DNA of 64,000 nucleotides from Sipunculus nudus (Eukaryota > Annelida > Sipuncula > Golfingiida > Sipunculidae): NCBI GenBank assembly GCA_026874595.1, contig CM049311.1, forward strand, positions 65,203,953 to 65,267,952, read 5' to 3'. Made by a program: the position numbers and the translations under genes. The notes beneath the pieces are model-generated. The model was not told the DNA's origin. It did no database searches and saw only the letters and a list, made by a program, of their open reading frames with translations. Of the stretch, positions 1-64,000 are shown piece after piece; the stretch's first letter is position 1; each line of letters opens with the position of its first letter.

Positions 1-442
1 CTTGATTTTATGACAGGTGGCGCCACCTACAGTCTAGTTAACGCTGGACACATCCAAGCTCATATCTCAGGAACCATTTGACCGATTGGGCCAAAATTGT
101 GCATGTGTTTAGATCTCACATAGGTCTTTATCATACACAAAACTGGAGGGGTTACCTGCAAAGATTTGTGCACAGTGTTTGTCTGTTTGTCTGCCATAGG
201 CAAAAATCGCTCATATACATTTAGTGGTTTGACTTTTCTGCCTAAAATTTTGCAGGTGTATACAACTTGGACAGCTTTCTAGATCAGTGGTAGGTGGCAC
301 AACCTACATACACATTTAGGCTGCAGACATCCATGCTAATATGCAACATACCTCACTCTATTTCCCCTTGCCACTCAATCCATGCCTCACTATCCGATTT
401 TGGCAGATACATGTAGTCACTTGTCGGTTACCCGTATTCTAG
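1..442 (+). mobile_element. 3' part of an F4 Helitron-like element
   Basis: The stretch matches the 3' half of the complete F4 copy at 49341-50502 almost base for base. It includes an internal unit with the GGTGGCGCCACC palindrome (from about 18). Near 400 is a subterminal ATTTTGGCAGATA, the inverted partner of the family's 5' end. A 3' hairpin (TAGTC...GGTTA type) follows, and the CTAG terminus is at 439-442, followed by T. The 5' part lies outside the window. It is nested in the F1 element whose tail follows. Confidence 0.75.
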
Positions 443-626
443 TTTTAAAAGTTTACAAATTTTTCTCTATTTTTGAGATATATAAATACAGACTTAATCT
501 TGGCCTGTTGGTTTATCTGTTTGATGCTTCAGTTGAATGGGTATATACTACCATTCTGATGATAAAATTTCCTTTTGCGAATCTCTTCCCAGTCAGCTGA
601 GCGTCATGACCCATGGGTCACTTGTT
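443..626 (+). mobile_element. 3' tail of an F1 element (host of the F4 insertion)
   Basis: After the F4 terminus the sequence resumes with F1 interior text (a CTCTATTTTTGAGA-type segment). It ends with the F1 signature: a CAGCTGAGCG inverted partner of the F1 head, the hairpin TGACCCATGGGTCA and CTTGTT at about 621-626. The same join is found at 7005-7185 and 50503-50687. The translatable stretches here are repeat sequence and not genes. Confidence 0.75.
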
Positions 627-1620
627 GTTCCATGTGATAACCTTCCTAAATATTATCCCATTTCATTCAAATTTTGGGCAGTGATTGCTCTCATGCATAC
701 CATGGTTGGGATTGGTTTTGGAGTGTCTGGCTTCTGTCTGTCTGTCTGTCACTTTGTCTGTCTTTCTGTCAGGTTTTCGTTTCTGTGCGATAACTTTCCA
801 AAATATTATCCAATTTCATTCAAATTTTGGTCAGTGATTGCTCTCATGCTTACCTTGGTTGGGATTGGTATTGGAGTGTTTTGCTTCTGTCTGTCTGTCT
901 GTCACTTTGTCTGTCTGTCTGTCAGGTTTTGTTTCCGTGCGATAATTTTCCTAAATAATGTCCGATTTTATTGAAAATTTGTTCAGTGATTGCTCTCATG
1001 CTTACCTTGGTTGGGATTTTTTTTGCATTGTCTGTCTGTCTGTCTGTCACTTTTTTTTTGTCTGTCTGTCAGGTTTTCATTTCCATGCGATAACTTTCCT
1101 AAATATTATCCTATATCATTCAAATTTTGGTCAGTCATTCCTCTTATGCTTACCTAGGTTGGGATTGGTTTTGGAGTGTCTGGTGTCTGTCTGTCACTCT
1201 GTCTGTCAGGTTTTCATGTCTGTGCCATTACTTTCTTAAATATAATCTGATTTCATTCAAATTTTGGTCACTGATTGATCTCATGCTTACTATGGTCGGG
1301 ATTGGTTTTGGAGTGGCTGGCATCTGTCTGTCTGTCTGTCTGTCACCCTGTTTGTCAGTCCGTCAAATTTTAACTTACGTGCAATAACTTTCCTAAATAT
1401 CTGATTTCATTCAAAATTTGGTCAAACATTGCTCTCATACATACCTATGTTGGGATTAGTTTTGGAGTGTCTGGCTTTTCTCTGTCTGTCTGTCACTTTG
1501 TCTGTCCGTCTGTCAGGTTTTCATTTCCCTGCTATAACTTTCCTAAATATTGTCTGATTTCATTCAGATTTTGGTCAGTGATTCCTCTCATGCATACCCT
1601 TGTTGGGATTTGTCTGTCCT
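627..1620 (+). repeat. Tandem array of ~150-bp units with (GTCT)n
   Basis: Seven diverged units recur about every 137-154 bp. The phrase CATTCAAATTTTGG is at 664, 817, 1117, 1254 and 1408, with decayed versions near 968 and 1561. Each unit has a run of GTCTGTCTGTC followed by a GATAACTTTCC segment. The array looks like the core of a pearl-like element. Open frames of 86-145 residues cross it only because the repeats lack stops. It begins directly at the F1 end, which suggests adjacent or nested insertions. Confidence 0.8.
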
Positions 1621-3054
1621 TCCTTTATCAACCATAAAAAACAACAAGATCCCAAAGTGGGGGACATTAATTCTACGAATTTGCTTGTTACATTGATAAT
1701 CAATTAATTCATTTAATTTTCAACATTCCAAATAACTGCATATCTAATAGTTCAGAGTGAGCTGCCAACCTTAGTTTGTGCTGGACAAACAGTCTAGTGT
1801 CTTTAATGCAGCTTCACTTGGCTTGTGTTAAAGCCATGTTTTCTAATTGTCTTTGGACCACTGTTAATCTTGCATAGAAGAGCCATAATTAGAACCATCT
1901 GCTAGAGTTATGTAGTTTTATATGGTCCAGAAATAGGACAGGTCCTTCAAAAATGAAGCCTCTCTGGGGGGTTATCATATTTGTGGCTCCTGTACATCTT
2001 GAGTGTCCTTGTAAATGAGGGTATCCCTAATTATCTCTTGATTAATTATGAGGGATTAGGTAAAGTTACTGAACTTGATAACAGAAAACAGCACCTTGGA
2101 GGCATGCCAGAACCTCAGTGTTTTTCATGACTGTTTCTTGGTGCTGTTATAATATGGCAGCTTTAGCAGCCATCCAAACAAGCAGAGTTAGACGTATAAA
2201 AAGCTAATAGCTCCAACAAATAGGCTTTAGCTCCAACAAGGAAGCTTTTGGAAATATTATATAAATGTAAAATAAAATATTTTTATAGTCTACTTGTGAT
2301 GGAATTAAAAGTTTAGCCTTTATCTTTGTGAAAGCCTTCACTGTCTACTGGATGGGATGGCACTCTAATATATTACACTACAAGTTTGAATCTCAAAACT
2401 CACCAGCCTTGGCCACAAATGGAATGTAAGCTGTCAAAATGTGGATACAGAACATGCTAGGATGGAGAGCACAGGTCCATTTTCTATACTAGTAACAACA
2501 TATATCTATGTGCCATTGTTTACACAAATAACACTTGATGTTTTAAACAAAAATGTGTATATATATGTAAAAATGTAGAAATATACATACAGCTATGCAT
2601 ATTTGCAGTGTACAAAGTTTGCATTTCCTTAATATTTTCTGTAGATCTCATTGTGAATTAACCTCAGTGTGAAGTTTCACAAGTAGCAAGCACTTAAAAG
2701 CACCCGGTCAAATTTGGCCACTTGTCCTTACCCATGTCACCGTCAGCCTGTTGATGTCAAACAGTGTGGAGCAATTTTAAGAGGGTAACTGCTGCAGATG
2801 GCAGCAACTGCTTGTGATTTGGCCTTAACATAACAAGGAAGGAAGAGGAGTGATCTGCCAGAATATTATTATTCTTTATATATGCACTTTGATAGCTGAG
2901 TAGTTGGCCTAAATACCATTGTTACATTTGTGGTTAGCATAATGAAACACATACTCCTGGACTTAAGCCAACAATGTGACCAAAGTCACCCTATTGAATC
3001 AGACCTCTGAAATTTTGTCAGTACCAAAATTGCTTTAATTCAAAGTCAACTGGT
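1621..3054. other. Non-coding, mostly single-copy AT-rich sequence
   Basis: No long open frame, splice-flanked coding segment or clear repeat was seen. The first 50 bases may be the tail of the preceding array, with a CCCAAAGTGGGG hairpin near 1650. Confidence 0.5.
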
Positions 3055-6000
3055 TTTTTAGCTCAGCTGACTGAAAGTCATCTGAGCTATAGCGATCACT
3101 CTTTGTCCGTCGTCCGTCTGTCCGTCTGTCTGTCTGTCCGTCTGTCCGTCCGTTAACCAGGCACAAATCGTAACCGCTGAACCTAGAACCTTGTAACTTG
3201 GGATTCTGAGAGGTCCATGAAAAATCTCCTTGGAAACCAGAAATTAGGTCTCTGTTACCCATATCCTTCGAGCTATGGGGCCCCAAAGTACCCCCCAGAA
3301 AAGTCAAAAATTTCATACAAAAACTTCAATATCTCATTAACTACTTGACTGATGGTCATAATTTTTGGCATACATATTGATCATGAGATGTTCCATCACT
3401 TCCTGCAGACTGGTGGCGCCACCTGTATTTTTCGATTTTTTACAAATTTTTTTCTCTATTTTTGAGACCTTTAAAAATGTGAACATCTGTTAACAAGGCA
3501 CAAATCGTAAAGCCTAGACCTAGAATCTTAATTCTTGATACACTGAGAGGTCCATGAAAAATCTCCTTGGAAACCAGAAATTAGGTCTCTGTTACCCATA
3601 TCCTTTGAGCTATGGGGCCCCAAAGTACCCCCCAGAATAGTAAAATATTTCATACAAAAACTTCAATATCTCAATAACTACAACACTGATGGTCATGATT
3701 TTTGGCATACATATTGATCATGAGATGTTCCATAAGTTCCTGCAGACTGGTGGCGCCACCTGTATTTTTTCGATTTTTTTACAATTTTTTCCTCTATTTT
3801 TGAAACGTTTAAAGATGCTGTCATCTGTTAACGTGGCACAAATCGTAACCGCTGGACCTAGAATCTTCATTTTCGACACACTGAGAAACCTATTAAAAGT
3901 CTCCGTGGAAACCATAAATTAGATCTCTGTTACCCATATCCTTCGAGCTATGGGGCCCAAAGTACCCCCTAGAAAAGTAAAAAATTTCATACAAAAACTT
4001 CAATATCTCATTAACTACTTGACTGATGGTCATGATTTTTGGCATACGTATTGATCATGAGATGTTCCATCACTTCCTGCAGACTGGTGGCGCCACCTGA
4101 ATTTTTCGATTTTTTACGAATTTAAAAATGTGAACAGCTGTTAACAGGGCACAAATCATAAAGACTGGACCTAGAATCTTCATTCTTGACACACTGAGAG
4201 GTCCATAAAAAGTCTGCATGGAAACCTGAAATAAGGTCTCTGTTAGCCATATCCTTTGAGCTATGGGGGGCTCCCAATAACCCCCCAGAATAATGGAAAA
4301 TTTGATAAAAACAAACTGCAACATCTCAATAACTACAAGACTGATGGTCATGATTTTTGGCATACATATTGATCAAGAGGTGTTTCATCAGTACCTGCAG
4401 ACTGGTGGTGCCACCTGTATTTTTTCAAATTTTCACAATTTTTTTTTCTCTATTTTCGAGACCTTTCAGGATGTAGTTATCTGTCAACAGGGTACAAATC
4501 GAAAGGACTGGACCTAGAATCTTCATTGTTGACACACAGGGAGACCCATGATAAGTCTCCATGGACACCTGAAATTAGGTCTCTGTTACCCATATCCTTT
4601 GAGCTATGGCACTCCAAAGTACAGCTCAGAATAATAAAAAATTTGATACAAAAGCTGAAGTATCTGAACAACTAATGCAGAGATCACCATAATTGTTTTC
4701 ATGGATATTGATCATGGAGTGTTTCATCAGTTTCTGCAGTCTGGTGGCACCACCTGTATTTGTTCGGGTTTTTTTACGAATTTTTTCTCTATTTTTGAGA
4801 CCTTTAAAGTTATGAACATCTGTTAACAGGGCACAAATCATTAAAACTGGAACTAGAATCTTCATTCTTGACACACAGGGAGACCCATGAAAACTCTCCA
4901 TGGAAACCTGAAATTAGGTCTCTGTTACCTATATTCTTTAAGCTGTATGGCTCCAAATTACCCCCCAGAATAATGGAAAATTTGATACAAAAACTGCAGT
5001 ATCTCAATAACTACAACACTGATGGTCATGATTTTCGGCATACATATTGATCATGACCTGTTCCATCAGTTTCTGCAGACTGGGTGCGCCACCTCTATTT
5101 TTTTCAAATTTTTACGATTTTTTTCTCTTTTTTTGATACCTTTAAAGATGTGGTTATCTGTCAACAGGGTACAAATCGCAACAACTGGACCTAGAATCTT
5201 CATTCTTGTCATGCAAGAAGGCCCATGAAAAGTGCCTGTGGAAACTTAAAATAAGGTCTCTGTTACCCATATCCTTCAAGCTATAGGACTCCGAAGTATC
5301 CCTCAGAATAATGGACAATTTGATACAAAAGCTGAAGTATCTGAACAACTAATGGGGAGATCACCATGATTCTTTGCATGGATATTGATGTTTGTAAGTG
5401 TTTTTAAATGAAGTTTTGTGGATACTATGTTTTTGACCGGTTCCTCCGCCGTTGCTGCGTTCATTTCCAGAGAGCTCCTCTGGGACTTGATTTTATCAGC
5501 TTTCCAAGCTCATATCTCGGGAACCGTTTGACTGATCAGGAAATAAAATTTATACTAATGTAGCCCTTGGATAGCTCTATAACATACACAAAAAATGGTG
5601 GCGCCACCTGTAACCATGTTTGCACAGTGTCCATCTGTTCATCTGCCTTTGGTTAAAATCACTCATATCTCTGCAGTGAATTGACTAATTCACCTGAAAT
5701 TCCACATGCGTGTACATCCTGGATAGCTTTCTTGATTTTATGACAGGTGGCGCCACCTACATTCCCATTCACGCTGATGACATCCAAGCTCATATTTCGG
5801 GAACCGTTTGACCGATCGGGCCAAAATTTTGCATGTATATAGATCTAACATAGCTCTTTATCATACGCTAAACTGGTGGCGCCACCTGCAACCATTTTTG
5901 CACAGCGTCTGTCTGTTTGTCTGCCGTGCAATAGTGTCACTCATATCGCGGCAGTGGTTTGACATATCTGCCTAAAATTTTGCAGTTTTATACATCCTGG

Positions 6001-7185
6001 ATAGCTTTCTTGATTTTATGACAGGTGGCACCACCTACATCCACGTTCACGCTGATGACATCCAAGCTCATATCTCGGGAACCGTTTGACCGATCGGGCC
6101 AAAATTTTGCATGTGTATAGATCTAACATAGCTCTTTATCATACACAAAACTGGTGGCACCACCTGCAACCATTTTTGCACAGCGTCTGTCTGTTTGTCT
6201 GCCGTGCAATAAAGTCACTCACATCTTGGCAGTGGTTTGACATATCTGCCTTAAATTTTGCAGTTTTATACATCCTGGATAGCTTTCTTGATTTTATGAC
6301 AGGTGGCGCCACCTTTATTCTAGTTTATGCTGCAGACATCCAAGCTCATATCTCAGGAACTGTTGAACGATTGGGCCAAAATTTTGCATGTGTATAGATC
6401 TCACATAGGTCTTTATCATACACAAAACTGGAGGGGCCACCTGCAACCATTTTTGCACATTTTGCACAGCGTCTGTCTGTTGGTCTGCCGTGGCCTAAAA
6501 TCACTCATTTCTCTGTAGTGGTTTGACATAACTGCCTAAAATTTTGCAGGTTTATACATCCTGGATAGCTTTCTTGATTTTATGACAGGTGGCGCCACCT
6601 ACATTCTAGTTAACGCTGCACACATCCAAGCTAATATCTCAGGAACCATTTGACCGATTGGGCCAAAATTGTGCTTGTGTTTAGATCTCACATAGGTCTT
6701 TATCATACACAAAACTGCAACCATTTTTGCACAGCGTCTGTCTGTTTGTTTGCCGTGGGCTAAAATCACTCATATCCATGTAGTGGTTTGACTTTTCTGC
6801 CTAAAATTTTGCATATGTATACAACTTGGACAGCTTTCTGGATTTGTGGTAGGTTGCACAACCTACATACACATTTAGGCTGCAGAAATCCATGCTAATA
6901 TGCAACATACCTCACTCTGTTTCCCCTTGCCACTCAATCCATGCCTCACTTCACTCTGATTTTGGCAGATACACGTAGTCACTTGTCGGCTACCCGTATT
7001 CTAGTTTTTAAAGTTTACACATTTTTTCTCTATTTTTCAGATATATAAATACAGACTAAATCTTGGCCTGTTGGTTAATCTGTTTGATGCTTCAGTTGAA
7101 TGGGTATCTACCATTCTGATGATAAAATGTCCTTTTGTGAACCCTTCCCAGTCAGCTGAGCGTCATGACCCATGGGTCACTTGTT
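3055..7185 (+). mobile_element. F1 element carrying a nested F4 element (composite copy 1)
   Basis: The head is a hairpin, AGCTCAGCTGACT pairing with AGTCATCTGAGCT, at 3060-3090. It is followed by a (GTCCGTCT)n run. The core has about six units of 320-340 bp; the phrase GGTCATGATTTTTGGCAT recurs near 3352 (variant), 3691, 4028, 4345 and 5024, and most units carry a GGTGGCGCCACC-type palindrome. From about 5409 to the CTAG at 7001-7004 the sequence is F4, with its own ~280-bp units. F1 interior then resumes and the element ends with CAGCTGAGCG, TGACCCATGGGTCA and CTTGTT at about 7185. The F4 head has lost its first bases here. No replicase or helicase frame is present, so the element is non-autonomous. 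Confidence 0.8.
5409..7004 (+). mobile_element. F4 Helitron-like element nested in F1, 5'-truncated
   Basis: It begins with the right arm of the F4 head hairpin (GAAGTTTTG then GATACTATG); the left arm and TC start seen at 49341 are deleted. The core has units of about 280 bp, each with GACAGGTGGCGCCACC (near 5741, 6019, 6299, 6586). The 3' end has the subterminal TTTTGGCAGATA, a TAGTC...GGCTA hairpin and CTAG followed by T. Confidence 0.7.
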
Positions 7186-7666
7186 TTCTGTCTGACATGA
7201 CTCAAAACATTCAGCATAAAAATGTGCATGTCAGTTTTATCATTCATGTTATCTTATAACAATTAAGGAATTACAAAAGGCAGTATTGTCTCTTAATTTT
7301 GTTAACAATTTGAATTCATATGACATAACAGATTTGGTTCAGACTATCTTGATACAGTGTTTAGTGGAATAATTGGATACTGATTACTTTTGAATTGGAT
7401 ATGGCATGTCAAAGCCTCTAAGAGACTAAACATAAAGAAATTCATATGCATCATTAATGAAGGCGTAATTAAATATATGAAAAATGTATTGAACCACCCC
7501 CTGTCTCTATGAAACACATACTGCTTTGACAGCTTGAATCTGTTCTGCAGTGTTATGGATTATCTTATGATATTTAATTTATGGGAGTTTATTGTCAATT
7601 TCAATCCCCATCTCTCTAGAATACCTAAATTTTACTCTTTAAATGAAATCCTTTATATTAATTGTA
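7186..7666. other. Non-coding spacer
   Basis: AT-rich sequence between two repeats. I see no gene or repeat structure in it. Confidence 0.5.
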
Positions 7667-9509
7667 TCCCCAGACAAAGTCGGGATACTATGGTTTCACG
7701 ACAGTCCCGCCGCCGCCGCCGCAGAAAAACCTTGTGAGCGAGATAACTCAAAAAATATTTCACTGATCTTTTTCAAACTTTACATTTGTATAGATATAGG
7801 TAAGGGGATGAAGCCTTTTAAAATGGGGTCATCACCTATGCTAGGAGAGTGACCTTGACCTTGAATAGGTTCATTTTTGCTGAAAATAACACAAATTCTT
7901 AAATATCTCAAGTAAGCTTGCATGGACTGGTCCAAAAATCAAGGTGACCGAAGATCTTGGATAGCCTTATGATATACCAGAAACTGGTGGCACCAGCTAT
8001 TATCCTTTTCTTGTTTTTACGCCTTTTAATACCCCCATAATTGCCACTTGACAGTACTGTAAGCATTATAAGTCAAAAACTAATGGACAGATTTCTTTCA
8101 TATTATGCACATGTAGAGAGATGGGTTATGGAATGAGGTCTATTTACATTTGGGTCATGACCTTTACCATGAGAGTGGCCTTGACCTTTAATGTGTCCAT
8201 ATTTGGTGAAAATCACACACCTCTTATGATATCTCCAGTGTTGATAGCCATATGGATTTCAAACGTTACTTATGTATGGCCCACCACTAAAGTAAGAACC
8301 CTATAGGTTCTAGGGTCATGAGGTCAAAGGTCAGGGTCACTGGACTCGCATCTTAAAAGATACTGTGGATGCATTTTAAGCCAAACTTTCATCCCAGGTC
8401 TTCCATCTTGAATATATAGCTCACTTGCCAATAGTGGATGATCCATATCAATTTCGGGGTCACAAGGTCAAAGGTCAAGGCCACAGGAGCTATCTGTCAA
8501 AAAATTAGTTTCTGGATGATAATTCCTGCTTTTATTAATGTATTGCTTTCAAACTTGACTTATATATGTCCCATTGAAAAAGCAAGACTCCAATTGATTT
8601 TGGGGTCATGAGGTCAAAGGTCAAGGTCACAGGACACATCTTTAAAAAGATTGTGGATGCATTTTCAGCCAAACAATTCATCTCAGATCTTTCATCTTGC
8701 ACATATAGTTCACCTCCCAAGAGTGGAAGAACCCTATCAATTTTGAGGTCACAAGGTCAAAGGTGGAGGTAACAGGAGCCGTCTGTCCAAAAATTAGTTT
8801 CTGGATGATAATTCCTGCTTTTATTGATGTATGGATTTCAAACTTAACTTGTATATGTCCCATTGGAAAAGCAAGACCCGAATTGATTTTGGGGTCATGA
8901 GGTCAAAGGTCAAGGTCACAGGACACATCATTAAAAAGATGTGGATGCATTTTCAGCCAAACATTTCATCTCAGATCTTTCATCTTGCACATATAGTTCA
9001 CCTGCCAAGGGAGGAAGAAACCTATCAATTTTGAGGTCACAAGGTCAAAGGTGAAGGTCACAGGAGCCATCTGTCCAAAGATTAGTTTCTGGATGATAAT
9101 TCCTGCTTTTATTGATGTATAGATTTCAAACTTGACTTGTATATGTCCCATTGGAAAAGCAAGACCTGAATTGATTTTTGGGTCATGAGGTCAAAGGTCA
9201 AGGTTACAGGACATTTCTTTAAAAAGATTTTGGATGCATTTTCAGCCAAACATTTCATCTCAGACCTTTCATTGTGCACATACAGTTCCCCTGCCAATAG
9301 AGGAAGACGCCTGTCAATTTCTTGGATAGCCTTGTTATGTGCCAAAAGGTCAAGGTCACAGGACCAACATCTTCAGAAAGATTGTGGATTGATAGATGGA
9401 AGAAACAATAATTGCTTGCCAAGTGTCAGTATATGATGCTAAAAATGGGGGCCTATTTTTAAAGGGGGGGGCCCTACTATGTCTTGGGATACTCTGGCAC
9501 CATGTCTAG
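7667..9509 (+). mobile_element. F3 Helitron-like element, full length
   Basis: It starts with TC after an A and forms the head hairpin CCCC.GAC/GTC.GGG, then GATACTATGG and a (CCG)n run at about 7709. The core has tandem units of about 290 bp; a GGTCATGAGGTCAAAGGTCA segment recurs near 8316, 8606, 8895 and 9183, so AGGTCA direct repeats abound. The 3' end is CTAG at 9506-9509 followed by T, but the 3' hairpin seen in sister copies is partly deleted. No transposition gene is present. Confidence 0.75.
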
Positions 9510-9644
9510 TTTTCTTTATGCTATAAAGGAAGAAAAGGCATCTGTCAAAATTTACATTCAGTATGTAAGTATACATAAGAATTTGTTCTTAATGAAATTT
9601 TAACATTGTGATCCTGAGTTTAAGAAATATTTCCTGCAGAGGCA

Positions 9645-9760
9645 AATAATTGGCTCAGGGGTAGGATGTAGCCTTTGGCATTGGACTTCCCACTTGAAGG
9701 TCCCCGGTTCAAACCCAACGGTGCCTCAATGGCATAATGGTGAAATCTCATTATAGAACC
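9645..9760 (+). repeat. Probable tRNA-derived SINE fragment
   Basis: A tRNA-like stretch contains a B-box-like GGTTCAAACCC at about 9706 and an A-box-like segment about 40 bases upstream. It does not fold into a complete tRNA that I can draw, so a degraded SINE head is the simplest reading. Confidence 0.45.
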
Positions 9761-9870
9761 TCAGAGATTCGCTCATATGTTTTTATGACAGGTTTTGATA
9801 AATAAAAACCTGATTATGAAACATATAAAAACTGAAATCCAGAAAGCTTATTAATAAACACATCATTATA

Positions 9871-10756
9871 TCCACCAAAACAGAGTTTTGCTGATACTAT
9901 GTTTTCAGCCAACCGCTGCCGCCACTTAGGTGTCCGGAGAACTCCTCCGTAACCTCTAGGTGGAATTTTACGAAACCTGGGATTATGTTCTGGTCACATG
10001 TGAACTGCTGCGCCTCGATTTTGTTTTGACCTCTGACCTTTCCTCTCTCCAGTGCGTCCATCTGTGCGTCTGTTTTGACACATTAACCCACATATCTGGG
10101 GAACTTTTTGACCAATCCAGAAAATTTTTTGCACAAATGTAGCCCTTGGAAAGCTTTATAATATACATAAAAATGGTGGGCCACCTGCAACCATGTTTGC
10201 ACAGCGTCCATCTGTTCATCTGCCTTGGGGTAAAATCACTCATATCTCTGCATTGGTTGGACTTGTCCACCTGAAATTTTGCATGTGTATACATCCTGGA
10301 CAGCTTTCTTGATTTTATGACAGGTAGCGCCACCTACATTCACGTTTACGCTGCAGACATCCAAGCTCCTATCACGGGAACTGTTTGACTGATTGGGCCA
10401 AAATTTTGCATGTATATAGATCTCACATAGCTCTTTATTATACGCGAAAAAATGGTGGCGCCGCCTGCAACCATTTTTGCACAGTGTCTGTCTGTTTGTC
10501 TGCCGTGGGATAAAATCACTCATATCTCGTCAGTGGTTTGACTTTTTGCATTTGTATACAATTTTGATAGCTTTCTGGATTTTGTGGTAGGTGGCACAAC
10601 CTACATACACATTTCGGCTGCACACATCAATGCTAATATGCAACACACCTGACTCTATTTCCCCTTGTTACTCAATCCATGCCTCACTTCACCTGTCCCA
10701 CTCTGATTTCCGCGGATACACGTGACGTAGTCGCTTGTCGACTACCCATATTCTAG
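9871..10756 (+). mobile_element. Solo F4 Helitron-like element
   Basis: It starts with TC after A and forms a head hairpin (TATCCACCAAAAC with GTTTTGCTGATA). GATACTATG and a short CCGCCGCC run follow. The core carries CGCCACC palindrome variants at about 10320 and 10455. Near the end come TCCGCGGATAC (inverted partner of the 5' end), the hairpin TAGTCG...CGACTA and CTAG at 10753-10756 followed by T. This copy is not inside F1, which defines the F4 boundaries independently. Confidence 0.8.
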
Positions 10757-10856
10757 TTCTTATCATATGGATACCTTCATCCTTATTCAATAGACAGTGA
10801 CACCAATAGGCCATGGACCTATCCTTATTAAAATAGGGGGAAAAAAAAGAAGTCGT

Positions 10857-11835
10857 TATGTTCCCCCCCCCCCCCCCCCCCCCCCCCCCCGGGGAGACAT
10901 GTTGTTTTCAGTGCCATTGTTTGTTGTTGTTGGTTGCCTCTGTAGGATATCTTGTGAACGTGATAACTATTGAAGCGCTACTTATCTTCCTTCAAAATTT
11001 GAACACTCATTCCAAGTTCTAAACCTTGTCACCTTGACCTTCATCTTCAAGGAACAATCTGCCAAAATGAAAAATTTTTGTGATCCACGTAACTTTAAGA
11101 GTATTTCACATTATGTATTTAAATTTGGTACACCAATTGTCCCTACCAAGTTTTGGGCCAGTTTGAAAACTGGTGACCTTTACCAGGATCTTAAAGGTCA
11201 AATAGCTGAATTATAGTTATTGTCTTGTAAACGCGATAATATTTGAAAAATTTGTATCACATTGATCCTACAAAAATCTCATAAAATTTCGAAATCTGGT
11301 GACCTTCACCTTCATCTGCAAGGCAAAATCTGCCCAAGTGTAAAATTTTTGAAAAGGCAATATCTTTTGAAGGGCTTCACATTTTGTCCTCAAATTTGGT
11401 ACATAAATTGTTCCTGCCAAGTTCTTGGGCAAGTTCCAAAAATGTTGACCTTGACAAAGATCTTCAAGGTAAAATCAGCGGAATTATAGTTATTGTCTTT
11501 GGAACACAATCACTTATTAAGTATTGCATATTTTACCCTCACCTTCAACACGCAAAATGTTCTCGGAATATTTTGGGTTCTGGTGACCTTGACCGTGATC
11601 TTCAAGCCAAATTAATGTAATTCTAGGACCCCCATAACTTTGGAAGTGCTGAAGAATTTTTCTTTAAATTTGACACACCAGTTCTTCTTCCAAAATCTTG
11701 TCGAGTTCAAAAAGATGTGACCTTAACCTTGATCTTCAAGGTCAAATCTGCTGAAATCTAGAATCATTGTTTTAAGATAGTACATATTTTACCCTTAATG
11801 TTTTGGGATGGCCAATGGGGGGAGACATTATCTGT
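10857..11835 (+). mobile_element. F5 tandem-core element flanked by poly-C/poly-G ends
   Basis: The left end is TATGTT followed by a long C run and GGGGAGACATG. The right end is GGGGGGAGACATTA near 11817. The two ends are inverted relative to each other. Between them lie about four diverged ~220-bp units with GACCTTGAC..CTTCAAGGTCAAA phrases. The layout resembles the other pearl-like elements, but I cannot place exact termini. Short frames within it are not convincing genes. Confidence 0.55.
10863..10890 (+). repeat. Poly-C tract
   Basis: A run of nearly thirty C residues lies inside the F5 left end. Its true length is likely unreliable in an assembly. Confidence 0.9.
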
Positions 11836-12007
11836 TTTTCAGAGCAAAAAAATCCATTCTTGTTTGTATTGGTCAGGAGATTCATTTGTTAGGAATGAAG
11901 CAGTGTATTTAAGATAAGTCCTTTGCCATGAAGTAGCAGTGTCCATTGTGTGAGAATGAATTTGATATGAATGATGTGTAAATGATAAACCTTTTAGATT
12001 TTAAGGA

Positions 12008-12225
12008 GCCTGGACAGTTGAGTGGTATAATGCTCAGCTCTGACCGCCGATAGCCTGGGTTCGATTCCCAGAGACACTATGAGTTTTAGGGTGGGTTTTA
12101 GTTGCCCATCAAAAGTTGTTAGTTTTCTCCAGGTTCTCCGTTTTTTTCACCCCTACAAAATAATAAACATCATCCGAGCCATGGCGAGTGCTTCATATTA
12201 CTGATTATGTTAACTTGTACAATCC
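12008..12225 (+). repeat. tRNA-derived SINE
   Basis: The first ~75 bases are tRNA-like, with an A-box-like GAGTGGTATAATGCTCAGC and a perfect B box GGTTCGATTCC at about 12058. A unique body follows containing TTTCTCCAGGTTCTCCG, similar to a conserved domain seen in several metazoan SINE families (recalled family knowledge), and a degenerate tail. It is not a functional tRNA because the acceptor stem does not close. Confidence 0.7.
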
Positions 12226-12589
12226 ACGTAAAATAAAAATTACATTTTTACAATCAAGCTTATAAAAGTTTCAAACAAGGAATAACCCAGAAATAGGTTT
12301 TCACAGTTCTTTACAGAATATTCCATTTTGCCTCAGATGAACTGACCATGATTCATCCTAGGAACTGATGGTCACTTATGAATGCATAGCGAGTCCTAAG
12401 TTTTCACAGTGTTCAGGTTTTTTATATACATATACAAGGTGTTATTGGCATTGCAATTGGTACATTCATCATTCTTGATTATCAGTGGATACCTTTGTTC
12501 ACCCGAGATGAAATCTTGTTACTTTTAGAAACTACCAATAAGAGAGAGTGTCTTATTTCAGTGAGAGATAGTTTATAATTGGACTGAAT

Positions 12590-12870
12590 TGGGAATCAGT
12601 GGGAATGATATGCTAAAATAGGAATCAGTGGGAATGATATGCTGAAATAGGAATCGGTGGGAATGATATGCTGAAATAGGAATCAGTGGGAATGATATGC
12701 TGAAATAGGAATCAGTGGGAATGAGACACTAAAATAGGAATCAGTGGGAATGAGACACTGAAATAGGAATCAGTGGGAATGATATACTGAAATAGGAATC
12801 ACTTGGAATGATATGCTGAAATAGGAATCAGTGGGAATGAGACACTGAAATAGGAATTTGAGGGGAAAAC
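12590..12870 (+). repeat. 29-bp minisatellite
   Basis: About nine copies of GAATCAGTGGGAATGATATG plus CTGAAATAG stand in tandem. Some units swap ATATGCT for AGACACT. Confidence 0.9.
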
Positions 12871-14528
12871 ATGCAAGAATAGGAATTAGTGGAATTTAGA
12901 TGCTGAACGGAATTTTGCTGGCATGAAAGTAAACAATTTTTTAGGTATTAGACATTACCCCCATTTTCTGAGATATGTTTTTTCTTGTCATTTTGGGTCA
13001 TTAATGGAAATAATTATAAATATATTGATACTTATTGCAGCTATTTATGATAGTTTCAAAATACTATCATAAATACTATGTTGATTAATTAAAAAAAGAT
13101 AATTGTCCTTAAGTGCCCAGTGTACCATTGGTAGCCAAGGATTTCATGTGTCAGAGCATAGGTATTTCATGTGTTTGAAAAACATGGTTATAGCTGCAGA
13201 AAGCAATTATAATAGAGACATCTAAGAAGAGTGGTAACTCTTGTCAGTAAACGCACTCCTGACATAAAACAACAGGCTTTCCATTAAGACCAAAACATCT
13301 ATTTTTGCTTTGCCTTCATCCCTTATCCGTTTATGCCAGACAACTCTGTTCTTGATGCATCAGCCCATAATGATCAATATAGTTTTTCTTTGACAGACAT
13401 ACTTCATTTTAGTTAATAATTAACACCATCTATAAACCCTGGCTGCAGCCAGTGGAAGGTGTATATTCAATTTTCCCAAGAGTAAAAAGTCATGTAGGAA
13501 ATAGACATTAGTAAAAACCAGTTAGCATCACTTTGGGCCATAACTGTGCACTCAGCATGATTACAGAAGTTTTCAGAAGATGAGGGATGATGGTGTGTCA
13601 GATTCCAAGCTAACATCTGCTCAGTGTGTTAAGCTGTATGTGAGTCAGAAGTCTGATAATTAATGCACTATGGAATTTAAATGTATGAAATACCCAGGAA
13701 TTAAGGGACCAGCTTTGGTCAGCTGGCAAGCGGGTTTGGTTACTGGAACGTAGTGTATAGTTTGGGTTCAGATATGACAGGTGTCTATGCCTTTGTCAAC
13801 TCTAAGGATCTTAAAATAAATGGAGAGATTATCCTGTAGTTATGCTTTCAGTTAGCATTCTTGGTTCAGTCTTAATTAGATACTGTGGCAGCCTTTTTTG
13901 CTTCTGAGGGTATCAAATTTGCGGAAGGGAATTATCTTGAAAATAAACCTTTATGAATAAGACATTCCAGGCAAGGTAAAAAGCATTGATATTTGATATC
14001 AGTGATAATAGATCTTGTTTACCGGTACATGTTAAATGATTGCTATTATTAATGATATCAGCTCTTTCAAATAATCTGCCATTACGGAACAATAAGTGCA
14101 ACTTGTTCAGTGTACCTTAAGTCCCCATCCAGTTATTGAGACTTTGTGCACATATTGTTTTATATAATTAATTTGTATATTATAACAAGTTTGCATTTTG
14201 TTGGTTATTAATATGGAGAGATAGCAAAATTGTAACCCTAGTGAAACACTGAAAAATCCTAGAAATCAAAATATTTTAACCAAGCAGATATGAAGCCAAC
14301 CATAGTATGTTGGTGGTTTTGTCATTTGTTGACTGGGAATGTCATACATTGTGATCAGCGTGGTCAATCTCCCCAGAAGGAACCACATGAAGTATGATCT
14401 TGCAGCAATATAGCAAAGTGACTCCCCATATGAGAGCTTCCTGAAAAGTCCAGAATTTCAGAAAACCTCCACAGATTATATGTTTCCCTAAAAGGATTAG
14501 AGTCTTTGAATGTTAAATGTGTAATTGT
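12871..14528. other. Non-coding, largely single-copy sequence
   Basis: AT-rich sequence with no supported exon, RNA gene or repeat. The longest open frames are short and lack splice context. Confidence 0.5.
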
Positions 14529-14555
14529 TCCCCAGACAAAGTCGGGGGGATACTA
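14529..14555 (+). mobile_element. 5' end of a split F3 element
   Basis: TC start, the CCCCAGACAAAGTCGGGG hairpin and GATACTA, stopping at the TA target of the inserted transposon. The remainder continues at 23214. Joined and with one TA removed, the element would be about 992 bp and collinear with the copy at 29922. Confidence 0.85.
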
Positions 14556-14581
14556 CCGTATTTACTCGTGTATAGGACGAC
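14556..14581 (+). repeat. Left terminal inverted repeat of the Tigger-like element
   Basis: Twenty-six bases beginning CCGTATTTACTCG, inverted match to 23186-23211 with one difference. Confidence 0.9.
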
Positions 14582-14773
14582 AAATTGGTTCCTAAATTTT
14601 GGAGGGCTTAGTGGGGGGGTCGTCCTATTATCGGGTACAAGTTTTTCAGTCACCAGAAGCTCACCGAAAATGATAAACAGATACCGGTAAGTATATCAAC
14701 CAGTGCCGCGTTGGTAGAACACAAGCCTTATTACGTCCGTACACAGATTCAGTAATGACTATATTTATTTTCA

Positions 14774-17417
14774 TTTTTAGCTCAGCTGACTATAAGTCAT
14801 CTGAGCTATAGTCGTGGTCCATTGTCCGTCGTCCGTCCGTCTGTCCGTCCGTCCGTCCGTCCGTCCGTCCGTCCGTCCGTAGATGTGGCACGTTTTGAAA
14901 CCGTAAGACCTAGGAATCCAAAATTCGGCATAATGTTAGATGTTCCCAAGATCTCCTACCAAGCCGAAAACTGGGTCTTTGCAACTTCGTTCCTTTGAGA
15001 AATTAAGGAAAAACCTCAATTTTTTATTAAAAACCTATTTTCACACTTTAGGACTGCCTAATATCAAAACCACTCATCTGTTTTTCCTCATATTTACCAT
15101 AAATATTCCTCTATATAGTTCCTATGTACATGCCAGAAATTATGTCTGTATTATTTAATTTAAAAAAGTTCTGGGCCCAAACATAATGCATTTTGAAAAA
15201 TATAAGGAAAGATATTTGATCACTTAACACAAAAAATGTTAAAGCTGTGGACCTTTTTTCCAGTAATATAACTTTAATTAATCAATATTAAACTGTATAC
15301 CCAAAATTAGATGAAAATCCTTTAAATTTTTTAAAATATTAATAAAAATAAAAAATTGGTACCTTAAATTTTGCCCAACTTTGACCATGGCACGTTTTTT
15401 TCCTGTAAGTACTGTGGATTTAATTTTCACAGCATGTTTTTGTCAGCATTTCAACTGTTAACACCAAAAATTTGAAACCAGTTGATCAAAAACTGTAGAT
15501 TTTAATAAAGTTTTCAGGCACCTTGTAACATATTGTTTACATCAAGCTAGTGTTATGCAGTTTGCAAAAGCTCAGCTCCCCAGCTTCAGCTCTAAGTTCC
15601 TTAAATTCAGCATACAGTTAGATGTCTCCAAAATCCCCTACCATGCCAAGAATTTGGTCACTAGGACTTAATACCTTCAAGATATTAATGAAAAACTTCA
15701 TTTTTCCATTAAAAACCCATTGTTACACTTCAAGACTGCCTAATATCAAAACCACTGATCTGACTTTAATCATAAACAATATACATATTTTTCATTCTCT
15801 ATGCACATCCCAGAATGATGTCAGTATTGCGTAATTGTTTTAAGTTATGGGCCCAAACATAATGCACTTTGTAAAAAATCAAGAAATATATTTACTCCCT
15901 TAACAAGGGCATTGCTAGAGATTTTTTTGTCAGGGATGTATCATTATTTAATCAAGATTCAATTGAATACCCAAAATTAGTTCTGAATTTTTCAAATTTT
16001 ATAAGTTATTAGTATAAATATAAAATTAGTACCTTAAATTTTGCCCAACTGTGACCATGGCACGTTTGTTTCCCGTGAGCACTGTTGATATAATTTTCAT
16101 ATCATGCACACATAAGGATTTCAGCTTTTTAGTTTAGAAAGCTGAAAGAAATTTGCCAAAAATTGTAGCTTTTATTAATGTTTTTTATGAGACCCTGTCA
16201 GACTTTGGCTCTCTCCAGCCCCTCTTGAGTCACCTGTATGTTGACCTTGTTGACCTTTCATCAAATTATGCACGCTTGAGGCGAGGCATACAGGAATCCA
16301 GGCAGCTTATGGCCAGCCACAGTTGATCCAGGTGTCCAACCCAACTCATCTAGTAGTTTTAACCAACAACATAACAATAAACAACAAATTAATAAATTTT
16401 TATTGGTTTTTAATAACAAATTAAAGAAAAATAGAAAAGGAATTTGTTAGTTTATAATAACAGGAAATTAACTTGCAGTTACTGATGATATAAGGATCTT
16501 GTATCCATGGGTAGAATGTCACATATTCCAAATAACACCATGCAGTCACCTATGGCATTTTTCAGTTCAATTTTAATGATAAAGAAGTAAATCATATTAT
16601 TCATTACTAATCATTAGGGATCATATGAAGGAAATTAATGATAGACAAAGATGCAGTTGATAATATTAATGTAGATTCCCACTGTGTCTAGTGTGTACAT
16701 TGATGTGAAATTAGTCCAAAATGAATTTTTTACAGTTATTTTTTAATATAAATAAAAGCCATAAAACCAGGTACTTATGATCATTATTTAAATGTGTGAA
16801 TTTTGTATATTCTGGGTTCTCAACATCATTGTTTGGTGAAAATTGAATAAATACCAGACATGGTGTGAATACTTTGTAATTGTATTTAAATACGAATTTG
16901 ATTATGTACTCCATTATAAAATTTCTTGCATAAAGAATGGGAATTCAGGTAAAAATGAAAGTATATGAATACTCGTGCAGATACTTTCAAAATGTATTCA
17001 TGAATGCATTCATGAATATATTCTTTAATATTATTTTAATAATCATATCAGTTATATTTCATTTTAAAAAATCATATGATTCTCTTATTATTTTTAATAA
17101 AAATTATATTTGGGACAATATTTGTAATTTTTTTTAATAAATAGTTAAACTCTTATATTATATGTTCTGCTTATAAGTTATATGGCCAAGTCAAAAACTG
17201 TGTGACAGTAGTACTCCAGTTGTTAATAAAATAAATGAAATCAATCCTCTTCCCTGTCTCCAAAGGTTCCATCAAAATCATACATAAGCTAAACAACAAC
17301 AACTCATAATACAGCTTATATTTATTACCACACAAAACCAGCATGTGCCTCATTTCTAAATAATATTTTTTTATAATATATAACAGCTGAGCGTCGTGAC
17401 CCATAGGTCCCTTGTTT
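14774..17417 (+). mobile_element. F1b element nested in the Tigger-like transposon
   Basis: The head hairpin AGCTCAGCTGACT / AGTCATCTGAGCT at about 14779 is followed by a (GTCC)n run to 14880. Two diverged ~680-bp units follow (compare 14938-15400 with 15618-16100). A tail segment, 16803-17417, is shared with 45350-45971. It ends with CAGCTGAGCG, GTGACCCATAGGTCCC and TTGTT. A sister copy lies at 43007-45971; the middle parts of the two differ. No coding capacity is evident. Confidence 0.65.
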
Positions 17418-18138
17418 ATGTGTCTGATATAATGTTTATAAAGCATATCATATGTTTTATTACAAGAAGAACGTATGATGTTTATCCTTCTCACGTTACT
17501 AAATTTATCATATCAGCAGCGTAGCATGCATGACTTGTGTTCACAAGCGGGCCGACATGTAACCTCCCCACAAATACCTCCGTCCCGACGGGTAACCTAA
17601 ACGACACCGGTCACGCCCAGTTCAACAATAAGCTAATAAATTCTATTTTCATTCTCCACATAAAACCAGTTATATACAAATCATTATCAAAGCAAATTGG
17701 TTCCAATATAAATAATATATTTAACAAATATCAAACTGACAAACCTTCAACATTTAGAGAGTATGGTTAATGATCCGGAAATGAACTTAATTAAAGTAGC
17801 GCACATGTTTGGTTAAACAAACGAGTAAACAACTCATCAGTGACAGCTTTGATCACCTTGTGATGACGGTCACCAAAAGGACAAGGGCACGGATTACCTG
17901 ATCAGTGGAGGTTTCAGGTGTGAGAATCGCCTTTGATATGGTGGTTTCTCTCGGCTTGCCTGAATCAAAGAGACCTTACCTAGTGGACTGTGAATGGTTA
18001 CCCATTATATACGGTCGTTATACCTGTTTCGACCACAATTGATAAAATCTTGATTAGTGTATCACAACGCCGTTCTTCATTTAACTGTTATAACTGATAT
18101 TATCATTTAGGTTAAACTATTGATAAAACTTTGACGCC
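17418..18138 (+). other. 5' flank of the transposase gene
   Basis: This should hold the transposase promoter and leader, but no clear TATA or initiator can be chosen. Bases 17682-17842 recur, diverged, inside the gene's intron at 19307-19465. Confidence 0.5.
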
Positions 18139-18936
18139 ATGGCTTCGCCTGGAGCCAAGAGGAAACGTTCCTCATATGATGCAAGCTACAAATTGACTGT
18201 GGTAACTTTAGCGGAAAAAAGTAATAACTGTGCTGCGGCTTGCGAATACGGAGTGACGGAAAAGATGGTGAGGACCTGGAGAAAGTGTAAAGAGTCGCTG
18301 GAACAGATGCCAAAAACAAAGCGAGCGCGACGTGGTAGGACCGCTTATTACCCGGATTTGGAGAAGGAGCTGGCCAGTTGGATATCGGGACAGAGACAGG
18401 ATGGGTACATTGTTACTGTAATCCACATACGGATCAGAGCGAAATCACTTGCTAAAGAAGATCGTTTCAATGTGGACAGCAGTTTTAAAGCCTCTACGGG
18501 TTGGTGTGTGAGGTTTATGAGGCGGCATGTTCTATCGCTACGTGCACGCACGAAAATTTCACAAAAGCTCCCAGCGGACTTGGAGGACAAGGTGCTTCAG
18601 TTTCACCAGTATGTTATAAAGCTCCGGAAGGGTTACAATTTTGAGCTTTCACAGATTGGCAACATGGATGAAAGCCCGCTATGCTTTGATATGCCAGGAG
18701 CGCGTACAGTTGACGCCAGTGGGACAAAGACAGTGTACGTCCGTACTACAGGACATGAAAAGACTCATTTCACTGTGGTTCTAACTTGTATGGCGGATGG
18801 CACAAAATTAAAACCCATGGTGATATTCAAGAGAAAAACTATACCGAAAGGGGAGAAATTTCCATCGGGTGTTTTGGTCCATGTCCACCTGAAAGGTTGG
18901 ATGGATGAAGATGGTGTCAAACTCTGGCTCGATAAG
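18139..18936 (+). CDS. pogo/Tigger-like transposase, exon 1 (residues 1-266)
   Basis: This encodes the N-terminal part of a DDE transposase that would cut and paste its own element. The ATG at 18139 opens MASPGAKRKRSSYDASYKL, a basic start leading into a helix-turn-helix (about residues 10-60, ending in TWRKCKESL). A second DNA-binding region follows (about 70-150, with WCVRFMRRH), then the start of the DDE domain. Asp177 in GNMDESP is the first catalytic acidic residue. The exon ends in phase 0 at AAG|GTATGT. Family knowledge: CENP-B/Tigger/Jerky-type transposases share this order. The gene is within the TIRs, so it is the element's own. Base composition is richer in G+C than the flanks. The frame is intact, with no stop. 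Confidence 0.88.
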
Positions 18937-19720
18937 GTATGTGGTAAACTAACTTTTTATTTTACGTGAATAAGTTCATACAGTAATTGAACGGTCAAAA
19001 TAGGAAGCGCATTTAAAAGCGCTTTTTGGAACAACGATCACACAATTAATTTCATGGGTAATTAATTATTCAACAAAATTATGTATATGCAAGTAAACTT
19101 TACAACAGACAAAGGGATTGGCTGGATAAAAAAAAGTGGTGAAATGGCTATGAATTTTGTGTGGAAAACATGCAATAAAGTTTTAACTTAACAAAGAATT
19201 GGCCGGATATATAATATATTCATTATTTGAACCTGTGAAACTTTTTAAAAAATAATATGCTAAATGGGAATATGACCAGATTAATAAAAAAATAATCTAA
19301 CACCAACATTATCAAAGCAAATTGGTTCCAATAATAATGATATATTTAAAATTACTTGCTGACAATCATGCGACATTTAGAAAGTATGGTTAAAGATCAG
19401 GGAATGTACTTAATTAATGTAGCACACATGTTAGGTAAAACAAACGAATAAACAACTCATCAGTCACGTTTTGTGTGTATCGGATGCTGAAAAATCTGGA
19501 TATTCAGGATTGAAATCTCATTCAATTTTATGCAGGCGCTAATTTTAAAATGCTGTTTATCCATTATGTAATAAAACATACAGTAACAGTAATAGACGGC
19601 ATTCAAATAAAGCTGTGTTGTGATGAACAGATTTATAAAAACTAACACAAAACCTCGTCGCACAAAGAAAAAAACAAAAAAAAACACATGTCTTATGAAT
19701 TATTTTGTTGATTGTTTCAG
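18937..19720 (+). other. Intron of the transposase gene
   Basis: It has a GTATGT donor and a TTGTTTCAG acceptor and is 784 bp long, keeping phase 0. It contains a ~160-bp diverged copy (19307-19465) of the gene's own upstream flank (17682-17842). Confidence 0.8.
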
Positions 19721-20257
19721 ATTTGGTGTACCAGACCCGGGGCGCTTCTGAAGAAACGATGTCTGCTCGTGTGGGACCAGTTCCGGGGACACCTGACCCC
19801 CGCCATCAAGGCCGCTGTCAAGCAATGCCGGACTCATCAGGCCGTTATTCCTGGCGGCCTGACAAGCGTGTTGCAGCCCCTCTACGTAGTGTTGAATAAA
19901 CCTTTTAAAGATCACGTTAGGCAGCACTGGCTCAAGTGGATGGCCGACGGTCAGGCGGAGAAAACTGCTCGAGGAAACCTAAAGAAACCAGGCCTTGGAC
20001 TCGTAACAGGATGGGTGAAGTCCGCTTCGGATGACATTCCTGCTGAGATGGTTGAACTCAAGACCGGCATCGCAAACGCGCTCGACGGAACAGAAGACGA
20101 TGCATTGTGGGCAGAGCCTGGTGATGAACAGGAGACTGACGTCGACGATGTCACAGACTTCAGCGACTGGGATGCCGATCACACGCTTGCGGCAGACGAA
20201 TGGGAGGCTTTGTTTGGTCCATCAGACGATGATCAGTCAGACTTTGAAGGCTTCTGA
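19721..20257 (+). CDS. pogo/Tigger-like transposase, exon 2 (residues 267-444)
   Basis: It continues the DDE domain: LLVWDQFRGHLTP holds the second catalytic Asp (residue 285), and VIPGGLTSVLQPLYVVLNKP holds the third catalytic position. Relatives normally read LQPLD there; this copy has TAC, giving Tyr321. The second and third positions are separated by 35 residues. A WLKWM helix and a strongly acidic tail (DDDQSDFEGF at the end) follow, as in many pogo-type proteins. Spliced length is 444 residues. The frame is otherwise clean, so the loss of the third Asp is probably recent, or this copy persists as a DNA-binding protein. If the residue is essential as in the family, the protein cannot catalyse transposition. 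Confidence 0.87.
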   Translation: MWCTRPGALLKKRCLLVWDQFRGHLTPAIKAAVKQCRTHQAVIPGGLTSVLQPLYVVLNKPFKDHVRQHWLKWMADGQAEKTARGNLKKPGLGLVTGWVKSASDDIPAEMVELKTGIANALDGTEDDALWAEPGDEQETDVDDVTDFSDWDADHTLAADEWEALFGPSDDDQSDFEGF

Positions 20258-20736
20258 ACTCAGTGTTTGTCAGAAGTTTGGCTGAAGTTTAACAGTGTGT
20301 TAGACATTTATGATGAAAGAACATTTGCATGTAATTTTGTTTTCAAATGTGACGTGTTTATAAGCATTTTCCGGTAGTTAAGTGCTTTGATGATGATTAT
20401 TTCAGTTAATCGCTTTGTAAGTACGTTAATATCATCACAGGTGTTGAAGTCATCATTTATGATTTCAAGTTGAATTGTCGATTCCTGCAGCCCCAAAGCC
20501 TGCAAACCATAGTGCTTAATTCAGTGCTTAATGTTGTCTATTTATGCAATCTCTTACCTACATCAATTTGAAATTTTGTATCAACACATATTTTTTGTAT
20601 GTTAAGTTTGACTGAAAACCGAAAAAAAAACATTCCTTCACGCAAGTTATAATTTATTGTTATTCATATTTAGTTACAGTTTGCAATATTTATAGTATTT
20701 AAAATACTTTCATAGCATCACAGCTTTTGAATTTTT

Positions 20737-22819
20737 ATGCCCCCGCCACAAAGTGGCCGGGGCATATAGTTTTACCCATGTCCGTCATTCCGTCATTCCG
20801 TCCTTCTGTCATTCCGAAATCAAACAGTTGTACGGACTTTTTTTCGCAATGCCTGCAGATATTGGCCTAATTTTTGGTGTGTGGGCAGATATAGACCAGT
20901 TACAGATCGAGTTCGCGTTTCGTCCTGGTTGACCTACTTTTGACCGTTTTACGGCTCCTAAACTTAGAAAATTTCATGAAAAATAGAAATATTCATGACA
21001 GATACACATGTACGGACTTTTTTTTGCAATGCCTGCAGATATTGGCCTGATTTTTGGTGTGTGAGCAGATATAGACCAGTTACAGATTGAGTTCGCGTTT
21101 CGTCCTGGTTGACCTACTTTTGACCGTTTTACGGCTCCTGAACATAGAAAATTTCATGAAAAAATATGAAATTTCATGACAAATACACATGTACGGACTT
21201 TTTTTCGCAGTGCCTGCAGATATTGGCCTGATTTTTGGTGTGTGGACATATATAGACCAGTTACAGATAGAGTTCGCGTTTCGTTTTGGTTGACCTACTT
21301 TTGACTGTTTTACGGCTCCTAAACTTAGAAAATTTAATGAAAAATAGAAATATTCATGACAGATACACATGTACGGACTTTTTTTCGCAATGCCTGCAGA
21401 TATTGGCCTGATTTTTGGTGTGTGAGCAGATATAGACCAGTTACAGATCGAGTTCACGTTTCGTCCTGGTTGACCTTCTTTTGACCGTTTTACGGCTCCT
21501 GAACATAGAAAATTTCATGAAAAATATGAAATTTCATGACAAATACACATGTACGGACTTTTTTTCACAGTGCCTGCAGATATTGGCCTGATTTTTGGTG
21601 TGTGGACAGATATAGACCAGTTACAGATCGAGTTCACGTTTCGTCCCTGTTGACCTACTTTTGACTGTTTAACGGCTCCTAAACTTAGAAAATTTAATGA
21701 AAAATAGAAATATTCATGACAGATACACATGTACGGACTTTTTTTCGCAATGCCTGCAGATATTGGCCTGATTTTTGGTGTGTGGGCAAATATAGACCAG
21801 TTACAGATCAAGTTCAAGGTTCGTCCCGGTTGACCTACTTTTGACCGTTGTACAAACATAGAAAATTTCATGAAAAATAGAAATATTCATGAAAGATACA
21901 CATGTACAGACTTTTTTTCGCAATGCCTGCAGATATTGGCCTGATTTTTTGTGTGTGGGCAGATATAGACCTGTTACAGATCTAGTTCGCGTTTCGTCCT
22001 GGTTGACCTACTTTTGACTGTTTTAAGGCTCCTGAACATAGAAAATTTCATGTAAAACATAAATTTTCATGACAAATACACTTGTACAGACTTTTCTTCA
22101 CAATACCTGCAGATATTGGCCTGATTTTTGGTGTGTGGGCAGATAATGACCAGTTACAGATCAAGTTCACGTTTTGTCCCAGTTGACCTATTTTTGACCG
22201 TTTGACGGTGCTCTAACAAAGAAAATTTCATAAAAAGGTGCATATGTATGGACTTTTTTTCACAGTGCCTGCAGATACGGGCCTGATTTTTGGTGTGTAG
22301 GCAGATAATGACCAGTTACAGATCGAGTTCTTGTTTTCTCTCAGTTGACCTACTTTTGACCATTTGACTGCTCCTGAACATAGAAAGTTTCATGAAAAAT
22401 ATAAATTTTCATAACAAATGCATATGTACTTTCTTATTTTCCTCAGTGCCTGCAGATACCACCCTGATTTTTTATGTGTGGGCAGATAATGACAGTTACA
22501 GATCGAGTTTGCGTTTCATCCCGGTTGACCTACTTTTGATTGTTTTACAGCTCCTAAACATAGAAAATTTCATGAAAGACAGAAATTTTTATGGAAAATG
22601 CACATGTATGGACTTTTTTTCACAATGCCTGCATATACTGGCATGATTTTTGGTGTGTTGCTTGATAATGACCCGTTACAGATCGAGTTTGCATTTTGCC
22701 CTTGTTGACCTACTTTTGACCATACGACACCTCCTGAACTTAAAAAAATTTTCAAAATTTTACAAATGTTTCTAATTTGCCCAAGGCGCGGGCATTCGTG
22801 TCGTTCCGGACACATCTAG
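20737..22819 (+). mobile_element. F2 Helitron-like element with a ~180-bp tandem core
   Basis: The head is a strong hairpin, TGCCCCCGCCAC AAA GTGGCCGGGGCA, followed by a (GTCCGTCATTCC)-type run. About eleven units of ~180 bp span 20815-22760, each with ACATGTACGGACTTTTTTTC, CCTGCAGATATTGGCCTGAT and GTTGACCTACTTTTGACC. The 3' end has GCGCGGGCAT (inverted partner of ATGCCCCCGC), a GTGTC...GACAC hairpin and CTAG followed by TTT. Because 180 is divisible by three, long antisense frames run through it; they are not genes. It lies inside the Tigger-like element. Confidence 0.8.
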
Positions 22820-23185
22820 TTTATCAGTTTGTTTTGTCAGTTTAGGCAACCACAGAAATGCATCAGACGAATTCAGTGCCTAATTTATTTTTATCTTGTG
22901 TTTCTTATGACATCATTTTGAATTGTATATACACATTCTTTTATATATTTAATAAAATCCTGTTTTGGTCTGTTCCATCATACATTCCTATTTTCACTTT
23001 TTTACTAATAAAAAGAAATATACCACTGAACATTTGAAGAATGAAATGTTATAATAGCCAAGTTTAATCATCGTTTTACATGATCATGACAAATAGTGAT
23101 TCAGTAGCTGGCAGGTCCATGGTGCTGAAAAATAATTTGTACCCAAATTTGAGGCTTAAAATTGGGGGGTCGTCTTATACACGGG

Positions 23186-23211
23186 GTCGTCCTATACACG
23201 GGTAAATACGG
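23186..23211 (-). repeat. Right terminal inverted repeat of the Tigger-like element
   Basis: Inverted match to 14556-14581 with one difference, followed by the TA duplication. Confidence 0.9.
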
Positions 23212-23213
23212 TA

Positions 23214-24178
23214 TGTTTTCATGACGGTCCCGCCGCCGCCGCATATAAATCTTGTTTGCACGATAACTCAAAATAGATTTCACGGATCTTTACCAAACTT
23301 TGTATATGTATAGATATGGGCGAGAGGACGATGCCTATTTAAAATGAGGTCATGACCTTTTCTAGGAGAGTGTCCTTGACCTTGAATAGGTCCAATTTTG
23401 GGGGAAAATCACACAAATTCTTAAATACCTCAAGAAATCTTGCATGGATTGATCCCGAAATCAAGTTGATCCAAGATCATGGAGAGGGTTGTCATGTTCC
23501 AGAAACTTACTCTGTAAGGATACATGGAATGAACCAAAAATCAAATTGACCGAAGATCTTGGATAGCTTTGTCTTTTGCAGAAGACAGGTGGCGCCACCT
23601 TGTGTCATTTTCTTGTTAAAATGATGTTAACGCAATAACTTTGTAAGAATTTGAGGTACAGTCACCAAACCCACAGGTTTGATGCATCTTATTAATGGCT
23701 TAGTCAAGTTCAAACATGGATGACCTTGATGCATTTTTTCAAGGTCACAGCAGCGATTATGCTAAAATGATATTAGGGAAATAACTCAAAAAGAATTTTT
23801 GGTACAGTCACCAAATCTACAGTTTAGATGCATCTTATCAAGGGCTAGGCCAAGTTCAAATATGGATGACCTTGATGCATTTTACAAGGTCACAGTGGCC
23901 ATAATGCTGAAATGATGTTAACTTTAATATTTCACTGAGGGATGCATGGAATGGTCCAAAAATCAAATTGACATAAGATCTTTTATAGCATTGTTTTCTC
24001 CTCCTATGAGAATGACTTTTACCTAAAATATGCCCATACTTATGAGAAACCATGGTGGCGTCCCAAGTGTCAGTCTCTGCATCTGAATTCAAGATGGGAT
24101 CCTATTCTTCGAGGCTGGGGGGAGGGGGGTTAATTGTCTAGGGATACTATGGCACCTGCGGTGCCAAGAAATATCAAG
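23214..24178 (+). mobile_element. 3' part of the split F3 element
   Basis: It resumes with TGTTTTCATGACGG and (CCG)n, exactly where an intact F3 continues, and parallels 29945 onward for several hundred bases. It ends with TTAATTGTCTAGGG (inverted partner of the 5' end), the hairpin GGCACCTGCGGTGCC and ATATCAAG, a one-base variant of the CTAG terminus. Confidence 0.85.
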
Positions 24179-24330
24179 TTAAATTATTACTTTAATAGTC
24201 ATGAAATTTCATAAATCATTAAGATATATAAATAAATTTGGCATGTCTATATGGCAGTTTTAGAAATGTCTTAATTTGTTCTCAATGATTGTTGATTATA
24301 GTATAGAAATAATCCACCATAATGCAATCA

Positions 24331-26646
24331 TTTTTAGCTCAGCTGACTTTCAGTCATGCTGGGCTATAGCGATGGGTCTTTGTCTGTGGTCCTTCCGTCT
24401 GTCCGGCCGGCCGGCCGTTAGCAGGGCACAAATCGTAACCGTAGGGGCTAGATACATGAACCTTATGCAGTCTTAGAGGTTCTAAAAAGATCTCCTTGCA
24501 AACCTGAAATTAGGTCACTGCGACCTATATTCTCGAAGTTATGGGGTGTGTTTGCACCCCCCAGAAAGAATTCTTTTAGCCAAAATTTTCATCCCAAACC
24601 TTCCATCTTTCACATACAGCTCACCTACTAACAGGGGAAGAACCATAATTATTTTGAGGTCACAAGGTCAAAGGTCAAGGTCACAGAACCAACTTCTTTG
24701 AAAAGCCTGTGGATGCATTTTAAGCCAAACCTTTCATCCCAATTCTTTGATCTTTCACATATAGCTCACCTACTGTGTGGGCGAAGAATCCTATAGATGT
24801 TGAGGTCACAAGGTCAAAGGTCAGGGTCACAGGGTCCACTTCTTTGAAAAGGTTGTGGACACATTTCAAGCTAGACCTTTCATTCCAAACCTTTCAGCAC
24901 TGCTATCGCTTCTCTGCCAACAGGGGAAAAGACCTGTTGATTTTGAGGTCAAAGGTCAAGTTCACAGCACCCTCTTCTTGCGTGGAGTCATTTTCAGGCA
25001 AACTTTTCAATCTATACTTTCCATCTGTCATATATGGCTTACCTGCCATTAGGGGAAGAAGCCTATTGATGTTGAGTTCAAAAGGTCAAAGGTCAAGGTC
25101 ACAATATTGTTCTAAATGCTTGTGAACATATTTCAAGTGAAACTTATTAACCCAAACCTTCAGTCATTCACATATGCCACATCTATGCATCACTGAATGT
25201 GATTCAAACTTCATATTTATGGGTCTTTTTGCATGGAGAAATAACTAATTGATTTTGAGGTCAGCTGGTCAGGAGGTTAAAGGTTGCAGGTCTAAGTTAT
25301 TCACTCATTGGTTGCCAAGTAATTACACCCGTCCAGATGTAAGTAGTTAACCATCATTTAGAAAGAATCCATTTGATATGTGGGCAAAAGGCCAAGGTCA
25401 TAGGTCAGGGATGTTCACAATAACTTATTTTGTAGACCATATCTATTTTTCTTGTACATATAACCATTGGTTATGGTACATCTCACTGTGTGGCTGTAAT
25501 TGTGAGTGATGCTGGTGACATATGACTCTCTTTTGTATCAGCCTGTTAAGTGATAAGGCTGAGTGATAAATACCTCATTACTGCATAACAAAAACACTGT
25601 TGCCGGAATGCTTCAGCCAGGCATTAAGACTGTGAGAGTATAATATTAAGGTTTAGCTACTGATTTATAAGATGATGTGAACATTTTGCAGTTTATTTTA
25701 TGGAATCTTAGCAATAAACTTAGTTTCCTTGATTTCTGAATATTTTTATATAAATCACGATATATAAAAGCAAGTGTTTGTTCTCATAATATGTGGATGT
25801 GTACCTGGATTTAGGATGGCTTTTTTTTATTACAAGACCTTCTGTCATGCTTTCTGCATTTCTTTTCTTTCAGGTTTTGCAGTTTACCTACCCTGCTGAT
25901 CCCATTGAAAAGCAGAGTGATAATAAAAAATATTGGACTTACACTTTACATTTGCATATCTATAAATCTAATATGAGGGCCTGAATATGCCTTTTGAATT
26001 GTTTTGGACATTCATTACTGGAACATCCTTTGGAGAATTTGCTACAAGTTTGGTCTCTTATTGAAGGATGTGTGATATCAAATGTCAGACTTGTCAGAAA
26101 TCCATTATGTCTGCCAGTTAGCCACCTTAGACATCCTTTTGTCAGTGCAGTTTCAGTGATTTTTAGCTCAGCTGACTTTTAGTCATGCTGTGCTATAGCG
26201 ATTGGTCTTTGTCCGTCGTTCTTCCGTCTGTCCGTCCGGCCAGCCGTCCGGCTGTTAGCAGGGCACAAATTGTTACTGTAAGGGCTAGATACATGAACCC
26301 TATGCAGTCTTAGAGGTTCTAAAAAGATCTCCTTGCAGATCTGAAATTAGGTCACTGTGACCTATATTCTCTGAGTAACGGGGTGTGTTTGCACCTCCCA
26401 GAATTAATTCATATAGCCAAAATAATCATCCCAAACCTTACATGTCAATAGAGGAACAAACCATTTGATATTTAGGTCTTAGGGTCAAAGGTCAATGTCA
26501 CAGGACCAGCTTCTTGAAAAAAATTGTGGATGCATTTCAAGTCATCCCAAATCTTCCATCTTCCAAGTATGGTCAGGTACCATATGGTATACCATCAGGC
26601 TTTAAATACAGGTCATGCTGAGCGTCATGACCCATGGGTCACTTGT
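24331..26646 (+). mobile_element. F1-type element(s) with two heads and one tail
   Basis: Heads with AGCTCAGCTGACTTT..AGTCATGCTG are at about 24334 and 26164, each followed by a GTCC-type run and a GTTAGCAGGGCACAAAT phrase. The single tail, GCTGAGCGTCATGACCCATGGGTCACTTGTT, is at 26618-26646. Between about 24590 and 25130 lie ~145-bp units rich in AGGTCA repeats. It could be one element with an internal duplication or a short 485-bp element (26160-26646) next to a truncated one. Confidence 0.6.
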
Positions 26647-27325
26647 TCTGAATATGAACTTAATTGCAAAATGAAATCAGGTGTAGCAGGTTCTTGTGAA
26701 AGGTGTATAGGCTTCATGTACCATCCAAATTTTGTGAAAGATATATTTTTTAATATCCTTGCACATGGATTTCAGCATTAGATTTTACCTAAATAAGATA
26801 CCCTATAAGATGGGTCATATCTGATTCATAAGGCCACATGGAAGCACTGTGGTGGCCGTTTGATATATAGTGGGCTTTCATCAGTCATGATAATGTCATG
26901 AAATTTTGATCTTCTCTAAGTGTATAAGCCCATGGAAAAGTAAGAAAGTGGATTGTATCCATGGTGTTAAAAACTAGACTCTGATGTCCATTATGGACTT
27001 TCAATATTGTAGACTTTAAATCAGTTAAATTTCATGAAAAGGTCTGACATAAGGTCATGACATGAGAGGCTATCTTTGATAAGAACAGAAATACACTAGG
27101 ACTTAATGTGAATACAGGTCTACATAAAAATTAATTTTGTGCTTGTGATACCAGAACCATTATCCCTGAACCTTTTATGAAAATCTGTATATTGCTCTTG
27201 AGTTGCCCTGCTAAGATAAAAGAACTCCTGGGTTAAAGATGCATTGTCAAAATTAACAAACATTATTTCATGTGCTTTAGAATGTTTCATTAATAACAAA
27301 AATTAAAGAAAGTTTTTTTTTTCAG
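26647..27325 (+). other. Intron sequence upstream of the first visible DENND5 exon
   Basis: Low-complexity AT-rich sequence ending in a good polypyrimidine tract and TTCAG at 27325. The preceding exon was not found. Confidence 0.6.
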
Positions 27326-27875
27326 CTGTGCCATCCACGAGGACTGTCATTCAAGTCACAGCGAGACCAGCGCAAGTCTAGCTTCCATTCCTTCATCATT
27401 ACAAAGGAGGATGGCACCAAATCTTACGGTGCCGCATATACCTTTTACGAAAAGGTGACATGCCCGTCCATCTGTGATGCCATGCAGACTTTACAGCACA
27501 TGCACATGGCTGAGCTGAGTAATGTACAGTCACGGACATTATATTCTCATCTGGGTACCACAGTGTTTGACCGCAGTCCTCGCACCCACCGACGCACGAC
27601 AGAAGAACACCCAAACCACCAGCGAACTTACAGTTCCCATAAAGACACACTTTACGTCAGCAAGTGCGTGTGTGTGCTGTCACAGCTGCCCTTGCTTCAT
27701 GTGTTCAGGAAGTTTTTACAGTTGCTGGTGGATATGGTCTGTGCTGGGGAGGTACCAGAACTTCCCTGGGAGAGCTACATCTACAATATCATACACGAAG
27801 TGCCATTACCTCCACAGGGCCGCAGCATGAAGTTCTCTACCTTCAAACAGCAGCATGTAATATGTCAGAGACCAG
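27326..27875 (+). CDS. DENND5: DENND5-like Rab exchange factor, exon A (uDENN to cDENN)
   Basis: This is the first visible exon of a DENN-domain guanine-nucleotide exchange factor. In animals DENND5A/B (Rab6IP1) activate Rab39 and bind Rab6 on Golgi/endosome membranes; that role is known for the family and inferred here. The exon starts in phase 0 after TTTTTTTTCAG and encodes LCHPRGLSFKSQ, FHSFIITKEDGTKSYGAAYT and AMQTLQHMHMAE, typical uDENN text, then DTLYVSKCVCVLS and WESYIYNIIHEVPLPPQGRS, the start of cDENN. It ends CAG|GTAAAC in phase 1. It has 183 codons with no stop. Compared with human DENND5A (recalled) the order is identical, but the linker around SPRTHRRTTEEH differs. The part before LCHP, with the start codon, must be on earlier exons. 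Confidence 0.93.
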
Positions 27876-27984
27876 GTAAACCCAGTTTACTTCACTACTT
27901 TGTGTTATTATTGTGTATGTATGCTTTTTATATTCTTATGTGCGGTAAAATTGAATGAAAACAAATATATATAAGTATAGACTT

Positions 27985-28380
27985 AGAAGATATTTCTCAG
28001 GAACCACTGGGTGGATTGTTATAAAACTTGCTATGATCATTGGCACTAATGGTTTGTAACTACTGCACAAGTTTGGTGCTGCCACCTACAATTTCTGATT
28101 TTTTTTTAAATTTTATCTCTAAAAGTATTCAACACAGGAACATTTTTTCTGCAGTGCTGATGTATATCAACAAAATCTCGGTCAAGTTTGAAGATGGGTG
28201 ACCTTGACCTACTTTTCAAGGTCACAGCTTGTAATAAAAAAAAAAATAGGAGCTTATATTTCTCAGGAACCACTGGGTGGATTGTTATGAAACATGGTAT
28301 GGTCATTTGCCTTGATGATCTGTAAGTGCTGCATGAGTTTGGGGGTGCCAGACTTTCAAAGGTACTACATACCTCTCTAG
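27985..28380 (+). mobile_element. Truncated Helitron-like tail
   Basis: Two units about 265 bp apart share CAGGAACCACTGGGTGGATTG (near 27995 and 28264). The stretch ends ACCTCTCTAG followed by TTT, a CTAG terminus like F2-F4. No head was found, so it is 5'-truncated. Confidence 0.5.
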
Positions 28381-28639
28381 TTTAAATTTATAACTTGAAC
28401 AAGAGACATATGTACAGATATACATCCATGTGAGAACAAATATTTTATACCTCTTACTGTTACCTCCCATAAATACTATTTTGAGGGCTTTTGTCAGCTT
28501 ATGCTGATATTCTAGTATTTCTTTGGAGCAGCATAGGACAGCATGAAACAGGGAAGGTTATTGTCATGTATTAAAAAAAACTTGAAAATATTAAAATTAT
28601 TGAGGTCACAGATTTATTGATATCATTGCTTTGCATATA

Positions 28640-29921
28640 GATGGAGAGGCTTAAAACTCAGATAAAATATAATGATAATATGTGCACATGTTGCTCCTGA
28701 AAATTCAGTCCTTGTATAACAGTATGGAAGAAATTGAGGGTATACTTAGACTAGAAAATATTCTATTTGAAATGCTATCAAAATATGGGGATTTAAATTT
28801 TATCCTCATGGGTGATTTTAATGCAAGAATAGGCAATATGCATGATTTTATTGACAACCATGAAGTAGGGTTTGTTAGTGTTTGTGATGGCTATCCTGTA
28901 GATGAGTTAAACATGGTTAGAAATTCAAAAGATAGTAAAGTAAACAAATTTAGTTACTCTCTACAACAACTCTTGGCTGTACTTTTAATGTACATATTGT
29001 CAATGGCAGGTTTTCACCAGACTTAACAGGGGAATAAACATATGTCACACACTTAGGGCAGAGTGTTGTGGACTACATAATTATCAGTTCTGGTCTTTTC
29101 TATACAGTATCATCATTTTCAGTGTTAACTAATGATATGTCTGACCATTTTCCAAGATAAGATGTAAGATGTACCATTCATTCTGCTGTAAATTCATCTG
29201 AAAAGAAAATCTTAATGAAGTCATCACTATGGCATTAATACATTTTGAAATCAAAGGAACCAGAAGACTTGGCAAGTTTATCTAATGAGGAATGTTGTAA
29301 AACATATTTTTAAGAGTTTAACACATTTATTGATTGTGATATTGATAAAGCCTTTCACTGATTATATAAAGTGATACATATGGTCTCTTGAGAACACAAA
29401 AATAATAACTATCACAAGTCAGCCTGCTTAGTGGGGCCAGGAATGAAGCTGTGCTAAATCAATAAAGAATAAGGGATTTATTAAATACAGAAGTTCAGGA
29501 AGCACTCAAGATCTGGTATTATGTAAAAATGAAAAGAAGAGGTTCAGATATTTCTGTAATAAGAAAAAAAAAAGAAAATAAAGCAGCAAGAGAGAGTAAT
29601 GAAGGTATTTCATGTAAAAGGAAACCATGAACTTTGGAAATACCTTAAAATCTTTAAATGGAAAACTAAAATATCCAATATAGATGCTAGACAGTGACTT
29701 GAGTACTTCAAGGGACTACTTAATAGTAATAAGACTGATATTGTTAAAGATAAGTCTATGGTAAAAATGTATACAGAATGATTCATACAATGAGAAAACA
29801 GGTGGTGACCTTAACATTGATATTAGTGTTAATGAAATCCAACAAGCTGTGCAACAGATGAAAACAGGTAAATCTCCTGGTCCTGATGGAATTTTATTAG
29901 AAATAATAGTATCTATTTGTA
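28640..29921 (+). pseudogene. Decayed LINE retrotransposon, endonuclease and start of reverse transcriptase
   Basis: The frame from 28682 includes the endonuclease signature ILMGDFNARIG and a following RNSKD segment, as in the APE-type endonuclease of CR1/Jockey/L1-like LINEs. Several frameshifts and stops later, at about 29830-29910, comes EIQQAVQQMKTGKSPGPDGI, the N-terminal motif of LINE reverse transcriptases. The 5' end is truncated, as is usual for LINEs. The catalytic palm motif is not found. The element is dead and is interrupted by an F3 insertion at 29921/29922. The clade is not assignable from this much sequence. Confidence 0.85.
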
Positions 29922-32119
29922 TCGCCAGACATAGTCTGGAGATACTATGGTTTAGGCACGGTCGTGCTGCCGCCGCCGCCGCCGAGATTTCTTTTGGACA
30001 CAATAACTCAAAAAATATTTCACGGATCTTTACCAAACTTTGTATATGTATAGATATGGGTGAGAGGACGACGCCTATTTAAAATGAGGTCATGACCTCA
30101 ACTAGGAGAGTGACCTTGACCTTGAATAGGTTCAATTTTGGGGAAAATCACACAAATTCTTAAATATCTCAAGAAAACTTGCATGGTTTGATCCCAAAAT
30201 CAAGTTGATGGAAGATCATGGATAGGGTTGTCATGTTCCAGAAACTGGTGGCGCCACCTATTATTCTTTACTTGTTTTCATGCCGTTTAATATCCCCAAA
30301 ATTGCTACTTGACAGTACTGTGAGCATTATAAGTCAAAAACTAATGGACAGATTTCTTTCATATTATGCAAATACATAGATATGGGTTATGGGATGATGT
30401 TTATTTAAATTGGGGTCATGACCTTTCCTGTGAGAGTGGCCTTGACCTTGAATATTGCCATATATGGTGAAAATCACAAAAAATCATTAATTTCTCAATA
30501 AGGGATGCATGCATCTTGGATGGTAATGTCATGTACCGGAAACAGATGGCGCCACCTGTTATTCTTTTACTTGTTTTCGTGCAGTTTAATACCCCATCAT
30601 TGCCACTTAACAGTACATTTATAACCTTTGAGCATTATAAGTCAAAAACTAATGGACAGATTTCTTTCATATTATGCATATACATAGACATGGGTTATGG
30701 GATGATGTATATATAAATTGGGGTCATGACCTTTCCTATTAGAGTGGCCTTGACCTTGAATATTGCCATATATGGTGAAAATTGCACAAAATCATTAATA
30801 TCTCAATAAGGGATGCATGCATTGGTCCAAAAATCAACATGTTCAAAGATCTTGGAAAGTATTGTCATGTACCGGAAACAGGTGGCGCCACCTGTTATTC
30901 TTTTACTTGTTTTGTGCCGTTTAATACCCCATCATTGCCATTTATCAGTACTGTGAGCATTATAAGTCAAAAACTAATGGACAAATTTCTTTCATATTAT
31001 GCATATACATGGATATGGGTTATAGGATAATGTTTATTTGAATAGGGGTCATGACCTTTCCAATGAGTGGCCTTGACCTTGAATATTGCCATATATGGTG
31101 AAAATCACACAAAATCATTAATTTCTCAATAAGGGATGCATGCATTGGTCCAAAAATCAACTTGACCGAAGATCTTGGATAGTGATGTCATGTACGGGGA
31201 AACAGTTGGCGCCACCTGTTATTCTTTTACTTGTTTTCGTGCCGTTTAATACCCCATCATTGCCACTTAACTGTATATTTATGACCTGTGAGCATTATAA
31301 GTCAAAAACTAATGGACAGATTTCTTTCATATTATGCATATACATAGACATAGGTTATGGGATGATGTATATATAAATTGGGGTCATGACCTTTCCTATT
31401 AGAGTGGCCTTGACCTTGAATATTGCCATATATGGTGAAAATTACACAAAATCATTAATATCTCAATAAGGGATGCATGCATTGGTCCAAAAATCAACAT
31501 GTTCGAAGATCTTGGAAAGTATTGTCATGTACCGGAAACAGGTGGCGCCACCTGTTATTCTTTTACTTGTTTTGTGCCGTTTAATACCCCATCATTGCCA
31601 TTTATCAGTACTGTGAGCATTATAAGTCAAAAACGAATGGACAAATTTCTTTCATATTATGCATATACATGGATATGGGTTATAGGATAATGTTTATTTG
31701 AATAGGGGTGCTGACCTTTCCAATGAGTGGCCTTGACCTTGAATATTGCCATATATGGTGAAAATCACACAAAATCATTAATTTCTCAATAAGGGATGCA
31801 TTGATTGGTCCAAAAATCAACTTGAACGAAGATCTTGGATAGTGTTGTCATGTACGGGAAACAGGTGGTGCCACCTGTTATTCTTTTACTTGTTTTCGTG
31901 CCGTTTAATACCCCATCATTGCCTCTTAACAGTAATGTGAGCATTATAAGTGATGATGTATATTGAAATTTGGATCATGACCTTTTCTATGAGAATGACC
32001 TTTTCTATGAGTGTGGTCTGATATTAATTGTTGCTGAAGATGGGGGGCCTATTCTTAAAGGGGGGGGGGATTAATTGTCTGGGGATACTATGGCACCTGC
32101 GGTGCCAAGAAATATCTAG
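29922..32119 (+). mobile_element. F3 Helitron-like element inserted in the LINE
   Basis: TC start after A; head hairpin CCAGACATAGTCTGG, GATACTATGG and (CCG)n. The core has ~330-bp units with CAGGTGGCGCCACCTG-type palindromes (near 30247, 30545, 30881, 31207, 31550, 31865). Lines of sequence repeat at exactly 660 bp across about 30590-31860, so pairs of units were duplicated together. The end has TTAATTGTCTGGGG, hairpin GGCACCTGCGGTGCC and CTAG at 32116-32119, followed by T. This is the best-preserved F3 copy in the window. Confidence 0.88.
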
Positions 32120-32210
32120 TTTTTAATTGATTTTACCTTCATTGCAATCATTATATAATAATATATTACACACAGGTTCTTTTCCAGAGGAGTGGTGCAA
32201 AGCAATATTT
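32120..32210 (+). pseudogene. LINE continuation after the F3 insertion
   Basis: About 55 bases in, one frame reads GSFPEEWCKAIF, the reverse-transcriptase segment that normally follows the GKSPGPDGI motif by some 30 residues. This shows the LINE continues across the insertion. Confidence 0.75.
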
Positions 32211-34631
32211 CTACAACTTGAACATTGAAAGAATGTATATATATATATACCCATATTTGTTAAAAATGTGTTTAGCACTCAAAGCCTCGCCGTCGAAATA
32301 TTTTAAGTCCATATGGTTTTACATGTACTAACTTATACCAACTTTTATGTGAATAGGTGAATTTAAGTGTTTTGGAGTGTATAGGACCCAGGACTGGTAT
32401 TTTTGCAGTCATGGAAGCTCCATAGAAATTTCAGATTACTTCTCCAAAATCTGTAGCTATGTAGCTGCTCTCATCTTGATCATTTAATTTTTCAAATTTC
32501 ATGGGGATGAGGATAGTTTTATTTGAATCTGATTTGAACTTTACACTGGACACTTTTTGCTGGGGGCTTTCCTGTTGAGTAAGTGATCCAGTCAAGTTAA
32601 ATGAAGTCCAGATGGTCCAGGTAGCATTGTTTCATATCCTAAAATTTAAAAAGGCGCAATCACATCTGAGCTGTGGTCTTCTGCGACTGGTACAAGTCAC
32701 AGAAAACAGGTGATTGTCATGATTGTCTGGTTTGGTTTTGTTGTTTTTTCTTGCAGATATTAAAGGCGTGTGTGTACAAAATGTCATGACAAAATGGCAT
32801 AGGCCAGAAGGTAGAAGAACTTCCCTTAAGTTCAGGTGTTCAGGCTGCATACAAGAGATACTACTGTTTTGTAGGAAAACATGATACAATGATGGAGTAG
32901 TTCTAGATGCAAGGAAAACAGCTGACAAGGATATTGTAGTATTGTAGCAGATGGAATTATGCTGTTTTTTTGCAGGTAGCACATTATCTTTTGTTCCCTG
33001 TTAACCTGTGTTTCCTTAAAGATGATTTGTATTGATGTAAAGTCTTGTACAGCTGGTTTTCTTGTGGTCTTAGGCTTTTAAGGAAATGTTAAGTAAAATA
33101 TGTTGTGACTGATAAGGGTTGCTAACTTTTCTGTGTGCTATTTGTCAGGAAATAACTGCTATCTGTAGAAAACAGAGAGAAGCAAACATGTTGCAGAAAT
33201 TGCTGTTACACACATTAGATGTCATTCACATTGAAATTTTCAATAAAGTTATGAACACTTTATAAAAACTATTAATGGTATTGTGCAGGCCCCTTCTACT
33301 GGTATACCAGACTTTCTTGAGAGATCAAATCAGGGGGTCACAGGCAGGTCATGACAAAATGAAAAACCTATGGTCCGTTTCATCCCCTCTTGTCCACCTG
33401 TTTTTTGCTATGAAAATTTTTATTAGGTATATTTCAAGGGAAACAATTATAGTGTAGACGAGAGGATTACAGAACCTAATTTTCAACTAGGTAGCTAAAT
33501 TCCTACCTTATGCCATGTTTGAGTAACAGAATTTTCTGAAAATATGAGAAATCAGTCTATATTTTACAACATATCATACCCTCTTATGGCGGTCAAGGTC
33601 ATTGGTCACATGTAAAAACAGCCTCAACTGACAGCTCCTGATTGGATGATCTCATTTAAACACACTTTAAAAAATATAACCAGCTAAAACAAAGATGGCT
33701 ACTTATGGAGGGACACACAATATCTGCCAGATCATGATAAAGAGACTAAAATGTTGTGAAACATGAACCAGGGATTTATTGTAAAATTCTTAACTGCCAT
33801 ATTAGGTTGTCACTTCCATATGTTGTTTACTTGGAAAATATTGAAAAATATAAACTTTTAAGTAAATCATCTACAAAAAAAAAGGTGGACAGCAGGTGGT
33901 GAAATGGACTACATGTATAGCTTTTCGCCAGTTAGTACAATAATACAAAGTATGGCTTTGTCTTGTGGCCAACTGTGGCCAAATAACACAGCAACTTTGG
34001 CTGATCAGTGCTCAAACTGGAGCCAATCTTACACATACAGGAAGGGCTGGCTGCTGGCAAACTAGTAAAACCCTACTCCATAGTCATAGCTGAGGGTAAT
34101 CTACAGGCCCACTTATTTAACTCAAATGACACAACATTGCTGTATCTGCTTGGAGTTGGCAAACTGGAGCCAAAGAACACCATGCCTTGCCTGATAAAAA
34201 GGTGGTCCATTAAGCTTATCCAGGTTCTGTGTGGTGGTCAGCTAGGTCAAAGAATGCCTTGTTTGATGGTCAGCATGACTTAATAACACAGCCTTGCCTT
34301 GACATGTAATCTGTTGTCCAACAGAGTATGGTGAATAGTTGTCTAGGGATCCAAATGAAGCAAGAGATCATGGCAAATTGTCAATTACTGATCAATTAAC
34401 CACTTAAACCCTGAAAAGTCCATTGTTCCAAGCCAATAACACTCAGACTAACACACAAAGGCCTTCCTTCCTCAGTAGCAAACAGCAGGCTCATGGCTTT
34501 ATGTCAGGTGGAACTGTAGAGCACAGGGAGACTGATTCCTCTGGATTTTAAGATGGGAAACAGCAAGACCTTCACTTAAGCTGTTATGATAAAGAAAAAA
34601 CACAGGGAGGTGAAAATTTTGGATGGAACTT
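32211..34631. other. DENND5 intron, no recognised feature
   Basis: I see no exon, RNA gene or clear repeat in this stretch. Confidence 0.5.
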
Positions 34632-34886
34632 GGAAGAACACAAAAGGGTGATAGTCTCAAAAAAAAGAAACACAAAAAGGTGATAGTCTCAGGTAGAAGA
34701 ACACAAAAAGGTGATAGTCTCAGATAGAAGAACACAAAAAGGTGATAGTCTCAGATAGAAGAACACAAAAAGGTGATAGTCTCAGATAGAAGAACACAAA
34801 AAGGTGATAGTCTCAGATAGAAGAACAAAAAAAGGTTATAGTCTCTGATAGGAGAACATAAAAAGGTAATAGTCTTAGATAGTAGA
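34632..34886 (+). repeat. 31-bp minisatellite
   Basis: About eight tandem copies of AACACAAAAAGGTGATAGTC plus TCAGATAGAAG. The outer copies are degenerate. Confidence 0.9.
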
Positions 34887-36379
34887 ACAGCAGTGGTGCC
34901 AGTGGTCAGGGAAATGTCAGGGAAAAATTATTAATTCAAGGACAGGGAATTCTGTGTTAATTAGGAAAGTCAGGGAATTGTTAATGGCTATGGTGACCAC
35001 AGTTGATTATCAGGTAAAGAGGGTTTTTTATCAATGATATAGTGGTATGTTTGCAGATTAAATCTTGTTTCCTTTTGATATTTGTAGAGCATGGATACAT
35101 AAGTATAGTACAACAATTAATCATAGGCTAGTTTTGTTTCTAATAAAGTTTTTATTGGGATTAGTGGTAAAATTATGTTTTTGAGACCAGACATGAAATT
35201 TGCATGGCAGTTTTTCCATGAAAACAAACTGAAAATCATGGAAAAATCAGGGTATTTCTTCAGATTGCTGCTGGCAATCTAAAAAAAAGATGATATTGTG
35301 TTACTTTTTTTTTAAATGAACAAAGAAACAGACTTTTCATTTAACATTTCAACTTGGCAGTCCTGTCATGTAGGTTGGAGCTAAATCTTACCTATCCATG
35401 TGAAAGGCTGTCCAAAAACAGACTCACCAAATCTTTTATTAGGAACATGAAATCTAATCTGGAATGTGTAAGATTAACAGTGATACAATATAGACTATGG
35501 TTTTGGTAAGGTCAGTGGTGCACTAAAAAGACTTTCTAAAATGGGATAACGGGGCTATAGGCTAGTGTTGGGAAACAGTTGTAATTTTAATGATTGATCA
35601 TCATTAAAAATCTGCTGATTGAAAATCTGTATTATTCCGTAGTCTTTGAGAATGAAATTCCTTACTAAAATGTAGACCTGTACATCAACTCCACTGTTAT
35701 ATATATATATAGGCCTACACATTGGCTAATATATCTAATTATTCAATAGCCTTCATGTGTATATTCTAAATTTTGGTGTGAATAAATTAGTTAACAAAAA
35801 TTTTTCTAAAGTTGCTAACATAAATTGAATGAAAGCATATCTATAACTCTGCACAAACTCTGCACACTTGTTACGGTTTTAAGGGAGTTTCAGGCTGCCT
35901 GATCTGACAGGTCAAAGTCGGCCCAAGGCTGTCCGATTTGCAAAAATATCTGTCTCTGGCAGTCTGAAAACTCTAAATGCGTAGCACTGATATAGTTTTA
36001 TATGGAAGATCACAGAAAGATGATGAGCTGTGACTGGTTTTCAATAAAGAACACAGAAATAGGATAGCCTTGGATAAAAGAACACAGAAAGATGATAGCC
36101 TGTGACTGATTTTATATAAATAAGCACAGTTAAATGATAGCCTGTGACTACCTGATTTGAATCAAAGAACACAGCAGTGGCTTATTGTACACCATGTACA
36201 GTATGCATCAGAATAAAGCTAGGCTATGTATCAAGAACGATAAAAATATGAGAGTCAATAAAACCTTGACTTTTGAACATTTTGTTTAAGAAATATGTTT
36301 TCAGGCTTACCCTTGAAAATGCATTTAGTTTGCTTGATATGAAGAAGATCTATGTACAAGGATAATGGCAACAGCATTG

Positions 36380-36385
<6 letters not shown>
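34887..36385. other. DENND5 intron sequence
   Basis: AT-rich; weakly repeated ACACAGAAA.GATGATAGCCTGTGACT phrases occur at about 36000-36180. No gene is supported. Confidence 0.5.

Positions 36386-36426
<41 letters not shown>
36386..36426 (+). repeat. (AT)n microsatellite
   Basis: A pure alternating AT run of about 40 bases lies 25 bases upstream of a DENND5 acceptor site. Its length could affect recognition of that exon. Confidence 0.9.
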
Positions 36427-36433
<7 letters not shown>

Positions 36434-36449
36434 ATGTATTATGTTACAG

Positions 36450-36575
36450 GTAACAATGAACTGCCACTATTAGAGTACCCCCTGCGGAGTATGTTTGACC
36501 TGCTTGGCGTGGACAATGTGCTCAGCATTTATGTTTGTGTCATGCTGGAACACCAGGTCCTCCTTTACTCTCAAG
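36450..36575 (+). CDS. DENND5: DENND5-like exon B (cDENN)
   Basis: It joins exon A in phase (G+GT, Gly) and reads NNELPLLEYPLRSMFDLLGV then DNVLSIYVCVMLEHQVLLYS. This matches the cDENN segment TNELPLFDFP..ELLGVENV of human DENND5A (recalled), including the hydrophobic helix before LLYSQ. The acceptor is ATGTTACAG, weak in pyrimidines, just after an AT microsatellite. The donor is AAG|GTAAGT in phase 1. It is a short exon of 126 bp. The intron that follows is 17.7 kb. Confidence 0.93.
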
Positions 36576-37561
36576 GTAAGTCAGATTGTCTGGTAGGTAG
36601 CAGCATTTCTTTTACAGGCTTCCCAGTTGTCCTGGAATAAGGGAAAACCTGGAACCTCTAGGAAAAAGTCAGCGAATATGAGGAAAATGTCTCAAATCAG
36701 GGAGACTGATTAGCCCAAAAGAGAAATTGGTTTTAATGTTATGTCTGATGTTCAATCAGCATACCCACTGGATGAAAGTCTTTCGTGTATCAAAAAAATA
36801 GAAATGATGATCCTAGAAATTTTTAACTTTATCATCAGCAACCCAGGGAAAATCAGTGAAATGGTGAGAGCAGTGATTTACAATATCACTGAGTCAGATT
36901 CAGGGGAATTAAACATTATAAAACCATTGTTTTCTCAGATTAATGTAATGAATCCATTTGACACATTGGCAAATACAACAGATAAACAGAAAAAGGGATA
37001 ACGTCCAATTCAGGTAAAACATATTTCTACTTGTTATTTATTTATAGCTTTAAATACAGAATAATTGGTTAATTCCCATTAGCAGTGTGGCAAACTTTTG
37101 CCGGCATCTTCAATTTGAAGTTCAAAAAGTCAATACTTAATTTGATGCAGGGGGGATGAGACATTGGATCCTCAGATTGATGAGAAAGAATTGGATCATG
37201 AGACAATCAATTTTCCAACATTCATTAGTACCTCTTTAACATGGAAAATGCAAGCATTCTAAAATCCATTTCATTTCAGATGAAGAGTTCACACAGCAAT
37301 AAAATGTGTTAACCATCTGTTACAGCCACTCTTTTTAAGCCTACTGGGAAACTGTTTCCATCTTGTTTTAATCTGGATTTCATTTTAACTTGCCATTTAA
37401 ATGTATTTTGATTCTATTTAAGACGTTTTCTCATATGATTATGGTTTCCAGATTGTAGTTTGTATAACTGTAGATTAGAGGTTGAATCCTATTTTGTTAA
37501 AGAACAATGTTGGATTCTTTTTTCTGAAGATTGTTGATAATTTGTTTTCCAATAGATCAGT
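36576..37561. other. DENND5 intron, no recognised feature
   Basis: No gene or repeat supported. An open frame at 36741-37001 has no family resemblance or splice context. Confidence 0.5.
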
Positions 37562-39060
37562 TTTTTACTCAGCTGACTGAAAGTCACATTAGTTACAGAG
37601 ATCACTCTTTATCCGTCCTCCGTCCATCTGTCGGTTCGTCCATCAACAGGACACAAGTTGTAACTGCTGGACCTGGAATTTTCTAACTTAACATTCTGGG
37701 AGGTCCTAAAATTAGGTCACTGTTTCCTATATTCTCTTGAGTTATGGGGCCTTTTGTACACCCCATAATAATAAAAAATTTGATACAAAAGTTCCAGTAT
37801 CTGAATTATTCACACATTCATTACCATGATTCTTGCCATGCATATTTATCATTGAAAGTGTCATCAGTTCCTGAAAACCAGTGGTGCCACCTTTATTTTT
37901 TCTAATTTGTATGCATTTTTTTCTCCATTTTTGACACCTACAGATGAAGCAGTCTGGCTGTTAACAGGGCACAAACCATAACCAGTCCTTTTAGCAAATC
38001 TCTGAGCTAATGCAATGGTGTGGCATTATCTGTCAGCCATTATCTGTAGGTTAACCCATACTATCTCAAAAATGGCATGAACTAGCGTCACCAACTTTTA
38101 TGCAACAAACCAGTCATCTGTCTGCATTGACTTAGATTTAAAGGGAAAAAGCTAAAAATGACCTTAAAAAATTTTCTCCGAAACTGTGCAGCCAAATAGT
38201 TCAGTATTTCACAGAAATAATCCCAGAAACAATCTCTCTCAATGTTCAAATGGTTCCAGTTCAGTGATTTTTGGCTGAGTTACAGGAAGCTGAACTTAGT
38301 CCTCTGGCCAAAAAAAAGCTTACTAAAATTAGAATCTCAGAAACATCAGGAGCTATCATCACCAAATTTTATGCAAATGTTGGTCACATGAGCTGATTTT
38401 AAATTGAGTTAATGGTGGGCCCACCTGCAGTGACATTTTTTTGTAAGGGGGTCATCAATCATCAGTACATTAGTCCATAATTTCTCAGGAACAGCAGGAG
38501 CTAGCATCACCAAATTTTATGCAAAAAGAAGTCACACGTCTAATGTTGTGTGATTGAGCTTTTTGTGGCACCACCTTTTACATGGGAAAAGCTAAAAAAA
38601 ACCTTTGGAAAATATTCTCCTCTGAAATCAGTCAGATTGTTCAATATTTTACTGGAATGATCCCATAGATGAGCACTTTCAAGTTTTTCAAATGGTTTGG
38701 GTTTGGTGAATTTGGCTAAGTTACAGGAATATGAACTTAGCCATTTTGCCAAGCAAGCATACTTACATAAATATCTCAGAAATGACAGGAGGTTGCATCA
38801 CCCAAGTTTTGTACAAATCTTGGTCACATGACTCATATTTGAAATCAAGAATTTTGTGGTGCCACCTACATCAACCTGTTTTTTGGGGGGGCAAAAACCT
38901 AATTTTAGACCTTTTTTAGCTTCAACATTAAAAATTATTTTTGATGAAACTATCAAGAGGAATGGTTAAATTTTTTACAAGAATTATCCTAGGGTAGGGT
39001 TCTCTCAATTGTATAAGAATAGATCAAGTTCATTGAGTTTTGGTGGAGTCAAAGAAAGCT
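37562..39060 (+). mobile_element. Degenerate F1-type element with ~280-bp units
   Basis: The eroded head is CTCAGCTGACTGAAAGTCACATTAG followed by ATCCGTCCTCCGTCC at about 37610. Three or four diverged units span 38080-38990 with phrases such as AACAGCAGGAGCTAGCATCA, GTCACA and GTGG.GCCACC. No tail was found. Confidence 0.55.
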
Positions 39061-39340
39061 CAAGTAAATCAAACTGAGGGCTGCAATAGTCTTATTCTGC
39101 AAAACTGTTGTTTCAAATTCTGTAACATAGCACAAAAATGACTCTTAGGTGGCCTTTATTCAGGTTTATGTAAATTATTTTTTCCTGAATTATTGGACCT
39201 TTGACAATAAAAGGACTGAGATACTTTGGTAAACAAAGATAGTTGATTCATTGTAGTAACAGTCTGAGTACTGTGGGTATATAAGCAGAGCTGTGTGAGG
39301 TAACACAAGTGATTGGTGTCCATATCCAACTTATGTGTAA

Positions 39341-40184
39341 TAGTGTTGGGATGATATGGGTTTTTGATATCATGATAATTATTCAAATTTTATCGCGATA
39401 TACCGTGATATCGCGATATTTTTAATTATATATAATGGCATTAATAAGCCTTCAGTAATGATATTTATAACAACCGCCTTTGTCTTGACCTTATACAAGG
39501 GGTAAAGTATTAATATCATTTATACCTATTGTGCCAGTACCACAGAATGACTCATTAAGTGATGTAAGTTGCATGAAGGTCCTGCAGGTGTGCAAGCTTG
39601 AGGCGCAGGAAGTCCTGCCCCCATCGTCAAATCACGCTTGTCAGAACTTTCCATCAGTTTCCTATAGCTACATAAAAGCCGAAGAAACCCGGCAAATTTT
39701 TGGAGAGCGTGTCATACCAATAATGGCTAAATATACCATCCCAATTTTATATGGCAAAATATGCAACCTGTATGGAATGTTCGATTCAGTTGTGACACTT
39801 TTATTTTGACATTTTCGTTCTATGCAATAAAAGCATAAATATGTGAATTTATTGCTCTTACATTACAATGTTATTTTGTCCTGGAATTCTCAGGCTTAGG
39901 TCCTCTCTGATTCATCCTGCTACTTCCGGATATTTCCGACTAATCCCGAAGTCTGTAAGCACACGGTTTCACCCACACGTGTGTATTTAAATACATGTGG
40001 TTTATGAAAATTAATGTGATTCTCTGAAATAAATTTATTTTGAACCTCAAGGGCTTGCTTGTGAACCAAAATCGTGAACAAAACTGATATCGTGGTATCG
40101 CGATAATAGTAAAGTTGACGGTATGATAACCGTAGCTGTCAGATATCGTGATAATACCGTATTCCGGTAACCGTCGCAACCCTA
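39341..40184 (+). mobile_element. Non-autonomous hAT element, 844 bp
   Basis: An exact 8-bp target duplication, ATGTGTAA, flanks it (39333-39340 and 40185-40192). The ends are inverted with mismatches: TAGTGTTGGGATG on the left, GTCGCAACCCTA on the right. Subterminal TATCGCGATA / GATATCGTG palindromes occur near both ends. These features match hAT elements (8-bp duplication, TAGNGTTG termini). The internal frame at 39531-39809 resembles no transposase I recognise. Confidence 0.88.
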
Positions 40185-40231
40185 ATGTGTAATATAAATC
40201 CATGAATATAATAAACATGTATTCTGATTTT

Positions 40232-41847
40232 ATGCTCAGTTGACTGTAAGTCAACTGAGGTATAGGAATGGCACTTTGTTCGTCGTCCGTCTGGCCGTCT
40301 GGTTGTCAATTAGCAGGGCACAAATCGTAACTGCTGGTCCCAGAAACTTCTTAGTGAATATCCAAGGAGGTCAATAAAAAATCTCCTTGGAAACCTGAAA
40401 TTAGGTCACTGCAACCTAAATTGTCCAAGCTATGGCGCTTGTAAGAACCCCCAGAATAATAAAAAATTTGATACAAAACCTCCATATCTTGATAATTAAT
40501 GCATGGATTGACAAGAAACTTGCCTTGAATATTGACCATGACTAGTGTTGTCAGTTCCCAAGAAGTGGTGGTGCCACCTGTATTTTTCTTATTTTTATGA
40601 ACATTTTTTTATATTTTTACTATAAAATGACAAAAATCATATCAGTTTCTCAACTGTAATTCCATGTAGTATCTCAAAACCTGGTGTGTTTATTTATCGC
40701 AAGTGGATGCCCTATAGTAAACACAAACTGTCTCTCTGTTTGTCTGTCTGTATGTCCATCCGTCCATCCACACAAATTTGTTTCCAGATGATAACTTCAG
40801 GTTTGATTGACATATGGATTTCAAACATGACTTTCACATGGCCCACCCAAAAAAGAAAGAACTTGTTTGATTTTTGAGTCATGAGTTCAAAGGTCAAGGT
40901 CACAAGACTCACTTATTTAAAAAGATTATGGCTGCATTTTAAGCCAAGCTTTTCATCCCAAACCCGCTGTCTTGCACATCTAGCTGACTTGCCAGTATAG
41001 GTAGAGCTTAAATGAATTTGGGGTTACAAGGTCGAAGGTCAAGATCACAGGGGCCAACTGTGAACAAATTAGTTTCCAGATGATAACTCCAGTTTAGTTT
41101 AACATATTGGTTTCAGACTTAACTTATATATGGTTAACCACTAAAGTAAAAACCCTGTTGATTATGAGGTCCAAAGGTCAAGGTCACAAGACTCACTTAT
41201 TTAAAAAGATTATGGCTGCATTTTAAGCCAAGCTTTTCATCCCAAACCCGCTGTCTTGCACATCTAGCTGACTTGCCAGTATAGGTAGAGCTTAAATGAA
41301 TTTGGGGTTACAAGGTCGAAGGTCAAGATCACAGGGGCCAACTGTGAACAAATTAGTTTCCAGATGATAACTCCAGTTTAGTTTAACATATTGGTTTCAG
41401 ACTTAACTTATATATGGTTAACCACTAAAGTAAAAACCCTGTTGATTATGAGGTCCAAAGGTCAAGGTCACAGGACCCATTTCTTTAAAAGGAATGTGTA
41501 TGCTTTTCAAGCCAAACTTTTCATCACAAACCTTCAAACTTCAAGATATTACACACCTGCCAAAAGGGGAAGATTCTTTCTAATTTAGGGTCATAGGGTC
41601 AAAGGTTAAGGTCACCAGGCCCACCCATTCACAAAATAGTTTATGGATGATAATTCTGCTTTGGCTAGACAGATTGGCTTCAAATTTTATATATTAATGA
41701 CCCAACACTTGAGTAAGAAACATTATGATTTTCAGGATCCAGAGGTCAAAGGCAAAGGTCACAGGACCGTCATTCTGAAGAAAAAAAATTTTTTAATATC
41801 CTAATAGACAAATACAGCTGAGCGTTATGACCCCTGGGTCCCAAGTT
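40232..41847 (+). mobile_element. F1-type element with AGGTCA-rich core
   Basis: The head is a perfect 11-bp-stem hairpin (CTCAGTTGACT GTA AGTCAACTGAG, 40234-40258), then a GTCCGTCTGG run. The core switches at about 40680 to units like F3, with AGGTCA direct repeats. A 284-bp segment is duplicated in tandem. It ends with CAGCTGAGCG, TGACCCCTGGGTCCC and AAGTT near 41847. Confidence 0.7.
40888..41455 (+). repeat. Two identical 284-bp tandem copies
   Basis: 40888-41171 and 41172-41455 look identical by eye, and a third copy begins for about 16 bases. Each contains AAGGTC half-sites and a CATCCCAAACCCGCTGTCTT segment. Confidence 0.85.
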
Positions 41848-43006
41848 CTTTGTATAGGCATTTTTTTTTATTTAAAAAATTGTCGATAAAAAATCATATT
41901 AATATGTCAGCATGAAAAAAGCATTGTAGCCATAGTCTTTTAGTATGTGTAAACAGATTTGGCAACAGGCCAAGATTTTGTCTATATCTATAAATAGCTT
42001 TGTGGACAGCCAACAGACCAAGTTTCAGTCTGTATCTATTATAGCTTTGGCAGATTGCCAACTGTATAAGATTAGGCGACAGGTCAAGAGTTCAGTCAGT
42101 ATCACTTTAGGCAACAGGTCAAAAGTTCAGTCAGTGCAGCAAGGTACATGTCATTGAGGTCAAGTATTTTCTTTGTGCAGTAGCTGCACCAGGAACATTA
42201 GTTTCTTTCACTTCTGGGCAACTGCCTTTATCAGTTGAGCTTGGTCATCCTAGTGTACCTGATCAAGAGAAGTTTTATGTATCAGCCTAAACTTTTGGCC
42301 TGTCCATGCATCTTTTATGGCTTCCTCGTACACAAGACAGCTATTTCTGAGGAGAGAATTGATTTTCAGCCTGAAATTGTGCATATATCTGTTCATCTCG
42401 GATAGCTTCATCATATACAAGACTTGTGGCACCACCTACAATTGTTTTTTGGTTGTGCACATCCATTCCTGTATTTCAGGAGTGACGTTTGTGTAATTGG
42501 TGCGTGTGTTCAGGTTCAAAATGTTTAGTACTTACTTTGTTAATGCCACATGCTTGAAAAGTAATCATGTAAATTCAAATAACATTCAAGCATATTATCA
42601 TGGAAGCATTATACCTGATGTATATCCCATGTATATGCACGTTTGCATTAGGCCTGTAGGCCTTGTTTGGATCTTTACGAAAAGTACTAAAATTTCCTAT
42701 CAGATGTCAGCAGCAGGTACTGTTCATATAATTTAAGACGGACTTAAGCATATTTGGTGCAGTTGGTCACACTACAATACCCAGAACACACTTGTTCTAC
42801 AACATGTCACTCAGCATGAACAGTCAATACACACAGGGACATGTTCTGCAATATGTTCTGCACAAATATGTTAAAAACTACGTTCAGCCAACATATCCTC
42901 CAGAATTCCTTCCTTAATGTGTCTTTTTGTCTCCTGCTTCCCAGAACGAGAGACATTGATTTGGGTTTGTCTGTCTGTCTGTCCCTCTGTCTGTCTGTCC
43001 ATAAGG
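41848..43006. other. Intron sequence with weak repeats
   Basis: Degenerate GGCAACAGGTCAA.AGTTCAGTC phrases occur at 41960-42130, a GTGGCACCACCTAC tail-like stretch at 42426 and a (GTCT)n run at 42965-43000. No gene is supported. Confidence 0.45.
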
Positions 43007-45971
43007 TTTTTAGCTCAGCTGAGTATAAGTCATCTGAGCTACAGTCGTGGTCCATTGTCCGTCGTCCGTCCGTCTGTAAGACTGGCACATTTCGACACCA
43101 TTGGACCTATGAATCTGAAATCGCCGTACAGTTAGATGTCCCTAAAATCTCCTACCATGCCGAAAATTGGGTCAAAAGGACTTCGTTCCTTCAAGATATT
43201 AAGGAAAAACCTCAATTTTTTATCAGAAATCTATTTTCACACTTCAGGACTGCCTAATATCAAAACCACTCATCTGGTTTTCTTCATATATACCATAAAT
43301 ATTCCTCTATTTAGTTCCTATGTACATGCCAGAAATTAAGTCAGTATTATTTAATTTTAGAAAGTTATGGGCCCAAACATAATGGACTTTGTAAAAAAAT
43401 CAGGAAAGATATTTGGTCACTTAAGACCAAAAGTGTTAAAGGTAGGGACTTTTTTAGCTCAGCTTACTATAAGTCATCTGAGCTATAGTCGTGGTCCTTT
43501 GTCTGTCTTCCGTCCGTCTGGCGTGCCGGCCTGCTGTCCGGCCATTAACAGGGCACGTTTTAAAACCGTTGGACCTACGAATCCAAAATTCTGCATACCA
43601 TTAGATGTCCCCAAAATCTCCTACCATACCGAAAATTGGGTCATTAGGACTTCGTTCCTTCAAGATATTAAGGAAAAACCTCCATTTTCCAGAAAAAAGC
43701 CATTGTTACACTTCAAGGCTGCCTAATATCAAAACTACTGATCTGTTTTTGATCATATTTAGTATTCATACTCTTCCATACATTTTCTGTGCACATACCA
43801 AAAATTAAGTCAGCATTGGGTATTATTTTGAAGTTACGGGCCCAAATATAATGCAGTTTTTAAAAAATCAGGAAATATATTTGCTCTTTTTACATGAGAA
43901 TTGCTGAAGCTAAAGACTTTTTTTCAGGAATGTAACTTTATTTAATCAAGATTCAATTGTTTACCCAAAATTAGATCTGAATTTTGCAAATTTTTCAAGT
44001 AATTAGCTTAAATAAAAAATCAATACCTTAAATTTTGTCCAACTTTGGCAGTGGCACATTTTTTCCCTGTAAGCACTGTTGATTTAATTTTCATAGCATA
44101 TATACATAAAGATTTAATCTTTAAAAATCTGAAATTTCAAAGCAATTGTTTGAAAAGAGTAGCTTTTATTCAAGTTTTCATACATCATATCAAGTGTTGT
44201 TTACATCTAGCCCACCTAGTAGTACACTTGCTGTATGTAACCCACCCCAGGCAGCTTGGCTTGGCTCAGCTAGGCCACTACTAGCAGGCTTCCCCTCTGC
44301 CCTGCACTCAACCCCCCCCTCCTCCCCCAGCTGGTGCATAAACTAGATGAACGTTATAATTTTCTGTATTTTATTTTATTCTTGGCTATGCTAAATTTTA
44401 GATTTTGTATTGCCACCAGGGTTACAATGATTCAAGTGCTCATTTAATTGTGTCCACAAAGTTATGTATTGCTATGAAAGTGTGGATGTTCATCAGATAA
44501 GTAATGCTTCACTTCAGAAGAGTAAAACTTCTCTGGGTGTGAAATTGACTATTAATTCCAGTAATTAATTATAGCTGAGATTGTAATTAGCATAATGATA
44601 TTGTTTATCCCTCATTCAACCAACAGTGTGTATACTTCATTTGAAAAGATGTTTTTATTTTATCAAATTTACTGAATCTTTTATTTTATTTCAGTGAATA
44701 AAATTAAGCATGTACTGAAAACTCCAATGTGCAAAACTTTTTAATAGGGATTCAGGGAATAATTTTGTAGATGCCATGTTTTGGCATTATTTTCTTTTAT
44801 ATTCAGTTTAATCATCTGATTTAAAAATAATAAAATATATGTGTATGCATAATATGACCCAATATGAGCTACAGTATGGATATATAATGATTGCAACTTA
44901 GAATTCTAATATTTTAACTTATATTTTCAGTTTTTTTATTACAAATTTACAATACTTGTAAATAAAAAAAATTAATCAGATAAAAACTATTAATGGAAAA
45001 AGTGGGTATGCTAAAAAAAATAGGCTTATATATAAACTTAAATGCATTATTCCCTTGAGAGTGAAATAAAGGTATTTGTCCATTCTGTCCACTTGCTTGT
45101 CCATCTGTAAATTTTTCATATGCATCACAGTATCTCAAAACTTTTACTGTTTTTCTTCATGACAGTCTTGTCAGAGTATTAGTTTGCAATCATATATTTA
45201 GAACTTTACTATAACCAAGTAGGAGGGCCCCTTTCCTCTTAGCTTCTCATATGCTTTTATAAATGAAAAACATTACAATAGAATATTTTTCATATTTTGC
45301 ATTTGCAAAAATTTCAAACTTAAGCTGGCGCCTTGACCCATGGGACCTTTGTTTATATTCTGGATTCTCATTGGAAACATCATTGTTTGGCTAAAACTGA
45401 ATAAATACCTGACATTGTGAGAATACTTTGCAAATGTATTTGAATACGAATATGAATATGTACTCCATTATAAAATTTCTTGCATAAGAATGGGAATTCT
45501 GGTAAAAATGAAAGTATTTGAATACCAGTGCAGATACTTTCAAAATGTATTCATGAATGCATTCATGAATATATTCTTTAATATTATTTCAATAATCATT
45601 TCAGTTATATTTTATTTTAAAAAATCATATGATTTTCTTATTATTTTTTTTTAATAAAAATTATATTGGCTCAATATTTGTTATTAAATTTTAATAAATA
45701 GTTAAACTCTTTTATTATATGTGCTGCTTATAAGTTATATGGCCAAGTCAAAATCTGTGTGACAATAGCACTCCATTGTTAATAAAATAAATGAAATCAA
45801 TCCTCTTCCCTGTCTCCAAAGATACTATCAAAATCATACTTAAGCTAAACACCAGCAACTCATAATAAAGCTTATATTTATTACCACACAAAACAAGCAT
45901 GTGCCTCTTTCCCAAATCATATTTTTCATCATATATAACAGCTGAGCGCCGTGACCCATGGGTCCCTTGTT
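43007..45971 (+). mobile_element. F1b element, second copy
   Basis: Heads (AGCTCAG..AGTCATCTGAGCT) lie at about 43012 and 43457, both followed by GTCCGTCCGTCTG-like runs. Units at 43130-43440 and 43600-44060 match 14938-15400 and 15618-16100. The tail, 45350-45971, matches 16803-17417 and ends with CAGCTGAGCG, GTGACCCATGGGTCCC and TTGTT. It is non-autonomous; sequence between 44340 and 45350 is not shared with the other copy. Confidence 0.65.
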
Positions 45972-47278
45972 TAAATAGCTACAACTCTTTCTTAGTTGCC
46001 TTTGACAGCACAAAACACATGACACCCTCCTTAGACACTGTGAAACCATGGACGGTCACATGATCACCTGATAACATGATCAGTTATTATATATGTTTTC
46101 ATAATGCTGGGCCTGATGTTGTGTGACAAGTCGTAGGAAAAAGAAACATGTTCCTTCTTCTGTGACTTGTTGCCTGACTCATTGAATGGTGTGACTTCAC
46201 CTCATAGGCAGTGCACTTAACCCCTTATATGGTGGGACATGTCACAGAACAAGAGAGTTCTATTACTGGTCATAAAACAAGTCGTACCCTCTATGGCAAT
46301 CTTTATAAATAGACATAAACAATTCTGCACCTTTATCTATATAAGGTCCAAAATTTCATCACTGTCCATGCCTGAAGTATCATTCTACCCACAGGATCAC
46401 TGAAACAGATACATGTAATTTTTTAGGTACTTTGTTCATAAAGCCTACAGACAAACTGACATGGGTGGTAACATAACCTCAGTCTAATGCACTCTATGGA
46501 AGAAGTTCTGAGTAACTGTAATATGTATCTCTCTGTCACAGCTCATGTTTATTATTGAGAATGTACAAGCCCTCTATACTATTAACCTTAATGTAATGTA
46601 GTTGCTTCACTTTAACTGTCCTCCAAAGTTTCTGTGATTCGTCTGTTTTGCAGCAAGCACCCTACCAGGTTCATCCTATTGTATTAATCTTTATTTAGTT
46701 TTAATAAGCTTTTTTGTTATTTATGAATACTTTCGTTGTCATGTCCTGTTAAATACAATCCCAAATTGAGGCTCTCTTATTGTTTGTGTTACCTGGTACA
46801 AGTGTAGTGTTTGACAGGTCAGTGGTGCCCTTGAACAGTCAGACATGACAGGTTTGTATGCATATTTTTATTCTTTTATGAGTTACAAAAGGTAATTCAC
46901 GATTTAGGCCCATCCGTAATATAGCTAGCATTGAGAGTTGGTGAGATGGTACTGTTTTAGGAAGGTTCGTCTATGTGTCTGTTAGTGTACCACTTGCCAG
47001 TTAACAATATGTAGCTCACAGGCTGGTACTTTCAAAACTAAAATTTCACAAAGAAATCAGTTATGATATTTCTTGAATCTTTCAGACTTGGGTGAATCAA
47101 TGCAGAACTTGGTTCTTGATTTATGCAAATTTTAGGCCAAATGAAATGTGAATGGTCGCACTCATACCTTTATAGTGTACAAAAAACAAAGGCATGATTT
47201 CTTGAATCTGATCATGATTTTGATTTTTATAATGCTCTAAAGTCCGAAATATTTTTTTCAGTGGACCATAAACTATGA
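45972..47278. other. DENND5 intron, no recognised feature
   Basis: Single-copy-looking sequence with no exon or RNA gene that I can support. Confidence 0.5.
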
Positions 47279-50200
47279 TTTTTTAGCTCAGCTGACTGAA
47301 AGTCATCTGAGCTATAGCGATCACTCTTTGTCCGTCGTCCGTCTGTCCGTCTGTCCGTCCGTTAACCAGGCACAAATCGTAACCGCTGGACCTAGAACCT
47401 TGTAACTTGGGATTCTGAGAGGTCCATAAAAAATCTCCTTGGAAACCAGAAATTAGGTCTCTGTTACCCATATCCTTCGAGCTATGTGGCCCCAAAGTAC
47501 CCCCCAGAAAAGTAAAAAATTTCATACAAAAACTTCAATATCTCATTAACTACTTGACTGATGGTCATGATTTTTGGCATACATATTGATCATGAGATGT
47601 TACATCACTTCCTGCAGACTGGTGGCGCCAACTGTATTTTTCGATTTTTTACGAATTTTTTTCTCTATTTTTGAGACCTTAAAAAATGTGAACATCTGTT
47701 AACAAGGCACAAATCATAAAGACTGGACTTAGAATCTTAATTCTTGACACACTGAGAGGTCCATGAAAAATCTCCTTGGAAACCAAAAATTAGGTCTCTG
47801 TTACCCATATCCTTCGAGCTATGGGGCCCCAAAGTACCCCCCAGAATAGTAAAAAATTTCATACAAAAACTTCAATATTTCAATAACTACATCACTGATG
47901 GTCTTCATTTTTGGCATACATATTGATCATGAGATGTTCTATCAGTTCCTGCAGACTGGTGGCGCCACCTGTACTGTTTGATTTTTTACGATTTTTTCCT
48001 CTATTTTTGAGACCTTTGAGGATGCTGTCATCTGTTAGCGTGGCACAAATCGTAACGACTGGACCTAGAATCTTCATTTTCGACACACTGAGAGACTTAT
48101 GAAAAGTCTCCATGGAAACCAGAAATAAGGTCTCTGTTACCCATATCCTTCGAGCTATGGGGCCCAAAATTACCCACCAGAATAGTCAAAAATTTCATAC
48201 AAAAACTTCAATATCTCATTAACTACATCACTGATGGTCATGATTTTCGACATACATATTGATCATGAGATGTTTCATCAGTTTGTGCAGACTGGTGGCG
48301 CCACCTGTATTTTTCAATGTTCACGAATTGTTTTCTCCATTTTTGAGACCTTTAAGGATGTAGTTATCTGTCAACAGGGTACAAATCGTAACGACTGGAC
48401 CTAGAATCTTCGTTCTTGACACACAGGGAGACCCATGATAAGTCTCCATGGAAACCTGAAATTTGGTCTCTGTTACCCATATCCTTCGAGCTATGGCACT
48501 CCAAAGTACAGCTCAGAATAATGGAAAATTTGATACAAAAGCTAAAGTATCTGAACAACTAATGCAGAGATAACCATAATTGTTTGCATGGATATTGATC
48601 ATGGAGTGTTTCATAAGTTTCTGCAGACTGGTGGCACCACCTGTATTTGTTCGTTTTTTTTTACGAAATTTTTCTGTATTTTTGAGACCTTTAAAGATAT
48701 GAACATCTGTTAACAGGGCACAAATCATAAAAACTTGACCAAGAATCTTCATTCTTGACACACAGGGAGACCCATGAAAAGTCTCCATGGAAACTTGAAA
48801 TTAGGTCTCTGTTACCCATATTCTTTAAGCTGTATGGGTCCAAAATACCCCCCCCCCCCCCAGAATAATGGAAAATTTGATACAAAAACTGCAGTATTTC
48901 AATAACTACAACACTGATGGTCATGATTTTCGGCATACATATTGATCATGAGCTGTTCCATCAGTTTCTGCAGACTGGGTGTGCCACCTCTATTTTTTTT
49001 CAAAATTTTACAAATTTTTTTCTTTTTTTTGAGACCTTTAAAGATGTGGTTATCTGTCAACAGGGTACAAATCGCAACAACTGGACCCAGAATCTTCATT
49101 CTTGTCATGCAAGGAGGCCCATGAAAGGTGCCTGTGGAAACTTGAAATTAGGTCTCTGTTACCCATATCCTTCAAGCTATAGGACTCCGAAGTATCCCTC
49201 AGAATAATGGACAATTTGATACAAAAACTGAAGTATCTGAACAACTAATGCAGAGATCACCATGATTTTTTGCATGGATATTGACCATTAAGTGTTTTTA
49301 TTAGTTTCTGCAGACTGGTGGAGCCACCTGTATATTTGTATCCGCCAAAACGAAGTTTTGCGGATACTATGTTTTTGACCGAGTTCCTCCACCGCGGCGG
49401 CGTTCGTTTCCAGAGAGCTCCTCGGAGACTAATGGACCGATTTTTCCCAAACTTACACCTATTATCGGGTCACATGTGAACTGGTGCCTAACCAATTTGC
49501 GTTGACCTCTGACCTTTCCTCTCTATCCAGTGTCCATTTGTGGGTCTGTTTCCACTCATAAACCCTCATATCTCGGGAACCGTTTGACCGATCAGGAAAT
49601 TAAACTGATACAAATGTAGCCCTTGGATTGCTTTATAACATACACAAAAAATGGTGGCGCCACCTGTAACCATGTTTGCACAGTGTCCATCTGTTCATCT
49701 GCCTTGGGTTAAAATCACTCATATCTCTGCAGTGAATTGACTAATTCACCTGAAATTCGTCATGCGTATACATCCAGGATAGCTTTCTTGATTTTATGAC
49801 AGGTGGCGCCACCTACATTCACGTTCACGCTGATGACATCCAAGCTTATATCTTGGGAACCGTTTGACCGATCAGGAAATAAAATTTATACAAATGTAGC
49901 CCTTTGATAGCTCTGTAACATACACAAAAAAATGGTGGCGCCACCTGTAACAATGTTTGCACAGCGTCTGTCTGTTAGTCTGCCGTGGCCTAAAATCACT
50001 CATTTCTCTGTAGTGGTTCGACATAACTGCCTAAAATTTTGCAGGTTTATACATCGTGGACAGCTTTCTTGATTTTATGACAGGTGGCACCACCTACATT
50101 CTAGTTAACGCTGCACACATCCAAGCTCATATCTCATTTGACCGATTGGGCCAAAATTTTGCATGTGTTTAGATCTCACATAGGTCTTTATCATACACAA

Positions 50201-50687
50201 AACTGGAGGGGTTACCTGCAAAGATTTTTGCACAGTGTTTGTCTGTTTGTCTGCCATGGGCAAAAATCGCTCATATACATGTAGTGGTTTGACTTTTCTG
50301 CCTAAAATTTTGCAGGTGTATACAACTTGGACAGCTTTCTGGATTTGTGGTAGGTGGCACAACCTACATACACATTTAGGCTGCAGACATCCATGCTAAT
50401 ATGCAACATACCTCACTCTATTTCCCCTTGCCACTCAATCCATGCCTCACTATCCGATTTTGGCAGATACATGTAGTCACTTGTCGGTTACCCGTATTCT
50501 AGTTTTAAAAGTCTACACATTTTTCTCTATTTTTGAGATATATAAATACAGACTAAATCTTGGCCTGTTGGTTAATCTGTTTGATGCTTCAGTTGAATGG
50601 GTATATACTACCATTCTGATGATAAAATTTCCTTTTGCGAATCTCTTCCCAGTCAGCTGAGCGTCATGACCCATGGGTCACTTGTTT
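47279..50687 (+). mobile_element. F1 element carrying nested F4 (composite copy 2)
   Basis: This is the same composite as 3055-7185, with fewer F4 units: F1 head hairpin at 47284, (GTCCGTCT)n, ~330-bp F1 units to 49340, F4 at 49341-50502, then the F1 tail with TGACCCATGGGTCA and CTTGTT. F4 sits at the same point in F1 in both copies. A poly-C run lies at about 48849. Confidence 0.85.
49341..50502 (+). mobile_element. F4 Helitron-like element, complete ends, nested in F1
   Basis: It begins TC after A with a near-perfect head hairpin (TATCCGCCAAAAC GAA GTTTTGCGGATA), then ACTATG and a CCGCGGCGG-rich stretch. Core units carry GGTGGCGCCACC (near 49653, 49801, 49936). The end has ATTTTGGCAGATA, a TAGTC...GGTTA hairpin and CTAG (50499-50502) followed by T. 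TC/CTAG ends, A-T target and the 3' hairpin are Helitron hallmarks. Confidence 0.85.
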
Positions 50688-53600
50688 CTTATTGGATGAA
50701 AAAAAGCTCAATCATCATATTGTACTCTTGTTAACAGGGAAACTTGGATTTCTGTTTTAGAGTTTCAACCTGTGTCTAAGTAATTTGAAAAAGATAGCCC
50801 ATTACTATCAGTGCTCTGGTAAACACCCTCTAATTTACCATTGCTGCTGTATTAAACTTAATATAAAAAGGTAATAAATGCAGTGATCCTATGTAATCTT
50901 CTTCAGTATGATTACTCGCTGCCGGAGGTGCTTCATTTGATCGACTGTCCTTTTAGTAATAGCAGCATGATTAAACCTAGCTAACCTCTGGGAAAAGACC
51001 ATTAGTTACTCAAATAAGGAACCAGTCATATTATTAATTGAATAAAAATACAAGAAAATTAACCTCGATGTTGTAAATACCATACTGCTAGAGGTTTAGC
51101 ATCTGTAATGTTTAACTCTTTTGATATGACAGATTTCAATGTGAAAGTTGTATTTCAGACCTGTCACATCAGAAGGTAAAACATTATGAATTATATAATA
51201 AATATAATAAGATAGATATGATGGTCCTGTCATTGTAATGCTCAGCAAACTTCACTGTATAAATAAACTCTAATCACCAGTTGATGACTTGTCTTAAGCA
51301 ACCTGTAACTTTTATACTTTCTTTAAACCATACATAGTGATCTGGTATTTATCAGGCTCAGATAGTCCTTTTGACAAGTGATGACCATTTGAATTTTGCT
51401 ATCATCTTCTGTAACTTTGATTTTTTCAGACAGGCACTGAATCAAATGTGAATAGAGAGGCTTAATATGAGATTAAAAGTTTCTTGAAAAGAGCTGATCA
51501 ACTTTTCTGTCATTTCTGTTCTTTTCCGTCCTGTGATGTAATGTCACTTTAAAATAATGGTATGTTTTTAAAATATAAGGTCTGTGCATGATTCACTCAT
51601 TGCAGATTATTTTTGGGTTTTTATAAAAAATTCTCCAGTGGGATTTCCACTTTGGAAAGGGCTTAAATGAAAGGTTCAGTGCTTCAGGGTTTTGATTGGT
51701 AATGATTTAATTGAATAAAAGTAGGAACATGTAGTTTAAACCCTACATTTCTGTCAAATTTATGTGATTCTTGGCTTACAATGGGCACATTTGAATGAAC
51801 TTAGGTAATTCCTGTTAAGAATTTTTGTTTTGTCACTGATGACCTGTGTAGTACAAGGCTGATGCTGGTATCATATTAACAGAAGACCTCACTTGCCTAC
51901 CCTGTCACTCCATCTCATATAGTCATGCAATAAGCAACCTGATGTCACAGTAAATATAGGGTAAATCCCCAGTTTTTCTCTGGCATTATAGACATTATTG
52001 ATCTGAGATAACCTGGTTCCAGCTCGGGCCAGTGGGTATTAATTTTAGGGATTGACTAACTGCATGTTACTCCCTATTACAGCTGACATGCCACTTGGGG
52101 TTAGACCAGCTGATAAATCAAATTAAAGCTTATTTTGACCAGGCTGCTTAATGTAGTAAAGAAACAGCCAGGTCTGCTGTATAGATCACAGATTTGACAT
52201 CTCTTTTCATTTATTCTGCAATAAAAAGCTACTCTGTATGTTCCTTATCATGGTTCCCAATAAACAAAGGTCTTCTTAATTTATCAGAGGCGTGATGCTG
52301 ATGGCATATAGAAGATGAAGTGAAAGCAGCATTCTTCATTACAGTGCCTGTATACAAGTTAATAGACTCAGCAAAAATCTGTTTGTAAATTGTGTTACAT
52401 CAGCAAGCAGCATTATTAAAAAATAAAGAAAAAATTGGTAATGTTTAAACTTTATGTTCAATAGTTGATAAAACAGTAAAAAAAAAAATATATATATATG
52501 TGCATAAAATTTTTTATGACTTCTGCCAAAAATATAATGTTTTGCAAAACTGTACAGGTAAAATGAAGAAGATATTGTATACCTTATCTCACAATATCAT
52601 GCATATTCAGATACTTCATTCACACACATAGGTGTAAACTAAGAATCAAACCAGTGTCCTTCAAAGGCTTGACATGGAACTTTTAAAAGTACTTGCCCAA
52701 CTAAAATCAGTATTCTTAGTTGTTAGTATACCCAGATTGTTGAGTATGAAGCAGGAATAGTGTAGTGGTTTCTGCATAACATTTTCTATAGAAAAATCCT
52801 TAAAAATTCTTAAAATTTTGGATATCCAGATAAAAGTAACTTAATTTTCTATCAGATATATAAGAAAGACTTGGCACAAAACAGCATACAGCTTTAAAAC
52901 TTGAACTTGTGCAATGAATAAGTTTCTCAACCCGGACACTACCATGATCTTTCAGTGTGATGTACAAGTTTGAATGAATTTACTCAGTCAATATTTTAGG
53001 TGTAATTCTATACAGCAGATTACATGGTAATATATATTGTCTATAAAATAATAGATAATTAATAATATGATTTTGTCAATTTTTTAAGTATCTTAACAAT
53101 TTCATGAAATAGTAAAGTTGTTTTAAAAGCATTCATCACCATGTACTGTTGGTTGATAACACTACTTTTTTCTGTTGTTTAGATAACCCATGATTCCTCA
53201 GGAGGGCAAATCCTTTTTTTCAATTTTGTTACATTTTCCCAAAAGGTCATATTGATCAGACTAAAATATTTTGCTCTATACCAATACCCAAACTAAATTG
53301 ATATCCCATCTTCATATCTAGTTGTGGACATAATTTCCTGTGCTAGTTTTGTGCCTGCATGTTCTGGTAATATCAAACTGAACTCCAAATGTAATTTAAA
53401 CCATTTTTAGCTTGAGATTATATCTAGGAAAATAGGTAATAGCTCAGCTCTGGAGTAACGTGTGACTGTATATGTTTGTAACAAACTGATCTGATGCATC
53501 ATGTATACATTGAAATGTCAAGGGTAAAATACATGAGGAAACTCCACTCTTATTCATACCCTGGATTTTTGTAGGATATGATTGAATGTGGTGGTCTTGC

Positions 53601-54323
53601 TTGTATAGGCCATGTTGTTTAATATGGTATGTCAAGGCTGGGCTCATCATTTTTACTGGGAATTCTTTTCAGATAACGTATTTTGCCCTTATGTAGATCT
53701 CCTTGTGGGATGGTAATTGTCTGCAATAAGTCTAGCTTTCTTTGGTCATATAGATGAAATAATAATTTGAAACTTTTGTGACATTTACTTTACACAGATT
53801 ATATATGTCAGTAAAAACCTCCTCCCAGAAAAGATGTGGAGAGATTATTTTTTTTACTTTGCTGATTATCTGTCTGCTTGTGTACAAAATATCCCAAATA
53901 TTGATAGATTTAAAAAAAAGGGTTTTTTTTTTAGAGGTGAGATTGTTATCCTTTTGTATATGTAAATTTGTTTGTTTTTATCATTTGTTCAGATTTACAC
54001 ATGGGTTTGACACAGCAGAATTGTGTGATGTGTACCTAAATTTGAAAATATATTGTTGAAAAAAGTTGTTCTGCACATATACTGTGTATTATATACAAGT
54101 ATATAAATTAAAGGAATATGTGAAAGTTCAGTGTTGAATGTGAAATTTGCAGGACTAGGATTTGATTGGCTGTGTGTTCCATTGTATTCCCTTCCCATCT
54201 ATATGTAATACAACAAATCAGCATGGCTGCATTATTGTATGATCAAGAATCATGTAATATATATAAACTAAATAATGGTGTAATACATAAACTCAATTGT
54301 GGTGCTACTTGGTTTCTCTTCAG
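50688..54323. other. DENND5 intron, single-copy-looking
   Basis: The longest stretch without recognised repeats in the window. No exon or RNA gene was supported. It ends in TTTCTCTTCAG at 54323. Confidence 0.5.
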
Positions 54324-54508
54324 ATTGTCAGCGGTTGATGCTGGTGGCTGAAGGAATTACGTCGTTAATGTTTCCTTTCACCTGGCAGCACGTATATGTG
54401 CCGATCTTGCCAGCCTCTCTTCTTCATTTTCTTGATGCTCCAGTGCCCTACATCATGGGCCTTCATCACACCGCAGATGGACAGAAGCTCAAGGAGCATT
54501 GTGGACAG
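54324..54508 (+). CDS. DENND5: DENND5-like exon C (cDENN to dDENN)
   Basis: It joins exon B in phase (G+AT, Asp) and reads [20 protein letters not shown] then [40 protein letters not shown]. This is the most conserved stretch of DENND5 and of DENN proteins in general; [18 protein letters not shown] is shared with human DENND5A (recalled). It forms the core of the cDENN fold that contacts the Rab. It starts after TTTCTCTTCAG and ends CAG|GTATCA in phase 0. The 61 whole codons are free of stops, and the conservation says the protein is under constraint. Confidence 0.95.
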
Positions 54509-55118
54509 GTATCAACTCATTCAAATTGTTATTGTCCCATTTATCAGCTGCAAATGCAGGCTTTACCCATTCATCATGTATCCAATTTCATAATGTGATC
54601 ACTGGTAATATTGATATCAATCAAATGTGTCCGAACATTTCTAGATAACATACACACTCACACAAAACATGTACAATTGTGCCTCCTCTTTATTAGTGAT
54701 TTCCACTATGTCAATTGAGCAGTACATGTTAAATGTGTAGTAACTTTATATTTCCATTTCAATTATTATATATGTTAACATGCAGATTTCATGTAGATTG
54801 ATATGCAAAGTTTCTGAAATGTCAGGTTTGCAATATCTCTTAATTTTAAAGCCCCAATTTGTTTTTATTTATAGATAAACAATTGTCAAAAGATATATTG
54901 CAGTTGTTGGGGTAGGATATTTATAAATATGCAGATACAAACTCTTCTTATTGCCTTGAGAAGACAAAAAAAAGAAATAATGTACCACAACAAATATGTA
55001 TCTTTTAATTTTTGATCACAGGGCAGCATCTATGCATTGTTTAAGTCCAATATGATTTGTTGACATTTAATATTACTCGAGGGAGAAACTTTTAAAAGTT
55101 TGCATTATTTTTAAGTAC
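54509..55118 (+). other. Intron between exons C and D, 5' part
   Basis: AT-rich with no feature of note; it leads into the splice-site repeat array. Confidence 0.6.
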
Positions 55119-55422
55119 CAGACATTGAATATCATCCATTAACAGTAAACATGCGTTGTTTCAGGGTGCCCTATGCTTTCAGACATTAAATATCATCCAT
55201 TAACACTATACATTCGTTGTTTCAGGGTACAGTGTGCTTTCATACATTGAATATCAGCCATTTACACAATGCACATGCGTTGTTTCAGGGTACGGTGTGC
55301 TTTCAGGAATATCAGCCATTACCACCATTAACATGCGTTGCTTCAGGGTACGATGTGCTTTCATACATTGAATATCAGCCATTCACACCATACATACATT
55401 GTTTCAGGGTACTGTGTGCTTT
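55119..55422 (+). repeat. Tandem ~61-bp repeat containing duplicated 3' splice sites
   Basis: Five units are present. Four decoys place TTGTTTCAG (or TTGCTTCAG) and GGTNC..TGTGCTTT-like exon text at exon-start positions 55165, 55226, 55289 and 55347; the fifth is the real acceptor at 55408. Spacings are 61, 63, 58 and 61, total 243. Each unit includes CATACATTGAATATCAGCCA-like text, the pyrimidine tract, AG and the first ~15 bases of the exon. See the matching finding. Confidence 0.9.
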
Positions 55423-56191
55423 GTGAACATAGATGAAGGTTCTGTAGAGACTCCGGAGGACATCCCCGTATTACCATACAAAGAGGAACTCCACCTGGAC
55501 CTGATACAGCAGCTGAAGCGGACAGGTGATCCAAGTGACAAATCACGGCTATCCCAGGACACACTATACCAGCTAAAACGTATATCCACAGCCAGTACAG
55601 ACTCAGGGATGAGCAGCGGGGGTGCTTCCACCTCCAGCTCTATGTGCAATATATCCAGCAAACTCGAGGTGCTCCAACAGCAAAGTGAGGCATTGGCTAA
55701 AATTGCTGCGATCGCCAAGAAAACAGGCGTGATCAGTTCACTAGAGGATATAAGCAGCAGCTTCTTGGAGGAGAATACTAGTCAAGGTCTCCGCGGAGCA
55801 CAGTATGATCACGATACTCAAGAACTGCTTGTTGGTTTAACAATCCGGGAGGTTTTCTTGCATTATATCCTCCAGATTTTCAGCAATTATGAATCATTCG
55901 TTATCATGCCCAATCAGGATATGGAGACGTGGATCTCAAATCGAGAATCAATGCAGACTTTTGACAAGGCAGCGTTTTTGGGTGACCACCCGGAGGCTCA
56001 TTTGCCTTTCTTGGCTGCATTTATTGAGACTCAAATGTTCACTACATACATAGACAATAAAATTGTATCACAATGGGAAGACTGTGACCCAAACCTCAAG
56101 CTGTTTGAGGCACGCCTGAAAAAGTTTCAGGAACACTCAGACGGGATGGCTAGTGTCCGCTTCTCTAAAACTTATGGTGCTATGGAATCAA
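55408..56191 (+). CDS. DENND5: DENND5-like exon D (dDENN and linker)
   Basis: It starts in phase 0 with GTVCFVNIDEGSVETPEDIP, matching the LCFVDVDN..ELPEDLP segment of human DENND5A (recalled). A Ser/Thr-rich linker follows (ISTASTDSGMSSGGASTSSS, about residues 62-81 of the exon), longer and less conserved than in vertebrates. The dDENN part then includes LTIREVFLHYILQIFSNYES, NRESMQTFDKAAFLGDHPE and LPFLAAFIETQMFTTYIDNK, close to the family's [23 protein letters not shown]. The donor is A|GTAAGT in phase 1. The exon has 261 codons plus one base. This exon's own 5' edge is repeated four times upstream. Confidence 0.93.
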
Positions 56192-56853
56192 GTAAGTTTT
56201 AGGCAGTTCTTATTGATGCATGCACCTTTATAAAGTTTTAAAAGGACAAACTTTTGCAGCATTCATTCACAGTGGAACCTGCCCAAGAGAGAGCTCCAAC
56301 TACAGACAATATAACTAAAAAAAAAATTCACACAGGACATTCCTCCAGAAAATTGGCAAAATAACAGCTACTGAAAATCATAAAGTTTCACTCCAGCTAT
56401 TGAAATTATGCCCATTGGAATTGTAAAGAAATTAATTTATATATTTGGAAGAGACCATTTTCACATTAAATCAAATTTCAAATAATTTAAGAATGTATGT
56501 TACTTAAGAATTATGGACCAAACTATTAGTATTACACGAAAGAACAAGAGATAAAATAAAATGGTCCAAATAAGTACCAAGGTACATAACAACTGTGAAA
56601 GTTAGTATATACCTTCTTTTAGGATATATATGTCTGTGTGTATACAGGGAAGCACTCACAACCTTATCATCTTTAGGAAAAATAACAAAAATTAATGGCA
56701 ATATATTGGTCATGTCAGACCTTGTGCTGATCAGCCTTTATTACCAGATGGTTGCTAGTTAATATCCATCTTATATATGTAACAGTCAAAACAGCTGTAG
56801 TTTCCAAAGTTTATATAAATTCTTATTCTTACTTTTAAAATATTTCTTTTCAG
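56192..56853 (+). other. Intron between exons D and E
   Basis: 662 bp, GTAAGT to TTTCTTTTCAG. No repeat or other feature was recognised. Confidence 0.75.
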
Positions 56854-57004
56854 TATCAATGGTAGAAAAGAGGAACAATATGGTTGACCATGTAGCAACT
56901 GGTCCACATGAGTTGCCAGGTTTGGAAACGCCTAAATCACAGTCCCCAGGTGTTTTCCCGACGTTCAGCGCTGATGTTCTGAACCAGGAGCCAGTATCCA
57001 CCAA
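56854..57004 (+). CDS. DENND5: DENND5-like exon E (region before RUN1)
   Basis: It joins exon D in phase (A+TA, Ile) and reads SMVEKRNNMVDHVATGPHEL then GVFPTFSADVLNQEPVST. It matches the stretch of human DENND5A (recalled) around LAKIDHTAIHPHLLD and FFPKLQSDVLSTGPASNK, which lies between dDENN and the first RUN domain. It ends with AA before GTAAGT (phase 2), so the next exon supplies the third base. In vertebrates the next exon opens with WTKRNAPAQWRRK; no such text was found before the window ends, so the RUN/PLAT/RUN half is probably to the right. Confidence 0.88.
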
Positions 57005-57242
57005 GTAAGTACCTGTATAGGCCTTTATGTACAGTAGACTGCTGAGCCAGTAGCTGCAGTCATAGCAGCATTTGTAGCAGCTCTCAGAAGCTTGGGTAAG
57101 GCTGGAATATTTGTACATATGTTTTGCAATGGAATTGGTCAATCATTGGAAAATCCACTCCCATTTGTATATATGTATTATGATGTGAATATCAGGGTGT
57201 ATATGCGATGGCAGTTACTTATGGTATGACAGAAGTTTGGTT

Positions 57243-57246
<4 letters not shown>

Positions 57247-57292
<46 letters not shown>
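57247..57292 (+). repeat. (TA)n microsatellite
   Basis: A pure alternating run of about 46 bases in the DENND5 intron. Confidence 0.9.
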
Positions 57293-57296
<4 letters not shown>

Positions 57297-57719
57297 TATA
57301 TATGTCAAGTGAATTTTTTCATTTAGAACTGAATGTAAGATAAGCAGTGAATGTGAGTTTTGTCCAACCACTTCCGTGTGCAAATGATAAATTTGGTTTC
57401 GCTGCAGCTCCAGATTACCCTGTCATTTCTTCAGAAATGTTTTTATGCTATAAAATCCAAAGATAATGAGCCCTGAATGGTCACAAAGAATGTTTAATGT
57501 TGACTTTTTTAGCAATAATATATAGCAGTACTTCATATAATTCTCATCACCACCTGCCAGTCATTCAGGAAAAGTAAGAGCAGTGGAGATATTTTTACAA
57601 TAAAACTTCCTGGTATTATCAGAACGGTATGGATGAATTACACAGATTTATGATAACTTTGAAACTACTGTGTACATCAGTATTAATGCAAACTAGTTTT
57701 GTGTATTCAAGAAAAAAAC

Positions 57720-59430
57720 TCGACGACCATAGGTCAAGCACTTGCCAGAAGTTGAAATGACAGACAGACAGAACGAACTGTTTGTTTTCTTTAAATTGAG
57801 TGACTTTCAGGGTTTAAAGTTGGGCCGGTTGAATGACATATATCACACAAAAGAACATGAAAGCAGACATAGCTGACAACAGCTAACAAACCGACAGAAA
57901 TACTGACACATCTGAGATAACAGATGACAAGATTATCGTATGGGAAGGTATTTAGAAACAAAATGAATGATAGTTTATGCAGATAAGGTTCACAGTTTTG
58001 GAGGTATGGCCAAAAAATGATATGTTGTAGTGGTTCAAGTACAGCACCTGCATAGTGGCCATATCCAGAAAATTGAAAATATGTTTTGAGATATAAAGCG
58101 TTTGGCAAAAGATGTCCCAGTATCAAAATGATTCCTGCAAAACTGTGGTCTGTACAATGCTGTATGTAAGACACAAGTACCAGCAAGTAGGCAAAATTGA
58201 GGACACCTGGCAAACAGACAGACATACTGACAAAGTGACACAAGATTGAGACCAGATGACTAAAAAAGGACATGAAGAAGACCCATAGGAAGAAAATACC
58301 TTATAGTTTCTGTAATTGAGGTTTATAGTTTTGGAGATATGGCTAAAACATGATATGTTATAGTAGTTCCAGTGCAGCGCTCCCTAGTGACCATATCCAG
58401 AAAATGCAAAATGCATTTTGAGATATATGTGTAAGACATAAGCTTTACCAGTTTCAAAAGGATTCCTTCAAAACTGTGGCCTGTTGAATGCTATATGTGA
58501 GACACATGAACCAGCAAGCAGGCAAATTTAAGGACAACTGACAGACAGACATACTGACAAAGTGACACAAGATTGAGACCAGATGACTTACTTGAGTTAT
58601 GGAGAAGACACATAGGATGAAATTAAGCTATACTTTCTTATTGACATTTATAGTTTTGGAGATATGGCCAAAAATTTATATGTTGGGGAGGTTTCAGTGC
58701 AGCTCCCCTGGGCCTAGCAGCTATATCCGGAAAATGAAGAATCTGTTTGGAGATGTTAGTGTTAGATATAAGATATATCAGTTTCAAGATGATTCCTGCA
58801 TACTTTTGGACTCTAGGCTATCACTGGGTAATATTTCAAAATATCTTGTTTGACAAGATATTGTACGAGGTATTGCAAGACTTGTAAGATAATCAAATAA
58901 CCCTACTTGTATGCTACCTGATGCCAAAAACTAGACCTCTGTAGCTTTAAAATTGACAAAGTTAAAAAAAATCAGGCCCTTTTTTTCGAATTTCATGACT
59001 TTTTCAAAAAAATGCATCACCATGGTTACAGCAGTTTCAAGACATTTACACGTCAGAAGAAAAGGCCTTGGAATGGCAAAGAAAATAAACTATGAATGAA
59101 GTGGATATAACCATTTGTTACAAAATTATGACGAGAAAAAACTTTCAATATTTTTTTATGATCCTGAGCTTGACCTTTTCTTCATATTGGCAAAAACCAT
59201 AAGCTTTCGGGACTTTTAGTTTTCTATCAACTAAGTCAGTTTGATAGTAATTGCTGCAAAAACTGTGCATTTTAGACTGGAGACAGACAGATAAACAAAC
59301 ATCGTTATAAACAAACAGACATACCTATACATATCCTATCCTCCACAAAATTTCAACATCTGTTGGATTACTTTTTGCATAATATTGCTTATAGCCAGAT
59401 TAATTACCAGGGGCAAAGAAGAATACCTCT
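57720..59430 (-). mobile_element. Pearl-like tandem element in reverse orientation
   Basis: Three ~329-bp units (phrase TAGTTTTGGAGATATGGC near 58000, 58325, 58653) alternate with GACAGACAGACATACTGACA runs, the complement of the (GTCT)n seen in forward elements. At about 59408-59450 an inverted ATACCTC / GAGGTAT pair could be its head hairpin. Exact ends are not clear. Confidence 0.6.
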
Positions 59431-60640
59431 CACTACCTTGTGGAGGTATAAAAGTGAAATTTTTTTTGGCATTGAGCACCAGATATTGCTTTGAATCACT
59501 TGGGATATTCCAATATAACAATACTAACCTTGTTTCAAAGTAAAGTGTGATAACCAGCCACAGAATAATGTTGTAGTTACTGTATAATGAGGACATGGTA
59601 TTTTGCAACAAAGTCATACATTTAGTATTCATATACATTTTAGTTTTATCATATTTTTCCTCACTGTAACTGTGTCCTCCGGAAGAATACATTAAGGGTA
59701 GATGTGCGTTTCTTTTTAAAAATCTACTGTAAGCTTTTACAATTCAGATATACATAAATGTTCAAACTGCAAAGTTTTAATTAGAGTATTGATGGCATAA
59801 ACTTGCACATTATTTACACAGTCATCTGCTGAGCTGCGTTGGCCTAAGGCCACTTACAATAATTAACTTCAATGGGATTTCACACTTTTATGCCTGATTG
59901 CCTATCCTCATACACCTAATTGTTATTTGGCTTCATCTGTGGTGTATTCATCAATATAGGTCTTGGTTGATTGCTATGTATTGACTATGAGACCCACCAG
60001 CCAAGGAATTTGCTTCAGCTACTGTGGACTTCACCATAAGTAGCCATGGCTGGACTTTCCCTATTGAATACACCAGTTCAATACATTCTTTGAACAAGTG
60101 TTCTCAAAGAAAATCAGTGCATGTACTTGGGGTCAACCACTGGGGAGTTTACTGCCACCTACATAACTGTACATTCCCCAGATATAACCATTCCAGAGCT
60201 GCAAAGTGCTAATGAAATCTTAGAAGTACTTGCAACAGACATCCCTTTCCAGTAAGCCTGCTGTATTCTGTACTATGGACTTTATGTGGCAACCTCCAGG
60301 GTATTATTATTTACCATAAACTGTGCACCATGGACCCTCTGTTATGATCAACCGTTATGAACTCTGGAGTTACAGTGTTATTCTACTCTTAATACATTCC
60401 CATACTATCCTGTACTAATATCATTTGTGTCCCATGGTTAATTTTGTAATTATTGTATAGTAAAGACAGGGTGCATTGTACCATACTACTTTACAAGTTC
60501 AGAGGTTTTTTGTAATATAGACTGTGTGGATCTGTGTACCTAATTACCAGGATTGTTCAAAAGTTCAGAGGTATACTACACCCTAAGATTTCTTTAAAAG
60601 TCCAGAGTTATGCTTTTCTATGAAGTTGCTTTATAAATCC
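59431..60640. other. Intron sequence, no recognised feature
   Basis: No exon, RNA gene or strong repeat was seen. Confidence 0.45.
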
Positions 60641-60644
60641 AGAG

Positions 60645-61070
60645 ATACCCTGCTCCATTGTCTCTTTACATGTCCCAGAGATCCCTAATCTTTGAACTTT
60701 TTAACAAGTCCCAGAGATTCTCTGCCCAGTCGACTCTTTGCGTGTCCCAGAGAACCCTACCCCATGAACTCTTTACAAGTCTCAGAGATACCCTGGCTCT
60801 TTACGAGTCCGGGAGATACCCTGCTCAATGGACTCTTTACAAGTCTCAGAGATACCCTGCCCCATGAACTCTTTACAAGTCCCAGAGATACCCTGCCGCA
60901 TGAACTCTTTACAAGTCTCAGAGATACCCTGCCCCATGAACTCTTTACAAGTCCCAGAGATTCCCTGCCCCATGGAATCTTTATGAGTCCCAGAGATACC
61001 CTGCCCCATGACTCTTTACAAGTCCCAGAGATACCTTGCTCCCAATGACTCTTTACAAGTCAAGATATAC
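60645..61070 (+). repeat. ~36-bp minisatellite (array 1)
   Basis: About eleven units built on CTCTTTACAAGTCCCAGAGA plus TACCCTGCCCCATGAA. The 36-bp period keeps reading frames open (a peptide such as LFTSPRDTLPHE repeats), but no splice or start context supports a protein. Confidence 0.88.
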
Positions 61071-62112
61071 TGTGGTTGCCTTTATATCGGGAGGGCTGAA
61101 TTTTCACGGTTTATGTATTTTTTAAAGTTTCATGGGGTTACTTTTTTGCACTTTATCATTAGTCTAGTAGTATATTTTATTTATCAAATATGAAACTATA
61201 AAATGTTTTGACCAAATAATATCATAAACTGCTGATTTCACTATTATATACTATTTCTCTGTCCGGATATCGCATGTTCGAACAGTCACTGACGGCTGAG
61301 CTGACTCATGCAGGAAGCATTGACCCTACTGGCTGTAATGAGTTCAGGGCCAAGTCTCAATCAAAACAACTCACATGTCAGTAAAGGTGTGAGAAACCAA
61401 CCTGTGACTACACAACTGTGTAATAAGTTTAGGGAAACTGTCTTGATAAGGGTATCAAACATAGTTTGGGGCGTCATTGGATTTCGGTTGTGACATCAGC
61501 ATTAGTCCTTTATACAGATGGCTCTATCCTAGCAGTTATGTTCACAACTTTATGAGCACATTTTATTCATTAACAATAACTGAATATGGCACAATGTGAA
61601 AGAGCACCCACTATTAAATATTCAGCACCACTGGATGTCATATAGCTTTGCACACATACACTTCAAATATATCTGATAGGGGTCACTAATTGTAATACAG
61701 GTGAAACAAAATGAGAAAAATGTACACGCATGTATTTTTTTCACTGCTTACATATTTTTAAATATTACTGGCAGGCGTGCATTGACACTTTCCAGTCATG
61801 TGCTGGGCGGCAGGAAAAAAGTAAAAAGGTCACGGTTTTCACATCAAGACAAAATGATACTATAATAAATTGGACCCGTTATTCTACCTGAATCACTTTA
61901 ATTAAGTAAATACACCAGGCTCAGTGGACACCACTACATGGCTGAAGATTAATCACAGGTGTCGCCACCTATAGGCAGTTTCTGAAGTTTATGCTCATGG
62001 CCTGGTATGCATTCAAAACTGCGTGGATTTAATTTTGCAGTCACATGGCAACGGTGAATAACGCTAATTTGAAACCACCGCAAATAAGAAGACAACCACA
62101 GTACTGCCCCAT
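61071..62112. other. Intron sequence between two related minisatellites
   Basis: An isolated CAGGTGTCGCCACCT at about 61957 recalls the Helitron palindrome. Nothing else was recognised. Confidence 0.45.
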
Positions 62113-62372
62113 TAACACTTCACAAGTCCAGAGATACCATGCCCTGTGGACTCTTTTTACAAGTCCAGAGATACCATGCCCTGTGGACTCTTTTGACAAG
62201 TCCAGAGATACCATGCCCTGTGGACTCTTTTTACAAGTCCAGAGATACCATGCCCTGTGGACTCTTTTTACAAGTCCCAGAGATACTATGCCCTGTGGAC
62301 TCTTTTCACAAGTCCCAGAGATACCATGCCCTGTGGACTCTTTTTACAAGTCCCAGAGATACCCTACATCAT
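62113..62372 (+). repeat. ~37-bp minisatellite (array 2)
   Basis: About seven units of ACAAGTCCAGAGATACCATG plus CCCTGTGGACTCTTTTT. The core ACAAGTCC(C)AGAGATACC is shared with array 1 about 1.1 kb away. Confidence 0.88.
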
Positions 62373-63523
62373 GGAATAGAGATGCTATGCTCCATAGACT
62401 CTCTACAAGCTCAGAGATATCCCAGAGATTTCATTCCACTTGGACCATCTAACAACCATAGACATACACAGCCACATGATTTTTACATCATTAACTGCAA
62501 GATACAGTATAAATTAGAAATATTGGGTACCATGGGTCTCCATTATAGTTCTGAGATATATGCTGTACCGAGGAAACTTTGTTCTTGAAGACTGCAGATT
62601 TTTTTAAAAAATTGATTGTACATCATTCAGGAGAATCTCAGACCATTAGAAGCCTGGAAAGTGTACCATGGACTTTTTTTCAATCACACATCCTGCAATG
62701 AATCCATGGTACCTGGTACACTGAAGAGTATTTCACTACCACATTTAAAGATCCCAAATGGGAAAATTCAGTACTTTAGTTGCTGTGCCACAATATTTAT
62801 AAGCTAGAGCAAGTCTAGGCCATGCTAACAGGAAATTGATCAACCAAAATGATAGTACATGTGCAATCAGTAAATTGAAAGTTTTTAGGTGACAACTAAA
62901 AACTAGTAGAGTAATTATGGGTTATCCAAGTTACAAACAGAATTCAAAGCTAAGAAAAACATGTATAAGAGCTGTTTGTGCTTGAGGTTGCAGCCACTAG
63001 ACCACATGTTGGTCATGTGTCCTGAGCCTTATGCTTGCTGGCTTGAGTAGTGATCATCATGTGGTACATAATCTGGCTCAGATAGATAGTTTTTATCATA
63101 AGAACAGTTACACGTCCAAGGTATATACATACTCATGCTTCACCAGCTTGGTGGTCATCTGTTTTTGGTGATATTTCCTTTCAGTGATAATCTTTTGCAG
63201 AACATTGAAATTCAAAGTAGGCAATAAATGATTGGGTCAAATTTATGCAATCATCATGCATGATAGATGTTGTCACAAAATGTTAATAACTTTAATATGA
63301 GACCCATGCAGGCTCTTTTCTTCATCTAACAGGTCAGATGTCAGCTGATATGAGTAGCAATTTTGATTTTTTTTTTATGTTTAAAACTTAAATGTTACCA
63401 GACATCATGCATTTAGCATCTGTTAGCTGTATTAATTCAGATTTTATGCAAATATATTGTTCATTTAAATTATTGGAAGGTATGTCCATTGTTTTCTTGC
63501 TGATAAGTACATTTAGGTCCCAG
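62373..63523. other. Intron sequence, no recognised feature
   Basis: AT-rich and without supported exons. The last 40 bases are pyrimidine-rich and end TTTAGGTCCCAG. Confidence 0.45.
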
Positions 63524-63728
63524 TTTCTCAGAGTGGCTGTGTGTTAATGAACTGTTCAGTGAGAACAAAAGTCACCATATAAAACAGGTGCACTTTGGTG
63601 GTGAAGCCAAGTGTGGTCATAAGTATGTCTCCTTTGACATGGTGATTGATGGTTTGGGCCCTGCTTTTTGCTTTACAACTATGGTCCAAACAGGTGGAAA
63701 CCTCATGACAAGTTATCTCTCTAGAAGG
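63524..63728 (+). CDS. Possible extra exon of unknown identity
   Basis: A 205-bp open segment is bounded by TTTAGGTCCCAG and AGG|GTAAGT. Starting one base into a codon, as exon E requires, it reads FSEWLCVNELFSENKSHHIK then HFGGEAKCGHKYVSF and DGLGPAFCFTTMVQTGG. It could follow exon E (AA+T gives Asn). It does not resemble the DENND5 text expected there, nor any domain I recognise. It may be a lineage-specific or alternative exon, part of a repeat, or chance. Confidence 0.3.
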
Positions 63729-64000
63729 GTAAGTTTGCAAATTTACTCTGATTCAAATTGTGATCAATTGTATAAAGCAAATGCCAATTTTACCATTTTG
63801 ATTTTATGAGGTGGAAATTGACAAGCTTAAATTCCCACAGTGATTTAAATTAAAATTGTTTAAAGCTTGAATTTTTTTGGAATTGCAGCTTATATTGATT
63901 GCAGTTATGAGTCCTTTGTGTCCTCTTATATTTATAATCAAGATCCTTTGTATATAACCATAATCACCTTTATCTGTAACTCTCAGCTTTTTTAGATTTA

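Follow-up and report, generated by a model that had tools for sequence, protein, structure and literature searches.

A tandem array of candidate acceptors over an intron-exon boundary of a DENN-domain gene in Sipunculus nudus

In a DENN-domain gene of Sipunculus nudus, five tandem units repeat an intron end together with the opening 15 bases of the following exon; the last unit carries the real acceptor and the other four carry decoy acceptors that are as strong as the real one. Arrays of this kind recur at other exons of the same genome. Judged by its sequence, the array would belong to a class that has already been described, the mirages of lancelets, and its frequency in the host genome would then be the interesting part. 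We consider it quite probable that the array is a mirage-type minisatellite, that is, a near-neutral tandem duplication that is tolerated since the last copy remains joined to the exon. Where splice sites are nearly identical and set apart chiefly by position, the question arises of what makes the spliceosome choose the last one.

Host gene and anatomy of the array

Coordinates below are those of the window, the whole stretch of 64,000 nucleotides that was analysed. The features on which the argument rests are the following, with acceptor scores from a matrix described in the next section.

54324 to 54508, forward strand: exon C, upstream exon of the DENN-domain gene (DENN match over the joined exons; acceptor TTCTCTTCAG; donor CAG/GTATCAAC)
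54509 to 55407, forward strand: intron of 899 bp, read directly from the sequence, with its donor at 54508/54509 and its last 289 bases within the array
55119 to 55422, forward strand: tandem array of five units (TRF score 369; units read directly)
55119 to 55179, forward strand: unit 1, decoy acceptor, exon-like start 55165, predicted stop TAA 55201, score 7.82
55180 to 55240, forward strand: unit 2, decoy acceptor, exon-like start 55226, predicted stop TGA 55424, score 10.02
55241 to 55303, forward strand: unit 3, decoy acceptor, exon-like start 55289, predicted stop TGA 55424, score 8.28
55304 to 55361, forward strand: unit 4, decoy acceptor, exon-like start 55347, predicted stop TGA 55434, score 8.48
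55362 to 55422, forward strand: unit 5, real acceptor, exon start 55408 and first 15 exon bases, score 7.57
55408 to 56191, forward strand: exon D, end of the DENN and dDENN region (Pfam and protein alignment; GTAAGT donor after 56191)

When exons C and D were joined, Pfam returned DENN (3.7e-21) and dDENN (2.2e-14), and the protein aligned with PDB chain 6ekk_A (DENND1A; E 3.6e-12) across the exon join. Since this alignment is continuous over the join with only short gaps, it is evidence that the real exon starts at 55408. The window contains two further matches to the DENN model, 27653-27889 and 36449-36574. The name DENND5, given to the gene in an earlier note on this DNA, is plausible but stays unconfirmed, as none of the seven RUN domain matches listed genome-wide falls in the window, a missing match that does not show absence of the domain.

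The same note had described an array of about 61 bp with exon starts at 55165, 55226, 55289, 55347 and 55408, and both the TRF hit (period 61, 5.0 copies, 81% matches) and the exact coordinates confirm it. When 54509-55500 was resampled 300 times by a first-order Markov model, no array with a period of at least 9 scored above 51 (compare with 369 observed). Along the array the units measure 61, 61, 63, 58 and 61 bp, 304 bp in total, and are 80-92% identical to one another. In each, a candidate branch point and a pyrimidine run lead up to CAG, which is followed by a copy of exon D's first 15 bases; in unit 5 these are the exon's own bases and form the end of the unit. In all five units TTTCAG or CTTCAG stands before the exon-like start and a diverged copy of GGTACTGTGTGCTTT after it, and a yUnAy motif is found about 23 to 25 bases 5' of the start (16 in unit 4). 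The CAG is intact in all four decoys, which by sequence are complete acceptors. Two related arrays, with periods of 36 and 37 bp, lie further 3' in the window, at 60639-61061 and 62122-62363.

Two other descriptions of the structure were discarded. The array sequence has a single match in its own 1.43-Gb assembly (in a search that passes over very common words), and a dispersed element was rejected on this ground. NAGNAG tandem acceptors have two acceptor AGs three bases apart, and the acceptors of this array are 58-63 bases apart.

Strength, reading frames and conservation of the decoys

The acceptor matrix was built on 89 of 100 control exons of the same genome, some of whose kept assignments may be wrong; the other 11 were left out because their automatic acceptor assignment was weak, distant or missing. 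Among the control exons the real acceptor ranks 41 of 89, and every decoy outscores it (compare 7.82-10.02 with 7.57). The scores thus support the view that the true acceptor is not singled out by site strength: should splicing go to the last acceptor, its strength would not account for the choice. We then pooled six acceptor arrays, this one and the five listed further below, using a matrix of 87 control exons and scores rounded to 0.1. A decoy equalled or exceeded its real site in 29 of 36 comparisons (4/4 for the DENN gene, 5/7 for L078, 4/4 for L102, 4/4 for L106, 12/15 for L118 and 0/2 for L155); one L118 decoy was left unscored because it lay too close to the end of its stretch.

The decoy starts precede the real one by 243, 182, 119 and 61 bases, and their frames relative to exon D are those given in the earlier note, with 55165 in frame, 55226 and 55289 sharing a second frame and 55347 in the third. 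Use of the first three decoys had been said to truncate the product; this is so, and the decoy at 55347 also meets a stop, so that all four do. The random inserts that remained open numbered 0 of 2000 for each of the lengths 182, 119 and 61 bases and 21 of 2000 for 243 bases. Because random inserts of these lengths nearly always truncate, truncation is uninformative on function: an alternative site giving an early stop, one mark of unproductive splicing coupled to nonsense-mediated decay, is seen in 4/4 decoys, yet it is expected by chance.

If the decoys served a function, their splice signals might be conserved. In the DENN-gene array the rate of change is 0.031 in the last eight intron bases, as compared with 0.141 in the upstream part and 0.146 in the exon part. 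Over the six pooled arrays, the AG pair shows 2 changes against 7.0 expected (P 0.048), and intron-end blocks of 3, 6, 8 and 10 bases give P values of 0.068, 0.245, 0.114 and 0.132, respectively; these values come from an automatic unit walk that found only four decoys in L106, where TRF reports 7.2 copies, and from which one spurious L155 unit was removed by hand. The single L078 decoy without AG at the aligned position has an AG two bases further on. The low rate at the intron end of the DENN-gene array and in the AG pair could mean weak retention of working decoys. On these sequences the decoy splice signals appear at most weakly conserved, a result that we count neither for nor against selection, with a lean towards neutrality.

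These data bear on the proposal of the earlier note that the array is a switch to nonsense-mediated decay. Under such a regulated off-switch, decoy use would lead to an early stop and to destruction of the transcript, and the share of decoy use would set the level of the DENN protein. Decoys that all stop early, match the real site in strength, have a yUnAy motif upstream and keep their AG pairs (4/4) are in its favour. However, the early stops are those expected of random inserts of these lengths, the splice signals are at best marginally retained (P 0.048 for the AG pair, 0.07-0.24 for the longer blocks), and lancelet mirages are reported, in the excerpts available of two papers, as regularly spliced (PMC3087553, PMC3902484). 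We found no support for the switch and regard it as improbable.

Likeness to mirages and a possible origin

The DENN-gene array resembles the lancelet mirages in being a tandem repeat over an intron-exon boundary with splice signals in its units, and the authentic junction lies in its end unit (unit 5). According to the available portions of the original report, mirages are minisatellite-like duplications of intron-exon boundaries, found in the globin genes BflGb6 and BflGb9 and in Adh3, with units 81-100% alike, many of which bear splice signals, and with regular splicing suggested by RT-PCR (PMC3087553). The BflGb6 unit combines the 3' end of an intron with the 5' part of the next exon and is present 6 and 3 times in two haplotypes; units measure 150-160 bp in BflGb6 and 10-72 bp in Adh3 (PMC3087553, same portions), as compared with 61 bp here. 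Boundary repeats of lancelets are also described, in what is available of a second paper, in PGBD5, where repeats of 60 and 108 bp lie at splice sites, and in troponin C (PMC3902484). The two cases differ in host, Sipunculus nudus as against lancelets, and in evidence, normal splicing and unequal haplotype lengths being reported for the latter and genome sequence being used here. In humans, internal tandem repeats at exon-intron boundaries can alter splicing or form new introns, as the accessible part of that study states; they were found through transcripts and variable paralogues, unlike our array, which was found in a genome sequence (PMC2812944). The titles and abstracts of the literature searched, a coverage outside which most subscription papers fall, report no such arrays in bivalves, and the available text of two mollusc papers (PMC3862624 and PMC4732748) yielded no boundary repeats.

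We propose the following course of events for the DENN gene. A stretch of about 61 bp, composed of the last 46 intron bases and the first 15 exon bases, was multiplied in tandem, as the sequence of the units shows. Because the extra copies sit on the intron side, the last copy would have remained joined to the exon, leaving the protein intact provided that splicing goes to the last acceptor. If it does, position beside the exon, through exon enhancers or exon definition, would decide for the last site, with some leakage into transcripts with early stops. The array is probably near-neutral. It has many counterparts in this genome, in which, as the sampling below shows, minisatellites beside exons abound. 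The anatomy of the array, its frames, the strength of the decoys and the recurrence of such arrays are shown by sequence. That the last acceptor is the one used, that its position decides and that the array is near-neutral is our inference, and we think the array most likely tolerated and not useful.

Turri is said to have described in 1995 a minisatellite of the human gene 6-16 (IFI6) that supplies multiple splice donors, and Zhuo, in 2007, reportedly described introns arising from tandem arrays. The former is also a minisatellite with repeated splice sites, which are donors there (by title) and acceptors here.

A unit with both AG and GT could also become a small exon or intron, and the array would then act as an intron nursery, as proposed for lancelet mirages. 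The units read CAG/GGTACNG, with GT close behind AG; the model is set out in the excerpted lancelet paper (PMC3087553), and the human boundary repeats are tied to new introns (PMC2812944, in part). Against this, the GTAC of the units matches the donor consensus only in part, and we regard the intron nursery, too, as improbable. An assembly error is very improbable: tandem arrays can be misassembled, as one lancelet mirage was in a draft genome (PMC3087553, excerpt), but the units here differ by 8-20% and the array is just 304 bp long within a contig of 88.9 Mb.

Boundary-spanning arrays elsewhere in the genome

We sampled 226 exons, chosen by domain match irrespective of repeats, and examined the acceptor side of all 226 and the donor side of 126. 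They represent 45 of 75 myosin matches, 97 of 126 kinesin, 30 of 63 chaperonin, 8 of 11 DENN, 20 of 55 UCH and 26 of 37 RhoGEF matches. Five of the 226 acceptors (95% interval 0.7-5.1%) and five of the 126 donors (1.3-9.0%) lie within boundary-spanning arrays, with exon boundaries set by eye from conserved protein and splice consensus rather than from transcripts:

Acceptor side, L078: 61 bp, 8.6 copies
Acceptor side, L102: 60 bp, 4.2 copies
Acceptor side, L106: 72 bp, 7.2 copies
Acceptor side, L118 (G000:C12:42581590-42582780): 31 bp, 16.8 copies, kinesin exon
Acceptor side, L155: 43 bp, 2.4 copies
Donor side, L126: 52 bp, 10.8 copies
Donor side, L177: 35 bp, 2.0 copies
Donor side, L191 (G000:C4:55197040-55198850, oriented 869-1432): 47 bp, 11.9 copies, UCH exon
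Donor side, L196: 29 bp, 30.7 copies
Donor side, L210: 159 bp, 9.3 copies, with a 57-bp subunit

L155 and L177 are weak cases, with fewer than 10 exonic bases and fewer than 3 copies. When at least 10 exonic bases and at least 4 copies were required, these two dropped out, leaving 4/226 acceptors (0.5-4.5%) and 4/126 donors (0.9-7.9%). All acceptor cases are kinesin exons (5/97, compared with 0/129 for other exons, Fisher P 0.014), and the acceptor rate may therefore not apply to every gene; the donor cases are spread over kinesin, myosin, UCH (two) and RhoGEF exons. Taken together, these counts suggest that similar boundary arrays are not rare in the genome.

In L118, the kinesin exon is preceded by 16 decoys whose acceptors resemble CTTACAG/GCATTGTTCC, and the AG is intact in 16/16. 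In L191, at an exon of a ubiquitin protease, each copy includes about 42 exonic bases; the real donor is GTAAGT and most decoys in the copies printed are GCAAGT or ACAAGT. L056 (G000:C13:59088060-59088710), a degenerate array of 17-bp units in which numerous CTACAG sites resemble acceptors, stops shortly 5' of a kinesin exon; it was rejected as boundary-spanning because it ends before the true acceptor. L131, which ends at the boundary, L184, which is 16 bases short of it, and L201, which lies about 7 bases past the donor, were likewise rejected.

A wider claim is that boundary-spanning arrays are pervasive genome-wide, at acceptors and donors alike, and that the spliceosome is therefore faced, at a great number of exons, with several equal sites of which it has to choose the one closest to the exon body by position alone. 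We hold this to be possible, with the balance tipped slightly towards doubt. If it were true, such arrays would amount to an experiment of nature, run across the whole genome, on how splice sites are chosen, and they would keep supplying new introns and unproductive transcripts. Should a few percent of exon boundaries bear such strings, ordinary RNA-seq could answer the question of site choice exon by exon, and it could be tested whether minisatellites at boundaries contribute to the gain of introns or the loss of transcripts outside lancelets.

We also compared array edges with exon boundaries, for 34 arrays of period at least 20 and score at least 100 whose exon-side edge lies at most 500 bases from a boundary. 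The edge falls 3-49 bases inside the exon in 10/34 arrays, as compared with 3.1 expected for an even spread over 550 bases (P 0.0007), and between -30 and +50 in 17/34, as compared with 4.9 (P 1e-6); when the two L180 arrays, for which the exon edge is doubtful, are set aside, the latter count is 15/32 (P 1e-5). None of the 34 edges is deeper than 49 bases in the exon. Windows and thresholds were picked post hoc, the list of arrays was compiled manually and several of the distances, measured from the edge of the domain match, are approximate; L056 (distance 92 bases), L131, L184 and L201 were counted as intronic. Array edges thus seem to pile up at exon boundaries, which we take as a lead, and the pile-up fits arrays that grow until they meet an exon or boundaries that are prone to duplicate.

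Among the chaperonin matches, nine intronless reading frames of 547 amino acids and equal score were found on the small G000 contigs C61, C62, C66, C72, C73, C75, C89 (twice) and C99. They look like bacterial GroEL, and the assembly seems to include bacterial contigs.
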